A stretch of 64,000 bases of DNA from assembly GCF_003268615.1 (NCBI RefSeq), contig NZ_CP029844.1, forward strand, positions 124,001 to 188,000, read 5' to 3'. This DNA is from Blattabacterium clevelandi (lineage in GTDB: Bacteria; Bacteroidota; Bacteroidia; Flavobacteriales; Blattabacteriaceae). The translations under genes and the position numbers were made by a program. Shown in pieces: positions 1 through 64,000 of this stretch; positions within the stretch are counted from its first letter, which is position 1, and each line of letters opens with the position of its first letter. The notes beneath the pieces were generated by a model, which was given only the letters and a program-made list of their open reading frames with translations, was not told the origin of the DNA and made no database searches.

Positions 1-369
1 TTTTCGACTCCAATCAAAAGATAGACCTATTTTATCCATCTGTTTTTGATATTTTTTTATATTTTTTCTAGTAGTTTCGTAAGGATGCTGTCCAGTTTGA
101 ATGGCATATTGTTCTGCAGGTAGTCCAAAGGAATCAAATCCTATTGGATTTAATACGTTGTACCCTTCTGCACGTTTATATCTAGCATAAATATCGGAAG
201 CTATATATCCTAAACAATGTCCTATATGAAGACCAGATCCGGAAGGATATGGAAACATATTTAAAATATAGTATTTTTTTTTAGTTTCGTTTTCTTTTAT
301 ATGAAAAATATTGTTTTTTTTCCAATATATTTGCCAACGTTTTTCTAATTTTCGAAAATTATATTCCAT
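1..369 (-). CDS. leuS: Leucyl-tRNA synthetase, N-terminal part (cut by window start)
   Basis: Class I aminoacyl-tRNA synthetase that charges tRNA-Leu in the cytoplasm. I translated the minus strand from the ATG at 369: the frame stays open for 123 codons to the window edge, so the rest of the gene lies outside. It begins [16 protein letters not shown] and carries the class I HIGH motif at residues 48-51 (SGSGLHIGH), followed by the family-typical [17 protein letters not shown] block near residue 80, which is diagnostic for bacterial LeuRS. The roughly 150-bp upstream gap separates it from the divergent mgtE. The first 123 residues are intact. Whether the editing and C-terminal domains are complete cannot be judged here. 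Confidence 0.95.
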
Positions 370-523
370 GTTTATTTTATTTTAAATTCTATATAAAAAT
401 TCAATAATTTTGTTACGTAATTTTAGTGAGTGGTTTCTGTGAAAAACATTATTTAATTTCAAAATATAATTATCCATAATTATTTGATGATAATAAAAAA
501 AGTTTTTCTAAAAAAGAAAATAA

Positions 524-1882
524 ATGTTTAATAACCATCAAGATTGTTTAAAAAATAATTTTAACAAAAAATTTTTAAATAATCAAACTATTAGTTATTT
601 GGTAACATTCATTCAAGATGATCCGGATAATTCTATAGAAATATTTTATTTATTAAAAATAAGTAAAGCTACTTCCGTTTTTAAATTTTTAGATTTTCCT
701 ATAAAAAAAAAAATTATTGAAGGTCTTCCATCTATTAAAATGATGGAATTGATGAATCAATTATCTGTGGATGATCGTGTATCATTTTTGGAGGATCTTC
801 CAAAAGATTCATTAAAAGATTTGATTAAATATTTAAATCCGGAAGAAAAACGTAGAACTTTAATTTCTTTAGGATATCCTGAAAATAGTGTAGGCCGTCT
901 GATGATACCATATTATCTTGCTGTACAAGAGACTTGGAGTGTTAAGAAAGTATTAGAATATATACGAAAAGAAGGTAAAAATAGTGATATAATAGAAATT
1001 ATCTATATAGTAAATAAAAAAGGGAAATTAGTTGATGACATTAAAATAAGAGAATTTTTATTAGTAGATATAGATACTAAAGTCGAAGAATTAATGGATA
1101 GAAAATATACTGCTGCTTTAAATGTTACCGATACAGAAGAAGAAGCAAATAAAATATTTTCTATGAATAATAGAGTTTCACTTCCAGTAATAGATGATAA
1201 AAAAAATTTTCTTGGAATAGTAACTATAGATGATATATTATGGGTTTTAAATGAAAATTATAGAGAAGATATTCAAAAAATAGGTGGGATGGAAGCTTTG
1301 AATCAATCTTATCTAAATATTCCTTTATCTAAATTAATTAAGAAAAGAGCTGGATGGTTAATCTTATTATTTATAGGTGAAATGTTAACGACAACTGTTA
1401 TGCAGAATTTTTCAAGTGTTATAGAAAAAGCCGTAGTTTTGGCTTTATTTATTCCATTAGTGGTTTCAAGTGGTGGAAATAGTGGATCTCAAGCATCCAG
1501 CTTGATTATTCAAGCAATGGCTTTAGGAGAAGTTAAAATAAAAGATTGGTGGATAGTAATGCGAAGAGAAATAATATGTGGTTTTTTTTTAGGGAGTATC
1601 TTAGGATTAACTGGATTTATCCGTGTTTTAGCCTGGCATAATATAAATTTTTTCAATTATGGACCTCATTTTATATTAGTTGGATTAACAGTTTTTTTAT
1701 CTTTGATTTTCGTTGTTTTATGGGGGACCTTTAGTGGATCTATGTTACCATTTTTAATTAAAAAATTTAGAGGCGATCCAGCTAGCTCTTCTGCTCCTTT
1801 TGTAGCTACATTAGTAGATGTTATTGGATTAATAATATATTTTTCTATGTCTTATATTATTCTTCATGGTACTTTATTATAA
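524..1882 (+). CDS. mgtE: MgtE-type magnesium transporter
   Basis: Inner-membrane Mg2+ channel/transporter. The 452-residue protein matches the usual MgtE length (about 450). Domain order fits: a cytoplasmic helical N domain (about 25-130), two CBS domains (about 135-260, with VLEYIRKEGK and LPVIDDKKNFLGIVTIDDIL), then a C-terminal membrane domain from about 280 with five hydrophobic segments, the GGNSGSQASSLIIQAMALGE stretch, and the late FVATLVDVIGLIIYFSMSY helix typical of the family. In MgtE the N and CBS domains sense intracellular Mg2+ and gate the pore; I infer the same here. It stands alone on the plus strand, and its last 6 nt overlap the end of the convergent rluD. Confidence 0.95.
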   Translation: MFNNHQDCLKNNFNKKFLNNQTISYLVTFIQDDPDNSIEIFYLLKISKATSVFKFLDFPIKKKIIEGLPSIKMMELMNQLSVDDRVSFLEDLPKDSLKDLIKYLNPEEKRRTLISLGYPENSVGRLMIPYYLAVQETWSVKKVLEYIRKEGKNSDIIEIIYIVNKKGKLVDDIKIREFLLVDIDTKVEELMDRKYTAALNVTDTEEEANKIFSMNNRVSLPVIDDKKNFLGIVTIDDILWVLNENYREDIQKIGGMEALNQSYLNIPLSKLIKKRAGWLILLFIGEMLTTTVMQNFSSVIEKAVVLALFIPLVVSSGGNSGSQASSLIIQAMALGEVKIKDWWIVMRREIICGFFLGSILGLTGFIRVLAWHNINFFNYGPHFILVGLTVFLSLIFVVLWGTFSGSMLPFLIKKFRGDPASSSAPFVATLVDVIGLIIYFSMSYIILHGTLL

Positions 1883-2872
1883 TAAAAATGAAAATCTTTC
1901 TCTAAATTTTTGAATAACTTTTTTCCAATCTTCAGGAATTGGACTAGTAAAATGACATTTTCCATTTTTTGGATGAATTAAGGAAAGAGAAATGGCATGT
2001 AATGCTTGTCTTTTTAAAATATTTAAACATATTTTTAAAAATTTAAAATTTTTTTTTGAAAAACTTTTTAAAATTTTATTTCCACCATAAATAAAATCAT
2101 TAAATAATGGATGCCCTAAATATTTAAAATGAGCTCTTATTTGATGTGTTTTTCCGGTTTCTAAATTACAAGAAATATATGTTATATATTTAAATCTTTC
2201 TAAAACTTTGTAATGAGTTATTGAATATTTTCCTCTATCAAAATCTTTTTTCAAAAGAGTCATTCTTTTTCTATTTTTAGGGTCTCTTCCTATAAATCCA
2301 GTTATAGTGCCTTCTTCATTTTTCAAATTTCCCCATACTAAAGCTATATATTTTCTTTTAATAGTTTTAGAAATAAATTGTTGAAATAAAAATTTTTGTG
2401 CATATTCATTTTTAGCTAAAACAAGTAAACCTGAAGTATCTTTATCTATTCTGTGAACTAAACCTAACCTATATAATAATTTATTATTATTTTTTAAATG
2501 ATATTTAATTCCATGAATTAAAGTCCCATTTTCATTTCCAATTCCTGGATGGACTACCATACCTGGTTGTTTGTTAACTACAATAATATCCTCATCTTCA
2601 TGAATAATATCAAGAGGTATTTTTTCTGCAATAATATTTTTATATTCTAAATCTAGAATGGGTGGATAAGAAATTTCTATTTCTATAAAATCAAAAGGTT
2701 TTATTTGGTAATTTTTTTTTATAAAACGTTTATTTACTAAAATTTTTCCTAAATTTGCAGCCTTTTGGATTTGATTTCTACTAATATTTTGGATTGATTT
2801 TATTAAAAATTTATCAATTCGAATAGATTTTTGATTTTTTTTTAATAAAAAACTAAATTTTTTAATGTGCAT
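1877..2872 (-). CDS. rluD: RluA/RluD-family 23S rRNA pseudouridine synthase
   Basis: Converts specific uridines in 23S rRNA to pseudouridine. The 331-residue protein has an N-terminal S4 RNA-binding domain (about 16-75; RIDKFLIKS...SRNQIQKAANLGKILVN), then the catalytic RluA domain. The signature HRIDKDTSGLLVLAKNE near residue 140 contains the catalytic Asp, and GKTHQIRAHFKYLGHPLFND lies near 245. S4 plus catalytic core is the RluD/RluC layout, and RluD is the commonest assignment in Bacteroidota, but the exact target uridines cannot be read from sequence. It starts 25 nt after the stop of the upstream PASTA protein gene on the same strand, so the two are probably co-transcribed. Its 3' end overlaps mgtE by 6 nt. 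Confidence 0.9.
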   Translation of the reverse strand: MHIKKFSFLLKKNQKSIRIDKFLIKSIQNISRNQIQKAANLGKILVNKRFIKKNYQIKPFDFIEIEISYPPILDLEYKNIIAEKIPLDIIHEDEDIIVVNKQPGMVVHPGIGNENGTLIHGIKYHLKNNNKLLYRLGLVHRIDKDTSGLLVLAKNEYAQKFLFQQFISKTIKRKYIALVWGNLKNEEGTITGFIGRDPKNRKRMTLLKKDFDRGKYSITHYKVLERFKYITYISCNLETGKTHQIRAHFKYLGHPLFNDFIYGGNKILKSFSKKNFKFLKICLNILKRQALHAISLSLIHPKNGKCHFTSPIPEDWKKVIQKFRERFSFLL

Positions 2873-2897
2873 TTATTTTTTTCTATTCCTATTTTTT

Positions 2898-3776
2898 TTA
2901 TTCTTGATATGTATCTATTTTTTGTATAACTTTTTCTTGAATTTTATCCTCTTTTTTGTTTATATTTTTCGAAGGCTTAGATTCATATTTTGGGATTAAA
3001 TTATCGAATAATTCTTTTGAATTATTCGATCTTAACCAAAGATATATCGGTATATTTTTATCCTTTATTTTTCCAGGATAAGGTTCTTGACGGTAAACTT
3101 TTGCATTATTTATAGAATCATCATCCAATGATTGGTCATCATAAAAATTAATAATGTTAAATAATTTTTTTTTCAAAGTATAAGTAGCAGAAGATAAAGA
3201 CATTCCAATAACATTTGGAACTATAAAATCATTTTTTTCATATCCTTTTCCAACTATTAAGGTAATTTTATCTTTATTTGGTAAAATATATCCAGATGGA
3301 ATGGATTTTCCTTTATAAAAAACTTTTAGAACAATATCCTTAGATAGATTATTCATATATTTTATATTTTTTACTAGTAGATGATTAGCATGAATCAATT
3401 TCATTGCTATATGTTTATGCTTATTTATTATATTTGGTAATACAGTGGATTGAAAATTTTTTGGATTAGCTTTTATATATATAGATCTCCCTTTTTTAAC
3501 ATAATCTCCAGCTTCTGGAAAAAAGGAAATAACTTGAAAAGGATTAAAATAGGGATCATAAAAAGATGTATCTACATCGTATTTTAGTCCTAATTTATTT
3601 AAAATAGATAAGGATTGATTTAAAGATAAATAATGAAGATCAGGAACTCTTACATAAGAACCATGTTTTGTATAAAAATCAACCCATTTTAATGAAAAAT
3701 TAATTATTTTATATAAAATAAATATAGATATTAACAAATTTAAAATTAAAATTAAACAGTATTTCAAATATCTCAT
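2898..3776 (-). CDS. PASTA-domain membrane-anchored protein
   Basis: A 292-residue protein with a short cytoplasmic N-terminus, one membrane segment (about 7-29, LILNLLISIFILYKIINFSL) and an extracytoplasmic part with repeated PASTA units: about 40-107 (VPDLHYLSLNQSLSILNKLG), 112-180 (VLPNIINKHKHIAMKLI) and 185-250 (VPNVIGMSLSSATYTLK), then a Lys/Ser-rich tail. PASTA domains bind peptidoglycan fragments or beta-lactam-like ligands in other proteins. Bacteroidota commonly carry such a stand-alone PASTA protein next to rluD and ddl, as here. No kinase or transpeptidase domain is attached, so a structural or sensing role in the cell wall is inference only. It is transcribed divergently from ddl with only 30 nt between the start codons. 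Confidence 0.82.
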   Translation of the reverse strand: MRYLKYCLILILNLLISIFILYKIINFSLKWVDFYTKHGSYVRVPDLHYLSLNQSLSILNKLGLKYDVDTSFYDPYFNPFQVISFFPEAGDYVKKGRSIYIKANPKNFQSTVLPNIINKHKHIAMKLIHANHLLVKNIKYMNNLSKDIVLKVFYKGKSIPSGYILPNKDKITLIVGKGYEKNDFIVPNVIGMSLSSATYTLKKKLFNIINFYDDQSLDDDSINNAKVYRQEPYPGKIKDKNIPIYLWLRSNNSKELFDNLIPKYESKPSKNINKKEDKIQEKVIQKIDTYQE

Positions 3777-3806
3777 ACTGAATAAATATAAAATAAATAA
3801 AGAATA

Positions 3807-4796
3807 ATGAAAAAGATTGCTATTATTATGGGAGGGTATACAGAAGAATCTATCATTTCATTAAAAAGTGGAAAAGTAGTTTACGAAAATTTAAATAGAG
3901 AAGAATTTGATCCTTATCAAATTTATATATTCAGAGATAAATGGGTTTTAATAGGGGGGGAAAAAAAAGAATATTCTATTAATAAACAAGATTTTACAAT
4001 TAATCTTACAAGTAATAAAATTTTAAAATTTGATTGTGTATTTAATGCTATTCATGGAACTCCAGGAGAAGATGGAATTTTACCAGCTTATTTTCATTTA
4101 TTGAAAATTCCCTATACAGGATGTAATTTTAATCAGGCAAATGTTACTTTTAATAAAAAGTATTGTTTAACCTTATTAAAGGAATTTGGAATTAATACAG
4201 CAGTTTCCTTTTTTTTGAATCAAAATCAACCTATTTTCGAAAAAAAAATTATAAAAAAAATCGGATTACCATGTTTTGTAAAACCTAATAGATCCGGATC
4301 TAGTTTAGGTATATCAAAAGTGTATAAAAAAGAAGAATTATTGCCTGCTATAAAAAAGTCTTTTAAAGAAGATAACGAAATAATTATTGAATCTTTTCTA
4401 AAAGGAATTGAAATTTCAGTAGGAGTTATTTCGTTTAATCATGAAATTACAGTATTACCAATTACAGAAATAATTAGTAAAAATGATTTTTTCGATTTTG
4501 AATCAAAATATAACGAAAAATCTCAAGAAATTACACCAGCTCGATTACTTCCAAATATTGAAAATAAAATTCAAAAATTAGCAAAAAAGATATGTAAAAT
4601 TTTAAATTTATCTGGAATATCTAGATCGGAATTTATTCTTGTAAATGGGTCCCCATTTTTTTTAGAAATTAATACGGTTCCTGGTCTTTCTAAAAAAAGC
4701 ATTTTTCCAAAACAATTAAGTATTGCTGGGATTTCTCTCTCTAATTTATTTAAACAATTAATAAATTATTCTATTGAAAATTCAAAAAATTTATAA
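3807..4796 (+). CDS. ddl: D-alanine--D-alanine ligase
   Basis: ATP-grasp enzyme that joins two D-Ala for the peptidoglycan stem peptide. The 329-residue length fits Ddl. Visible motifs are the N-terminal IIMGGYTEESIISLKSG, HGTPGEDG near residue 90, KPNRSGSSLGISKV around 160 (ATP-grasp lysine and Ser-rich loop) and the C-terminal metal-binding LVNGSPFFLEINTVPGLSK. Together with murA and glmM in this window it supports a retained peptidoglycan pathway. The coding sequence contains a G7A8 run at 3954-3968 while keeping the frame, which is a mutational hot spot in an AT-rich genome. It is the only plus-strand gene between two minus-strand groups. Confidence 0.96.
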   Translation: MKKIAIIMGGYTEESIISLKSGKVVYENLNREEFDPYQIYIFRDKWVLIGGEKKEYSINKQDFTINLTSNKILKFDCVFNAIHGTPGEDGILPAYFHLLKIPYTGCNFNQANVTFNKKYCLTLLKEFGINTAVSFFLNQNQPIFEKKIIKKIGLPCFVKPNRSGSSLGISKVYKKEELLPAIKKSFKEDNEIIIESFLKGIEISVGVISFNHEITVLPITEIISKNDFFDFESKYNEKSQEITPARLLPNIENKIQKLAKKICKILNLSGISRSEFILVNGSPFFLEINTVPGLSKKSIFPKQLSIAGISLSNLFKQLINYSIENSKNL

Positions 4797-4920
4797 TTTA
4801 CAATTACATTTTTTTTTACAAAAATTCCTTTTTTTTGAAAAAAAATTCAAAAATTTTTTGAGTAAAAAAAGAATAGAATACGAAAAAAATAGACCAATCA
4901 TAATATATTGCCACATTTTG

Positions 4921-6990
4921 TTATTTTTTTAATATTTGATAAATGAAAAAAGAAGAAAAATAAGCTAATGTTGTCATAAAAAAGAATTGTATAATAGGCC
5001 ATTTCCAAGATTTTGTTTCTTTTTTTACTGTATATAAGGTACTCATACATTGCATAGAAAATGCGTAAAAAAAGAGTAAAGAAAATCCTGTTGCTATATT
5101 GTAAACAGGTTTTTTTGTATCATAAAATTGTTCTTTTTTCATTTTTTCTTTTAATAAAAAATTTCCTTTTTCTATCTTATAGACTGATCCCATTGTACTA
5201 ACAAAAACTTCTCTTGCTATAAGAGAAGATATCAAACCAATTCCTATTTCCCAATTATATCCTAATGGTTGAATAAATGGTTCTATTTTTTTTCCTATTA
5301 AACCTAAATAAGAATTAGGAAGTTCTTTTTTTTTTATTATTTTTTCCAAAAAAATAGAATTTTTATTTGATAATTCTTTTGAAGGACCAAAAGATCCTAA
5401 TACCCATATTAATACATTTACTAACAAAATCATTTTTCCTGTATTAAAAATAAAAGATTTTATATTTATCCATAGTGGAATCCATATATTGATGAATATA
5501 GGATATTTATAAGTAGGCATTTCCATAATAAGATAACTTTTATAATCTTTTTTGAGAATAAAATAATGAATAATCATGGAAATACTTAAAGCAGAAAAAA
5601 AACCTACAAGGTACATTGCCATGAGTACTAATCCTCTTAATTGGATAAAATACCATTTTTTATCCGGAATAATTAAAGAAATGATTAATGTGTAAATAGG
5701 TAATCTAGCTGAACATGTCATAAAAGGAGTTACTAAAATAGTGATTAATCGATCTCTAGAATTTTCTATATGTCTAGAAGCCATTATTGCTGGAATAGAA
5801 CAAGAAAAGCTAGAAATAAGAGGAACGACACTTTTTCCATTTAATCCAAATGGACGCATCATCCTATCCATTAAAAATATTACTCTACTCATATAACCAC
5901 TTTCTTCCATAAGAAGAATAAAAAATAATAAAATAAAAATTTGTGGAATAAAAGTAATAATAGTACTAATTCCAGGTAAAATACCTTGTATAAAAAAATG
6001 ATTTAAAGGCCCTGGATAAAATGTTACCAGTTTTTTTTGAAAAATATAAAAAAAAAATTCTATAAATCCTTTAGGATTTTCTGATAAAAAAAAAACACTT
6101 TGAAATATAATGAATAATAAAAAAAAGAAAATTAAATAACCCCATAAAGGATGGACCAATAAATATTTATCTATTTTTTTTTGAAAATTCAAATAATTTT
6201 TTTCTTTATCCGAAATAAACTCAAAAACCGTTTTAGAAAAAATGAAACTTATTTCCTTATATCTATACAGTATTTCTTGAATTTGTAATTTTTTAGAAAT
6301 AATATTATGTTTTTTTTTAATTTGATTTAAAATTTTATCTTTTTTTTGAAAAAAAATTCTATTATTAGCTAAATAATACCAAGCTCTATAAGAATTAACT
6401 GAATAATAACTTTTTACATTTTTAATAGCAATGATATAATCCAATTTTGGATTAAAAAAAAAGGAATTATTTTTTTTTTGATAGTTTATTTTATTTATTT
6501 TATTTTTAACTTTTTCTATTCCTATTCCTTTTCTTGCATTAATTGATACAATTTCTGTTATCAGAAATTTTTTTAATTTTTTTATATTAATAAAAATTCC
6601 CTTATTTTTTGCTTCATCAATCATATTTAATATGAATAGAACAGGGAACCCTAAATCTTGTATTTGTCTAAGTAAAAAAATACTTTTTTTTATATTAGAG
6701 GAATCCGCTACAACAATAATTTTATCTGGATAATCATTTACGTTTTTTTTATCATTTAATAATCTACAAACTATCTCTTCATCTTCAGATGATGGATATA
6801 TGCTATAAATCCCAGGAAGATCCATGATTTGATAATATATTTTTTTGTAAAAAAAATATCCTATTTTTTTATCAATTGTTACACCTAAGTAATTTCCTAC
6901 TTTTTGATTAAGTCCAGTTAATTTGTTAAATAAAGAAGTTTTTCCAACATTTGGATTTCCAATAAGAGCCAATTTAATTGTTTTTTTCAT
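4921..6990 (-). CDS. feoB: Ferrous iron transport protein B
   Basis: Inner-membrane Fe2+ transporter with a cytoplasmic G-protein domain. The 689-residue protein starts with GNPNVGKTSLFNKLTG (G1, residues 10-25), DLPGIYS (G3, about 57) and NMIDE (G4, about 121). The helical linker is followed by a membrane domain from about 280 with the two inverted Gate regions (GYMSRVIFLMDRMMRPFGLNG and the later SLIARE...FFYAFSMQCMSTL). The catalytically informative motifs are intact. Its ATG lies 17 nt inside the end of feoA on the same strand, so translation is probably coupled. Length is close to the usual 680-780, with no sign of decay. Confidence 0.96.
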   Translation of the reverse strand: MKKTIKLALIGNPNVGKTSLFNKLTGLNQKVGNYLGVTIDKKIGYFFYKKIYYQIMDLPGIYSIYPSSEDEEIVCRLLNDKKNVNDYPDKIIVVADSSNIKKSIFLLRQIQDLGFPVLFILNMIDEAKNKGIFINIKKLKKFLITEIVSINARKGIGIEKVKNKINKINYQKKNNSFFFNPKLDYIIAIKNVKSYYSVNSYRAWYYLANNRIFFQKKDKILNQIKKKHNIISKKLQIQEILYRYKEISFIFSKTVFEFISDKEKNYLNFQKKIDKYLLVHPLWGYLIFFFLLFIIFQSVFFLSENPKGFIEFFFYIFQKKLVTFYPGPLNHFFIQGILPGISTIITFIPQIFILLFFILLMEESGYMSRVIFLMDRMMRPFGLNGKSVVPLISSFSCSIPAIMASRHIENSRDRLITILVTPFMTCSARLPIYTLIISLIIPDKKWYFIQLRGLVLMAMYLVGFFSALSISMIIHYFILKKDYKSYLIMEMPTYKYPIFINIWIPLWINIKSFIFNTGKMILLVNVLIWVLGSFGPSKELSNKNSIFLEKIIKKKELPNSYLGLIGKKIEPFIQPLGYNWEIGIGLISSLIAREVFVSTMGSVYKIEKGNFLLKEKMKKEQFYDTKKPVYNIATGFSLLFFYAFSMQCMSTLYTVKKETKSWKWPIIQFFFMTTLAYFSSFFIYQILKK

Positions 6991-7216
6991 TATTTAAAAT
7001 AGGTTCTATTAGAATATTTTCTGCCTCTTTTTTTCGTAATGTTACACAAGATTGATCATAACTAATACAAAGTGGATCATAAAAAATAGAAACGAAAAGT
7101 ATTTCAAATTTAACACCAGGTAAAAGACCTAATTCTAATAATTTTATAGGAAAATCTTCATTTTTATATCCCTTAATAATTCCTTTTTCTCCTTTTTTAA
7201 GATTAGATAAGTTCAA
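6974..7216 (-). CDS. feoA: Ferrous iron transport protein A
   Basis: Small SH3-like cytoplasmic partner that stimulates FeoB. 80 residues, the normal FeoA size, with the family pattern L..L..G..G.I.G (LKKGEKGIIKGYKN), LLELGLLPGVKFEIL and a final LRKKEAENILIEPI. The start is a TTG at 7216; there is no ATG close upstream in frame, and the first residues (MNLSNLKKGEKG) match how FeoA proteins begin. The gene overlaps feoB by 17 nt, forming a feoAB operon. The upstream gap to rseP is AT-rich; I could not recognise a convincing iron-regulator box in it. Confidence 0.9.
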   Translation of the reverse strand: MNLSNLKKGEKGIIKGYKNEDFPIKLLELGLLPGVKFEILFVSIFYDPLCISYDQSCVTLRKKEAENILIEPILNNEKNN

Positions 7217-7335
7217 ATTTATGTGTATTTAAAAAAATTAAATAATTAAATATACTTCTAAGTAGATATGTATTGTAAAAAAAGAAAATAAAGGTTTAAA
7301 TTTATCTAATTTTTGAAATAAATATGTTATAATTT

Positions 7336-8673
7336 ATGACTTCTATTCTCGTTAGATCCATACAGTTATTGTTTAGTGTTTCTATATTGATAGTAATTCA
7401 TGAATTAGGACACTTTTTGTTAGCTAAAGCATTTAAAGTACATGTAGAAAGATTTTTTTTATTTTTTGATCCTTGGTTTTCTATATTCAAAAAAAAAATA
7501 GGAAAGACTATTTATGGAATAGGGTGGATTCCTTTAGGAGGATATGTCAAAATATCTGGAATGATGACAGAAGAAAATAAAAGTTCTTCTACAGAAAAAA
7601 AAAGTATAAAAGAGTGTAAATTTCGTTCAAAATCTTCAGTAAAACAATTATTAATTGTTTTAGGAGGAATTATTTCCAATGTATTGTTATCTATTATTAT
7701 TTTTTCTTTTTTGTTATTTCAATATGGAGATATTTTCCTTCCTACAAAAAATGTAAAATACGGAATTGAAGTAGATTCTTTAGGGGAAAAAATTGGATTA
7801 CAAAACGGAGATAAAATTTTATTTGTAAATGGAAAATTTATACCCTATTTTAATGATATTCCTAAATCTATTATTTTAGGAAATTCCATTACTATAGATC
7901 GTATGGGAAAAATTATTCATTTATCATTAAATGACGATAAAAAAAGATATTTTTTTGATAGAAAAGAATTTAATTTTTTTATTAAACCTCGTATTCCTCC
8001 TATTATAAATTACGTAATGAAAAATTCGGGGGCATATAAATCTGGATTGAAAAATAATGATGAAATTTTAGCAATTAATTCGGAATTTATTTTATTTTCC
8101 GATCAATTAAAAGATATTTTATCTAAATATAAAAACCAAATTATATTAGTTTCTATCAATAGAAATGGAAAACTTTTTCAAAAGGAAATTTTTTTAAATC
8201 AAAAAGGTATATTAGGAATATATTTGAAGAATTTTATAGATATGGATCAAATTTTTTCATTCGAAAAAAAAAATTATTCTATAATTGAAAGTTTACCTTA
8301 TGGTGTAAAAAAATCTTGGGAAGTTTTAAAAAATCAAATATTTTTTTTAAAAAATGTTTTTCATCTAGAGACTAGAGCTTACAAACATATAGGAAGTTTT
8401 TTTTCTATGGCTAAGGAGTTTCCTGATCAATGGAATTGGGAAATATTTTGGACATTAACAGCTACTTTATCTATATGGTTAGCCTTTTTGAATTTATTCC
8501 CTATTCCATCATTAGATGGAGGTTATGTATTATTTATTATCATAGAAATGATAACTAAAAAAAAGATAAACGAGAGAATTTTTGAACGTTTTACGATCAT
8601 TGGATTTCTAACTATTAGTTTAATTATGGTTATGGTCATTATTTGGGATATTTTTAAAGTATTTTTTTCTTGA
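7336..8673 (+). CDS. rseP: RIP metalloprotease, site-2 protease family
   Basis: Intramembrane zinc protease that cleaves membrane-bound anti-sigma factors or leftover signal peptides. The 445-residue protein has the HELGH zinc motif at residues 22-26 in the first membrane helix, two PDZ-like modules in the periplasmic part (about 130-215 and 220-300; GLQNGDKILFVNGK and GLKNNDEILAINSE), and the C-terminal NLFPIPSLDGGYV motif that supplies the third zinc ligand. All catalytic parts are present. It is a single plus-strand gene. Its last 54 nt are also the antisense end of the convergent cyclo-ligase frame. Confidence 0.94.
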   Translation: MTSILVRSIQLLFSVSILIVIHELGHFLLAKAFKVHVERFFLFFDPWFSIFKKKIGKTIYGIGWIPLGGYVKISGMMTEENKSSSTEKKSIKECKFRSKSSVKQLLIVLGGIISNVLLSIIIFSFLLFQYGDIFLPTKNVKYGIEVDSLGEKIGLQNGDKILFVNGKFIPYFNDIPKSIILGNSITIDRMGKIIHLSLNDDKKRYFFDRKEFNFFIKPRIPPIINYVMKNSGAYKSGLKNNDEILAINSEFILFSDQLKDILSKYKNQIILVSINRNGKLFQKEIFLNQKGILGIYLKNFIDMDQIFSFEKKNYSIIESLPYGVKKSWEVLKNQIFFLKNVFHLETRAYKHIGSFFSMAKEFPDQWNWEIFWTLTATLSIWLAFLNLFPIPSLDGGYVLFIIIEMITKKKINERIFERFTIIGFLTISLIMVMVIIWDIFKVFFS

Positions 8674-9239
8674 ATTTTGAAAGAAAAAAGTATGATTCAT
8701 AGTGATTCCTATATCTATTGTAAGATCGTATTTATGTATTGGTTTAATACAATTGATGGGATCAAATAAACTTAATCCTATTTTTAGAATATTTTTTTTA
8801 CATAGTGTAAGAAATCTATCATAAAAACCTTGACCGTAACCAATACGATATCCTTTTAAATCGAAAACTAATAATGGAATAAATATAACTTCAATAAAAT
8901 AAGGTGGAATAATATTTTTATTTATAGGTTCCGGAATTCCATATTTATTTATTTTTATCAATGTTTTTCTATCAAAAAAACAATTATCTATAGATAATTT
9001 ATGAAAATTTGAATAAGGAATTGTTATATATTTTTTTTTTTAAAAAGAAAATTAATAATGAAAAACGTATTTATTTCATTATTTTTCTCTATGGGTAAAA
9101 AAATATGATAATATTTTTTATTCCATATGAATAGTTTTTTGACTTGAAAAAATATTTCATAACTTTTTTTGAGTACTTCATTTTTTGAAAAAGATTTTCT
9201 GTAAAATAGATATTTTTTTCGTAATTTATTTTTATTCAT
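8620..9239 (-). pseudogene. 5-formyltetrahydrofolate cyclo-ligase, split by a 1-nt frameshift in a poly-A run
   Basis: The enzyme converts 5-formyl-THF to 5,10-methenyl-THF with ATP. Two minus-strand frames together give one full protein. The first starts at ATG 9239 (MNKNKLRKKYLFYRKSFS, typical N-terminus) and stops at 9024. The second continues in another frame and carries INKYGIPEP and GYRIGYGQGFYDRFL, the family signature with the nucleotide-binding GxGxGxYDR loop. The break sits at a run of 11 A (T at 9031-9041 on the plus strand). One added A (12 A) joins the frames with residues KKKYITIPYSNFHKLSIDN, which fits the family. Either the gene is dead, or transcription slippage restores some product, or the run was miscounted. 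The C-terminal tail overlaps rseP by 54 nt. Confidence 0.85.
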
Positions 9240-9262
9240 TTTATATAAATAGTAATTATTTA

Positions 9263-10057
9263 TTATTTTATGATATTCATAAATTTTTCTAATATTTTAC
9301 TTATTTCTTTAGGTTTTTCTATAGGGCCCATATGACCTGTATGTATCTCCATGAAATGGCAATTATATCCAAATTTTGCTTCTTCACGTATTTTTTTTTC
9401 ATTAATAATTAAATCATGTAACCCAATTATATACAATTTTGGAAATTTGGTTTTTTTTAATAAAAATGTTCTATCTTTTCGAATTAACATCCCTCTTAAA
9501 AAAGAAATTGCACTTTTAACGGAAATCGATAAAGTTATTTTTTTTAAAAAATGAATTTCTTTTTGCAATAGATCTAATTTTTTAGGATTGAACAGTTTCT
9601 GTATACTATGAGAAACAAATAAAGGATAATTATTTATTGCAAATTGGATAGAACGAATTCTATTTTTCTTTCTTTCTTTTGTATCTGATTCTGCGGTAGA
9701 ATTAAGTAAACACAAACCTAAAAATATTTCTGGATATTTTTCTGCAAGTGCAAGAGCAATATATCCCCCCATAGAATGACCAACAAAAATAGATTTTTCT
9801 ATATTTTCTTTTTCTAAAATAATTTTTACTATATCAGCTCCCTCTTCCATAGTAAAAATAGTTTTTTCTTCATAGGAAGAACTTTTTCCATGACCAGGAA
9901 AGTCAATTAAAATAATTTTATATTTTTCATAAAATATATCATAAAAAAAATTCCAAATTTCTGAACTTTCCATAAATCCATGCAAAAAAACAATAGATTT
10001 ACCACTTCCTTTTATTTTGTAATAAATTTTTTTTTGATTATGAAAATATATAAACAT
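9263..10057 (-). CDS. Alpha/beta-fold hydrolase
   Basis: 264-residue alpha/beta hydrolase. It shows the oxyanion HGFMESSEIW loop (residues 26-35), DFPGHGKS (about 52-59), the nucleophile elbow GHSMGG with Ser95, a late Asp in GLHDLI and the catalytic His in TGHMGPIEKP near 245. The triad is therefore complete. Similar proteins include MenH-like, BioH-like and esterase members; nothing here decides the substrate, so I leave the role open. It lies just upstream of the frameshifted cyclo-ligase on the same strand (24 nt between stop and next start), so the two may share a transcript. Confidence 0.88.
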   Translation of the reverse strand: MFIYFHNQKKIYYKIKGSGKSIVFLHGFMESSEIWNFFYDIFYEKYKIILIDFPGHGKSSSYEEKTIFTMEEGADIVKIILEKENIEKSIFVGHSMGGYIALALAEKYPEIFLGLCLLNSTAESDTKERKKNRIRSIQFAINNYPLFVSHSIQKLFNPKKLDLLQKEIHFLKKITLSISVKSAISFLRGMLIRKDRTFLLKKTKFPKLYIIGLHDLIINEKKIREEAKFGYNCHFMEIHTGHMGPIEKPKEISKILEKFMNIIK

Positions 10058-10144
10058 ATTTTTATATTAATAACAAATAATTGACAAACAGTATTATACT
10101 ATGAAATTTTATTCAAATTTAATGACATTTTTTATGATTCAAAA

Positions 10145-10930
10145 ATGAATTTAATAATGTTATTAACTATAAACATTGGAAATTCCAGTATTCGTTTTGG
10201 ACTATTTATTAATAAGAATAAATATAATTTTAAATGTAATTATTCATGGATTATTAATAGCAATCCAAAAAGATCATTAGATGAATATATTTTATTGTTT
10301 AGGAATATATATCAACAATATGGAATTTTTTCAAAATTAATAAAAAATATTGTTATTGGATCTGTAGTTCCCCCCCTTACGAATATTGTAGAACAATCTT
10401 TATATGAAATACATAAAATAAAACCTATAATAGTAGATAGATATTCTTCTTCTCCAATAAGACACTATTCTCATCAATTAGGAACAGATTTGTATGCTAA
10501 TGCTATAGCTGCATATACATTATACAATAAAGAAAATATTTTAATAATAGATTTTGGAACTGCATTAAGTTTTACCTGTATAGATAAATATGGGAATATT
10601 AAAGGAGTTATTATTGCACCAGGAGTTAATAGTTCATTATCCACATTGATTGGTAATACTGCTCAACTTTCAAAAATAGAATTAAAAAAGCCACCCCATA
10701 TATTAGGAGAATATACTGAAACATGTATACAAAGTGGAATGATTTATGGATATTTAAGTATGGTGGAAGGGCTTATTAATCGTATTAATAAAGAATTAAA
10801 AAAAAATTGTTTTGTAATTGCTACTGGAGGTCTTTCGCATATATATACGCCTTTAACTAAAGAGATTCACTTGAAAGATAAGTTACATACAATAAAAGGA
10901 TTAAAAATTCTATTTCATTGGAATAAATAA
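10145..10930 (+). CDS. coaX: Type III pantothenate kinase
   Basis: Phosphorylates pantothenate, the first step of coenzyme A synthesis, by the ATP-dependent CoaX fold (ASKHA superfamily). The protein has INIGNSSIRFGLF near the start, the GTDLYANAIAAY motif around residue 117, IIDFGTALSFTCID near 136 and the APGVNSSLSTLIGNTAQL region with the conserved C-terminal GGLS. The listed start gives 261 residues; a second in-frame ATG four codons later (MLLTINIGNSS) matches the usual CoaX beginning better and may be the true start. The 87-bp gap to the divergent hydrolase probably holds both promoters. Confidence 0.93.
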   Translation: MNLIMLLTINIGNSSIRFGLFINKNKYNFKCNYSWIINSNPKRSLDEYILLFRNIYQQYGIFSKLIKNIVIGSVVPPLTNIVEQSLYEIHKIKPIIVDRYSSSPIRHYSHQLGTDLYANAIAAYTLYNKENILIIDFGTALSFTCIDKYGNIKGVIIAPGVNSSLSTLIGNTAQLSKIELKKPPHILGEYTETCIQSGMIYGYLSMVEGLINRINKELKKNCFVIATGGLSHIYTPLTKEIHLKDKLHTIKGLKILFHWNK

Positions 10931-10942
10931 AATCAATGATTA

Positions 10943-11353
10943 TTATTTTTCAATTTCAATAGATTTTCTGATTTTTTTTGATAAATTTTTAAAAAATTTT
11001 TCCGATAGATCTATTCTTTTTTTAGAAAAATCTCCATCACTTTCTTCATCCATAGGAATTAAGTGGATATGAGCATGAGGAATTTCAAATCCCAGAACAA
11101 ATATTCCTATACGATTACAAGGTATTATTTTCTCAATACCTATAGCTACTTTTCGAGTAAAAGACATAATAGAGATAAATTCTTTTTCTGTAAGAGAAAA
11201 TATTTTTTCTATATTTTCTTTTTTTGGGATCACTAAAGTATGTCCTATTTTTAATGGATAAATATCTAAAAAAGCTAAATGATTGTAAGTTTCTGCTATT
11301 TTATAAGCGGAAATTTCATTTTTAATTATTTTTGTAAAAATATTTTTATTCAC
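10943..11353 (-). CDS. HIT-family nucleotide-binding protein
   Basis: 136-residue histidine-triad protein of the Hint/HinT branch. It begins IFTKIIKNEISAYKIAET, has FLDIYPLKIGHTLVIPKK around residue 30, and ends with the triad HAHIHLIPM near residue 95, where the middle His is catalytic. Such enzymes hydrolyse adenosine phosphoramidates and acyl-adenylates; the physiological substrate is unknown. Its start overlaps the end of greA by 8 nt, so the pair forms a greA-HIT operon, an arrangement common in Bacteroidota. Confidence 0.92.
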   Translation of the reverse strand: MNKNIFTKIIKNEISAYKIAETYNHLAFLDIYPLKIGHTLVIPKKENIEKIFSLTEKEFISIMSFTRKVAIGIEKIIPCNRIGIFVLGFEIPHAHIHLIPMDEESDGDFSKKRIDLSEKFFKNLSKKIRKSIEIEK

Positions 11354-11828
11354 TAAATCCTATTTCTAAAATTTCATAATCAAGTATCATCTTATTAGGT
11401 AAATTAATATGGGCCATTTCTCCTACTTTTTTTCCAAGTAATCCTGTAGATATAGGAGTATTTATAGAAATTTTTCCTGATTTTAAATCGGCTTCTCCTT
11501 CTGGAACTAAGGTATATATTTGTTCTCCACCATAGGTTATATTTTTAACTCTTACTGTAGATAGAATAGAGACCCTAGTTCTATTTATTTGTGATTCATC
11601 TATAATCCTTGCATTGGATAATTTTTTTTTAAACTTAGCTATATTCATTTCTAAGAATCCTTGTGCTTCTTTGATTGCATCATATTCTGCATTTTCTGAA
11701 ATATCTCCTTTATCTCTTGCTTCAGCTATTTGCATGGATATTTTTGGACGTTCTATGTTTTCTAGTCTTTCTATTTCTTGTTGTAATTTTTTTAATCCTT
11801 CTTTAGTTATATATTCGAATTTTTCCAT
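11346..11828 (-). CDS. greA: Transcription elongation factor GreA
   Basis: Rescues backtracked RNA polymerase by stimulating transcript cleavage. 160 residues with the N-terminal antiparallel coiled coil (about 1-75) that carries the functional acidic tip (ISENAEYDAIKEAQ, where D and E coordinate Mg2+ in the RNAP secondary channel), and a C-terminal FKBP-like domain (LVPEGEADLKSGKISINTPI, GLLGKKVGE). It is the usual GreA size (about 158) and is the first gene of the operon with the HIT protein. No greB is seen in this window. Confidence 0.96.
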   Translation of the reverse strand: MEKFEYITKEGLKKLQQEIERLENIERPKISMQIAEARDKGDISENAEYDAIKEAQGFLEMNIAKFKKKLSNARIIDESQINRTRVSILSTVRVKNITYGGEQIYTLVPEGEADLKSGKISINTPISTGLLGKKVGEMAHINLPNKMILDYEILEIGFSE

Positions 11829-12005
11829 AATTTTTCATTATTATTGTATTTAATTTTTTTCATTTATTTATATTATCTAATATAAAGTTAATTGATTTTG
11901 TGAATAATAATAAATTGTATAAAATGTATAAAAAATTATTTTTTATTCAATTATTGATTTATAGATAAAAATTTGAAAAATATTTTTTTTAAAAAATAAT
12001 AAAAT

Positions 12006-12479
12006 ATGGCTTTTTTTATTCAGTTATTTTTCATTATTTCATTATCGATAATATCGCAAATTACAGGAAAAGTAATTCAAATTTATGATGGAGATACTTT
12101 TAAAATTATTTCTGAAAAAAAAATGAAAGATTACAAAATAAGAATTTTGGATATAGATTGTCCAGAAAAAAATCAAGCTTATGGAATAATAGCAAAAAAT
12201 TTTTTAATAAAAAAAATTCTGAATAAAATAGTGATTATTAAAAATATCAAAATAGATAGATATAATCGTTTTGTTGGATTAGTATTATATGAAAAAAATA
12301 AAGATTTAGGAAAAGAGATAATCAAATCAGGGTTAGCTTGGGTATGGAAATTTTCTAAAAATATTCAATATAAAAAAATAGAAAATATAGCGAAAAAAAA
12401 TAAAATTGGATTATGGAGAGAAAAGTCACCAATTAATCCATATGACTGGAGAAAAAGTAAAAAATTATACTATTCGTGA
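12006..12479 (+). CDS. Thermonuclease (staphylococcal nuclease) homologue, secreted or membrane-attached
   Basis: 157-residue SNase-fold protein. The first 20 or so residues are hydrophobic (FFIQLFFIISLSIISQITG), like a signal peptide or anchor. The nuclease core follows: GKVIQIYDGDTFKI, IRILDIDCPEKNQAYG (equivalent of catalytic Arg35 and Glu43 with the Ca2+-binding Asp), DRYNRFVGLVLYE (contains the Arg87 equivalent) and the closing ENIAKKNKIGLWRE. The catalytic set looks complete, so Ca2+-dependent DNA/RNA cleavage outside the cytoplasm is plausible. Its last 15 nt overlap the convergent murA. Its physiological role in a symbiont is unknown; periplasmic nucleic-acid salvage is a guess. Confidence 0.88.
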   Translation: MAFFIQLFFIISLSIISQITGKVIQIYDGDTFKIISEKKMKDYKIRILDIDCPEKNQAYGIIAKNFLIKKILNKIVIIKNIKIDRYNRFVGLVLYEKNKDLGKEIIKSGLAWVWKFSKNIQYKKIENIAKKNKIGLWREKSPINPYDWRKSKKLYYS

Positions 12480-13772
12480 AATTTTTGCTCCTAAAATACG
12501 TAATCGTTGATCAATATTTTCATATCCTCTATCTATTTGTTCTATATTTTTGATGATACTAGTTCCTTTAGCAGAAAGTGCCGCTATTAAAAGTGCAATT
12601 CCTGCCCGTATATCTGGAGAATTTAAGATAGAACCTCGCAAATAAGATTGATGGTTTAATCCAATAATAGTTGCTCTATGAGGATCACATAATATTATTT
12701 GTGCACCCATTTCAATCAGTTTATCTACAAAAAATAATCTACTTTCGAACATTTTTTGATGAATCAAAACACTTCCTTTTGCTTGAGTTGCTACAACTGT
12801 TAAAATACTTAATAAATCTGGAGTTAATCCTGGCCATGGTGAATCAGAAATTGTTAATATAGCGTTATTTAATAATTTTTTTATTTTATAATATTTTTGA
12901 GATGGAATATAAATATCATCATTTTTTTTTTCTAATTTTATACCCATTTTTTTAAATGTATTTGGAATAATTCCTAAATTTTTCCAACTAACATTTCGAA
13001 TTTTTATTTCGGAACTAGTAATTGCTGCTAATCCTATCCAACTTCCTATTTCTACCATATCAGGTAAAATAGTATGTGTACATCCGCTTAATTCTGTAAC
13101 TCCAATAATATGAATTAAATTAGAACCTATTCCTTTTATTTTTGATCCCATTCTATTCAATAATCTGCATAATTGTTGAATATAAGGTTCACAAGCAGCG
13201 TTATAAATAGTTGTTTTCCCTTTCGCTAAGGTAGCTGCCATAATAATATTAGCTGTTCCTGTTACAGAAGCTTCTTCTAAAAGAAGAAATTTTCCTGTTA
13301 AATATTTGGAAGAAATATAAAAATATTGATTTTCTTTATAAACTATATGACTCCCTAAGGATTCAAATCCTCTTAAATGAATATCTAAGCGTCTACGACC
13401 AATCCGATCCCCTCCAGGAATTGGCATACATACTTTTCCAAATCGAGCTAATAAAGGACCTGCAATCATTATAGATCCTCTAATAGATTTTCCATACTCA
13501 ATAAAAAATTGGTTTGTGTTTAAATACTCAATATAAATTTCTTTTGCTTGAAAAGTATAATCTCCAATATTATTTTTTTTGATTATAACTCCTAAATTTT
13601 TAAGAATTTGTATCAAACATTTAACATCTCCTATTTCTGGAATATTTTTTATTCTTATTTTTTCTGATGTTAATAAAACTGCGCATAAAACTTGTAAAGC
13701 TTCATTTTTTGCACCTTGTGGTTGTATTTCCCCTTTTAAAAAATTTCCACCTTCTATTTTAAAAGAAGCCAT
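12465..13772 (-). CDS. murA: UDP-N-acetylglucosamine 1-carboxyvinyltransferase
   Basis: First committed step of peptidoglycan synthesis: adds enolpyruvate from PEP to UDP-GlcNAc. The 435-residue protein has the family N-terminus (GGNFLKGEIQPQGAKNEALQ, with the UDP-GlcNAc-binding Lys-Asn), the active loop PGGDRIGRRRLD around 119-130 and the late SPDIRAGIALLIAALSAKG motif. In E. coli the active loop holds Cys115; here the equivalent is Asp122, as in other Bacteroidota and in Chlamydia or mycobacteria, which predicts insensitivity to fosfomycin. The ATG overlaps the stop of the upstream DUF4290 gene by 1 nt (TAATG), pointing to coupled translation. Confidence 0.96.
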   Translation of the reverse strand: MASFKIEGGNFLKGEIQPQGAKNEALQVLCAVLLTSEKIRIKNIPEIGDVKCLIQILKNLGVIIKKNNIGDYTFQAKEIYIEYLNTNQFFIEYGKSIRGSIMIAGPLLARFGKVCMPIPGGDRIGRRRLDIHLRGFESLGSHIVYKENQYFYISSKYLTGKFLLLEEASVTGTANIIMAATLAKGKTTIYNAACEPYIQQLCRLLNRMGSKIKGIGSNLIHIIGVTELSGCTHTILPDMVEIGSWIGLAAITSSEIKIRNVSWKNLGIIPNTFKKMGIKLEKKNDDIYIPSQKYYKIKKLLNNAILTISDSPWPGLTPDLLSILTVVATQAKGSVLIHQKMFESRLFFVDKLIEMGAQIILCDPHRATIIGLNHQSYLRGSILNSPDIRAGIALLIAALSAKGTSIIKNIEQIDRGYENIDQRLRILGAKISRIV

Positions 13773-14377
13773 TACTTTTGATAATCATGTTTTTTTCTCA
13801 TATAATTTTTTTTTCTTTTTGGATTTAAAAGATAGGAACATTGTAATAATGGATTAGTTTTATTCATTAAACAGATTTTTCCTTTTGAAAGGTCTTTTAA
13901 ATCTTTAAATATGACATCATCTTCTACAATATTTTTATTCCACCTTAAATAATTTTTCTTCATGGTATTTGCTATAGCATAAAATAATCCTTCTTTTTTT
14001 TTACTATTTTTATAATTTATTGCTACATATATCATGTTTCTTATAATTTTTCCATAATATCGAAAATTAGTTAAATAGTCAGGGTAGACCACTTTTTTAC
14101 AATGATCAATTTTTCTTTTTTCTGGATTTGGTTTTGGAAATGGAGTATCAATATCTAATTGATATTTAGACATAATAAATAATTGATTCCATAATTTATG
14201 CTGAAAATAAGGAATTTTAAATCTAGGATTGGAATACGTCATTAATTTAATGATACTCCATGCACAACGATTACGTTCTTTTCTATTTTTTATTTTTATC
14301 GCATAATCGATCATTTTATGAATATTTCTTCCATATTCTGGTATAACCAATTTGAAACGATTAGTATTATATTCCAT
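13772..14377 (-). CDS. DUF4290 family protein
   Basis: 201-residue protein of the Bacteroidota-specific DUF4290 family, recognised from the opening MEYNTNRFKLVIPEYGRNIH, the RNRCAWSIIKLMTYSNP block (about 36-52) and FPKPNPEKRKIDHCKK. It has no signal peptide and no membrane segment, and is rich in Lys and Tyr, so it is probably cytoplasmic. No function is known to me. It sits directly before murA (1-nt overlap) and its start overlaps the end of the upstream cation transporter by 11 nt, so all three form one operon. The link to murA is found in free-living relatives as well, which suggests, but does not prove, a cell-wall role. Confidence 0.85.
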   Translation of the reverse strand: MEYNTNRFKLVIPEYGRNIHKMIDYAIKIKNRKERNRCAWSIIKLMTYSNPRFKIPYFQHKLWNQLFIMSKYQLDIDTPFPKPNPEKRKIDHCKKVVYPDYLTNFRYYGKIIRNMIYVAINYKNSKKKEGLFYAIANTMKKNYLRWNKNIVEDDVIFKDLKDLSKGKICLMNKTNPLLQCSYLLNPKRKKNYMRKKHDYQK

Positions 14378-15401
14378 ATTGATTTTTATTTATAAAAATA
14401 AGATCTTTTCTTTTATTATTATTGTAATATGAAGTTTTATCTAACGTCCAAAGAATTTTTTTTTGAAAAAAATTTTTTCTAACTTTACATAACCTATTAA
14501 AACAGGTAAAACAATGATTTGATTTGCAAGCATCTACGTGGACAGATAATTCTACTTTATTTCCGAATTTATCTTTTGTTAGTTTTGTTAATTTTTGTAT
14601 TTCTTTATTAGCATCTTTGATATTAAAAAACCATGGTACTGTTAAATGACAATCAACATGTAAAGCACTTCCATATTTAATAATTTTTAAATGATGAAGA
14701 TCAATCCAATGACTATTTCTTTTTTCATTGATATAAAAAGATAACTTTTTTAAAAGTTTTTTATCAGATTCATCCATAATTCCAGCTGTAGCAGATCTTA
14801 ATAATTTTAATCCTGTATACAAAATTAAAGAGGAAAAAATAACAGAAATAATAGAATCTATCCATATACATTTAGTTATATTTAATAATATTAATCCTAT
14901 CACAATACCAAAAGTAGAATAGGTATCTATTTGAAGATGTTTTCCACTAGCTATTAATGTTAAAGCTCCATTTTTATTTCCTATTTTACAGGCAAAAATA
15001 CCTAAAAAGTAATTAATAATTGCGGTAAAAGACATTAGATAGACTCCATAATTTAATCTTAATAAGAAGATAGTTTCATGATTTTTTACACGTATAAAAG
15101 TTTTTATAAAAATAATAATTCCTACGAAAAAAATTAAAAAACCTTCTATTGCAGTGGATATAAATTCTATTTTTCCATGACCATATGGATGATTTTGATC
15201 TTTGGGCAAAGAAGAAACATAAAGACTATATAAACCTATAAATCCACTAATTATATTTGTGAGACTTTCCAGAGCATCACTAAATATAGAAATAGAAGAA
15301 GTTATATACCAAGTAATTAACTTAATTAAAAATAAAATTACTGCTACGAAACAAATCAGTTTTTGTAGACTAAAATTTACTTTTATCTTTTTATCTTCCA
15401 T
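14367..15401 (-). CDS. Cation diffusion facilitator (zinc/iron efflux type)
   Basis: 344-residue inner-membrane metal/proton antiporter of the CDF family. Membrane part about 10-215: SISIFSDALESLTNI with the metal-binding Asp, and SGKHLQIDTYSTFGI with the paired HxxxD site, are the two canonical transport-site helices. The cytoplasmic C-domain (about 220-300) ends with the Bacteroidota-type Cys/His block HVDACKSNHCFTCFNRLC, which could bind further metal. The metal is probably Zn2+ or Fe2+ but cannot be told from sequence. It is the first gene of the operon with DUF4290 and murA. Confidence 0.9.
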   Translation of the reverse strand: MEDKKIKVNFSLQKLICFVAVILFLIKLITWYITSSISIFSDALESLTNIISGFIGLYSLYVSSLPKDQNHPYGHGKIEFISTAIEGFLIFFVGIIIFIKTFIRVKNHETIFLLRLNYGVYLMSFTAIINYFLGIFACKIGNKNGALTLIASGKHLQIDTYSTFGIVIGLILLNITKCIWIDSIISVIFSSLILYTGLKLLRSATAGIMDESDKKLLKKLSFYINEKRNSHWIDLHHLKIIKYGSALHVDCHLTVPWFFNIKDANKEIQKLTKLTKDKFGNKVELSVHVDACKSNHCFTCFNRLCKVRKNFFQKKILWTLDKTSYYNNNKRKDLIFINKNQYGI

Positions 15402-15429
15402 AATAAAATAAAAATGGATAGGAAAAAGT

Positions 15430-17544
15430 TTATGAATAAATAATGAGTTTAGCTAATTTTAGTAAAATTTTTTTTTCTCCTGATTGTTGAAATTTAATTA
15501 TGGCTATTTCATTTTGTCTTTGTATATCTATAATTGTTCCTATTCCAAAATTTTTGTGAAATACTTTTATTCCTTTTTTTATTAATGTTTTTTCATAATC
15601 AGTTGTTTTGAATTTATATGAATCATTAGAAATTGATATTTTTTTTTTCTCAATAAATTTTTCATTGATTTCATGAATAAAACGACTAGGTATATTCATC
15701 ATTTTTTTCCCCCATAAAAAACGATATTTTGTATAAGTTAATATAGCTTTTTTTTGAGCTCTAGTTAAAGCAACATAGAATAAACGACGTTCTTCCTCAA
15801 GTTTTAATTGGTCTTCTAAACTAGATTTTGAAGGAAATAAATTTTCTTCTAATCCTGTAATAAAAATAACTGGAAACTCTAACCCTTTAGATAAATGAAT
15901 GGTCATTAACGAAACTTTATTTTCTCCTTCATTTTCATTTATTCCTTCTCTTAAAGAAAAATATTGTAAAAAACCAGATAAACTTATATCTCCATTTTTT
16001 TTTAATTTTTTTTGATCATTAATATAATGAGAGATATTATCTAATATAAGTTGAAAATTATCATGATTATAATTATTTTTTTTCTCTTCTTTTAATAAAA
16101 ATTTTACTATATATTTAGCTATTTCATATATATTTTTATCGTTTAATTTTAAACGAAAATTTTCTATTGTAGAAATTAAACTTTCTAAATTATTTTTTGT
16201 TTTTTTATGTATTTTTATGTATGGATGATATATATTCAGATTTTTTAAAATATTATATATAATTTCATTTTTTTTTTTAGAAAATATTAATAATAATTTA
16301 ACAGTTTTTTGATTGTTTATTTTTTTTTTTATTATTCTTAATAATGATTCCTCATCTTTTGGGTTATTGATAATTCTAAAATAAGATAATAAATCTTGAA
16401 TTTCTTTACGTTTATAAAAAGATATAGATCCACCTATTTTATTATAGGGTATATTATTTTCTTTCATTGCATATTCTAAAATATGGGATTGAGTATTTGT
16501 TCTATAAAGAATAGCAAAGTCTTTGTTTTGAAATTTTTTAATTTTTTTCTGAAAAAGAATATAATCAGCAATATATTGTGCTTCTTCTTTTTCTGAAAAA
16601 GCTCCATATATTTTTATTTCATCTCCTTTTTCGTTTTTAGTCCAAATTTTTTTAAAAAGTTGATTTTTATTAAAAGAAATAATTTTATTAGAGGCCTCTA
16701 CTATGTGATTAGTGGAACGATAATTTTGTTCAAGTCGAAAAATTTTTGCTTCATTGTAGTCTTTATGAAAATTTAAAATATTTGAAATATTTGCTCCCCG
16801 AAAAGCATAAATACTTTGCGCATCATCTCCAACTGCAAAAACATTTCTATATTTAAAGGAAAGATTTTTAATGATAGTACTTTGAGAAAAATTGGTATCT
16901 TGATATTCATCAATCAATATATATTGAAATTTTTCTTGGTATTTATGCAGTATATTTGGAAAACGAAAAAATAAATAATTTGTGTGTAGTAATATATCAT
17001 CAAAATCTAAAGCTTCTGCATTGAAGCATCTTTTAACATAAATTTCATAAATTTTTTTTATATCCTTATAATAGAATTCTTTTTTTTTTCTTAATTTATC
17101 GAATAAATTATTTTTATATTCAGATATTTTTTTTATAATATTTTTGGGACTAAAAGAGGTTTTCAAATTTGTATCGTCTAATATTTTTTTGATAACATTT
17201 TCTGAATCTCTTTGATCATAAATAGTATAATTGGATTTATAACCAAGCCAATGAGATTCTTTTCGTAAAATTCCAGAAAATATAGAATGAAAAGTACCTA
17301 ATGAGATTAAACTAAAATTAGATTCATTTATCATATTTGAAATACGATTTTTCATTTCTTTAGCCGCTTTGTTAGTAAAAGTTAAAGCCAATATATTAGA
17401 TGGATTTATTCCTATATTATTAATCATATGAACAATTCTATGTGTTAGAATACGTGTTTTTCCAGATCCAGCCCCAGCGATAACAAGAATTGGGCCATTA
17501 ATGGTTTTGATAATTTTACGTTGCAAACTATTCAATCTATACAT
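15430..17544 (-). CDS. UvrD/PcrA-type superfamily 1 DNA helicase
   Basis: ATP-dependent 3'-5' helicase for repair and replication-fork upkeep. 704 residues with all SF1 motifs: Walker A GAGSGKTRILTHRI (about 24-37), FTNKAAKEMKNRI (motif Ia), ILIDEYQDTN (Walker B), GDDAQSIYAFRGANI (motif III), RLEQNYRST (motif IV), MTIHLSKGLEFPVIFITG (motif V) and FYVALTRAQKKAIL (motif VI). A C-terminal Tudor-like GIKVFHKNFGIGTIIDIQ segment (about 645-665), typical of PcrA/UvrD, is kept. UvrABC are not in this window, so the pathway it serves here is unclear; it may work with mutS, which is present. Confidence 0.92.
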   Translation of the reverse strand: MYRLNSLQRKIIKTINGPILVIAGAGSGKTRILTHRIVHMINNIGINPSNILALTFTNKAAKEMKNRISNMINESNFSLISLGTFHSIFSGILRKESHWLGYKSNYTIYDQRDSENVIKKILDDTNLKTSFSPKNIIKKISEYKNNLFDKLRKKKEFYYKDIKKIYEIYVKRCFNAEALDFDDILLHTNYLFFRFPNILHKYQEKFQYILIDEYQDTNFSQSTIIKNLSFKYRNVFAVGDDAQSIYAFRGANISNILNFHKDYNEAKIFRLEQNYRSTNHIVEASNKIISFNKNQLFKKIWTKNEKGDEIKIYGAFSEKEEAQYIADYILFQKKIKKFQNKDFAILYRTNTQSHILEYAMKENNIPYNKIGGSISFYKRKEIQDLLSYFRIINNPKDEESLLRIIKKKINNQKTVKLLLIFSKKKNEIIYNILKNLNIYHPYIKIHKKTKNNLESLISTIENFRLKLNDKNIYEIAKYIVKFLLKEEKKNNYNHDNFQLILDNISHYINDQKKLKKNGDISLSGFLQYFSLREGINENEGENKVSLMTIHLSKGLEFPVIFITGLEENLFPSKSSLEDQLKLEEERRLFYVALTRAQKKAILTYTKYRFLWGKKMMNIPSRFIHEINEKFIEKKKISISNDSYKFKTTDYEKTLIKKGIKVFHKNFGIGTIIDIQRQNEIAIIKFQQSGEKKILLKLAKLIIYS

Positions 17545-17590
17545 ACATATATATAATTCATATTTTTAGATTTTTTTCAAATCAACTAAA

Positions 17591-19681
17591 TTATTTTTTC
17601 CATAAGTATTTATTATAGTATTTATACACTCTATGAGTTAAAAAAACATTTTGTTTTTTGTGAAAAAAATTTTGAGCAATTGGAATAACTTCTTTCATTA
17701 ATTTATAATCTTTTATAAGATTTGCAATTCGTAAACAACTTTTACCACTTTGTTTTGTACCTATTATTAAATCTCCGCTTCCTCGTAATTTAAGATCTTT
17801 TTTAGATATTTCTAACCCATCATTAGTCTGGCACATTACTTTTATTCTAAAGAGACTTTCAATGCTAATTTTTTCATTTGTCATAAGAAAACAATAACTT
17901 TGATATGGACCTCTACCAACTCTTCCTCTTAATTGATGTAATTGAGATAATCCAAAATAATCTGCATTTTCTATTAAAATAACTGAAGCATTAGGAACAT
18001 CTACTCCTACTTCTATAACAGTAGTGGATACCATTATTTTATTTTTTCCACTTAAAAATCGATCCATTTGAATATTCTTTTCTTGATAATTCATTTTACC
18101 ATGTAGAATTCCTATTTTATTTTCTAAATTTTGGAATTCTTTTTTTAATATTTTATAACCACTTATCAAATTTTGATATTCATTTTTTTTAGATTTTTCT
18201 ATAGTAGGATATATGATGTATATTTGTCTTCCTTTTAAAATCTGATTTTTTATAATTTCAAATACTTGAGGTTTATTTTTATTCCAAAAATGAATAGTTT
18301 TTATTGGTTTTCTTTCTAAAGGTAATTCTTTGATAATGGAAATATTTAAATCATGATAAAGGGTCATTGATAAAGTTCTAGGAATAGGTGTAGCAGTCAT
18401 AATCAAAATATGAGGTGGTTTTTTATTTTTTTCCAAAATTTTATCTCTTTGTTCTACACCAAAACGTTGTTGTTCATCAATTATTGCTAATCCCAGATTT
18501 TTAAAATGAACGGATTCTTGAATTAAAGCATGTGTCCCTATAAGAATAGATATTCTTCCTGTAAGAAGATCACGATATATAAATTTTCGTTTTTTCATAG
18601 ATATAGAACTTGTTAATAAAGCTGTTCTAATTCCAATTAAAGAAACCATTTTATGAATAGAAAAATAATGTTGTATAGCTAAAACTTCAGTAGGAACCAT
18701 TAAACAAGATTGATATCCATTATCCAATGCAATAAGCATAGATAATACAGCAATGATAGTTTTTCCACATCCTACATCTCCTTGTAATAGTCGATTCATT
18801 TGAATGGATTTTTTTAAGTCATTTCGTATTTCCTTAAAAACTTTTTTTTGATCTTCTGTTAAAGAAAATGGTAAAAAATGTTTGTAAAATTTGTAAAAGT
18901 TTTTTCCTAATTTAAAAAAAGGATAACTATATAAAAGTTTCGTATTTCTATTTTTTTTAGATAGTAGAGATAGTTTAAAAAAAAATAACTCTTCAAATTT
19001 TAAACGATATTGTGCTTGTAATAATTTTTCTAAAGATTTTGGAAAGTGGATTTGAATCAATGCTTCTCTTCTATGCATTAATTTTTTTTTCATAAAATCT
19101 TGAAAAAAAATTTCTTCTATATTATTTTTTGATTCTTCTATTATATTTTTCAATAAATTTATTATAAAAAAATTATTGATTCCATTTTGTTTTAGTTTTT
19201 TAGATATAGAGTATACAGGTAATATGGAAATTTTTTTTGTTAATAATTGAAATTTTTGAATATTTGGATGAATAATTTGAATTTTTTTTTGAAAAAATTT
19301 AATATTTCCATAAACTATTATAGGAATATTTTTTTTTAAATTTTTTTTAAAAAAATTTATTTTATGGTACCATACTAATTCAATAAAACCCGTTTTATTT
19401 TCTAAACGTGCTATTAATATATTTCCTTTTTTATTTTTATAGTTAATTTCTTCAATTTTTGTAATTTTTCCTATTATTTGTATGATACTTTCGTCTATTT
19501 TTTCTTTAAATTTGAATTTAGATATATCCTCTAATATAGGACAATTGACATATTTTTTTGGATAAAAAAAAAGAAAATCTTCATATGTATGAATATTTAA
19601 TTCTACATTGAATAAATGTGCTTTTTTTAAGCTTAATCCTTTTAAATTTTCTATAGGTTTTTCTAATATATTATGTAACAT
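17591..19681 (-). CDS. recG: ATP-dependent DNA helicase RecG
   Basis: Branch-migrating helicase that reverses stalled forks and Holliday junctions. 696 residues with an N-terminal wedge (OB-fold) domain (about 1-220) and a C-terminal SF2 helicase core: LQGDVGCGKTIIAVLSM (Walker A), LIGTHALIQE, LAIIDEQQRFGVEQRD (DEQQ box), TATPIPRTL, then helicase domain 2 with STTVIEVGVDVPNA and QLRGRVGRG. The length matches the family (about 690). It lies 46 nt upstream of the uvrD-like gene on the same strand, so a repair-gene operon is likely. Confidence 0.96.
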   Translation of the reverse strand: MLHNILEKPIENLKGLSLKKAHLFNVELNIHTYEDFLFFYPKKYVNCPILEDISKFKFKEKIDESIIQIIGKITKIEEINYKNKKGNILIARLENKTGFIELVWYHKINFFKKNLKKNIPIIVYGNIKFFQKKIQIIHPNIQKFQLLTKKISILPVYSISKKLKQNGINNFFIINLLKNIIEESKNNIEEIFFQDFMKKKLMHRREALIQIHFPKSLEKLLQAQYRLKFEELFFFKLSLLSKKNRNTKLLYSYPFFKLGKNFYKFYKHFLPFSLTEDQKKVFKEIRNDLKKSIQMNRLLQGDVGCGKTIIAVLSMLIALDNGYQSCLMVPTEVLAIQHYFSIHKMVSLIGIRTALLTSSISMKKRKFIYRDLLTGRISILIGTHALIQESVHFKNLGLAIIDEQQRFGVEQRDKILEKNKKPPHILIMTATPIPRTLSMTLYHDLNISIIKELPLERKPIKTIHFWNKNKPQVFEIIKNQILKGRQIYIIYPTIEKSKKNEYQNLISGYKILKKEFQNLENKIGILHGKMNYQEKNIQMDRFLSGKNKIMVSTTVIEVGVDVPNASVILIENADYFGLSQLHQLRGRVGRGPYQSYCFLMTNEKISIESLFRIKVMCQTNDGLEISKKDLKLRGSGDLIIGTKQSGKSCLRIANLIKDYKLMKEVIPIAQNFFHKKQNVFLTHRVYKYYNKYLWKK

Positions 19682-19761
19682 TTTTTTTCATTTTTAATTA
19701 AGGAAAATAATCTATTCTCTTTCTTTTTATTACATAGCATCATACATAAATAAAAAATACT

Positions 19762-19769
19762 TAATTTTG
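19762..19769 (+). promoter_or_regulatory. Candidate Bacteroidota -7 promoter element for tRNA-Val
   Basis: TAATTTTG matches the Flavobacteriales -7 consensus TAnnTTTG and ends 5 nt before the tRNA, where transcription would be expected to begin. I found no clear -33 TTG/TTTG at the right distance upstream, so the call rests on one short motif in AT-rich DNA. Confidence 0.35.
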
Positions 19770-19774
19770 TAAAA

Positions 19775-19849
19775 GGACATTTAGCTCAGTTGGTTTAGAG
19801 CACTACTTTGACAGAGTAGAGGGCGTCGGTTCAAATCCGATAGTGTCCA
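19775..19849 (+). tRNA. tRNA-Val (anticodon GAC)
   Basis: Cloverleaf folds by eye: acceptor GGACATT pairs with AGTGTCC (one G-T), D arm starts TAGCTCAG, the anticodon stem CTACT/AGTAG encloses loop TTGACAG with anticodon GAC, and the T arm has GGTTCAAATCC. The discriminator is A. No CCA is encoded. It lies between recG (divergent) and rpsU. Confidence 0.95.
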
Positions 19850-19895
19850 CTATGATTTTTTTTATTTCAATTATTTTATTTTATGATTTTTTTAT

Positions 19896-20093
19896 ATGGT
19901 ATTAATTACGACAGTTAGAGAAGGTGAATCTATTGATAAAGCCCTCAAAAAATGCAAAAAAAAATTTGATAAAACTCGTATTTTAAAGGAATTTAGAGAA
20001 AAACAACAATATATAAAACCTTCTGAAGGTAGAAGAAATGAAATATTACGAGCTATATATAGAGAGCGAATGAGATTAAAAAGAGAAGAATAA
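19896..20093 (+). CDS. rpsU: 30S ribosomal protein S21
   Basis: 65-residue basic protein of the small-subunit platform near the 16S 3' end. It starts VLITTVREGESIDKALKKCK and has KFDKTRILKEFREKQQYIKP and the Arg/Lys-rich end RAIYRERMRLKREE, the Bacteroidota S21 pattern. In Flavobacteria S21 is involved in holding the 16S 3' end so that Shine-Dalgarno pairing is not used; that fits the weak Shine-Dalgarno sequences in this window, though the link here is inference. It ends 4 nt before aroE, so the two are probably co-transcribed. Confidence 0.95.
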   Translation: MVLITTVREGESIDKALKKCKKKFDKTRILKEFREKQQYIKPSEGRRNEILRAIYRERMRLKREE

Positions 20094-20097
20094 AAAT

Positions 20098-20838
20098 ATG
20101 ATAATTTTTGGATTGATTGGAAAAGAAATTAGTTATTCTTTTTCAAAAAATTTTTTTCTAAAAAAATTTAAAAAGGAATCTATTATTCAGGCAACTTATG
20201 AAATATTCGATATTCCCAATATAGAGGAAGTTTTATCTATTTTTAATAATCCTTATTTAAAAGGATGCAATATTACTATTCCATATAAAAAAAGTATCAT
20301 TTCTTTTATTACTGAATTAATGCCAGAAGCAAAAATTATTGGATCTGTAAATGTTATAAAAATTGATAAAAAAAAAAATCGTATTGGATACAATACAGAT
20401 ATTTTAGGTTTTGAATTATCCTTTAAAAAGGATATGAATCAATTATCCTATAAAAATCCAAAAGCGTTAATTTTAGGAACTGGTGGAGTTTCCAGTTCCA
20501 TTTCATTTATTTTAAATAAATTAGGAATTGATCATAAATATGTTTCTAGAAAAAAGGATAAGGATTTTTTGATTTATGAAGAAATCAATCAAGATTTATT
20601 AGAAAATTATAAAATTATTATTAATTGTACTCCTTTAGGAACCTATCCAAAAATAAATTTATGTCCTTCTTTACCCTATGAATGGCTATCTTCTCATCAT
20701 TATCTCTATGATTTAGTTTATAATCCACCTAAAACTTTATTTTTAAAAAAAGGAGAAGAAAAAGGAGCAATGATTCGAAATGGATTAGAAATGTTTCGTA
20801 TTCAAGCTGAAGAATCTTGGAAAATATGGAATTCTTGA
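20098..20838 (+). CDS. aroE: Shikimate dehydrogenase
   Basis: Reduces 3-dehydroshikimate to shikimate with NADPH in aromatic amino-acid synthesis, a pathway that nutritional symbionts keep for their hosts. 246 residues, slightly short for AroE. Visible parts are the substrate-binding SYSFSKNFF near residue 13, NITIPYKKSII with the catalytic Lys (about 58-68), NTDILGFE (about 100), the nucleotide loop LILGTGGVSSSISFIL (about 125-140) and the C-terminal NGLEMFRIQAEESWKIW. The conserved residues are in place. It follows rpsU by 4 nt and precedes ribD by 22 nt. Confidence 0.94.
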   Translation: MIIFGLIGKEISYSFSKNFFLKKFKKESIIQATYEIFDIPNIEEVLSIFNNPYLKGCNITIPYKKSIISFITELMPEAKIIGSVNVIKIDKKKNRIGYNTDILGFELSFKKDMNQLSYKNPKALILGTGGVSSSISFILNKLGIDHKYVSRKKDKDFLIYEEINQDLLENYKIIINCTPLGTYPKINLCPSLPYEWLSSHHYLYDLVYNPPKTLFLKKGEEKGAMIRNGLEMFRIQAEESWKIWNS

Positions 20839-20860
20839 TATCCATATTCAACTTTGATAA

Positions 20861-21889
20861 ATGGAATATAAAAACATCTTTATGTATAGAGCTATTCAAA
20901 TAGCTAAAAATGGATTAGGATCAACATCTCCTAATCCTATGGTCGGATGTGTTATAGAAAGAAATGGATTGATCCTTTCAGAAGGATGGCATTATAAAGT
21001 AGGCATGTATCATGCAGAAATAAATGCTATTAATCTTGTTAAAGATTTATCCTTGTTGGTAGATTCTACACTTTATGTAACATTAGAACCATGTGTTCAT
21101 TTTGGAAAAACCCCACCTTGTGTTGATTTAATTATTAAAAATAGAATTCCTAGAGTTATAATAGGTACAAAAGATCCTTGTGATAAGGTAAATGGATTAG
21201 GAATAAAAAAATTAAGGAAATATGGAATAGAGGTAATAGAAAATGTATTAAAAGATGAATGTCGTTATTTAAATAAACGATTTTTTACTTTTTATGAAAA
21301 AAATAGACCTTATGTGATATTGAAATGGGCACAAAGTTATGACGGATTTATGGATAATTCAATAAAAAAAAGTTCATGGATTAGTGGTATCTATTCTAGA
21401 CAATTGAGTCATAAATGGAGATCTGAAGAGGATAGTATTTTAGTTGGAAGAAAAACAGTGATCAATGATAACCCAAAATTAAATGTTAGAAAATGGTTTG
21501 GAAATAATCCTATTAGAATTGTACTGGATCGAAATTTAAGAATATCCGATTCTTATTTTGTTTTAGATAAAACAAAATACACCATTATTTTTACAGAAAA
21601 AAACAAAAAAAACCGTAAAAATACGGAATTTGTTCAGATCCCTTTTGATAAAAAAATCATAAAAAATATTTTGAATTATTTATACAAAAAAAAGATTATT
21701 TCTTTAATTGTAGAGGGTGGTAAAATGACTTTAGAAAGTTTTATAAAAGAAAAAGTTTGGGATGAATCTAGAATTTTTATCTGTAATGTTTTTTTAAAAA
21801 ATGGATTAGAAGCACCTATAATAGGTGGAAAGATTTTTCAAAAAAAGTATATAGAAAAAGATAAATTAGTTGTTAAAATTCCATTTTAA
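20861..21889 (+). CDS. ribD: Riboflavin biosynthesis bifunctional deaminase/reductase
   Basis: Catalyses two steps of riboflavin synthesis: deamination of the GTP cyclohydrolase II product, then NADPH-dependent reduction of the ribosyl side chain. 342 residues. The N-terminal zinc deaminase has TSPNPMVGCVI, the HAEINAI motif (His ligand and catalytic Glu, about 50-56) and PCVHFGKTPPC with two Cys ligands. The C-terminal reductase starts near 145 (RPYVILKWAQSYDGFM) and holds SILVGRKTVINDNPKLNVR and the late VEGGKMTLESFI. Both halves look functional. No FMN riboswitch is visible upstream, and only 22 nt separate it from aroE. Confidence 0.94.
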   Translation: MEYKNIFMYRAIQIAKNGLGSTSPNPMVGCVIERNGLILSEGWHYKVGMYHAEINAINLVKDLSLLVDSTLYVTLEPCVHFGKTPPCVDLIIKNRIPRVIIGTKDPCDKVNGLGIKKLRKYGIEVIENVLKDECRYLNKRFFTFYEKNRPYVILKWAQSYDGFMDNSIKKSSWISGIYSRQLSHKWRSEEDSILVGRKTVINDNPKLNVRKWFGNNPIRIVLDRNLRISDSYFVLDKTKYTIIFTEKNKKNRKNTEFVQIPFDKKIIKNILNYLYKKKIISLIVEGGKMTLESFIKEKVWDESRIFICNVFLKNGLEAPIIGGKIFQKKYIEKDKLVVKIPF

Positions 21890-21971
21890 TTATATACCAT
21901 TTCTATTCTATAAAAAATAAATTATGTATGAAAAAAATTTTGAAAATAATAAATAAAATTATTTAATTTAA

Positions 21972-22283
21972 ATGTCTATAAAAATAACAGATGAATGTAT
22001 AAATTGTGGAGCTTGCGAATTGGAATGCCCCAATCATGCAATATACGAAGGAGGAAAAAAGTGGAGAATATCAGATGGAACATCTCAAGAAATAACAAAA
22101 TATAAAAATCCTAAAAAAAAAGATATTTATTTTATTGTATCAGAAAAATGTACAGAATGTGTTGGTTTTTATGAAGAACCTCAATGTGTAATTATTTGTC
22201 CAGTGAATTGTTGTATATTAGATAAAAATCATTTAGAATCTAAAGAAGATCTTCTTAAAAAAAAATTTTTTTTACATGGATAG
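21972..22283 (+). CDS. 2[4Fe-4S] ferredoxin, Allochromatium/YfhL type
   Basis: 103-residue electron carrier. The first cluster motif is CINCGACELECPN (residues 10-22). The second is CTECVGFYEEPQCVIICP with the extended spacing between the second and third Cys that marks the Allochromatium-type (YfhL-like) ferredoxins. All eight cluster cysteines are present, plus extra cysteines in CPVNCCIL. Partner enzymes are unknown. It stands alone with an 82-bp gap after ribD and is followed by the large gene-free stretch. Confidence 0.92.
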   Translation: MSIKITDECINCGACELECPNHAIYEGGKKWRISDGTSQEITKYKNPKKKDIYFIVSEKCTECVGFYEEPQCVIICPVNCCILDKNHLESKEDLLKKKFFLHG

Positions 22284-23040
22284 AATACCTATAAAATACT
22301 AATGTAGAATTTATTGATCATTTTTGATCCTATTTATTCTAAAATAATCTATCCTCCTATATAGGAATAAAAAAAAATTGAAAGAAGTAAGAATAGATAT
22401 ATTAGGATCAATAATTCATTTATTTACATAAATAAAATAATAAAGTTAATTTTTCAGTAATTTTGAGATATTTTATATATATAAATTTTAGGATAAAAAT
22501 AATAAGTAAATGATAATTTTTATTTTAAAATTTTATAAAAAAAATCAAAAATATGGTCTTTTTTTTCTGTTCCTAAAGGTATTTCTTACCCCTTTTTTCC
22601 TTTTTTCTTCATTAAAAAATATTTTTATAGAAGTTAATAATTTTTTTTAAAGAAAATTTTTTCCTTCTCCATTTTAGTGGATCTTTAATTGTTTGGGAAA
22701 AACAAGAGGTATTTTATTTATTACTTAACTCTATTTTAATTGACAGGACAGGATGGGGACCTAGATTTCATCAAAAATAAAAAATAGAGGATGGTAAATA
22801 TTTACGGATCAAATAATCCGTATAATTTTCAATAAAAATATTAAATATTTTTTTTTTATTATGGTTGGAATATGAAAAAAAAAAGATTCTATAATTCATT
22901 ATTATTCCAATAATCATTATATTTTAAAAATTTTTCATTCATCTCCAATTTATGAAAAAATAAATAGGATTTATTTTGGATCAAAAATTTTTTTAAAAGC
23001 TAATTAATTTTTGAGTAAAAAAGGAAAAAAAATATGATAA
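22284..23040. other. Gene-free stretch, probable gene debris
   Basis: The largest stretch of the window without an intact gene. An open frame on the plus strand at 22631-22780 has no start codon and encodes coding-like text including SGSLIVWEKQEVFYLLLNS and DRTGWGPRFHQK. After its TAA the same frame goes on with KIEDGKYLRIK to a second TAA at 22814. A third piece in another frame near 22930-23007 reads FHSSPIYEKINRIYFGS. This mix of plausible protein pieces, in-frame stops and frame changes is what an eroded gene looks like. I could not name the parent family. The first 130 nt also contain an imperfect inverted repeat (TGATCCTATTTATTCT near 22323 against AGAATAGATATATTAGGATCA near 22390). Confidence 0.45.
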
Positions 23041-24462
23041 TTACATATGTATTGAATTATTTTCAAAACTCAATAATGCCGCTTCTTTGATAGATTCACT
23101 AAAAGTTGGATGAGGATGACATATTCGATAAATATCCTCTGAAGAAGAATGGAATTCCATTGCAACAGTTGCTTCCATAATCATATCTGTAACATGTTCA
23201 CCGATCATATGAACTCCTAGGATTTCATCCGTTTTTTTATGGGATAAAATTTTGATAAATCCTGATGTACACCCGCTTGCTCGTGCTATTCCTAATGATT
23301 TCATTGGAAAAATTCCTATATTATATTCTATTCCTTCTTCTTTTATTTTTTTTTCTGTTTTTCCAACGCTGGAAACTTCAGGATAAGTATAAATGACGGA
23401 AGGTACCAAATTATAGTTTATTTTATTTGGTTTTTGTCCAGATATGTGTTCTGCTACATATAATCCTTCTTCCTCTGCTTTATGTGCTAACATTTTTCCT
23501 CCTATTACATCTCCTATAGCATAAATATTATTTATAGAGCTTTGTAAAAAATCATTAACAAGGATAAATCCATTTTTATCTTTTTTTATACCTATATTAT
23601 CTAATCGAAGATATTTAGTATTGGGAGATCTTCCTATTGATAGGAGACAATAATCTCCTATATATTTCATATCTTTTCCATTATTTTTTTTAACATGAAC
23701 CGATATTTCTTTAGTATCTTCTAATATTTCTATATTGTTTATTAATAAGGATTTTTCTATTTGAATAGAAGATTTTTCCAAAATTTTTTGAATTTCTTTA
23801 CTTAAAGAATGATCCATATTTGATATAATGTTATCCATAGTTTCAAGAATAGTCACTCGACTTCCTAATCTATGATAAATAGAACCTAATTCTAATCCAA
23901 TAACACCTCCTCCTATGACTATTAATCTTTTTGGTATTTCCTTTAGAGAAAGGGCTTCTGTAGAGGAAATAATTCTTTTTTGTATATCAAAATTTAATGT
24001 AGGGAGACAGGTGGGTTTAGATCCTGTTGCTATAATACAATATTGAAATTTTATTTTTGTTATTTCTTTTAAATATTTTTTATCTATGATAGATAAACGA
24101 TGATTTGTTTGAAACGATGCTATTCCTTGATATAAATCAATTTTATTTTTTTTCATTAAATATTTAACTCCTTCATTTGTTTTTTTGACTATATCGTTTT
24201 TTCTTTTCATCATTTTTTCGAAATCTAAGGATAATTTTTCGTAGGAAATTCCATGTAGATAGTGTTCTTTTTTTGCAAAAAGAAAATATTTAGAAGAATA
24301 TAAAAGAGATTTAGAAGGAATGCAACCTACATTTAAACATGTTCCACCTAATTCTTGATGTTTTTCTATAATAGCCGTACGAAGACCAAGTTGACTTGAA
24401 CGAATAGCAGATACATAACCTCCTGGTCCAGATCCTATAACAATAACATCGTAATTATTCAT
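23041..24462 (-). CDS. lpdA: Dihydrolipoyl dehydrogenase (E3)
   Basis: FAD flavoprotein that reoxidises lipoyl groups of pyruvate or 2-oxoglutarate dehydrogenase complexes and the glycine cleavage system. 473 residues: FAD loop VIGSGPGGYVSAIRSSQLG (about 8-26), redox-active disulfide GGTCLNVGCIPSK (about 39-51), NAD-binding VIGGGVIGLELGSIYHRLG (about 182-200), second FAD contact IYAIGDVIGGKMLAHKAEEEG, and the C-terminal interface with catalytic HPHPTFSE. Complete. The ATG lies 4 nt from a perfect 21-bp palindrome upstream, which may control or protect its mRNA. Confidence 0.97.
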   Translation of the reverse strand: MNNYDVIVIGSGPGGYVSAIRSSQLGLRTAIIEKHQELGGTCLNVGCIPSKSLLYSSKYFLFAKKEHYLHGISYEKLSLDFEKMMKRKNDIVKKTNEGVKYLMKKNKIDLYQGIASFQTNHRLSIIDKKYLKEITKIKFQYCIIATGSKPTCLPTLNFDIQKRIISSTEALSLKEIPKRLIVIGGGVIGLELGSIYHRLGSRVTILETMDNIISNMDHSLSKEIQKILEKSSIQIEKSLLINNIEILEDTKEISVHVKKNNGKDMKYIGDYCLLSIGRSPNTKYLRLDNIGIKKDKNGFILVNDFLQSSINNIYAIGDVIGGKMLAHKAEEEGLYVAEHISGQKPNKINYNLVPSVIYTYPEVSSVGKTEKKIKEEGIEYNIGIFPMKSLGIARASGCTSGFIKILSHKKTDEILGVHMIGEHVTDMIMEATVAMEFHSSSEDIYRICHPHPTFSESIKEAALLSFENNSIHM

Positions 24463-24466
24463 TATG

Positions 24467-24513
24467 AACTTTTTTATTTATGTAACTAACTAAGTTACAT
24501 AAATAAAAAAGTT
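24467..24513. promoter_or_regulatory. Perfect 21-bp palindrome immediately upstream of lpdA
   Basis: Arms 24467-24487 and 24493-24513 are exact reverse complements of 21 nt each, separated by a 5-nt loop. In lpdA mRNA the hairpin would end 4 nt before the start codon and so cover the ribosome landing site. In minus-strand transcription no U-run follows the second arm, so it does not look like a simple terminator for the upstream gene, although the arms themselves contain A/T runs. Confidence 0.75.
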
Positions 24514-24529
24514 AACAGGTTAATATAAA

Positions 24530-25501
24530 TTACATATTTAATATATATGCAAAAATTAATGGAGCAACAATAGTTGCGTCTGATTCAATAATAAATTTAG
24601 GAGTATCTTTATCTAATTTACCCCAAGTTATTTTTTCGTTAGGAATGGCTCCTGAATAGGATCCATAACTAGTTGTAGAATCAGAAATTTGACAAAAATA
24701 GGACCAAAAAGGAGTATTTTTTAATCCTATATCTTGGGATAGCATCGGGACCACGCAAATAGGAAAATCTCCAGAAATTCCTCCTCCTATTTGGAAAAAT
24801 CCTATTTTATTTTTTATAGATTCTTTTTGATACCATTTTGCTAAATAAATCATGTATTCAACTCCATTTTTTACGATAAATGGAGAAAATAATTTTTTCA
24901 TACAATATGAAGAGAAAAGGTTTCCTATTGTACTATCTTCCCATCCTGGAACTACTATAGGTATATTTTTTTTCGCTGCAGCTAAAACCCAACTATCTTG
25001 TGAATTAATATTGTAATAGGGTTCTAAAATATTTTCTAGTAATAATTGATAAATATATTCATGGGGAAAATAGCGTTCGGACTTTTCTTGAGCTCTTTTC
25101 CAAATATTGAAAATAGGTTTTTGTAATATTTTAAAAGCTTTTTCTTCTGGAATACAAGTATCCGTAATACGGTTAAATCCTTTTTGTAAAAAAGATTTTT
25201 CTTCATCAGGAGTTAAATCCCTATAATTAAAAATTTTTTTATAATATGTATGAGCTATTAAATTCATTATATCTTCCTCTAAATTAGCACCAGTACAAGA
25301 AATAATATGAACTTTATCTTTTCGTATCATTTCAGATAAAATTTTACCTAATTCTGCCGTACTCATAGCTCCCGCTAATGTTATCATCATTTTACCATTA
25401 TTTTTAATATGATATTTGTAGGCTTTTGCTGCTTCTGATAAAGATAGTGCATTAAAATGAAGAAAATATTTTTCAATAAATGAAGTAATAGTCTCTTTCA
25501 T
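24530..25501 (-). CDS. Deoxyhypusine synthase-like protein
   Basis: 323-residue member of the bacterial branch of the deoxyhypusine synthase family. The NAD-binding and spermidine-site framework is visible (LAGAMSTAELGKILSEMIRK, SCTGANLEEDI, VVPGWEDSTIGN, DSTTSYGSYSGAIPNEKITW, ESDATIVAPLIFAY). The strongly conserved GGG loop reads GGGISGDFPI, where eukaryotic enzymes have GGGVVKHH with the catalytic Lys; that Lys is missing. Bacteria lack eIF5A, the normal substrate, so the reaction is unclear; a polyamine-related (homospermidine-synthase-like) or other NAD-dependent role is possible. It lies between rny and lpdA on the same strand. Confidence 0.88.
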   Translation of the reverse strand: MKETITSFIEKYFLHFNALSLSEAAKAYKYHIKNNGKMMITLAGAMSTAELGKILSEMIRKDKVHIISCTGANLEEDIMNLIAHTYYKKIFNYRDLTPDEEKSFLQKGFNRITDTCIPEEKAFKILQKPIFNIWKRAQEKSERYFPHEYIYQLLLENILEPYYNINSQDSWVLAAAKKNIPIVVPGWEDSTIGNLFSSYCMKKLFSPFIVKNGVEYMIYLAKWYQKESIKNKIGFFQIGGGISGDFPICVVPMLSQDIGLKNTPFWSYFCQISDSTTSYGSYSGAIPNEKITWGKLDKDTPKFIIESDATIVAPLIFAYILNM

Positions 25502-25516
25502 GATTTTTATTATATT

Positions 25517-27088
25517 TTATCTGGCTATTTGTACAGCTCTAGTTTCTCGGATAACTGTTACTTTTATTTGACCAGGATAAGTCATTTCTTTTTTTATTTT
25601 TTCTGTTATATCATAAGATAATTGAAAAGCTTTTTTATCATCTATTTTTTTGCTTTCTACTAAAACACGTAGTTCTCTACCTGCTTGTACAGCGTAAGCC
25701 TTATTAACTCCATAAAAACTGAAAGCGATATTTTCCAAGTTTTTTAATCTTTTTGAATAAGATTCAAAAGAATTTTTTCTTACTCCAGGACGTGCTCCAC
25801 TAATTGAATCGGATACCTGTACAATGGTAGAAATGAGTGTATTCATTTCTATTTCATCATGATGAGATCCTATAGCGTTACAAATTTCTACATTTTCTCC
25901 ATACTTTTCAGCCCATTGCATTCCTAAAATCGCATGAGGAAGTTCAGATTCAGTTTCAGGTACTTTTCCAATATCGTGTAATAATCCTGCACGTTTTGCC
26001 AATTTTGCATTTAATCCTAATTCAGAAGCTAATATTCCTGATAGATGAGAAACTTCTCGAGAATGTTGTAAAAGATTTTGTCCATAAGAAGAACGGTATT
26101 TCATTCTTCCTATCATTCTAATTAATTCTGGATGTATAGAATGAATTCCTAAATCAATTATATTTTTTTTTCCTATTTCTATGATTTCTTCTTCAATTTG
26201 TTTTTCTGTTTTTGATACAATTTCTTCAATTCTGGCAGGATGGATACGCCCATCGATTACCAATTTATGAAGAGCTAATCTAGCTACTTCTCTTCGTATA
26301 GGATTAAAACAAGATAACAGAATAGCTTCTGGAGTATCATCTACAATAATTTCTACACCTGTTGCCTTTTCTAAGGATCTTATATTTCTTCCTTCTCGTC
26401 CAATAATACGTCCTTTTACATCATCTGATTCTATATTGAAAATAGATACAGAATTTTCAACGGCTTGTTCTGTTCCAATTCTTTGGATCGCTTGAATTAT
26501 AATTTTTCTTGCTTCGATTTTAGCAGTTAGTTGTGATTCTTCTATAATGTTTTGTATATGTGATTGTGCTTTTACTTTGGCTTCTTCTTTAAATATATCA
26601 ATTAATTCATTTTTAGCTTCTTCAGAAGAATATTTGGATATTTTCTCAAGTAATTCTACTTGTTTCATATGAATATTGTTAAATTCTTCCTGTTTTTTTT
26701 GAATAATTTGAATTTTTTTTTCATAATCAAGAATTTTGGATTCTAGACGATTATTTCTTTTAAAATAAATTTCAATTTCTTTTGAAAGTCTATTTTCTTT
26801 TTCTTTTGTTTGATTTTCTATATCAATTATTTTTTTTTCTCTAAAATGAATATTTTTTTCATATTTAGATTGAAGTTCTATAAATTTTTCTCTTGCTTGA
26901 ATAATTTTATTTTTTTTTATAGAATTTCCTTCCTTTTCTGCATTTTTTATAATTTTTTTTGCTTTAATATTAGCTTTTTCTAATAATTGAATATATTTTT
27001 TTAATATTGTTTTTTTTCCAAAAAAAAAACATGTAATAATTCCAATCATGAACCCCATTAAAACCGAAAAACCAACATTTATTTTCAT
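25517..27088 (-). CDS. rny: Ribonuclease Y
   Basis: Membrane-anchored endoribonuclease that starts mRNA decay in bacteria lacking RNase E. The 523-residue protein has the standard order: an N-terminal membrane helix (about 5-24, [20 protein letters not shown]), a long Lys/Glu-rich coiled coil (about 25-200), a KH domain (about 205-270; [21 protein letters not shown]), and an HD domain with [10 protein letters not shown] (about 365-375) and GSHHDEIEM. All metal-binding His/Asp residues are present. It is the first gene of the minus-strand rny, deoxyhypusine-synthase-like, lpdA series. Confidence 0.96.
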
Positions 27089-27301
27089 ATTTACTTAATT
27101 TAAATAAAAATAAAATAGATATTTTAATAACATTTTTAAAACAAAAAGGAATAAATAATAAGTATAATCTATAAAATCTTATAATCAATACTTTAATTTG
27201 GATGAATCATAAATATATCAATGAAGTATTTATTTTAAATATTTTTACGTAGTTATTCTCATAGAATCAACTATATTATAAACTATATATTTTGATAATC
27301 T

Positions 27302-27309
27302 TATATTTG
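27302..27309 (+). promoter_or_regulatory. Candidate -7 promoter element for the cysteine desulfurase gene
   Basis: TATATTTG matches the Flavobacteriales -7 consensus TAnnTTTG and lies 35 nt before the ATG at 27345 in a 256-bp divergent gap. No -33 TTG is seen at 17-23 nt, so this is tentative. The rest of the gap shows nothing recognisable. Confidence 0.25.
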
Positions 27310-27344
27310 TAACTAACTATCTATAAATAAAAGAAAAAGAATTA

Positions 27345-28529
27345 ATGAAACGAGCATATTTGGATAATGCAGCCACAACACCTGTAAGAAACGAAGTTAT
27401 ACAAGTTATGGTTAATGCTTTAAAATATTCATTTGGTAATCCCTCTTCTACACAACATAGTTATGGAAGAGCAGCTCGTTCTATCATAGAAGAATCTAGA
27501 ATTCGTATAGCCAAAAATATAAAATCTTCTCCATATGAAATCATTTTTACTTCTGGGGGGACGGAGGCTAATAACATCATTTTGAGATCTGCTGTCATGG
27601 ATTTAAAAGTTCAATATATATTGACTTCCCCATTAGAACATCATTCCGTATTACAAACTGTTTCAGATCTATGTTGTAAATATAAAGTTTTTGTAGAACT
27701 TGTTAAAATTAAAGATAGAGGAGTTATAGATTTAAATCATTTGGAAATTCTATTAAAAAAAAATCATTCTAAAAAAATTCTGGTTAGTTTAATGTATGCT
27801 AATAACGAAATAGGAAATTTATTAGAAATAGATAAAGTGGGGACTCTTTGTAAAGAAAATAACGCTTATTTTCATTCCGATACAATTCAAATTATTGGTA
27901 AATTTCCAATTAATATGAATCAATTACCTTTTGATTTTGCCACTGCTAGTGCACATAAATTTTATGGACCAAAAGGAATAGGTTTTATTTTTGTTAGGGA
28001 AAAATTAATCAAAAAAATAAAATCATTAATGACAGGGGGAAATCAAGAATATGGAATTCGTTCAGGAACAGAAAATGTTTATGGAATTATTGGATTATCG
28101 GAAGCTTTACATTTATCTTATTGTAATTTTATAAATCATATAGAAAAAATTAAAAATTTAAAATCTTATTGTATTTCAGAATTGAAAAAAATAATTCCTA
28201 ATATTATTTTTAATGGTTTATCAGATTCTTTTGATAAAAGTATTCCTACTATATTGAATTTTTTTTATCCAAAAAAAGATCATTTATTATATTTTCATTT
28301 AGATTTAATGGGAATAGCTATTTCTAAGGGTAGTTCTTGTAGTTCTAGAACCTTAAAAAAGGTATCTCATGTTATTCAATCGATTTCAAATAAATATTTA
28401 TTAAAAAATATGACTCCTATCAGGATTTCTTTTGGAATTTTTAATGAAAAAAAAGATATTGATTTGTTAATCGAAGCTTTCAATAAAATAAAAAATATAG
28501 AAACAAAATTTTTTCTTAAAAAAAGGTAA
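27345..28529 (+). CDS. Cysteine desulfurase, IscS/NifS class
   Basis: PLP enzyme that takes sulfur from cysteine for Fe-S clusters and tRNA thiolation. 394 residues beginning AYLDNAATTPVRNEV, with TSGGTEANN (about 66-74), the PLP-binding SAHKFYGPKGIGF (catalytic Lys about 205), GGNQEYGIRSGTEN and the sulfur-accepting Cys in SKGSSCSSRTLKK (about 330). The loop type and length indicate the class I (NifS/IscS) group rather than SufS. Several Fe-S proteins in this window (ferredoxin, SdhB) would depend on it. No scaffold gene lies next to it; the sdh operon follows 46 nt later. Confidence 0.93.
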   Translation: MKRAYLDNAATTPVRNEVIQVMVNALKYSFGNPSSTQHSYGRAARSIIEESRIRIAKNIKSSPYEIIFTSGGTEANNIILRSAVMDLKVQYILTSPLEHHSVLQTVSDLCCKYKVFVELVKIKDRGVIDLNHLEILLKKNHSKKILVSLMYANNEIGNLLEIDKVGTLCKENNAYFHSDTIQIIGKFPINMNQLPFDFATASAHKFYGPKGIGFIFVREKLIKKIKSLMTGGNQEYGIRSGTENVYGIIGLSEALHLSYCNFINHIEKIKNLKSYCISELKKIIPNIIFNGLSDSFDKSIPTILNFFYPKKDHLLYFHLDLMGIAISKGSSCSSRTLKKVSHVIQSISNKYLLKNMTPIRISFGIFNEKKDIDLLIEAFNKIKNIETKFFLKKR

Positions 28530-28575
28530 AAAAGAAATATCTTTGTTTTAATATTCATATATTTTCCCTATTTCA

Positions 28576-29214
28576 GTGAATCAGTATAATTTTATTCAAT
28601 CTTCTATTGGTAAAAAAGTAGTGATGGCTACTACTGGAATCTTTCTTATGTCATTTCTTTTGATTCATTTAAGTGTAAACCTTTTTCTTTTTTACGGAGA
28701 AGAGGCATTTAATAATGCCGTTTTTTTTATGAGAAAAAATATTTTTGTACGAATATTAGAATATGTTCTTGCATTGGGTTTCATAGTCCATATTTTATTT
28801 GGAATAAAATTACATTTGAAAAATGAAAAATCAAAAGGTCAAGTAGATTATTCCTTAAAAAAATCTGTTATTACATTTAGTAGTAGAACAATGATTTATA
28901 CTGGATTTCTCATATTATGTTTTTTAATTTTGCATTTAATGAATTTTACAATTCCCATGAAATATAATAGTAGTACTAATTCGGATTATATTATAGTAAT
29001 TACCTTATTTAAAAATCCACTATATACATTCATATATGTTTTTTCATTTTTAGTTTTAGGTATTCATTTAAATCATGGATTTCAGTCTTCTTTTCAATCA
29101 TTGGGTTTTTATAAAAAAAAGAAATTTTTTTGGATAAAAAAGTTAGGTTTTTTTTATTTTTTGTTTGTTTGTTCTGGATTTTCTATTATAGCTATTTGGT
29201 TTTTTTTTCAATAG
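28576..29214 (+). CDS. sdhC: Succinate dehydrogenase cytochrome b subunit
   Basis: Membrane anchor of complex II (Bacteroidota di-haem type with a single large anchor subunit). 212 residues with five hydrophobic segments. It begins NQYNFIQSSIGKKVVMATTG, a hallmark of this family, with His residues in or near helices (LLIHLSVN, FIVHILFGIKLH, LLHLMNF, LGIHLNHGFQSSF) that would ligate haem b. The start is GTG at 28576. It is the first gene of sdhCAB; sdhA follows after 16 nt. Confidence 0.94.
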   Translation: MNQYNFIQSSIGKKVVMATTGIFLMSFLLIHLSVNLFLFYGEEAFNNAVFFMRKNIFVRILEYVLALGFIVHILFGIKLHLKNEKSKGQVDYSLKKSVITFSSRTMIYTGFLILCFLILHLMNFTIPMKYNSSTNSDYIIVITLFKNPLYTFIYVFSFLVLGIHLNHGFQSSFQSLGFYKKKKFFWIKKLGFFYFLFVCSGFSIIAIWFFFQ

Positions 29215-29230
29215 TAATTAATAATTTTCA

Positions 29231-31267
29231 ATGATCATTAAAAATTATTTGAAATTAGATTCAAAAATTCCGATTGGTCCATTAAATCATAAATGGATTA
29301 ATCATAAATCTTCTTTAAAATTAGTTTCACCTAGTAATCGATCTAATATAGAGATTATTGTTGTTGGAACGGGTCTTTCTGGTGGGTCTGTAGCGGCTAC
29401 TTTAGCTGAATTAGGATATCAAGTAAAAGTTTTTTGTTATCAAGATTCTCCTAGAAGAGCGCACTCTGTTGCAGCTCAAGGTGGTATTAATGCTGCTAAA
29501 AATTATAAAGGAGACAATGATTCTGTCTATCAACTTTTTTATGATACTATTAAAGGAGGAGATTATAGATCTCGTGAAGCAAATGTTTATCGTTTAGCGG
29601 AAATATCTTCTAATATCATTGATCAATGTGTAGCTCAAGGAGTTCCATTTGCTCGAGATTATGCTGGGTATCTTGAAAATAGATCTTTTGGGGGGACAAA
29701 AGTTTCTAGAACTTTTTATGCTAAAGGACAAACAGGACAACAACTTTTACTAGCTTGTTATTCAGCTATGTCTAGACAAATAGGAAAAGGTAGAATAAAA
29801 ATGTATAACCGTTATGAAATGTTGGAATTAGTAGTAATTGATGGTATAGCTAGAGGTATTATTTCTAGAAATTTGGTATCTGGAGAAATTGAACGTTACG
29901 CAGCTCATGCAGTGATCATTGCATCAGGAGGATATGGAAATGTATTTTTTTTATCCACTAATGCAATGGGATCTAATTCCAGTGCAATATGGAAAGTTCA
30001 TAAAAAAGGTGGTTTTTTTGCAAATCCTTGTTTTACTCAAATCCATCCAACTTGTATTCCTGCACATGCAAATTATCAATCTAAATTAACATTAATGTCC
30101 GAATCATTGAGAAATGATGGACGTATATGGGTACCTAAAAATATAGAAGATGCTATATCTATACGAAATGGGGAAAAATATCCTGAAAATATTTTAGAAG
30201 AAAAAAGGGATTATTATCTAGAAAGACGTTATCCATCATTTGGGAATCTTGTTCCAAGAGATGTAGCATCTCGTGCTGCTAAAGAACGTTGTGATAAAGG
30301 ATTTGGAATAGAAAATAATGAAAATAAAGAAGGTGTTTTTTTGGATTTTTCTTCTTCTATAGAACGATATGGAATAGAAAAAGCAAATGAACTTGGAATA
30401 AAAAATCCTAGTTTAATGGAAATTAAAAGATTTGGAGAAGAAGTCATAGAATCTAAATATGGAAATTTATTTCATATGTATGAAAAAATAACAGATAAAA
30501 ATCCTTATAAAAATCCCATGAAAATTTATCCAGCTGTTCATTATACAATGGGGGGGTTATGGGTAGATTATAATTTAATGTCTTCTATACCTGGATGTTA
30601 TGTTATAGGAGAGGCAAATTTTTCTGATCATGGAGCTAATCGCCTTGGAGCATCTGCTTTAATGCAAGGTTTAGCTGATGGTTATTTTATTTTACCATAT
30701 ACTATAGCTGACTATTTATCTACATATATACATAATAAAAAAGAGTTATCTACAAATCATGTAGAATTTGATAAATCAGAAAAAAAGGTCAAAAAAAGAA
30801 TTTTACAATTAATTTCTAATAATGGAGATTTATCTGTTGATTTTTTTCATAGAAAACTAGGAAATATTATGTGGAAATATGTTGGAATGAGTAGAGATAA
30901 TAATGGTTTATCTAAAGCTATAAAAAAAATACAAGAACTTCGTGATGAATTTTGGAAAAATATTTTTGTTCCTGGAAATATTGAAGATGGATTTAATTCA
31001 GAATTAGAAAAAGCGGGTCGTGTGGCAGATTTTTTAGAATTAGGAGAATTAATAGCAATGGATGCTCTCTATAGAAAAGAGTCTTGTGGGAGTCATTTTC
31101 GTATAGAAAATCAAACAAAAGAAGGAGAATCTCTTCGTGATGATATTCATTATAAACATGTTTCTATATGGAAATATCAAGAAAATAAATCAATTTCCGA
31201 AGAAATGATGTATAAAGAAAACTTAACTTTTAGTTTTGTTAAATTGCAATCACGTTCTTATAAATAA
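29231..31267 (+). CDS. sdhA: Succinate dehydrogenase/fumarate reductase flavoprotein subunit
   Basis: Catalytic FAD subunit of complex II. 678 residues, the long Bacteroidota form. Visible are the FAD-binding [19 protein letters not shown] (about 38-56), [14 protein letters not shown] with the His that carries covalent FAD, the QIHPTC active-site His region, [18 protein letters not shown] with catalytic Arg, and [13 protein letters not shown] (about 435). The C-terminal domain holds [17 protein letters not shown] and [13 protein letters not shown]. Intact. It ends 6 nt before sdhB. Confidence 0.97.
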
Positions 31268-31273
31268 AAAATT

Positions 31274-32032
31274 ATGAAAGAATTATTAAATTTTATATTA
31301 AAAATATGGAGACAAAAAAATAATGAAGAAAAGGGAAAATTTGAAACTTATAGAATTGATGATATTTCTCCTGATAGTTCATTTTTAGAGATGTTAGATC
31401 TATTAAATAATCAAATTTTATATAATAGAACGGGTGGTGAACCTATTTCCTTTGATCATGATTGTCGTGAAGGTATTTGTGGAATGTGTTCTTTGTATAT
31501 CAATGGACGTGCACATGGTCCAGAAAGTTTGATTACAACTTGTCAACTTCATATGCGTCATTTTCATAATGGAGAAACTATATATATTGAGCCTTGGAGG
31601 GCAAAATCATTTCCTATAATTAAGGATCTCGTTGTCGATAGATCTTCTTTTGATAGAATCATTATATCAGGAGGTTACATTTCTGTAAATACGTTTGGAA
31701 AAACTATAGATGGAAATATGATTCCTATTCCAAAAGAATATGCAGATCAAGCTTTTGATGCAGGAACATGTATTGGTTGTGGAGCCTGTGTTGCAGCATG
31801 TAAAAATAGATCTGCAATGCTTTTTGTTTCAGCAAAAGTTTCTCAATTTTCTTTATTACCTCAAGGAAAAATAGAAAGAAAAAAACGTGTATTAAATATG
31901 GTTAAGAAAATGGATGAAGAAGGATTTGGAAATTGTACTAATACTAAGGCATGTGAAATTGATTGTCCAAAAGGGATTTCTACAGAATATATTTCTTTTA
32001 TGAATAAGGAATATATTCAATCTTTTATTTGA
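31274..32032 (+). CDS. sdhB: Succinate dehydrogenase iron-sulfur subunit
   Basis: Carries electrons from FAD to quinone through three Fe-S clusters. 252 residues: [2Fe-2S] motif [15 protein letters not shown] with a later Cys in ITTCQLH; the ferredoxin-like [13 protein letters not shown] (about 174-186); and the last cluster group around [16 protein letters not shown] near 225. All ligands are visible. It is the last gene of sdhCAB and is followed by accA after 12 nt, which may be co-transcribed. Confidence 0.96.
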
Positions 32033-32044
32033 TTTTAATTTTAT

Positions 32045-33001
32045 ATGGAATATTTAGATTTTGAAAAACCTATACAAGAAATTAAGGATCAATATATTAA
32101 TTGTATTCTTATAGAAGAAAAAAGTGGTGTTGATATGAAGGGAGTCTGTAATCAATTACAATCTAAATTAGAAAAAACTATTAAGAAATTATACAGTCAA
32201 TTAACTCCTTGGCAGAGAGTACAATTATCTAGACATCCGAATAGACCTTATACATTGGATTATATATTTTCTATTACAAAGAATGAGTCTTTTATTGAAT
32301 TACATGGAGATCGTTATTTTGGAGATGATAAAGCTATGATAGGTGGATTTGGGAAGATAGAAGATATAACTTTTATGTTTATAGGAACTCAAAAAGGAAA
32401 AAATACTAAAGATAGACAATATAGGAGGTTTGGAATGCCTAATCCAGAAGGATATAGAAAAGCTTTACGTCTTATGAAATTAGCAGAAAAATTTCGTAAA
32501 CCTATTGTTATTTTTATAGATACGCCAGGAGCTTTTCCTGGAATAGAAGCAGAACAAAGAGGTCAAGGTGAAGCTATTGGAAGAAATATTTATGAAATGA
32601 TGTGTATGAAAGTTCCTATAATTATTTTAATTATAGGAGAAGGAGCGAGTGGTGGTGCTTTAGGAATTGGAATAGGAGATAAAGTATCTATGATGGAAAA
32701 TTCTTGGTATTCCGTAATTTCTCCTGAAAGTTGTTCTACAATACTTTGGGGGGATTGGAAAGAAAAAGAAAAATCAGCAGAGGCATTAAAATTAACGGCA
32801 GAGGATATGCAAAAATTAAATTTTATAGATGATGTTATTAAAGAACCTTTAGGAGGTGCACATTTTAATCCAGAACAGGCCTATAAAATAGTTAAAAAAA
32901 AAATAATAAAATACTATAAAGAATTATCTTCTATTGATATAGAAAAACTCATTAGTGATAGGAAAAATAAGTATATTGCTATAGGTTGTTTTAATGATTA
33001 A
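32045..33001 (+). CDS. accA: Acetyl-CoA carboxylase carboxyltransferase subunit alpha
   Basis: Half of the carboxyltransferase that makes malonyl-CoA for fatty acids. 318 residues with [16 protein letters not shown] at the start, [14 protein letters not shown] (about 62), [11 protein letters not shown] (about 85), the acyl-CoA/carboxybiotin oxyanion region [18 protein letters not shown] (about 160) and [15 protein letters not shown]. The partner accD and the biotin carboxylase genes are not in this window. It reads as complete and standard. Confidence 0.96.
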
Positions 33002-33081
33002 AGAATTTTTTATAGTCCATTTTTTTCTTGTATTTCTCTTCAAATCATTATATAGAAAATCGTATAACATTTTTTACCATC

Positions 33082-34671
33082 ATGAAAAAAATGAATTCTC
33101 TAATACAAGAGGAAGATAAAAAGTTTCGTTCTGATTTCATTAAAAATGGAAAAATACCTCCTCAAGCTTTGGATTTAGAAGAGGCCATAATAGGTTCTAT
33201 TATGATCGATAAAAAAGGTTTAGATGAAATTATTGATATTCTATTTCCTGAAGTTTTTTATAAAAAAGAACATCAAGAAATATTTCGTTCTATACAAAAG
33301 TTATACCATAATTCTAAACCAATAGATATTTATACAGTTTCTAATCAACTTAAAGAAGATAGAAATCTTGAATTAATTGGAAACGAATCTTATCTTATAG
33401 AATTAACACAAAAAGTTATTTCTTCTGCACATATAGAATATCATAGTCGTATTGTACAACAAAAATTTCTTTTAAGAAGATTAATCCGAATTTCTTCAGA
33501 TATCATAGAAAATTGTTATGATGATAGTACAGATGTTTTTGAACTTTTGGATAAAGCAGAATCAAAATTATTTGAAATAAATCAAAAATATTTAAGAGAA
33601 AAAACATATGAGAATACTCAAATTCTTATAATGAAGGCTCTTGATAAAATCAAGAAAGTTGAAAGTAATAAAGAAGGATTAAGTGGAATTTCTTCTGGTT
33701 TTTATAAAATGGATCAAATTACTTCTGGATGGCAAAATTCAGATTTAATTATAGTTGCTTCTAGACCTGGAATGGGAAAAACTTCTTTTATGTTATCTAT
33801 GGTTAGAAATATTGTTATAAAACAAGGAATTCCTGTTGTTATTTTTTCATTAGAAATGTCTTCTATTCAATTAATTACAAGATTAATTTCATCAGAAACT
33901 GGTATTTCTTCAGAAAAACTTAAAAAAGCTTGTCTCTCTAATTTAGATTGGAAATCTATTTTACAAAAAACTGATAAATTAAAAGAATCTCCTCTTTTTA
34001 TAGATGATACTCCTTCTTTATCCGTATTCAGTTTGAGAGCTAAATGTCGTCGTTTAATATCACAGCATGGAATCAAATTAGTAATGATAGATTATATGCA
34101 ATTGATGGGTATTAGTGATTCTGGTTCTAAATTAAGAAATAGAGAACAAGAAATATCTATAATTTCTCGGAATTTAAAATCTATAGCTAAGGAATTAGAT
34201 ATTCCTATTATTGCTTTATCACAATTATCTAGGGCAGTAGAAACAAGAGGTGGAAGTAAACGTCCCTTATTATCTGATTTACGTGAATCAGGAGCTATTG
34301 AACAAGATGCAGATATTGTTTTGTTTATTTATAGACCTGAATATTATGGATTTAATACTTGGGACTCAGATGAAAAGGATTCTTGTATTGGTCAAGCAGA
34401 AATAATCATTGCTAAACATAGAAATGGAGGATTGAATAAGTTTCGTTTGAAGTTTATAAGTGATCAAGTAAAATTTATAGATTTTGAAGAAAAGGGGATA
34501 TCTTCTTCTTTAGTTTGGGAAGAAGATTATAAAAAACTTGATAAAGAAAGTTTTTTTATTGAAACTATGAATGAAAATAATAATTTTTTTTCAGAAGAAT
34601 ATTCTCAAGATGAGGATTATTTGAATTATCATAAAAATTATTTAAAAGATGAAGATAATTTTTCTTTTTAA
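33082..34671 (+). CDS. dnaB: Replicative DNA helicase
   Basis: Hexameric 5'-3' helicase at the replication fork. About 529 residues from the ATG at 33082; the frame also extends upstream to a TTG at 33028, but the added residues do not resemble DnaB. N-terminal domain PPQALDLEEAIIGSIMID (about 28-45), linker, then the RecA-like core: SGFYKMDQITSGWQNSDLI, Walker A SRPGMGKTSFM, FSLEMSS, VMIDYMQLM (Walker B), LSQLSRAVETR and SDLRESGAIEQDADIV. A Glu/Asp/Asn-rich tail of about 40 residues closes the protein. No intein is present. Confidence 0.95.
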   Translation: MKKMNSLIQEEDKKFRSDFIKNGKIPPQALDLEEAIIGSIMIDKKGLDEIIDILFPEVFYKKEHQEIFRSIQKLYHNSKPIDIYTVSNQLKEDRNLELIGNESYLIELTQKVISSAHIEYHSRIVQQKFLLRRLIRISSDIIENCYDDSTDVFELLDKAESKLFEINQKYLREKTYENTQILIMKALDKIKKVESNKEGLSGISSGFYKMDQITSGWQNSDLIIVASRPGMGKTSFMLSMVRNIVIKQGIPVVIFSLEMSSIQLITRLISSETGISSEKLKKACLSNLDWKSILQKTDKLKESPLFIDDTPSLSVFSLRAKCRRLISQHGIKLVMIDYMQLMGISDSGSKLRNREQEISIISRNLKSIAKELDIPIIALSQLSRAVETRGGSKRPLLSDLRESGAIEQDADIVLFIYRPEYYGFNTWDSDEKDSCIGQAEIIIAKHRNGGLNKFRLKFISDQVKFIDFEEKGISSSLVWEEDYKKLDKESFFIETMNENNNFFSEEYSQDEDYLNYHKNYLKDEDNFSF

Positions 34672-34696
34672 GAAGTATATTAGAATTTATGATTAA

Positions 34697-35962
34697 TTGA
34701 ATTTTGAATGGTTTTTTTCCAAAAAAACAATTTGGAAAGATTGTAGAAAAAGTAAAATATTACGTACCATAGTTTTGGTTACACAAAATACAATATGTTT
34801 TGGTATAATTGTATCCATTATCACTTTTTCTATAGGATTTGGATTTAAAGAAGTTATAAAAAAAAAATTATTAAATATTCAAGGGCAAATTACTATTACG
34901 AATTTAAATACAAAGAATTCTATTATTAGAAATAAATCTTTAAAAAAAGATTTATTTCTTTTTAAATTTATTCGTCGTATTAATTATTTTTCTGAAAAAG
35001 ATGTCATTATTTGTGATAATAAATATCAAAATGTTGAAAAATTTATATTCAAAGGGATATCTAAAGATTATAATCCTATTTTTTTTCAAAATTTTTTGGT
35101 TATAGGTTCTTTGAGAAAAGTAAAAAAAAAATTATTTTATGATTATGGAATTCTTTTATCAAAAAAAGTATCTATTTCTTTAGGATTAAATATTGGATCA
35201 TCTATGATAGTAAACTTTTTTTTTTCAAAAAATGGAAATCCTTTTTTTATTTCTAAAAAATTTTATGTTTGCGGTTTATATGATACGAGTATTCCAGAAT
35301 TTGATGATGTTTATATCATTGGAAATATCAAACATATACAGTATTTTAAGAATAGTAGTAATGTAAATAATAATCGAAATGAAGATTTTTTAGAAGGAGT
35401 TGAAATTTTTGTATCTGATATAAGTTTTGATAAAATAATATCTATTAAAAAAAAAATTAATCAAAAATATTCTGATAATTTTTTAGTAAAAACTATTTAT
35501 GATCAATCTTATGAAAAAATTATAGAATGGATAAAAATTTTTGATATTAATATTTTTGTTATTAATATGATCGTCATTATAACTGTTTTTTTCAATGTGA
35601 TTGTATTTTTTTTAATTCTTATTATAGAAAGAATGAAAACTATAGGAATTTTAAAGACTTTAGGAGCTAGAAATCAAGTTATACATAAAATATTTTTATA
35701 TTACATTATACAAATTTTAGTCCCACCATTAATAATAGGGAATAGTATAGGAATTACTTTTTTATTTTTGCAAAATAAATTTCGGTTTTTATCGTTAAAT
35801 AAAATACAATATTATGTTGATTTCGTCCCTGTTTATTTGAATATAAATCATATTTTACTTATTAATTTATCCATTTTTTTGATATGTTTTTCTACCGTAT
35901 TTTTTTCTTCTTGGTTTATTATTCATAAAATCCCTCCTATTAATTCTATAGAATTTGAGTAA
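34697..35962 (+). CDS. ABC transporter permease, LolC/LolE-like (FtsX domain)
   Basis: 421-residue inner-membrane permease. It starts from TTG at 34697 with MNFEWFFSKKTIW, the usual opening of Bacteroidota LolC/E-like proteins, with one membrane helix near 25-50, a large periplasmic MacB-like domain (about 55-260), and three C-terminal helices including the FtsX signature IIERMKTIGILKTLGARNQVI (about 310-330). With LolD-type ATPase partners such permeases release lipoproteins to the outer membrane. The ATPase is not next to it, so that role is inferred from family resemblance. lspA and a predicted lipoprotein in the window fit such a pathway. Confidence 0.82.
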   Translation: MNFEWFFSKKTIWKDCRKSKILRTIVLVTQNTICFGIIVSIITFSIGFGFKEVIKKKLLNIQGQITITNLNTKNSIIRNKSLKKDLFLFKFIRRINYFSEKDVIICDNKYQNVEKFIFKGISKDYNPIFFQNFLVIGSLRKVKKKLFYDYGILLSKKVSISLGLNIGSSMIVNFFFSKNGNPFFISKKFYVCGLYDTSIPEFDDVYIIGNIKHIQYFKNSSNVNNNRNEDFLEGVEIFVSDISFDKIISIKKKINQKYSDNFLVKTIYDQSYEKIIEWIKIFDINIFVINMIVIITVFFNVIVFFLILIIERMKTIGILKTLGARNQVIHKIFLYYIIQILVPPLIIGNSIGITFLFLQNKFRFLSLNKIQYYVDFVPVYLNINHILLINLSIFLICFSTVFFSSWFIIHKIPPINSIEFE

Positions 35963-36000
35963 ATATTGTATTTTTATACAATAAAAAATTCAATTAGTTT

Positions 36001-37398
36001 TTGATACTCGTAAAATCTTCATCTGGAATAAGAGGAACATTGGGAGGAAAAGTAGGGAAAGGCTTTTCTCCTATAGAAATTATTAAATTTTCTGCAGGAT
36101 ATGTTGCTTGGATGAAAAAAAAATATAAGAATAAAAATAAGTACCTAATAGTATTAGGTAGGGATGGTCGGACTACTTCTTCTATATTTCAACAATTTTT
36201 AGTGATTACTTTTCAAAGTCTTGGGGTAAATGTGATTGATATTGGATTATCTACAACTCCTACTGTTGGTATCGCTGTTATCAATGAAAAAGCAGATGGA
36301 GGAGTTATGTTAACTGCAAGTCATAATCCCAAAAATTGGAATGGATTAAAAATGTTTAATTCTCAAGGAGAATTTTTATCTGAAAAAGATCTTGAAAAAT
36401 TATTCTATATAGTAGAAAAAGAATATTTTAGATTTGCATCTTTTGATCAATTAGGTTATTATTTCTATAGAAAAAATTATATCCATAAACATATAGAAAT
36501 CATTCTTTCTTTACCATTGGTAGATAAAGAGATAATTAAAAAATCTAGATTTAAAATAGTAGTAGATGGAATTAATTCTACAGGAGGGATAGCTGTTCCT
36601 ATTTTATTAGAAAAATATTTTGGAGTTCAAGTCATTAAAATGCATTGTATTCCTCATGGAGATTTCATTCATAATCCTGAACCTATTGAAAAAAATTTAA
36701 AATCAGTTTGTAAAAAAGTTTCAGAAGTAAAAGCAGATTTAGGAATATCTGTCGATCCCGATGTAGATAGAGTTGTATTTATTTGTGAAAATGGAGATTT
36801 TTTTGGAGAGGAATATACTTTAGTATCTATTTCGGATTACATATTAGATAATAAAATCGGATCTGTAGTTTCTACTTTTTCCTCTTCACAGGCATTAAAA
36901 GATTTATCTATAAATAAAGGAGTTACTTATTATGCTACTTCTGTTGGAGAAATACATGTTGTTAAAAAAATGAAAGAAGTGAAAGCCGTTATTGGAGGAG
37001 AAGGGAATGGAGGAATTATTTATCCAGATTTACGTTATGGAAGAGATGCATTAGTAGGTATTGCTTTATTTTTAACTTATATAGCAAAACTTTCTAAAAT
37101 CCCGTTAACAAAATTAAAAAAAAGGTATTCTAATTATTTTATGTCAAAAAAAAAAATTCGATTATCTCCTAATCAAAAAATTGTAAAAATATTAGAAAAT
37201 ATAAAAAAAATATATCAAGGAGAAAAAATGGATTTAAAAGATGGAATTAAAATTCATTTTTTAAATCACGAATGGATTCATATAAGGAAATCTAATACTG
37301 AAAATATTATTCGAATACATATAGAAAGTCCTTCAAAAAAAAGAATGAATTTTTTAGAAAAAAAAATTCTATATGAAGTCAAAAAAAATTATGATTAA
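36001..37398 (+). CDS. glmM: Phosphoglucosamine mutase
   Basis: Interconverts glucosamine-6-P and glucosamine-1-P toward UDP-GlcNAc for peptidoglycan and lipid A. 465 residues from TTG 36001 (MILVKSSSGIRGTLGG). The phosphoserine loop TASHNPKNWNGLK is near residue 103, the metal-binding DPDVDRVVF near 250, the sugar-binding GEGNGGIIYPDLRYGRDAL near 330, and the C-terminal phosphate-binding region near 440 (RIHIESPSKKR). The active-site set supports a phosphohexomutase; the Bacteroidota homologue is usually annotated glmM, but some broader phosphomannomutase activity cannot be excluded. Confidence 0.88.
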   Translation: MILVKSSSGIRGTLGGKVGKGFSPIEIIKFSAGYVAWMKKKYKNKNKYLIVLGRDGRTTSSIFQQFLVITFQSLGVNVIDIGLSTTPTVGIAVINEKADGGVMLTASHNPKNWNGLKMFNSQGEFLSEKDLEKLFYIVEKEYFRFASFDQLGYYFYRKNYIHKHIEIILSLPLVDKEIIKKSRFKIVVDGINSTGGIAVPILLEKYFGVQVIKMHCIPHGDFIHNPEPIEKNLKSVCKKVSEVKADLGISVDPDVDRVVFICENGDFFGEEYTLVSISDYILDNKIGSVVSTFSSSQALKDLSINKGVTYYATSVGEIHVVKKMKEVKAVIGGEGNGGIIYPDLRYGRDALVGIALFLTYIAKLSKIPLTKLKKRYSNYFMSKKKIRLSPNQKIVKILENIKKIYQGEKMDLKDGIKIHFLNHEWIHIRKSNTENIIRIHIESPSKKRMNFLEKKILYEVKKNYD

Positions 37399-37410
37399 TT
37401 AAAATAATAT

Positions 37411-37749
37411 ATGTCAAATAATTTTATAGAAAATATAGAAGATCAATGGATCAAAAAAAATGATTTACCTTTATTTAATTCTGGAGATACTATCAGTGTT
37501 TTTTTTGAAATTAAAGAAGGAGAAAAAAAAAGAATTCAATCCTTTAAAGGAGTTGTTATTAAAAAACAAGGAAAAGGATTGACGAAAACCTTTACTGTTC
37601 GTAAAATGAGTGGAGAAATAGGAATTGAACGTATATTTATTTTTAATCAACCAAGTATCAAAAAAATAGAAATTAATAAAAAAGGAAAAGTACGTAGATC
37701 CAAAATCTATTATTTTAGATTTTTGAGAGGTAAAAAAGCTAGAGTTTAG
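37411..37749 (+). CDS. rplS: 50S ribosomal protein L19
   Basis: Large-subunit protein at the 30S-50S interface. 112 residues with the typical GDTISVFFEIKEGEKKRIQSFKGVVI, FTVRKMSGEIGIERIF and the basic end KVRRSKIYYFRFLRGKKARV. It lies 12 nt after glmM and is followed by a strong hairpin that would end the transcript. rimM and trmD, often neighbours elsewhere, are not here. Confidence 0.97.
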   Translation: MSNNFIENIEDQWIKKNDLPLFNSGDTISVFFEIKEGEKKRIQSFKGVVIKKQGKGLTKTFTVRKMSGEIGIERIFIFNQPSIKKIEINKKGKVRRSKIYYFRFLRGKKARV

Positions 37750-37754
37750 TAAAT

Positions 37755-37822
37755 AAAAAAAAGCGAAAAAAAGAGAATCATAAATTATATTTTAATTTAT
37801 GATTCTCTTTCGCTTTTTTTTT
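37755..37822. terminator. Bidirectional intrinsic terminator between rplS and the lipoprotein gene
   Basis: A long inverted repeat (left arm from 37762, right arm ending 37814) pairs GAGAATCATAAATTA with TAATTTATGATTCTC and AGCGAAA with TTTCGCT, with a four-A bulge on the left. It is flanked by an A run on the left and nine T on the right, so it can end transcription from both convergent genes. Confidence 0.85.
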
Positions 37823-37839
37823 CACTATCACTATTTATT

Positions 37840-38118
37840 TTATTTTTTTTCGTTTTCCTCTGTATTTACCTTATCTTTTTCTTTATTATTGTTGTTATTT
37901 GAAGTAGATTCCTCATTTTTAGAGGACTCCTCTTCATTAGGTGGTGTAGAAGGAGGAGTTGTAGTCGTATTTGTTTGATTTTCATTGTTAGTATTAGCTG
38001 TTTTTTCTTCTTCTGTTGTTGGAGAAGGATTATCGTTTTTAGATTTATTATTACAACTACATGTAAATAAAAATATAGCTAAAAAAATTGTGGTAATGGT
38101 AATTCTTAATTTTTTCAT
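37840..38118 (-). CDS. Small low-complexity lipoprotein, lineage-specific
   Basis: About 92 residues from the ATG at 38118 (MKKLRITITT); two more in-frame ATG codons lie up to 9 nt upstream. The first 20 residues are a lipoprotein signal peptide ending in the lipobox-like LFTC followed by SC, so Cys would be lipidated and the protein exported. Everything after it is built almost only of Asn, Thr, Ser, Pro, Glu and Lys (stretches such as TTTTPPSTPPNEEESSKNE), with no fold expected. I do not recognise a family. The signal peptide is sound and the frame is open, so I regard it as a real gene. A surface spacer role is only a guess. Confidence 0.7.
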   Translation of the reverse strand: MKKLRITITTIFLAIFLFTCSCNNKSKNDNPSPTTEEEKTANTNNENQTNTTTTPPSTPPNEEESSKNEESTSNNNNNKEKDKVNTEENEKK

Positions 38119-38155
38119 CATAATCAATAGTATTTCAGTTATAACATATTCTGGA

Positions 38156-38163
38156 CAAATTTA
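38156..38163 (-). promoter_or_regulatory. Candidate -7 promoter element for the small lipoprotein gene
   Basis: On the minus strand the site reads TAAATTTG, matching TAnnTTTG, about 38 nt before the start codon. No matching -33 element is clear. The remaining gap to guaB (38128-38344) is plain AT-rich DNA. Confidence 0.25.
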
Positions 38164-38344
38164 TATAAAAATTTGGAATGAAAAAATATATCATTATTTG
38201 TATTTTTTTTATAAAAATGAATAATTGAATATCAACATCCATCATATTATTTCTTTTTTTATTTGAATATAAGAATATTAGAAATTATATTATTTCTATA
38301 AATAAAGTAAAAATATATATATTTTGAAAAAAAACTAAAAAATT

Positions 38345-39838
38345 ATGCCTTTAAATAAAAAAATCTTAAAGGAAGCTTTGACTTTTGATGATGTATTATT
38401 AGTTCCATCATATTCTTCAATTCTTCCATCCCAAGTATCTCTTCAGACTACTTTAACCTTGGATATTACACTCAATATTCCTATATTAAGTGCTGCTATG
38501 GATACAGTTACAGAATCTTCTTTGGCTATATCGATAGCTCGAGAAGGTGGAATAGGAATTATTCATAAAAATATGAATATAAAAAATCAATCAGAGGAGG
38601 TTTATAGAGTAAAAAGAAGTGAAAGTGGAATGATAGATGATCCAATTACTCTTTCTAGAAATTCAACACTTCGTGATGCACAAAATCTCATGAATCAATA
38701 TCATATTTCTGGATTACCAGTGATTGAAAAAGATTTTACTTTAGTTGGTATTATAACTAGTAGAGATATCAAATATCGTATAGATTTAGATTCTTTAGTA
38801 GAAGATGTAATGACAAAAGAAAATTTGATTACTTCCAAAAAAAATATAAATCTAGAAGAAGCAAAGAATATTCTTTTAAAAGAAAGAATAGAAAAACTTC
38901 CTATTATAGATGATTTTAAAAAATTAGTCGGATTAATTACAATTAGAGATATAGATAATTTAATAGAATATCCAAATGCATGTAAAGACTCTAAAGGACG
39001 TTTACGTGTAGGGGCGGCTGTTGGAATAGATAAAAATACTTTAGAAAGAGTGGAATCCTTAGTAAAGTTTGATGTAGATCTTATATCTATAGATTCTGCT
39101 CATGGTCATTCTATTAGTGTATTGAAAACGATAAAATCTATTCGAACCTATTTTCCAAATATTCCATTAATAGCTGGAAATGTAGTTACTATGAAAGCAG
39201 CAAAAGATTTGATAGATGCTGGATCTACTATTTTAAAAGTAGGAATAGGATCCGGTTCTATTTGTACTACAAGGGTAGTAGCTGGTGTAGGTATGCCTCA
39301 AATTACTGCTATAAATGATGTCTATGAATATGCTAAAACAAGAAATATAAATGTTATATCTGATGGTGGGATCAGATATTCAGGAGATGTAGTAAAAGCG
39401 ATTGCAGCTGGAGCAAGTTCTGTAATGATTGGTAGTTTATTTGCAGGTACAGATGAAGCTCCCGGAGAGGAAATTATTTTTCAAGGTAGAAAGTTTAAAA
39501 CATATGTAGGTATGGGATCTTTAGTAGCTATGAAAAAAGGGAGTAGAGATCGTTATTTTCAGTTTGAAGAAAAGTATGTTCCAGAAGGAATAGAAGCAAA
39601 AGTTCCCTATAAAGGAAAAATGAAAGATGTTATTTTTCAAATATGTGGAGGATTACGTTCTGGAATGGGTTATTGTGGAGTATCGACAATTAAAGAATTA
39701 ATGAAAATGGGTAAATTTGTAAGAATAACCAATTCTGGATTAAAAGAAAATCATCCACATAGCGTAAGTATAACGAAAGAATCCCCTAATTATTGGAAAT
39801 ATAGTGGAGTTTATAATAATACCCGGGACGGGATTTGA
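38345..39838 (+). CDS. guaB: Inosine-5'-monophosphate dehydrogenase
   Basis: NAD-dependent first step from IMP to GMP. 497 residues: N-terminal barrel start ([16 protein letters not shown]), two CBS domains inserted at about 95-205, then [20 protein letters not shown] with the catalytic Cys (near 305), [19 protein letters not shown] and the mobile flap around 400. The normal end of Bacteroidota GuaB lies near TKESPNY; here the frame runs on for about 13 residues ([14 protein letters not shown]) and its TGA lies inside the T-arm of the convergent tRNA-Leu gene, an overlap of 19 nt. Confidence 0.95.
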
Positions 39839-39904
39839 ACCCGTACGATCACAATGATCACAGGATTTTAAGTCCTGTGTGTCTACCAATTCCACCACCC
39901 AGGT
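39820..39904 (-). tRNA. tRNA-Leu (anticodon TAA)
   Basis: Class II tRNA with a long variable arm (85 nt). Acceptor ACCTGGG pairs with CCCGGGT (one G-T), the anticodon stem CAGGA/TCCTG holds loop CTTAAAA with anticodon TAA, and the T arm reads CGGGTTCAAATCCCG. Discriminator A; no CCA encoded. It reads UUA, the commonest Leu codon in such an AT-rich genome. Its 3' end lies under the guaB 3' end on the opposite strand. Confidence 0.95.
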
Positions 39905-39916
39905 GTAGAAAAAAAA

Positions 39917-39989
39917 AGCGAGAAACGGGACTCGAACCCGCGACTCCGACCTTGGCAAGGTCGTACTCTACCAACTGAGCTATTCTCGC
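39917..39989 (-). tRNA. tRNA-Gly (anticodon GCC)
   Basis: 73 nt. Acceptor GCGAGAA pairs with TTCTCGC, anticodon stem CGACC/GGTCG with loop TTGCCAA (anticodon GCC), T arm CGGGTTCGAGTCCCG. Discriminator T; no CCA encoded. It lies 12 nt upstream of tRNA-Leu on the same strand, so both probably come from one transcript. Confidence 0.96.
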
Positions 39990-40046
39990 GAATTCGAAAA
40001 TAATGTTAAAAAGGAAAAACGTAATAATATATGTCAAAATTTTTAT

Positions 40047-42626
40047 TTATTCAATAAATTTTTCATTTTTTTTATTTTTGTGAAAACCTATTTTTATAGA
40101 AAAATAATTTTTAAAAAAATTCATTATTTTTTTTAATCTAAGAAAGGATTTTTTTTTGGATAAAAAATTATTTTTCATTTTTCTTTTTTCTAAAAATTTT
40201 TTTTTATTCAAAATTTTTAATATTTCCTTTGCTCTATGAATAATTTCTATAGGAATTCCTGAAATTTTTGCTACGTAAATACCGTAACTGTGCTCACTTG
40301 CCCCCTCAATCATTTTTCGCATAAAAATAATATTTTCATAAATTTTTTTTACAGATATATGATAATTTTGAATTCTTTTCAAAAAAGAACTTATTTTATT
40401 TAATTCATGATAATGAGTTGCAAATAAGGTAAGAGGTCTAAAAGGGCTTTCATGTAAAAATTCAATAATAGACCAAGCGATAGATATTCCATCATAAGTA
40501 CTTGTCCCTCGTCCAATTTCATCTAAAATTAGAAAACTTCTTTTAGAAAAATTGTTTAATATATTTGCCATTTCATTCATTTCTACCATGAAAGTAGATT
40601 CTCCTAAAGAAATATTATCGGATGCTCCTACTCTACTAAATATTTTATCTACTAATCCTATTTCTGCATGTTGAGCAGGAACAAAACTACCTATATGGGC
40701 CATTAATATAATAATAGCAGTTTGACGAAGAATGGCTGATTTTCCTGACATATTTGGCCCCGTTATTATAATAATTTGTTGATCTTTCTTATTTAAAATT
40801 ACATCATTGGGGATATATGATGTTTTTGAAATAAACTGCCTTTCAATAACTGGATGCCTTCCTTTTTTTATACATAATCTAAACGAATGATTTATTTCTG
40901 GTTTTACATAATGATTTTCTAATGCAGAAAGTGAAAAGGAACATAAGACATCCAATTCTGCAATTATTTTTGCATTTTTTTGTAAAGGTATTATATATTT
41001 TAAAATTTGATTAATTAGATCATGAAAAATATCTTTTTCGAGAGAAAGTATTTTTTGTTCAGAATTTAAAATTTGTAACTCATAATTTTTTAATTCTTCA
41101 GTTGTGTATCTTTCAGAATTAGTTAATGTTTGTTTTCGGATCCAATGAGATGGTATGTTGTATTTTTTTTTTTTAACTTCTAAAAAATATCCAAAAATAT
41201 TGTTATATCCAATTTTTAAATTATGAATTCCTGTATTTAATTTTTCACTATTACATAGTTTTTCCAAGTGTTCTTTTTTGGAAAAATATAAATTACGAAT
41301 TTTATCTAATTCTTTAGAAACTCCTTTTGCTATTACATTTCCTTTTTCTATATGATATGGTGTATTCGGATCTATTGTATGCAGAATTTTTTTGGATATT
41401 ATATTGCAATTTTGAAATGAATTTCCAATTTCTAAAAAAGTTTTATATTTTTTATTTGAAAAAATTTTTTTTTGGATTTGAACTATAGCTGTTAAAGATT
41501 GATGTAATATAATTACTTCATGTGGAGAAATTTTTCCAATAGTCATTTTAGAAATTATTCGTTCTATATCATAAATTTCTTTAAGTTTTTTTTGAATAAA
41601 TGAACGAATAGAAATATTCGAAAAAAAAAATTCTACTATTTTATAACGTTTTTGTATATGAATAATATTTGTTAAAGGAAAATGTATCCAATGTTTTAAT
41701 AATCTACCTCCCATAGGAGTTATAGTTTTGTCCATAATCTCAATTAAGGATACCCCTTTTTTATCTAAACAACGAAATATTTCCAAATTTCTAAATGTAA
41801 AATCATCAATCCACATATGTTCTTCTTTTTTTATTCTTTTTATATTAGAAATATGTTTTATTTTATAATGTTGAGTATCGTATAAATAGTTTAATATAAC
41901 ACCGGAAGCAGTAATACCCAGTTTTAAATTATCTATTCCAAAACCTTTTAAAGAGTTTGTTTTAAAATGAGATATCAATTTTTCATATGAAAATGAATAA
42001 TTGAACATCCAATCTTCTATTAAAAAAGTATAATATTTGTCTTTTAGAAATTTTTCAAAAAAATTTTTTTCTTTTTTCTGAAAAATAACTTCACTTGGAT
42101 TAAAATGTTCTAAATATTGTAATATACTTTCTTTATTATCTTCCGCTATAAAAAAATCTCCTGTAGAAACATCTAAAAAACTTACACCTAATTTTTTTTT
42201 TTCTATATGGATAGAAGCTAAAAAATTATTGGATTTAGTTTGTAATATATTTTCGTCTATCGATATTCCTGGTGTAACTAATTCTATAACTCCTCTTTTT
42301 ACAATATTTTTTCCTTTTTTTGGTATTTCTAATTGATCACAAATAGCTACACGATATCCAGATCGTATTAATTTCGGTAAATAAACATTTAAAGAGTGAT
42401 AAGGAAACCCGGCTAAATGAATAGAATGTTTTTTTTTACTAGATCTATTAGTTAAAACAATATCTAATATTTTAGAACATTTTATAGCATCTTCTCCAAA
42501 AGTTTCATAGAAATCTCCTACTTGAAATAGCAATATCGCATCTGGATATTTAGATTTTATATCATTATATTGCTTAATTAATGGAGTTCTTTCTTGCTTT
42601 ATTAAAGTATTTTGATCTTTATTCAT
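40047..42626 (-). CDS. mutS: DNA mismatch repair protein MutS
   Basis: Mismatch-recognising ATPase. 859 residues: N-terminal mismatch-binding domain with the QVGDFYETFGEDA Phe-x-Glu motif (about 33-46), connector and core, clamp, and the ABC-type ATPase with Walker A GPNMSGKSAILRQT (near 630), DEIGRGTSTYDGISI and the late ATHYHELN. Length is normal for MutS1. Keeping mutS is notable for a reduced symbiont; mutL is not in this window. Its poly-A-rich 3' end encodes a Lys/Phe-rich tail of about 40 residues that may be dispensable. Confidence 0.96.
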   Translation of the reverse strand: MNKDQNTLIKQERTPLIKQYNDIKSKYPDAILLFQVGDFYETFGEDAIKCSKILDIVLTNRSSKKKHSIHLAGFPYHSLNVYLPKLIRSGYRVAICDQLEIPKKGKNIVKRGVIELVTPGISIDENILQTKSNNFLASIHIEKKKLGVSFLDVSTGDFFIAEDNKESILQYLEHFNPSEVIFQKKEKNFFEKFLKDKYYTFLIEDWMFNYSFSYEKLISHFKTNSLKGFGIDNLKLGITASGVILNYLYDTQHYKIKHISNIKRIKKEEHMWIDDFTFRNLEIFRCLDKKGVSLIEIMDKTITPMGGRLLKHWIHFPLTNIIHIQKRYKIVEFFFSNISIRSFIQKKLKEIYDIERIISKMTIGKISPHEVIILHQSLTAIVQIQKKIFSNKKYKTFLEIGNSFQNCNIISKKILHTIDPNTPYHIEKGNVIAKGVSKELDKIRNLYFSKKEHLEKLCNSEKLNTGIHNLKIGYNNIFGYFLEVKKKKYNIPSHWIRKQTLTNSERYTTEELKNYELQILNSEQKILSLEKDIFHDLINQILKYIIPLQKNAKIIAELDVLCSFSLSALENHYVKPEINHSFRLCIKKGRHPVIERQFISKTSYIPNDVILNKKDQQIIIITGPNMSGKSAILRQTAIIILMAHIGSFVPAQHAEIGLVDKIFSRVGASDNISLGESTFMVEMNEMANILNNFSKRSFLILDEIGRGTSTYDGISIAWSIIEFLHESPFRPLTLFATHYHELNKISSFLKRIQNYHISVKKIYENIIFMRKMIEGASEHSYGIYVAKISGIPIEIIHRAKEILKILNKKKFLEKRKMKNNFLSKKKSFLRLKKIMNFFKNYFSIKIGFHKNKKNEKFIE

Positions 42627-42724
42627 ACCTAATTAGGATTTAAAAATAAAGTAGGGTATTTTTTTATAATATAAAAAGTTTAATTAAGGAAATAAAAACC
42701 TTGTTTTTTGAATATGAATTTATT

Positions 42725-45700
42725 ATGTCAAAAAAGTTTAAAGAATATAAAGAATTAAATCTCAAAATTATTTCTAAAGAAATAACTCAATATTGGGAAA
42801 AAAATAAAATTATTCAAAAAAGTTTTCAAATTAGAAAAAATTTTAATCAAAAGGATAGATCTTCTTATTATATTTTATATGAAGGGCCTCCTTCTTTAAA
42901 TGGAAGTCCAGGTATACATCATACAGTATCTAGAACTATAAAGGATATATTTTGCAGATATCATACTCTTAAAGGTAAGATAGTAATTAAAAAAGCTGGA
43001 TGGGATACTCATGGATTACCTATAGAACTTAATGTAGAAAAAAAAATAGGAATTACTAAAAATGATATAGGAAAAAATATCAGTATAGAAAAGTATAATA
43101 ATATTTGTAAATATTTTGTCAAAAAATCAATGAAAAAATGGATAAAATTTACAAATAATATAGGATATTGGATAGATCTTAAAAATTCATTTATAACATA
43201 TAAAACAAAATATATAGAAAGCGTATGGTGGTTGATAAAAAAATTATATAAAAAAAAAATTATTTATAAAGGTTATACTATTCAACCCTATTCTCCAGCA
43301 GCAGGTACAGGATTAAGTTATCATGAATTAAATATGCCAGGTACCTATAAAAAAATAAAACAAATAACTCCTACTTTGAAATTTAAAGCGAAAAAAAAAA
43401 CTTTACCAAAAGAAATTCAAAAATTTTTAGGAGATATATATTTAATATCTTGGACGACTACTCCTTGGACTCTTCCATCTAATACTGCATTAGCTATTGG
43501 ATCGAATATAGATTATGTTTTAGTGAAAACTTATTGTCCTTATACTTTTTCAAAAGAGAACATTATTTTAGCTGAAAAATTAATTTATAAAATATTATTA
43601 CCAAATAAATTTTATTCCGTATCAAATAATTATGAATTTGATCAATCAAAAATTGAAAATAAAAATAAAATTCCTTATTTTATAGCATATAAATTCAAAG
43701 GAAAAGATCTTTTTAAAAGTAGATATGAACAATTATTACCTTGGTTTAAACCTTATCAAAAAGAAAAAAATGCTTTTCAAATAATAGATGGAGAAGGTTA
43801 TGTTAATGAAAATGAAGGTACTGGAATTATTCATATAGCTCCTACATTTGGAATAGATGATTTAAAAATAGCTAGAAAAAATAACATTCCATCTATGTTA
43901 ATTTTGAATGAAGAAAATATTCCTATTCCTTTAGTAGATATGCAAGGAAAATTTTTAAATAGTTATCCTCATGGATTTAATGGAAAATATGTTAAAAATG
44001 ATTTTAATATTAATACAAATCCCAAACTAGTTTCTGTAGATCAAGAAATAGTTTCCTTTCTTGAAAAAGAAAAAAAACTTTTCAAAGTAGAAATGTATAC
44101 ACATTTTTATCCACATTGTTGGAGAACAGAAAAACCTATTCTTTATTATCCTTTAGATTCATGGTTCATAAAAACAACAAAAATAAGAGAAAAATTAATT
44201 TCTTTAAATAAAAAAATTAATTGGATTCCTAAATTTATAGGAGAAAAACGTTTTGATATTTGGTTGGAAAATATAAGAGATTGGAATTTATCACGTTCTA
44301 GATATTGGGGTACTCCTTTACCAATTTGGAGAACAAAAGATGGAAAAGAAGAATTAGTTATAGGATCTATTAAAGAATTATTTTTAGAAATTCAAAAATC
44401 TATTAAACATAAATATATGTCATCCAATATATTGGAAAATTTTATTCCGGATGATATGAGAGATGAAAATTATGAAAAAATAGATTTGCATAAACATTTT
44501 TTAGATAAAATTATATTGGTTTCTCGTAAAGGGGCCCCAATGAAAAGAGAATCAGATTTAATAGATGTATGGTTCGATTCTGGAGCTATGCCATATGCTC
44601 AATTTCATTATCCTTTTGAAAATAAAGAATATATTGATGAATATCAATTTTTTCCTGCAGATTTTATTTCGGAAGGTGTAGACCAAACAAGAGGATGGTT
44701 TTTTACATTACATACTATTAGTTCATTATTATTTAATTCTATAGCATATAAAAATGTTATATCTACTGGTTTAGTATTAGATAAAAAAGGAAATAAAATG
44801 TCTAAAAGTAAAGGAAATTCTATCAATCCTTTTGAATTAATAGAAAATTATGGGGCTGATGCAATACGTTGGTATATGATATTTAATTCTGAACCTTGGG
44901 ATAATTTAAAATTTGATATAAAAGGAATTGATACAGGAATTAATAAATTTTTTGGAACACTTTATAATGTTTATTCTTTTTTTGTTTTATATGCTAATAT
45001 AGATGGATTTTCCTATAAAGAAAAAGACTGTTCTTTAAAAAATTACACTGAATTAGATTTTTGGTTACTTTCTGAATTAAATACAATGATTAAAAAAGTA
45101 GATGAATCTTATCAAGATTACAATCCTACTAAAGTTTCTCGTATTATTTCATACTTTGTATTAAACCAATTAAGTAATTGGTATATAAGACTATGTCGGA
45201 GAAGGTTTTGGAAAGAAAAATATACGAATAATAAAATTGTGGCATATCAATTACTTTACAAATGTTTAGTTATAATTTCTAAATTATTATCTCCTATCGC
45301 CCCATTTTTTTCAGAAAAATTATATATAGACCTAAACTCTATCACAAAAAAAGAACCTTTTGAAAGTATTCATTTTACCAATTTTCCGATCTATGATTTA
45401 TCATTTATAAATAAAGAATTAGAAAAAAGAATGCTTTTAGTTCAAAGGATTACTACTATGAGTTTTTCTATAAGAAAAAAAAATGGAATAAAAATTCGTC
45501 AACCTTTGAAAAAATTACTCATTTTAATTCGTAATGAAGAAATACGTTTTGAATTGAAAAAAATATCTGAAATTCTTAAACAAGAAATAAATGTAAAAAG
45601 TATTGAATTTATGGAATCTTATAAAGATTTAGAATCAGTTAAACATATTCAACCAAACTATAAATCCATAGGTTCTAGATTTGGAAATAAAACTCCGATG

Positions 45701-46171
45701 ATATCGGAAATAATCAAAAAATTTACTCAGGATAAGATTAAAGAAATCGAATATAAAAAAAAATATATTTTTTTTCTTCAAGGAGAAAAATTTATATTAT
45801 TTTTAAAAGATGTCAAAATTACTACCGAATTTATTAAAAATTGGTCTGTCGTATTTGATAATGAACTTACAATAGCTTTAGATTTACATATTACGAATTC
45901 TCTTTGGGAAGAAGGTGTTATAAGAGAATTAATTAGATATATACAAGAATTAAGAAAAAAGTGTAACTACCATGTTATTGACAAAATATTTATATATATC
46001 AATTCTATTAAAAGAATACAAGCTATTATACAGAAAAATAAAAATGCTCTTTGTAAAGAGACTCTTGCAGTAGATATTTTTTTTAAAAAAAATATAGAAA
46101 AAAAAGGAATGAAAATCGATTTTGAAAAAAATACAATATATATACTCATTCAAAAAGTCGAAAATACATAA
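42725..46171 (+). CDS. ileS: Isoleucyl-tRNA synthetase, long eukaryote-like type
   Basis: Class I synthetase that charges tRNA-Ile. About 1148 residues from the ATG at 42725 (MSKKFKEYKELN); the frame extends 8 codons upstream to a TTG. The HIGH-type region reads NGSPGIHHTVSRTIKD, with KKAGWDTHGLPIELNVEKKIGI after it, and the KMSKS loop is KKGNKMSKSKGNS (near 700). The editing domain has SWTTTPWTLPSN. This sequence type and length match the second bacterial IleRS group (eukaryote-like), which is associated with mupirocin resistance. dksA-like and lspA genes follow closely. Confidence 0.95.
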   Translation: MSKKFKEYKELNLKIISKEITQYWEKNKIIQKSFQIRKNFNQKDRSSYYILYEGPPSLNGSPGIHHTVSRTIKDIFCRYHTLKGKIVIKKAGWDTHGLPIELNVEKKIGITKNDIGKNISIEKYNNICKYFVKKSMKKWIKFTNNIGYWIDLKNSFITYKTKYIESVWWLIKKLYKKKIIYKGYTIQPYSPAAGTGLSYHELNMPGTYKKIKQITPTLKFKAKKKTLPKEIQKFLGDIYLISWTTTPWTLPSNTALAIGSNIDYVLVKTYCPYTFSKENIILAEKLIYKILLPNKFYSVSNNYEFDQSKIENKNKIPYFIAYKFKGKDLFKSRYEQLLPWFKPYQKEKNAFQIIDGEGYVNENEGTGIIHIAPTFGIDDLKIARKNNIPSMLILNEENIPIPLVDMQGKFLNSYPHGFNGKYVKNDFNINTNPKLVSVDQEIVSFLEKEKKLFKVEMYTHFYPHCWRTEKPILYYPLDSWFIKTTKIREKLISLNKKINWIPKFIGEKRFDIWLENIRDWNLSRSRYWGTPLPIWRTKDGKEELVIGSIKELFLEIQKSIKHKYMSSNILENFIPDDMRDENYEKIDLHKHFLDKIILVSRKGAPMKRESDLIDVWFDSGAMPYAQFHYPFENKEYIDEYQFFPADFISEGVDQTRGWFFTLHTISSLLFNSIAYKNVISTGLVLDKKGNKMSKSKGNSINPFELIENYGADAIRWYMIFNSEPWDNLKFDIKGIDTGINKFFGTLYNVYSFFVLYANIDGFSYKEKDCSLKNYTELDFWLLSELNTMIKKVDESYQDYNPTKVSRIISYFVLNQLSNWYIRLCRRRFWKEKYTNNKIVAYQLLYKCLVIISKLLSPIAPFFSEKLYIDLNSITKKEPFESIHFTNFPIYDLSFINKELEKRMLLVQRITTMSFSIRKKNGIKIRQPLKKLLILIRNEEIRFELKKISEILKQEINVKSIEFMESYKDLESVKHIQPNYKSIGSRFGNKTPMISEIIKKFTQDKIKEIEYKKKYIFFLQGEKFILFLKDVKITTEFIKNWSVVFDNELTIALDLHITNSLWEEGVIRELIRYIQELRKKCNYHVIDKIFIYINSIKRIQAIIQKNKNALCKETLAVDIFFKKNIEKKGMKIDFEKNTIYILIQKVENT

Positions 46172-46173
46172 AA

Positions 46174-46569
46174 ATGAAAGAGCAAGAAAAAAAAAGATAT
46201 TCGATGGAAGAAAGAAAAGAATTTCGTAAACTAATACTTGAAAAACTAGAAAAGGTCAAAAAAGATTTATCAATTCTTAAAGAAAATTTTGATAATGATC
46301 AAAATAATGGTACAGATGATACTTATCCTACATTTAAAGCTTTTGAAGAAGGATCAGAAACACTTAGTAAAGAACAAAATGCTCAAATTTTGGAACATTT
46401 GAAAAAATTTATACGAAGTTTAAATTCTGCTTTGATTAGAGTTGAAAATAAAGATTACGGAATTTGTCGTATTACAAAAAAACTGATACCTAAAGCACGT
46501 CTTATGGCAGTCCCACATACTACTTTAAGTATTGAAGGGAAGAGACAGGTAGAAGATAAAAGAAAGTAA
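46174..46569 (+). CDS. TraR/DksA family RNA-polymerase-binding protein
   Basis: 131-residue coiled-coil protein (helical about 10-90; EFRKLILEKLEKVKKDL, then NGTDDTYPTFKAFEEG) ending in the DksA-type motif DYGICRITKKLIPKARLMAVPH. DksA-type proteins enter the polymerase secondary channel and help control rRNA and stress genes. Of the four zinc cysteines of E. coli DksA only one (ICRI) remains, as in other Bacteroidota members I know, so the protein probably folds without zinc. It sits 2 nt after ileS and 12 nt before lspA, so the three are probably one operon. Confidence 0.88.
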   Translation: MKEQEKKRYSMEERKEFRKLILEKLEKVKKDLSILKENFDNDQNNGTDDTYPTFKAFEEGSETLSKEQNAQILEHLKKFIRSLNSALIRVENKDYGICRITKKLIPKARLMAVPHTTLSIEGKRQVEDKRK

Positions 46570-46581
46570 ATTTTTAATTTT

Positions 46582-47229
46582 TTGAAAAAAATATTTTTAA
46601 GTATTTTTCCTATTCTGTTAATAGATCAGATTTTAAAAATTTATATCAAAACTCACTTTGAACTAGGAAAAGGAGTTCCTATATTTTCATTTTTTTGGAT
46701 TTTTTTTGTGGAAAACCCTGGAATGGCTTATGGTATTTCTATTGCTCCTGGATATTTTGGAAAAATTCTTTTAAGTTTTTTTCGTTTTATTGTAGTTTTA
46801 TTCATATTTTTTTTTCTTTATAAAAATGTAAAGAAGAAATATTCAAATTATTTAATTATTCCAACTATTTTTATCCTTTCAGGAGCTATCGGTAATCTTT
46901 TAGATAGTTGTTTATATGGATTATTATTTGATACAGGAACCATTTATAATCCAGAATCTCATCAATGGATTTCTTATTCTGGAATTTCAAATATAATATT
47001 TCCTTGGAATGGTGGTGATGGGTATTCATCCTTGATGAAAGGATGCGTAGTAGACATGTTTTATTTTCCTATTTTTGATATTTATATTCCGGATTGGGCC
47101 CCATTTTTTGGAGGATATAATTTTCAATTTTTTAAACCCGTTTTTAATTTTTCTGATTTTATAATATCTATTGGAATTATTTTATTGTTAATTTTTAAAA
47201 AAAAGATTAAACATGTAAAGATTTTTTGA
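46582..47229 (+). CDS. lspA: Lipoprotein signal peptidase II
   Basis: Membrane aspartyl protease that removes signal peptides from prolipoproteins. 215 residues, the longer Bacteroidota form, starting at TTG 46582 (MKKIFLSIFPILLIDQILKIY). It shows FFVENPGMAYGISI (substrate region), SGAIGNLLDSCLYG and GCVVDMFYFPIF with the two catalytic Asp in GNLLD and VVDM, and four hydrophobic segments. It could process the small lipoprotein seen at 37840. The tRNA cluster follows after 79 nt. Confidence 0.94.
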   Translation: MKKIFLSIFPILLIDQILKIYIKTHFELGKGVPIFSFFWIFFVENPGMAYGISIAPGYFGKILLSFFRFIVVLFIFFFLYKNVKKKYSNYLIIPTIFILSGAIGNLLDSCLYGLLFDTGTIYNPESHQWISYSGISNIIFPWNGGDGYSSLMKGCVVDMFYFPIFDIYIPDWAPFFGGYNFQFFKPVFNFSDFIISIGIILLLIFKKKIKHVKIF

Positions 47230-47255
47230 TAATTATAAAAATCTCCATAGATTTG
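47225..47255 (+). promoter_or_regulatory. Candidate Flavobacteriales-type promoter for the tRNA cluster and tuf
   Basis: TTTG at 47225-47228 and TAGATTTG at 47248-47255 match the -33 (TTG) and -7 (TAnnTTTG) elements with a 19-nt spacer, within the known 17-23 range. It sits just at the lspA stop and 53 nt before tRNA-Thr, where a promoter for the stable-RNA and translation genes would be expected. Confidence 0.5.
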
Positions 47256-47308
47256 TACATACCTGATTTTCATTATTGGTAGAAAATTGTTTTGAACAAA
47301 ACCAAACA

Positions 47309-47381
47309 GCCGGTGTAGCTCAGATGGTAGAGCACGTGATTTGTAATCTCGGTGTCGTGGGTTCGAATCCCTCCTCCGGCT
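47309..47381 (+). tRNA. tRNA-Thr (anticodon TGT)
   Basis: 73 nt. Acceptor GCCGGTG faces CTCCGGC with one T-T mismatch, anticodon stem CGTGA/TCTCG has one T-T mismatch around loop TTTGTAA (anticodon TGT), and the T arm GTGGG/CCCTC has another. The overall shape, D arm TAGCTCAG and TTCGAAT loop are intact. It is likely still used but structurally weakened. No CCA encoded. Confidence 0.93.
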
Positions 47382-47389
47382 TTTTTTTT

Positions 47390-47473
47390 GGGGAGATACT
47401 CAAGTTCGGTTAACGAGGACAGACTGTAAATCTGTTGGCTATGCCTTCGCAGGTTCGAATCCTGCTCTCCCCA
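47390..47473 (+). tRNA. tRNA-Tyr (anticodon GTA)
   Basis: 84-nt class II tRNA with a long variable arm. Acceptor GGGGAGA pairs with TCTCCCC, anticodon stem CAGA/TCTG encloses CTGTAAA (anticodon GTA), and the T arm reads GCAGGTTCGAATCCTGC. Discriminator A; no CCA encoded. It lies 8 nt after tRNA-Thr, separated by T's. Confidence 0.96.
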
Positions 47474-47504
47474 TTTTTTTATATAGTAATCATATATATG
47501 AAAA

Positions 47505-47578
47505 GCGGAAGTAGCTCAGATGGTTAGAGCATCATCCTTCCAAGTTGAATGTCGCGGGTTCGAATCCCGTCTTCCGCT
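47505..47578 (+). tRNA. tRNA-Gly (anticodon TCC)
   Basis: 74 nt. Acceptor GCGGAAG pairs with CTTCCGC; anticodon stem TCATC/GTTGA has one T-T mismatch around loop CTTCCAA (anticodon TCC); the T arm reads GCGGGTTCGAATCCCGT. Discriminator T; no CCA encoded. It is the second Gly isoacceptor of the window. Confidence 0.94.
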
Positions 47579-47593
47579 CTAATTATTATTATG

Positions 47594-47665
47594 GCCAATG
47601 TAGCTCAGAGGGAGAGCACTTCCTTGGTAAGGAAGAGGTCACGGGTTCAAATCCCGCCATTGGCT
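47594..47665 (+). tRNA. tRNA-Thr (anticodon GGT)
   Basis: 72 nt. Acceptor GCCAATG pairs perfectly with CATTGGC; anticodon stem CTTCC/GGAAG encloses TTGGTAA (anticodon GGT); the T arm reads CGGGTTCAAATCCCG. The D loop is short (AGAGGGA). Discriminator T; no CCA encoded. It lies 52 nt upstream of tuf and is probably transcribed with it. Confidence 0.95.
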
Positions 47666-47717
47666 TTTTTTTGAATTTTTTGAAAATTATTAAAATTGTT
47701 AGAAATTATTATTTATC

Positions 47718-48905
47718 ATGGCAAAAGAAAAATTTAAACGTGACAAACCACATTTAAATATAGGGACTACAGGTCACGTAGATCATGGAAAAACTACTTT
47801 AACAGCAGCCATTACAAAAGTATTGTCAAAAATGGGACTTGCAGAAGAAAAAAGTTTTGATGCAATTGATAATGCTCCAGAAGAGAAAGCTAGAGGAATA
47901 ACTATCAATACTTCTCATGTAGAATATGAAACAAAAAAACGACATTATGCTCATGTAGATTGTCCTGGACATGCAGATTATGTTAAAAATATGATTACGG
48001 GGGCAGCTCAAATGGATGGGGCAATTTTAGTAGTTGCTGCAACTGATGGTCCTATGCCTCAAACAAGAGAACATATTTTATTAGCACGTCAAGTTGGTGT
48101 CCCTAAAATTATTGTCTTCATGAACAAAGTCGATCAAGTAGATGATCCAGAATTATTGGAATTAGTAGAAATGGAGATTCGTGAATTACTTTCCAAATAT
48201 GAGTATGATGGAGAAAACATTCCTATTGTACAAGGATCAGCTTTAGGAGCTTTAAATGGAGAAGAAAAATGGATTAAAAAAATTCAAGAACTTATGAATA
48301 TTTTGGATGAGTATATTCCAGAACCAGTTCGTGAAATGAATAAACCATTTTTAATGCCTATAGAAGATGTATTTACTATAACAGGAAGAGGGACAGTAGC
48401 TACAGGTCGGATTGAAACTGGAATTATAAATACAGGAGATTTAGTAGATATTATAGGATTTTGTAAAGAAAAATTATCATCTACAGTAACAGGAGTGGAA
48501 ATGTTTCGTAAAATATTGGATAGTGGACAAGCAGGAGATAATGTAGGGTTATTATTACGTGGAATAGAAAAAAAAGATATTAAACGTGGAATGGTAATTG
48601 GAAAACCAGGATCTATTAAACCTCATCAAAAATTTAAAGCAGAAGTTTATATTCTTACAAAAGAAGAAGGAGGTAGGCATACTCCTTTTCATGATAAATA
48701 TCGTCCACAATTTTATTTAAGAACAACTGATGTAACTGGAGAAATACATTTATTAGGAGGGATAGAAATGGTCATGCCAGGAGATAATATTTCTATGGAA
48801 GTAAGTTTACATCAACCAGTTGCTTTAAGTGAAAATTTACGTTTTGCTATTCGTGAAGGGGGTAAAACAGTTGGTGCTGGGCAAGTTATTAAACTTATGG
48901 ATTAA
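47718..48905 (+). CDS. tuf: Elongation factor Tu
   Basis: GTPase that delivers aminoacyl-tRNA to the ribosome. 395 residues starting [20 protein letters not shown], with G1 GHVDHGKT, switch [15 protein letters not shown]3 [13 protein letters not shown]4 NKVDQVDD and G5 GSALGAL; domains 2 and 3 follow (about 205-395). It is the usual single-copy-size EF-Tu and highly conserved. It follows the tRNA cluster, and tRNA-Trp with secE, nusG and ribosomal genes come next, the standard Bacteroidota order. Confidence 0.98.
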
Positions 48906-48924
48906 TCTTCAATAATAAAATAAA

Positions 48925-48997
48925 ACGGATGTAGCTTAGCTGGTAGAGCATCGGTCTCCAAAACCGAAGGTCGTAAGTTCGATCCTTACCATCCGTG
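48925..48997 (+). tRNA. tRNA-Trp (anticodon CCA)
   Basis: 73 nt. Acceptor ACGGATG pairs with CATCCGT; anticodon stem TCGGT/ACCGA encloses CTCCAAA (anticodon CCA); the T arm reads GTAAGTTCGATCCTTAC. Discriminator G, as expected for bacterial tRNA-Trp; no 3' CCA encoded. It lies between tuf and secE, its normal place in this phylum. Confidence 0.96.
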
Positions 48998-49027
48998 CGG
49001 AATCGTATAAATATTATCGTATATAAT

Positions 49028-49213
49028 ATGAAAAAGAAAAATTATTTTTTGGAAATTTACGATGAATTTTTTTATTGTATTACATGGCCTAAGTGGATAA
49101 ATTTGCAATTTACTACATTAATAGTATCGTTTTTTTCTATATTTTTATCCATGTTTTTATATGGTGTAGATGGTCTATTTATTTTTGTTATTAAAAAATT
49201 GTTTTCTTTATAA
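49028..49213 (+). CDS. secE: Preprotein translocase subunit SecE
   Basis: Small essential subunit of the SecYEG channel. 61 residues from the ATG at 49028 (MKKKNYFLEIYDEFF). The frame can be extended upstream to a GTG inside the tRNA-Trp gene, which I reject as a start. The conserved amphipathic stretch FYCITWPKWINLQFTTLIVS leads into the single membrane helix (about 33-58). The length is that of the short SecE form. Position between tRNA-Trp and nusG supports the call. Confidence 0.93.
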   Translation: MKKKNYFLEIYDEFFYCITWPKWINLQFTTLIVSFFSIFLSMFLYGVDGLFIFVIKKLFSL

Positions 49214-49230
49214 TAAAATATAAAAGTTAA

Positions 49231-49779
49231 ATGAGTAATTTAGAAAGAAAATGGTATGTTTTAAAAACTATTAGTGGTCAAGAAAATAAGGTAAAATTGT
49301 ATATTGAAAATGAAGTAATAAATAATGGATTTAAAGAATGTATAGGTCAGGTTTTAGTTCCTATTGAAAAAGTTATACAAATGAGAAGAGGAAAGAAAAT
49401 TCACAGGGAAAAAGTTCATTATCCAGGATATGTCATGATCGAAACCAATCTTGAAGTAGAAGCTGTTCACGCGATTAAGAATGTTCCAGGTGTTATTAAT
49501 TTTTTAAGTGATGGGAAAGGAGGCTCTGCTATTCCTATGCGAAAAGAAGAGGTAAATAAGATGTTGGGAAAAATGGATCAATTGTCCGAAAGATATGAAA
49601 ATATTAGCATTTCATTTATAATTGGTGAAACTATAAAAGTAATAGATGGTCCTTTTAGTGGTTTTAATGGAACTATTGAAAAAATTAATGAAGAAAAACG
49701 AAAACTAGAATTAGCAGTTTTAATTTTTGGAAGAAAAACTCCTTTGGAATTAAATTTTACACAAATAGAAAAAATTTAG
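49231..49779 (+). CDS. nusG: Transcription termination/antitermination protein NusG
   Basis: Binds RNA polymerase and links it to Rho or the ribosome. 182 residues: NGN domain with WYVLKTISGQENKVKLYIE (about 7-25) and KVHYPGYVMIETNL (about 62), plus a C-terminal KOW domain (ETIKVIDGPFSGFNGTIEKINEEKRKL, about 130-156). No insertion domain is seen. It lies 17 nt after secE and 12 nt before rplK. Confidence 0.97.
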   Translation: MSNLERKWYVLKTISGQENKVKLYIENEVINNGFKECIGQVLVPIEKVIQMRRGKKIHREKVHYPGYVMIETNLEVEAVHAIKNVPGVINFLSDGKGGSAIPMRKEEVNKMLGKMDQLSERYENISISFIIGETIKVIDGPFSGFNGTIEKINEEKRKLELAVLIFGRKTPLELNFTQIEKI

Positions 49780-49791
49780 TTAAAAGTAAAA

Positions 49792-50223
49792 ATGGGTAAA
49801 AAAATAGTTAAAAAAATAAAAATACAAAAAATCAATGGTGGAAATGCTAATCCATCACCACCTATTGGTCCTATTTTAGGAAGTTCTGGAGTAAATATAA
49901 TGGAATTTTGTAAAAAATATAATTTAAAAACTAAGGAAAAAAAGGGGGAAATATGCCCAGTTATTATTACTATTTATGAGGATAAATCTTTTTCTTTTGT
50001 AATTAAAAAACCTCCAATATCTATTCAGTTACTCAATATCATTCAAGTAGAAAAAGGGTCTAAGGAACCAAATCGTTCTAAAATTGGAAAAATAAGTTTA
50101 AATCAAATTAAAATGATTGCAAAAAATAAAATGGAAGATTTGAATTGTTCTTCAATTGAATCTGCTATATCTATGGTATGTGGTACTGCACGTTCTCTAG
50201 GAATCGAAATTTATAAAAAATAA
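49792..50223 (+). CDS. rplK: 50S ribosomal protein L11
   Basis: Part of the GTPase-associated centre of the 50S subunit. 143 residues with the N-terminal KIQKINGGNANPSPPIGPIL (the thiostrepton-region Pro residues), MEFCKKYN, VIITIYEDKSFSFVIKKPP and the RNA-binding C-domain (SLNQIKMIAKNKMEDLNC...GTARSLGIEI). Standard length (about 141-145). Leader and coupling: 12 nt after nusG, 25 nt before rplA. Confidence 0.97.
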   Translation: MGKKIVKKIKIQKINGGNANPSPPIGPILGSSGVNIMEFCKKYNLKTKEKKGEICPVIITIYEDKSFSFVIKKPPISIQLLNIIQVEKGSKEPNRSKIGKISLNQIKMIAKNKMEDLNCSSIESAISMVCGTARSLGIEIYKK

Positions 50224-50248
50224 AAGTATATTCTTATTTTTTTTTATC

Positions 50249-50947
50249 ATGTCAAAAAAATTAACTAAAAATAGAAAAAAAATTTTAGGAAAAATAGATA
50301 AGAATAATAAATATTCTTTAGAAGATGCTATTACTCTTATTAAAAAAATTTCTTTTTCTAAATTTGATGAATCGATAGATATTTCTATTCGTCTAGGGCT
50401 AGATTCACGTTTATCAAATCAAATAGTACGAGGTACTGTTCTATTACCACATGGTATAGGAAAAAATATTTGTGTTTTAGCTTTAGTAACTAAAGATAAA
50501 GAATTGGAAGCTAAAGAAGCTGGAGCAGATTATGTAGGATTAAAATATATAGACAAAATTAAGGATGGATGGATGGATATAGATGTAATAGTAGCTATTC
50601 CATCGGTTATGAATCAATTAGGAACTTTAGGAAAAATATTAGGTCCAAGAGGGTTAATGCCAAATCCTAAACTAGATACAGTATCTACCAATCCAGGAAA
50701 GTCTATTAAAGAAATTAAATCTGGAAGGATAACATTTAAATCAGATCGTTATGGTATTATTCATTCTTCTATTGGAAGGGTCTCTTTTTCTACTAAATAC
50801 TTATTGAATAATTTAAAAATTTTTATAACCGAAGTTATCCGAAATAAACCATCTTCTTCGAAAGGATTTTATATAAAAAAAATTTATTTATCTACGACAA
50901 TGAGTCCTAGTATCTCATTAGACTCAAAAAGTTTTTTAAAAAAATGA
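50249..50947 (+). CDS. rplA: 50S ribosomal protein L1
   Basis: L1-stalk protein that helps release deacylated tRNA and, in other bacteria, represses the L11 operon. 232 residues with SLEDAITLIKKISFSKFDES, IRLGLDSRLSNQIVRGTVLLPHG, the GPRGLMPNPKLDTVS loop (about 130) and the C-terminal KGFYIKKIYLSTTMSPSISL. The stop overlaps the rplJ ATG by 4 nt (ATGA). Confidence 0.97.
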   Translation: MSKKLTKNRKKILGKIDKNNKYSLEDAITLIKKISFSKFDESIDISIRLGLDSRLSNQIVRGTVLLPHGIGKNICVLALVTKDKELEAKEAGADYVGLKYIDKIKDGWMDIDVIVAIPSVMNQLGTLGKILGPRGLMPNPKLDTVSTNPGKSIKEIKSGRITFKSDRYGIIHSSIGRVSFSTKYLLNNLKIFITEVIRNKPSSSKGFYIKKIYLSTTMSPSISLDSKSFLKK

Positions 50948-51468
50948 AGAAAGAAAAAAAAAGAAAAGAATTATTAAAATTAATTTCTATATTATCTGAT
51001 AATGAAACGATATATTTAATTGATATTTCCGATTTAAATTCTAATCAAATTTCTATTCTTAGAAAGAATTTTAATAAATTTTATATTCAAATGAGAGTAG
51101 TAAAAAATACTTTATTGAAAAAAGCTTTAGAAAAAATTGAAAATAAACAATTAGATTCTTTTTTGCCTATTTTAAATGGGAATACTTCTATTTTATCATC
51201 TAATTTAGGAGGGTTACCATCAAAAATTATAAAAAACTTTCATTTTAAAGAAAAGATTGAAAAACCTTATTTAAAGGCTGCATATGTTGAAAAATCTTTT
51301 TATTTTGGAAATAAAGATTTGGATATATTAATTAATATTAAATCTAAAAACGATCTTATAATTGATATTTTGAATATGCTTCAATGTCCAATTAAAAAAA
51401 TACTTTTTTCTTTAAAATTAGGTGAATATAAAATATTTAAAATGATAGAATCATTATCATCACGATGA
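50944..51468 (+). CDS. rplJ: 50S ribosomal protein L10
   Basis: Base of the L7/L12 stalk. 174 residues with KEKKRKELLKLISILSDN, IDISDLNSNQISILRKNF, MRVVKNTLLKKALE (23S contact) and a C-terminal helix that docks L7/L12 dimers. Its start overlaps rplA by 4 nt. The last codons and the TGA lie inside a strong hairpin (51442-51483), which separates it from rplL by structure rather than by distance alone. Confidence 0.95.
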   Translation: MKKEKKRKELLKLISILSDNETIYLIDISDLNSNQISILRKNFNKFYIQMRVVKNTLLKKALEKIENKQLDSFLPILNGNTSILSSNLGGLPSKIIKNFHFKEKIEKPYLKAAYVEKSFYFGNKDLDILINIKSKNDLIIDILNMLQCPIKKILFSLKLGEYKIFKMIESLSSR

Positions 51469-51483
51469 TAATAATTCTATCAT
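51442..51483 (+). promoter_or_regulatory. Hairpin spanning the rplJ stop codon, upstream of rplL
   Basis: Arms 51442-51461 and 51464-51483 are inverted repeats with 19 of 20 positions complementary; the tip is a tiny loop (ACGA-like). The TGA of rplJ (51466-51468) lies in the right arm, and rplL starts 33 nt further on. There is no T-run, so it is not a normal terminator. RNA processing or stability between L10 and L7/L12 coding parts is a possible use. Confidence 0.7.
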
Positions 51484-51515
51484 AATTTATTTCCATAAAA
51501 AATAAAAATAATAAA

Positions 51516-51893
51516 ATGATAGAAAATCTAGCAGAAAAATTGGTTAATCTTACTGTAAAACAAGTGAATGAATTAGCAACTTTTTTAAAAAAAAAGTATG
51601 GTATCGAACCCTCTAATACTTTTTTAGGAACATCTATGGATATTCCTAAAAATAAAGAAAAAAATTCAGAAAAAGAAGAAAAAAATATTTTCAATTTAAT
51701 ATTAAAATCTCCAGGAAATTCTAAATTATCTGTAGTGAAATTAGTTAAAGAAATTACTGGTAAAGGCCTTAAAGAATCTAAAGAATTGGTAGATAATGTA
51801 CCAAATGTTCTTCAAGAGTCTATTGATAAGAAAGAAGCAGAAAGTTTAAAGAAAAGACTTGAAGATATAGGAGCTGAAGTAGAATTGAAATGA
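51516..51893 (+). CDS. rplL: 50S ribosomal protein L7/L12
   Basis: Multi-copy stalk protein that recruits translation GTPases. 125 residues: N-terminal dimerisation part (IENLAEKLVNLTVKQVNELATFLKKKYGI), a charged hinge (about 40-55), and the C-domain with NSKLSVVKLVKEITGKGLKESKELVDNVP and EAESLKKRLEDIGAEVELK. The size is normal. It lies 8 nt before the TTG start of rpoB. Confidence 0.97.
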   Translation: MIENLAEKLVNLTVKQVNELATFLKKKYGIEPSNTFLGTSMDIPKNKEKNSEKEEKNIFNLILKSPGNSKLSVVKLVKEITGKGLKESKELVDNVPNVLQESIDKKEAESLKKRLEDIGAEVELK

Positions 51894-51901
51894 TAGGTTA
51901 A

Positions 51902-54900
51902 TTGTTTTTAGAAAAGTTTAAATTACTTGAAAATTTGGTGAATACAGAAAAAATTTCAGAAAAATCAGCAGAAAGAATTACTTTTGCATCGGTAAAAAAA
52001 CAAGTAGAATATCCTGATTTATTGGATATTCAAATAAAATCATTTAAAGATTTTTTTCAACTTGATACAAAACCAGAAAATAGAAAAAACGAAGGTTTAT
52101 TTAAAGCTTTTACCGAAAATTTTCCAATTTCAGATGCAAGAAATTCCTTTGTTTTAGAATTTAAAGGATATTCTATAGATTCTCCTAGATATTCTATAGA
52201 AGAGTGTATAGAAAGAGGATTGACTTATAGTGTTCCTTTAAAAGCTAAATTAAAATTATATTGTACAGATCCTGAACATGAGGATTTTGAAACAGTATAT
52301 CAAGATGTGTATTTAGGAACTTATCCATATATGACTCCTTCTGGGTCTTTTATTTTCAATGGATCAGAACGGGTAATTGTATCTCAATTACATCGTTCTC
52401 CTGGAGTTTTTTTTGGTCAGTCTCATCATGCAAATGGGACGAAATTATATTCTGCAAGAATTATTCCTTTTAAAGGATCTTGGATTGAATTTGCTACAGA
52501 TATCAATAATATTATGTATGCGTATATTGATAGAAAAAAAAAATTACCAATGACGACTTTACTTCGTGCTATTGGATATGAAAGAGATAAAGATATATTA
52601 GAAATATTTAATCTAGCGGAAGAAGTTAAAATAATAGAAAATAATAAGAATATTTTAGATAGAACTATTGCTGCTAGAATATTGAAAATATGGCATGAAG
52701 ATTTTGTAGATGAAGATACAGGGGAAGTAGTATCTATAGAAAAAAATGAAATTTTAATAGATAGAGATATTGTTATAAAACAAGAGCATATAGATCTCAT
52801 TATTCAACACGAAATAAAAACAATTCTTTTGCATAAAGAAGGAGGAAAAAAGAAAGATTATTCTATAATTTACAATACTTTGCAAAAAGATCCTACTAAT
52901 TCTGAAAAAGAAGCTGTAGAATATATATATAGACAACTTAGAAATACAGAACCTCCGGATGAAGAAACTGCTAGAGGAGTTATAGATAAACTTTTTTTTT
53001 CAGATTCTAGATATAGCTTAGGACCTGTAGGTAGATATCGTTTAAATAAACGTCTTGGTTTGGATATAGATCCCAATTATTTAGTTTTAACTAAGGAAGA
53101 TATTATTGCTATAGTTGAACATTTGAATGCATTGTTCAATTCTAAAAAAGAAGTAGATGATATAGATCATTTATCCAATAGACGTGTAAGAACTGTAGGA
53201 GAACAACTTTATACTCAATTTAGTATTGGATTAGCTAGAATGTCTAGAACTATTAGAGAAAGAATGAATGTACGAGATAATGAAGTTTTCATGCCTATAG
53301 ATTTGATTAATTCTAAAACATTATCTTCCGTTATAAATGTTTTTTTTGGAACTAACCAATTATCCCAATTTATGGATCAAACAAATCCATTATCTGAAAT
53401 CACTCATAAAAGAAGATTATCTGCTTTAGGTCCAGGAGGATTATCTAGAGAAAGAGCAGGATTTGAGGTTAGAGATGTTAATTATTCTCATTATGGAAGA
53501 TTATGTCCTATTGAAACACCAGAAGGTCCTAATATTGGTTTAATTTCTTCTCTTTCTGTTTTTGCAAAAATTAATAATATGGGATTTGTAGAAACTCCTT
53601 ATAGATCTACTAGTAATGGAAAAGTAAATTTAAAATCTAAGATCAAATATTTAAGTGCAGAAGAAGAAGAAGGGAGGATTATTGCACAAGCTAATTCTAT
53701 AGATCAATATGGAAATTTTATATCTGACAGAATTATTGCTCGTGAAGATGGAGATTTTCCAATAGTAAAATCAAAACAAGTAGATTATATAGATGTAGCA
53801 CCTAATCAAATAGCTTCTATTTCAGCTTCTTTAATTCCTTTTTTGGAACATGATGATGCTAATAGAGCTCTTATGGGATCTAATATGATGCGTCAAGCTG
53901 TTCCATTATTAAATCCTGAATCACCTATTGTTGGAACTGGATTGGAAAAACAAGTAGCAAGAGATTCTAGAATTTTGATTAATGCAGAAAAAAATGGAAT
54001 AGTAGAATATATTGATGCAAGAAAAATAATTATTCGTTATGATCAAACGGAGAGAGATAAATTGATAAGCTTTGATTCCGAAATGAAAGTTTATGATTTG
54101 ATAAAATTTAGAAAAACAAATCAAAATACATGTATTACTTTAAAACCTATTGTTAAAAAAGGAATGAGGATAGTAAAAGGTGAAATTTTATGTGAAGGCT
54201 ATGCGACTGAAAATGGAGAATTAGCATTAGGAAGAAATTTGAGAGCTGCTTTTATTCCTTGTAATGGATATAATTTTGAAGATGCTGTTCTAATTTCAGA
54301 AAAAGTAGTCAGCGAAGATTGGTTCACCTCAATACACATAGATGAATATTCTTTAGATGTCCGAGATACAAAATTAGGAATGGAGGAACTCACAAATGAC
54401 ATTCCAAATGTTAGTGAGGAGGCTACTAAAGATTTGGATGAAAATGGGATTATTCGTGTTGGAGCTGAAGTTAAACCTGGTGATATTCTTATTGGAAAAA
54501 TAACTCCAAAAGGAGAATCTGATCCAACTCCAGAGGAAAAATTGTTAAGAGCTATTTTTGGCGATAAAGCTGGAAATGTAAAAGATGCTTCTTTAAGAGC
54601 AGAACCTTCTTTATTTGGTATTGTCATTGATACCAAATTATTTACTAGAAGTATAAAAGATAAAAAATCTAGAGCTCAAGATAAAATAAAAATAGATCAT
54701 ATAGAAAAAGAATACGATAAAAAATTTTTAGATTTAAAAAATAATTTTTTAAAAAAATTATATACTGTTTTACATGGAAAAGTTTCTAAAAAAATTTTTT
54801 TCGATGAAAAAGAACAGGGATTTATAGAAAAAGGAACAAAATTCAGCCTCAAATTATTAAATAGTATATCTGATTATATAAATATATCTCCATATAATTG

Positions 54901-55762
54901 GACTTCTGATGTAGAAATTAATAATATTGTATCAGAAATATTGCATAATTATAAAATATCATTTAACGATTTAAATAATATTATGAAACATAAAAAATTT
55001 TCTATTACTATTGGAGATGAATTACCTTCTGGAATTATTAAAATGGCTAAAGTTTATATTGCAAAAAAAAGAAAATTAAAAGTAGGAGATAAAATGGCTG
55101 GAAGACATGGTAATAAAGGAGTTGTAGCACGTATTCTTCGTGAAGAAGATATGCCATTTTTAGAAGATGGAAGTCCTGTAGATATTGTTCTAAATCCATT
55201 AGGAGTTCCTTCTAGAATGAATATTGGACAAATATATGAAACAGTATTAGGTTGGGCAGGATATAAATTAGGTATTAAATTTTCTACCCCTATATTTGAT
55301 GGAGCTAGTATAGAAAAAATAACAAAATATACAAAAAAAGCGGGTATTCCAAATTTTGGAACTACTTATTTATTTGATGGAGGAACAGGGGAAAGATTTG
55401 ATCAACCTGCAACAGTTGGTATTATATATATGTTAAAATTAGGTCATATGGTAGATGATAAAATGCATGCTCGTTCTATAGGCCCTTATTCACTTATTAC
55501 TCAACAACCTTTAGGAGGAAAAGCTCAATTTGGAGGTCAACGTTTTGGAGAAATGGAAGTTTGGGCTTTAGAGGCATTTGGAGCATCTAATATTTTACGT
55601 GAAATATTAACTGTTAAATCAGATGATGTAATAGGACGAGCTAAAACTTATGAATCTATAGTGAAAGGAGATTCAATTCCAGAACCAAATAATCCAGAAT
55701 CTTTTAATGTTTTATGTTATGAATTGAAAGGATTAGGTTTGGATATTAATTTAGAAGAATGA
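51902..55762 (+). CDS. rpoB: DNA-directed RNA polymerase subunit beta
   Basis: Core polymerase subunit. 1286 residues from a TTG at 51902; no in-frame ATG occurs in the first part, and the region [20 protein letters not shown] matches the normal RpoB start. Landmarks are the rifampicin region ([33 protein letters not shown] split around 475-510), [33 protein letters not shown] and the C-terminal clamp [12 protein letters not shown]. At the Rif region the usual sensitive-type residues (D and H in [14 protein letters not shown]) are present. Complete. Confidence 0.97.
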
Positions 55763-55833
55763 TAATTATTATTTTTTGTATGATGTTCCTTTACTTCTAA
55801 ATTTTATATATCTATATGATACAACATTAAAAA

Positions 55834-58800
55834 ATGAATAGAAAAAATAGTAGATTCAATAAAATTACAATTCGATTAGCTTCTCCAGAAACTATATTAA
55901 AAGAATCTAATGGAGAAGTTTTAAAACCAGAAACAATTAATTATAGAACTCATAAACCAGAAAGAGATGGACTTTTTTGTGAACGTATTTTTGGTCCAGT
56001 AAAAGATTATGAGTGTGCTTGTGGAAAATATAAAAGAATACGTTATAAAGGAATTGTTTGTGATAGATGTGGAGTAGAGGTAACTGAAAAAAAAGTTAGG
56101 AGAGAAAGAATGGGTCATATTAGTCTTGTTGTTCCCGTTGTTCATATTTGGTGTTTTCGTACTTCACCTAATAAAATAGGATATTTATTAGGATTACCAT
56201 CTAAAAAACTTGAAATGATCATTTATTATGAGCGATATGTAGTAATACAAGGTGGGATAGCTAATCGTCAAGATGGATCCATTTTTCAAAAAGGAGATTT
56301 TCTTACAGAAGAAGAATATTTATATGTTTTATATAAGTTACCGAAAGGGAATCAGTTATTAGAAGATACGGATCTTAATAAATTTATAGCTAAAATGGGG
56401 GCAGAATGTATAGGAGATCTTTTAAATCGTTTAGATTTAGATCTTTTATCTCTTGAATTGAGAAATCAGGCTAACAACGAAACATCTAAACAAAGAAGAA
56501 CTGAAGCCTTAAAAAGGTTACAAGTAGTGGAATCCTTTAGAGAGGGTAAAAAAAATGGAGGAAATGTTTCATGGATGATTATTCATGTTTTATCTGTTAT
56601 TCCACCAGAATTACGACCTTTAGTTCCTTTAGATGGAGGTCGTTATGCAGCTTCTGATATGACCGATTTATATCGTCGTGTACTGATAAGAAATAACCGT
56701 TTGAAACGCCTTATGGAAATTAAAGCTCCTGAAGTTATTTTAAGAAATGAAAAAAGGATGCTTCAAGAAGCTGTAGATTCTCTTTTTGATAATTCAAGAA
56801 AAGTTTCTGCAGTAAAATCTGAAGGTAATCGACCTTTGAAATCATTATCCGATTCTTTAAAAGGGAAACAAGGAAGATTTAGACAAAATCTTCTTGGAAA
56901 AAGAGTAGATTATTCTGCTCGTTCAGTTATTGTAGTAGGGCCTCATTTAAAATTACATGAATGTGGGTTACCTAAAGATATGGCAGCAGAATTATATAAA
57001 CCTTTTATTATAAGAAAATTGATTGAAAGAGGAATAGTAAAAACTGTAAAATCTTCCAAAAAAATTATTGATAAAAGAGAACCAATGATATGGGATATTT
57101 TGGAAAATGTACTGAGAGGACATCCTGTACTTTTAAATAGAGCACCAACTTTACATAGATTAGGTATTCAAGCTTTTCAGCCTAAATTAATAGAAGGAAA
57201 AGCCATACAATTACATCCTTTAGTTTGTGCGGCTTTTAATGCAGATTTTGATGGAGATCAAATGGCAGTCCATTTACCTTTATCTCCTGGAGCAATTTTA
57301 GAATCTCAACTTCTTATGTTAGCTTCTCAAAATATTTTGAATCCAGCTAATGGATCTCCCATTACAGTCCCATCTCAAGATATGGTATTAGGATTATATT
57401 ATATGACTAAACCTTTATCTTCATCAAAGAATAACAAAGTAAAAAAAAAGGTTTTTATTTTCTATTCTTCGGAAGAGGTAGAAATAGCCTATTATCAAAA
57501 TATAGTAAAATTACATACTTCGATTAAGGTAAAAGTGAATATTCGAAAAAATGATAATTTTTTATATAATCAGTTAATAGAAACTACTGTAGGTAGAGTT
57601 TTATTTAATCAAGTTGTTCCTAAACAAGTAGGATTTATTAATGAATCCCTTACAAAAAAATCTTTAAGAGAAATTATTGGAAAAATTTTACATCTTACCA
57701 ATGTTCCTACTACTGCTAAATTTTTAGATGATATTAAAGAATTAGGTTTTTATAATGCATTTAAAGGAGGTCTATCTTTTGGATTAGGGGATATTATTAT
57801 TCCGGAAGATAAAAATAATATGGTAGATGATGCTATTAAGCAAGTTGATAATGTAAAAATGAATTATAATATGGGGTTAATTACAAATAACGAACGTTAT
57901 AATCAAGTGATTGATATTTGGACAAATACAAATGCAATGCTTACAGAAAAAGTAATGAAACGTATGAGTGAGGATAGAAATGGTTTTAATCCAGTTTATA
58001 TGATGTTAGATTCTGGTGCTAGAGGATCTAAAGAACAAATTCGTCAACTTTCTGGTATGCGAGGATTAATGGCTAAACCTCAAAAAACTGGATCCTCTGG
58101 TGGAGAAATTATTGAAAATCCAATTTTATCAAATTTTAGAGAAGGGCTTTCTATTTTAGAATATTTTATATCTACTCATGGAGCTCGTAAAGGGTTAGCA
58201 GATACTGCTTTAAAAACGGCAGATGCTGGATATCTTACACGTCGTTTAGTTGATGCTGCACAGGATGTTATTATAAAAATAGAAGATTGTAAAACCTTAC
58301 GTGGTTTAGAAATATCTGCTTTAAAAAAAAATGAAGAAATAGTGGATACATTATTTAATAGAATTTTGGGAAGAGTATCTTTAAATGATATTTATCATCC
58401 TAAAACAAATCAATTACTAGTTTCTTCTGGAGAAATGATCAATGAAAAAATTGCGTATTTAATTGAAAAAGTTGGAATTGAATTTGTAGAAGTTCGTTCT
58501 CCTCTTACTTGTGAATCTAAAATGGGAATTTGTTCTCAATGTTATGGTAGAAATTTATCTACCGGAAAGATAGTTCAAAAAGGAGATGCTGTAGGAGTTA
58601 TTGCCGCTCAATCTATTGGAGAACCAGGAACACAATTAACTTTAAGAACTTTTCATGTTGGAGGTACAGCTGGAAATATAGCTGAATCTTCGCAAATAAG
58701 AGCCAAATATGATGGAATTATAGAATTTGAAGATTTAAAAATTGTACAAATAAAAAATAATTCTGGAAAAGAATTAAAAATAGTGGTTTCTCGTTCTACA

Positions 58801-60069
58801 GAAATGAAACTTTTTAATCAAAAAAAATCTTCTATTTTAATGATTCATAATATACCTTATGGAGCCACTTTATATGTTAAACATGGTGATAAATTAAAAG
58901 AAGGAGATCAAATATGTAAATGGGATTTATATAATGCAGTTATTGTTTCAGAATATACCGGAATAATATCTTATCAGAATTTAGAACAAGGTTTATCTTT
59001 TCAAGTAGAAATAGATGAACAAACTGGATTTCAAGAAAAAGTTATTACAGAAGTAAGAAATAAAAATTTAATACCAACATTAAAAATTCTTGATAATAAA
59101 AATAAAGAATTGAAAGTTTATAATCTACCGGTAGGTTCTCATTTAATGGTAGAAGATGAAGAAAAAATAGAAGTAGGAAAAATTTTGGTTAAAGTTCCTA
59201 GAAGAACTGCTAAATCTGGTGATATTACAGGAGGATTACCTCGATTATCAGAATTATTCGAAGCCCGTAATCCTTCTAATCCAGCTGTAGTATCAGAAAT
59301 GGATGGAATAGTTAGTCATGGAAAAATAAAAAGAGGAAATAGAGAAATTATTGTTGAATCTAAAACAGGTGATATAAAAAAATACCTTGTGAAACTTTCT
59401 AATCAAATTCTTGTTCAAGAAAATGATTATGTTAAAGCGGGGATGGCTTTATCAGATGGTGCTGTAACACCTAATGATATTTTAAATATAAGAGGTCCTA
59501 GAGCTGTTCAAGAATATTTAATTAGAGAGATACAGGAAGTTTATCGATTACAAGGTGTAAAAATTAATGATAAACATTTTGAAATTATTGTTTTACAAAT
59601 GATGCGAAAGATCGAAGTTATAGATATAGGAGATACTAGATTTTTAGAAGGAAATATTGAGTATAAAGATGATTTTATAGAAGAAAATGATAGAATTTCT
59701 CAAATGAGAGTTATTGAAAATTCAGGAGATTCTGAAAATTTTAAATCTGGAGAGATAATTAGTTATAGAGATTTTAGAAATGAGAATGCAGTTTTAAAAT
59801 ATAAAAAAAAGAAATTGATAAAAACTAGAAATGCTATTCCTGCTACCGGAAGACCTATATTACAAGGAATTACAAGATCTGCTTTACAAACTAAATCTTT
59901 TATATCTGCAGCATCTTTTCAGGAGACTACTAAGGTTTTAAGTGAAGCTGCTATAAGTAGTAAAACTGATTATTTATCTGGATTAAAAGAAAATGTTATT
60001 GTAGGGCATAAAATACCTGCAGGAACTGGGTTAAAAGAATATGAAAATATTTTATCAGAAATTTTATAA
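55834..60069 (+). CDS. rpoC: DNA-directed RNA polymerase subunit beta'
   Basis: Catalytic subunit of RNA polymerase. 1411 residues, starting [20 protein letters not shown]. The N-terminal zinc site [20 protein letters not shown] (near 70), catalytic [16 protein letters not shown] with three Mg-binding Asp (near 470), the bridge-helix region [17 protein letters not shown], the second zinc site ([13 protein letters not shown]) and the C-terminal [21 protein letters not shown] are all present. It ends 1 nt before the stop of the convergent glnS. Confidence 0.98.
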
Positions 60070-60070
60070 T

Positions 60071-61789
60071 TTAATTTTTTTTATTATTATCATTAATTTT
60101 TTTCCATTGATCTTTAATGGATACTGTTTTATGAAAAATTAATTTTTTATTGTATTTATTCGTTGTAGTTACATAAAAATATCCAATTCTTTGGAATTGA
60201 AAATGATCTCCTTTTTTAGCTTTATGAAGAAATGGTTCTGCATAAGCTATAATTTTATCTATTGATTTTGGATTGATATATTTATTGAAATTTTTATCTG
60301 TTGATTTTAGATTGATATATTTATTGAAATTTTTATCTATTTTTTTTATTAAAAAAAGAGATTTATATATATGTATTTTTATAGGAATAGAATGTTGTAT
60401 AGAAACCCAATGTAAAGTACTTTTTATTTTTCTTTTTGTTTGACTTTTTTTCTCCTTACCAGATTTACTTGTAGGATCGTAAGTACAGTGTACTTCTATT
60501 ATTTCTCCATTAGAATTTTTGATTGTTGAATTTGCTTTAATAATATAAGCATTTTTAAGTCTTACTTCACAACCAATGGAAAGTCTAAAAAATTCTTTTC
60601 TTTTTTTTTCTAAAAAATCATTTTTTTCAATATATAAATATTTAGAAAAAGGAATTTTTCTACTTCCAAATTTTGGATCTTCTGGATTGTTTTTTGCATC
60701 AACCCATTCTATTTTTTTTGAAGAATAATTATCAATAATTAATTTAATTGGATTTAAAACCACCATTACTCTAGTAGAGATTTTATTTAAATGTTCTCTA
60801 ATTTTAAATTTTAAAAGAGATATATCAATAATATTATTTCTTTTGGAAATTCCTATTTTTTGTATAAAATTTTTTATTGCTATAGCTGTATAACCTCTAT
60901 GACGTAATCCAGATATTGTACAAATCCGAGGATCTTTCCAAGATTGTATGATTTTTTTATTTATTAAAAATTGTATTTGTCTTTTACTAGTTATAGAATA
61001 GTTTAAATTTAATCTTGAAAATTCTATTTGTTTAGGTCTTATTTTATTTTTTTCAACGATTTGATCCAAATACCAATTATATAAAGGACGCCTATTTTCA
61101 AATTCTAATGAGCATAAAGAATGTGATATTTGTTCAATATAATCACATAGCCCATGTGTCCAATCATAAGTTGGATAAATACACCATTTATTTTTGGTAC
61201 GATGATGTGTTTTTTTCAAAATTCTATACATAATTGGATCTCGCATATTCATATTTGAGGAACTCATGTCTATTTTTGCTCTTAGTACACATGTTTTTTC
61301 TTCAAAAAATCCTTTTTTCATTTTTTCAAATAAATATAAATTTTCATTTATAGATCTATTTCTATAATTGCTATTTATTCCAGATTCAAAAGGAGTTTTT
61401 CTTTGAATTTGAATAATATTTTTAGGTAGATTATCTACATAAGCTTTATTATTTTTAATAAGTTCTATAGCCCATTCATAAAGTTGTTGAAAATAGTTTG
61501 AAGCATAATATTCCTGATCCCATTTAAACCCTAAAAATTTTATATCTTTTTTGATAGAATCTATAAATTTTATTTTTTCTCCAATAGGATTTGTATCATC
61601 AAATCTCAAATTTACTGGAGCATTATACTTTTTCCCTAATTCAAAATTGAGATAAATAGCTTTAACATGTCCTATATGAAGATATCCATTTGGTTCTGGT
61701 GGGAATCTAAATCTTATTTTTTTAGTAGAAAATCCATTTTTTATATCTTCTTCTATAATTTTTTCAATAAAATGTAATTGTGATTCTAT
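60071..61789 (-). CDS. glnS: Glutaminyl-tRNA synthetase with no canonical start codon
   Basis: Class I synthetase for tRNA-Gln, in the bacterial/eukaryotic GlnRS type. Translated from 61789 it gives IESQLHFIEKIIEEDIKNG, then FPPEPNGYLHIGHVKAI (HIGH) and LRFDDTNP, which is the true GlnRS N-terminus. Between the upstream stop (61802-61804) and the TTG at 61607-61609 there is no ATG, GTG or TTG; ATA at 61787-61789 (where an ATG would fit) or nearby ATA/ATT codons are the only candidates. The TTG itself would remove the HIGH motif. The C-terminal anticodon-binding domain contains a 13-residue tandem duplication. About 573 residues in total. Confidence 0.9.
   Translation of the reverse strand: MESQLHFIEKIIEEDIKNGFSTKKIRFRFPPEPNGYLHIGHVKAIYLNFELGKKYNAPVNLRFDDTNPIGEKIKFIDSIKKDIKFLGFKWDQEYYASNYFQQLYEWAIELIKNNKAYVDNLPKNIIQIQRKTPFESGINSNYRNRSINENLYLFEKMKKGFFEEKTCVLRAKIDMSSSNMNMRDPIMYRILKKTHHRTKNKWCIYPTYDWTHGLCDYIEQISHSLCSLEFENRRPLYNWYLDQIVEKNKIRPKQIEFSRLNLNYSITSKRQIQFLINKKIIQSWKDPRICTISGLRHRGYTAIAIKNFIQKIGISKRNNIIDISLLKFKIREHLNKISTRVMVVLNPIKLIIDNYSSKKIEWVDAKNNPEDPKFGSRKIPFSKYLYIEKNDFLEKKRKEFFRLSIGCEVRLKNAYIIKANSTIKNSNGEIIEVHCTYDPTSKSGKEKKSQTKRKIKSTLHWVSIQHSIPIKIHIYKSLFLIKKIDKNFNKYINLKSTDKNFNKYINPKSIDKIIAYAEPFLHKAKKGDHFQFQRIGYFYVTTTNKYNKKLIFHKTVSIKDQWKKINDNNKKN
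60259..60336 (-). repeat. Two tandem 39-bp units within glnS
   Basis: Units 60259-60297 and 60298-60336 differ at only two or three positions. They encode KNFNKYINPKSID and KNFNKYINLKSTD side by side in the C-terminal beta-barrel part of GlnRS. Frame is kept because 39 is divisible by 3. This looks like a recent slippage duplication. Confidence 0.9.
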
Positions 61790-61873
61790 TATAATAATAA
61801 TTAAATACCCAATAAATTTAATTTTTTTTTTCTAAAAAATCTATTTTTGTTATATAAATAAAATTTTATACTA

Positions 61874-63133
61874 GTGAATTACTCTGAAACTATTAAATGG
61901 ATTTTTAATCGTCTTCCAAGTTATCAAAATATTGGATTAAAATCATATAAACCAGGTTTAAAAAGAATAAAAACTTTTTGTTCTTATTTAGGAAATCCTC
62001 AAAGTTATTTTAAAAGTATTCATGTAGGAGGAACAAATGGAAAAGGATCTACAGTACATATGTTATCTTCGATTTTTCAAGAAGAAAAATATAATATAGG
62101 ATTATTCACTTCACCTCATTTAATAGATTTTAGAGAGAGAATATGCTATAATGGATATTATATAGAAAAAGATTTTATTATAGATTTTATTAAAAAAAAT
62201 AAAAAAATTATTGAAAAAGAAAAAATATCCTTTTTTGAAATGAATACTGCTTTGGCTTTTCAATATTTTAAAGAAAAAAAAGTTTATATAGCTATAATTG
62301 AAGTAGGAATGGGTGGGCGTTTAGATTCTACTAATATAATAGATCCTGAAATATCAGTGATTACTAATATTAGTGAAGATCATACAGAATCTCTTGGAGA
62401 AAATAGATTGAAAATTGCTTTAGAAAAAGCAGGTATTATAAAAAAAAATAAATCAGTTGTAATTGGAAATAAAATATCTAATGATATACGATTTATTTTT
62501 TTAAAAGAATCATTTAAAAAAAATTCTCCTATATATTTTTCAGAAAATATAAAAGACTATCCCAAATATAAAATTCCATTTGAAGCAAAATATCAAAATT
62601 TAAATAAAATTATTGTATTAAAAACTATAGATATTTTAAATAAAAGAAAAAATATCATTATTTCGAATAAATCTATAGAAAATGGATTAAAAAATGTTAT
62701 TAAAAATACTCATTTTAAAGGACGTTGGCAGATATTACAGTATAATCCAAAAATTATTTGTGATATTGCTCATAATGAAGGTGGTTTTATTATGATAAAG
62801 AATCAATTGAAAAAAGAATCATACGAAAATTTACATTTAATATTAGGGTTTGTAAAAGAAAAAAAAGTAGAAAAATTATTAAAATATTTTTCTAATGAAG
62901 ATTTTTATTATTTTTGTCAACCAAATATAGAAAGAAAATTTCCTATTGATAACTTAAAAAAATTGGTAAAAAAAAATTTTAAAAATTATAGAAAAATATA
63001 TTTTTTTTCTTCTGTAAAAAAAGCTTATTCATACGCTAAATTAAAATCAAAAAAAAAAGATTTGATTTTAATAAGTGGAAGTACTTTTATTGTTTCTGAA
63101 GCTCTAATTCTAAATTTTTCCTTAAATTTGTAA
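61874..63133 (+). CDS. folC: Dihydrofolate synthase/folylpolyglutamate synthase
   Basis: Mur-ligase-type enzyme that adds Glu to dihydropteroate or folates. 419 residues from a GTG at 61874 (MNYSETIKWIFNRLPSYQ). The ATP loop is HVGGTNGKGSTVHMLSSI (about 52-69), then FTSPHLIDFRERI, IIEVGMGGRLDSTNII, ITNISEDHTESLG with metal-binding His, and the C-terminal FKGRWQIL and ICDIAHNEGG. The set is complete. It is divergent from glnS and followed after 26 nt by tRNA-Val. Confidence 0.94.
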   Translation: MNYSETIKWIFNRLPSYQNIGLKSYKPGLKRIKTFCSYLGNPQSYFKSIHVGGTNGKGSTVHMLSSIFQEEKYNIGLFTSPHLIDFRERICYNGYYIEKDFIIDFIKKNKKIIEKEKISFFEMNTALAFQYFKEKKVYIAIIEVGMGGRLDSTNIIDPEISVITNISEDHTESLGENRLKIALEKAGIIKKNKSVVIGNKISNDIRFIFLKESFKKNSPIYFSENIKDYPKYKIPFEAKYQNLNKIIVLKTIDILNKRKNIIISNKSIENGLKNVIKNTHFKGRWQILQYNPKIICDIAHNEGGFIMIKNQLKKESYENLHLILGFVKEKKVEKLLKYFSNEDFYYFCQPNIERKFPIDNLKKLVKKNFKNYRKIYFFSSVKKAYSYAKLKSKKKDLILISGSTFIVSEALILNFSLNL

Positions 63134-63159
63134 AAAATAGTATTGTATTATAATATAAA

Positions 63160-63235
63160 GGGCAATTAGCTCAGTTTGGTTTAGAGCATCTGTTTTACAA
63201 GCAGGGGGTCACTGGTTCAAATCCAGTATTGCCCA
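63160..63235 (+). tRNA. tRNA-Val (anticodon TAC)
   Basis: 76 nt. Acceptor GGGCAAT pairs with ATTGCCC; anticodon stem TCTGT/GCAGG (two G-T pairs) encloses TTTACAA with anticodon TAC; the T arm reads ACTGGTTCAAATCCAGT. Discriminator A; no CCA encoded. The antisense strand of its 3' half serves as the end of miaA. Confidence 0.96.
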
Positions 63236-64000
63236 CTTTATTTAAAATAAAAGATAATATTTTATCTTTTTCTTTGGGATTAAACCATGTAATGGAAGTG
63301 TCTTTTCTATACCATGTTAATTGTCTCTTTGCATATTTTCTGGTATTTTTTTTTATTTCTTCTGAAATTTCTGAAATAGAATATTTTTTTTTAGAAAAAA
63401 AACTAAAAATTTCTTTATATCCTATAGTATTTAGACTATTTAGATATCTATAAGGATAATATTTTTTTGCTTCTTCTAATAATCCATTTTGGATCATTTT
63501 TTCTACTCTATTATTTATTCGAAAATAAATTTCATCTCTTGATAAAATTAATCCTATTTTTATAACCGTAAAATTGTTTAAATATTTTTTTTTAAAGAAA
63601 AAAATAGGAGGGTAACCTGTAGATTGAAATATTTCTAAATATCGTATCAAACGTCTTGGATTATTAATATCTAAATAATTAGGTATTTTTCCATATTTTT
63701 GAACTTTTTTTTGTAAAAAAAGGATTCCTTTTTTTTTGAAATTAAAAATTAAATTATTTCTAATATTTAAATCGATATTTGGAATATTAGATAATCCATT
63801 TATTACCGCTTTTTCATATAAACCGGATCCTCCTACCATGATTAAAATAGTATATTTATGAAATAATTTTTTTATTTTTTCACGAGATTCTATCTCAAAA
63901 TATTTTGCATTGTAAATTTGATGAATAGTTAAATGCCCTATAAAATGATGAGGAATTAATTTAAGGTCTTCCATAGTTGGCATAGAAGTACCTATTTTTA
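63195..64000 (-). CDS. miaA: tRNA dimethylallyltransferase, C-terminal part (cut by window end)
   Basis: Adds a dimethylallyl group to A37 of tRNAs reading UNN codons. The start lies beyond the window; the visible 268 codons open with IGTSMPTMEDLKLIPHHFIG, the substrate-binding part after the P-loop and IISADSRQIY region, and include VGGSGLYEKAVINGL, NPRRLIRYLEIFQSTGYPP and TIGYKEIFSF followed by TRKYAKRQLTWYRKD. The end reads ILNKVGNTGFEPVTPCL, which is antisense tRNA-Val sequence: the TAA at 63195-63197 lies in the anticodon loop region, an overlap of 41 nt. Confidence 0.94.
   Translation of the reverse strand, partial: KIGTSMPTMEDLKLIPHHFIGHLTIHQIYNAKYFEIESREKIKKLFHKYTILIMVGGSGLYEKAVINGLSNIPNIDLNIRNNLIFNFKKKGILFLQKKVQKYGKIPNYLDINNPRRLIRYLEIFQSTGYPPIFFFKKKYLNNFTVIKIGLILSRDEIYFRINNRVEKMIQNGLLEEAKKYYPYRYLNSLNTIGYKEIFSFFSKKKYSISEISEEIKKNTRKYAKRQLTWYRKDTSITWFNPKEKDKILSFILNKVGNTGFEPVTPCL

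Follow-up and report, generated by a model that had tools for sequence, protein, structure and literature searches.

A conserved AUA codon as the probable translation start of glutaminyl-tRNA synthetase in Blattabacterium

Introduction

Where does translation of glnS begin when no canonical start codon precedes the HIGH motif of the encoded glutaminyl-tRNA synthetase (GlnRS)? This question is raised by a 64 kb stretch of a 620,771-base Blattabacterium genome (G000:C1:124001-188000), hereafter called the window. Coordinates are window positions unless genome coordinates are indicated.

Results

Reading frame and product of glnS

The stop-to-stop frame of glnS comprises positions 60071-61831 of the minus strand (Table 1). 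Its product contains the Pfam domains tRNA-synt_1c (PF00749), tRNA-synt_1c_C (PF03950) and tRNA-synt_1c_C2 (PF20974) and matches structures of E. coli GlnRS from end to end (E ~1e-165). This match begins at residue 19 of the stop-to-stop frame, which is four codons past the AUA discussed below. As judged from these matches, the glnS product is a complete, full-length GlnRS consisting of a class I catalytic domain with HIGH motif and the anticodon-binding domains. A near-perfect in-frame direct repeat was noticed in the region of the C-terminal part of GlnRS (window ~60265-60335): DKNFNKYINLKST / DKNFNKYINPKSI.

According to the first-pass annotation of this DNA, no ATG, GTG or TTG precedes the HIGH motif and the first canonical codon is a TTG past it. 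Both statements hold for the minus strand. Since this TTG is located downstream of HIGH, a protein begun there would be without the motif. The TAA stop described at 61802-61804 exists on the plus strand only; the coding strand has an in-frame TTA (Leu) at this place, and the frame remains open for ten further codons up to the TAG at 61834-61832. Two ATA codons had been placed correctly at 61792-61790 and 61789-61787, while the ATT codons next to them number three (61801-61793) and not two. The ATA at 61789-61787 is followed by the codons GAA TCA CAA TTA CAT TTT ATT GAA.

Table 1. Features of the glnS locus in window coordinates.
Feature	Position	Strand	Remarks
glnS coding sequence from AUA	60071..61789	-	572 aa + stop; glutaminyl-tRNA synthetase; open frame, Pfam, structure match
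First canonical in-frame start codon of glnS, TTG	61607..61609	-	inside catalytic domain
HIGH motif, class I synthetase	61667..61678	-	sequence and structure match
Proposed AUA start codon of glnS	61787..61789	-	aligned ATA/ATT across genus, ATG in sister genera
Second ATA, directly before the proposed start; not the conserved codon	61790..61792	-	column with ATA in 9/49 species and 17 different codons
TAAATTTA, resembling the Bacteroidota -7 promoter element (TAnnTTTG)	61813..61820	-	23 nt before AUA; putative promoter role
In-frame upstream stop TAG closing the glnS frame	61832..61834	-	read from sequence
folC-like gene, divergent, presumed GTG start	61874..63133	+	open frame; product named from sequence; bounds the glnS upstream region

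Conservation of the start codon

Comparison of this position between genomes had been suggested earlier as a check, and all glnS 5' regions of 49 Blattabacterium species, including the present genome, were read. At the place of 61789-61787, the alignment has ATA in 43 species, ATT in six, and ATG or GTG in none; in 10 species, where the start is displaced from the main register by at least one codon, it was assigned by visual inspection. The presence of ATA or ATT at the aligned start in all 49 species is far beyond chance, with the reservation that the species are related and the counts therefore not independent. In 38 of the 49, ATA is found at an identical distance from the conserved HFIEK; the rest are shifted by one or two codons or have ATT. 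No canonical start precedes HIGH in 33 species. A canonical codon, mostly TTG for leucine, is present somewhere before HIGH in the other 16 and could serve as start there.

The codon just before the start column occurs in 17 different states, and the frames are commonly closed a few codons upstream. G018 reads TAA-ATA-GAA-TCA with an in-frame TAA immediately before the ATA, which makes ATA the first available codon; in G039, G009 and G010 an upstream stop lies no more than three codons from the start. Parsimony on the gene tree gives 12/16/13 changes per base in the preceding codon versus 3/7/5 in the ATA column, where the latter numbers are inflated by the register-shifted species.

Initiation context

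Three signs that are independent of the codon itself show the glnS ATA to lie in a context that is normal for initiation in Bacteroidota; the counts given for them again stem from related species and are not independent of each other. A purine is present at -3 in 41 of the 49 species, and A at -13 in 35 and at -14 in 30 of them. The conserved ATG starts in the present genome have matching peaks at -3 and -13/-14. Initiation in the related Flavobacterium johnsoniae, which has no Shine-Dalgarno sequences, is favoured by adenines at -3, -12 and -13 (PMC6847099). A Shine-Dalgarno-like 4-mer within 20 nt upstream of the glnS start was detected in only one of the 49 species.

Depletion of AUG around true starts is a further signature of Bacteroidota (PMC6847099). 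Between -40 and -1 of glnS, ATG occurs twice in the 49 species, compared with 15-32 occurrences of GTA, TGA, GAT, AGT and TAG, which have the same composition; in 45 species no ATG is found in any frame from -40 to +45. Finally, 42 of the 49 species have an element TAnnTT[TC][GA] before the start, in most cases at a distance of 20-32 nt. A -7-like element at this distance would result in a short leader ending at the AUA.

Origin and age

An ATG occupies the equivalent place in all 17 glnS genes from sister genera (eight other genera of the same family), and the free-living Flavobacteriaceae examined also start glnS with ATG. The simplest history, and our best reading of these sequences, is a single ATG to ATA change on the Blattabacterium stem. 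The earlier proposal of an ATG that mutated to ATA and is still used is thus supported, except that the change is an ancient one that took place on the stem of the genus and not recently in this strain. The symbiosis of Blattabacterium with cockroaches has been dated to 140 to 300 million years (PMC6128925). Apparently, the AUA start of glnS has been kept for more than 100 million years.

Requirement for GlnRS and state of the translation machinery

GatB was not found in this genome by a search that detected it in 12 of 14 control genomes, and a single gene for tRNA-Gln(UUG) is present. Consequently, GlnRS should be essential and glnS needed; the GatCAB pathway that had been considered as an escape route making glnS dispensable is not seen. 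A light check for lost stringency of the initiator tRNA or 16S rRNA as the cause of the unusual start revealed an ordinary initiator tRNA gene, with the 1-72 mismatch and three G-C pairs in the anticodon stem, and an intact 16S GGAATCGCTAGTAATCG stretch.

Other genes of the genome with a putative AUA start

The 563 conserved open frames of this genome were scanned against two other near-complete Blattabacterium genomes. A filter for the absence of a shared canonical start yielded 83 candidates, from which only genes without a canonical start for many codons were kept; most candidates were false, as the conserved onset fell inside the protein. Four genes have no canonical start over a long stretch both in this genome and in G001: glnS, infC, a DUF218/SanA-like gene and an LptC-like gene. 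AUA is thus probably the working start of at least four genes of the genus, a list that is a minimum and rests on three genomes.

The last three genes are located outside the window on the plus strand (genome coordinates, G000:C1). For infC (449040-449627), every intact locus read across the genus has ATA-AAA-AAR-ARR; an apparent frameshift, which may be an assembly indel, interrupts the infC frame of G041. Among 30 species read, many share the sequence TAA-TTA-GAA-ATA-AAA-CGT-ATA at the onset of the DUF218/SanA-like gene (54453-55043), where a stop precedes the ATA by two or three codons; a few species have ATT or ATC instead. The LptC-like lipoprotein gene (86533-87105) directly follows a tRNA-Phe gene and has ATA-ATA or ATA-ATC before AGT, and no canonical start, in most species read; Pfam assigned no family to it and its name is tentative.

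An LptB-like ABC ATPase gene (606472-607170 in genome coordinates, minus strand, outside the window) was rejected as an AUA gene, since its frame is broken upstream relative to G001. The start and the first residues are missing in frame, and the missing part seems to be present in another frame just upstream. In the MatE transporter gene (190980-192395 in genome coordinates) no canonical start precedes codon 47 in the present genome, and the three genomes share no ATA position. Further genes look broken here. A 5-formyl-THF cyclo-ligase-like gene (named from sequence; window 8620-9296) is divided between two frames that overlap (genome coordinates 132620-133039 and 133024-133296), and a ClpB-like gene (~62418-63846 in genome coordinates, outside the window) is broken into several short frames. 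Both are intact in G001 and G022; the former is a frameshift or pseudogene here.

Discussion

Proposed mechanism of initiation

Taken on the sequence evidence, translation of glnS very probably starts at the AUA at 61789-61787. We propose that an ancestral ATG changed to ATA once on the Blattabacterium stem and that ATA, or ATT, has been used since. The initiator tRNA would read AUA with a third-position mismatch, and initiation would occur with fMet. Because these bacteria are without Shine-Dalgarno sequences, the site would be marked by the purine at -3, by adenines near -13/-14 and by a lack of AUGs that could compete with it. By analogy with AUU/AUA starts in S. aureus and with Streptomyces sigR, the glnS start is probably weak and sensitive to IF3, which would discriminate against AUA here as at the infC ATA of the same genomes. 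GlnRS output would then probably be held low and tied to the level of IF3. In E. coli, excess GlnRS mischarges other tRNAs, which is a possible reason to keep GlnRS low.

Is the start kept weak by selection? We consider this possible, on balance with slightly more doubt than confidence. A reading on which we are evenly divided retains the AUA start without any regulation: drift and AT-biased mutation would have fixed a codon that supplies enough GlnRS, and a return to ATG would be rare. Across the whole tree, a column undergoes on average only ~2 A-to-G changes at the third position, and among 64 comparable columns of codons ending in A, 10 (16%) show no such change at all, so that the missing ATG in 49 species is weak evidence of selection (p ~0.15). 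The move of some species to ATT is also what drift among weak starts would give. However, G is present in at least one of the 49 species in 87% of comparable two-fold columns, which indicates that ATG was reachable. Few other conserved genes are without canonical starts, and infC, for which autoregulation is the accepted reason in other bacteria, has the same codon. As an extension of the selective reading, infC, glnS and the DUF218/SanA-like and LptC-like genes might form an IF3-linked translational group with AUA/AUU starts and without Shine-Dalgarno sequences, in which GlnRS is in limited supply, depending on how free IF3 and ribosomes are balanced. We regard such a group as rather unlikely.

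Initiation at another nearby codon, either the ATA at 61792-61790 or an ATT at 61801-61793, is improbable. In favour of such a start, these codons share the frame of glnS, and AUU is known to initiate weakly; however, their columns vary freely, with 17 codons just upstream of the start column and stops in some species, while the adjoining start column is ATA-rich in all clades.

Still less can be said for an upstream canonical start combined with frameshifting or slippage in the A-rich leader, which we judge very improbable. Slippage on A-runs is known in endosymbionts, and a run of ten A is present at 61831-61822. However, in the present genome the stretch from -60 to -1 is free of ATG in all frames, and the frame of the sole TTG (-23) closes after three codons; upstream ATG is nearly absent in all species. 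In addition, the -7-like element would place the start of transcription downstream of the A-run.

A sequencing or assembly error, or a gene that is failing, as had been considered at first, can be dismissed: although some other genes of this genome look broken, the genus-wide comparison refutes both ideas for glnS, with the same codon in 49 separate genomes, an intact full-length frame encoding all GlnRS domains, and no GatB.

Comparison with known non-canonical starts

Very few bacterial genes are known to have a conserved AUA start. In the open-access literature searched, we found no report of a conserved AUA start on an aminoacyl-tRNA synthetase or in Blattabacterium. As far as this search extends, what is new in the present case is the gene and lineage concerned, the absence of a Shine-Dalgarno sequence and the use of AUA in common with infC and two other genes. 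An essential enzyme here apparently depends on AUA in a lineage that has no Shine-Dalgarno sequences and in which much of the recognition is presumably left to the start codon itself. With their 49 natural sequence variants, these species could help to show how ribosomes of this type locate a weak start and whether enzyme levels are governed by IF3. For annotation, this means that throughout the genus glnS, infC and at least two further genes would be shortened or missed by a gene finder that accepts ATG, GTG and TTG only.

The IF3 gene infC starts with AUU in E. coli and with AUC in Streptomyces. Blattabacterium glnS resembles infC in its conserved non-canonical start, with ATA in the same genomes and no Shine-Dalgarno sequence there. 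In contrast to glnS, infC encodes the discriminating factor and autoregulates; glnS, moreover, has ATG in sister genera. In S. aureus, AUA starts are used by infC, ccpN and citZ, and expression from the AUU/AUA starts tested was ~10% of that from AUG, with a maximum of 30% for ccpN in rich medium (PMC13009471). The AUA of ccpN is conserved between species (S. aureus and B. subtilis), as is that of glnS, and its reporter gave ~10-30% of AUG. However, ccpN codes for a repressor and carries an extended Shine-Dalgarno sequence (PMC13009471), whereas glnS encodes an essential enzyme and has none. A third case is Streptomyces sigR, whose GTC start is repressed by IF3 (PMC5472188). Here too the rare start is genus-wide (32 of 34 GTC and two GTT, compared with 43 ATA and six ATT in glnS), but the codon is another one, the ribosome-binding site is strong and the product is a stress sigma factor.

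The extended Shine-Dalgarno sequence that supports the weak codon in S. aureus and in sigR is thus absent from glnS. Since Bacteroidota in general are without Shine-Dalgarno sequences (PMC6847099), this feature cannot define the class of conserved non-canonical starts in that phylum. By its sequence, glnS fits the class of infC, ccpN and sigR: the codon is conserved, and no usable canonical start precedes the conserved N-terminus in this genome and, overall, in 33 of the 49 species.
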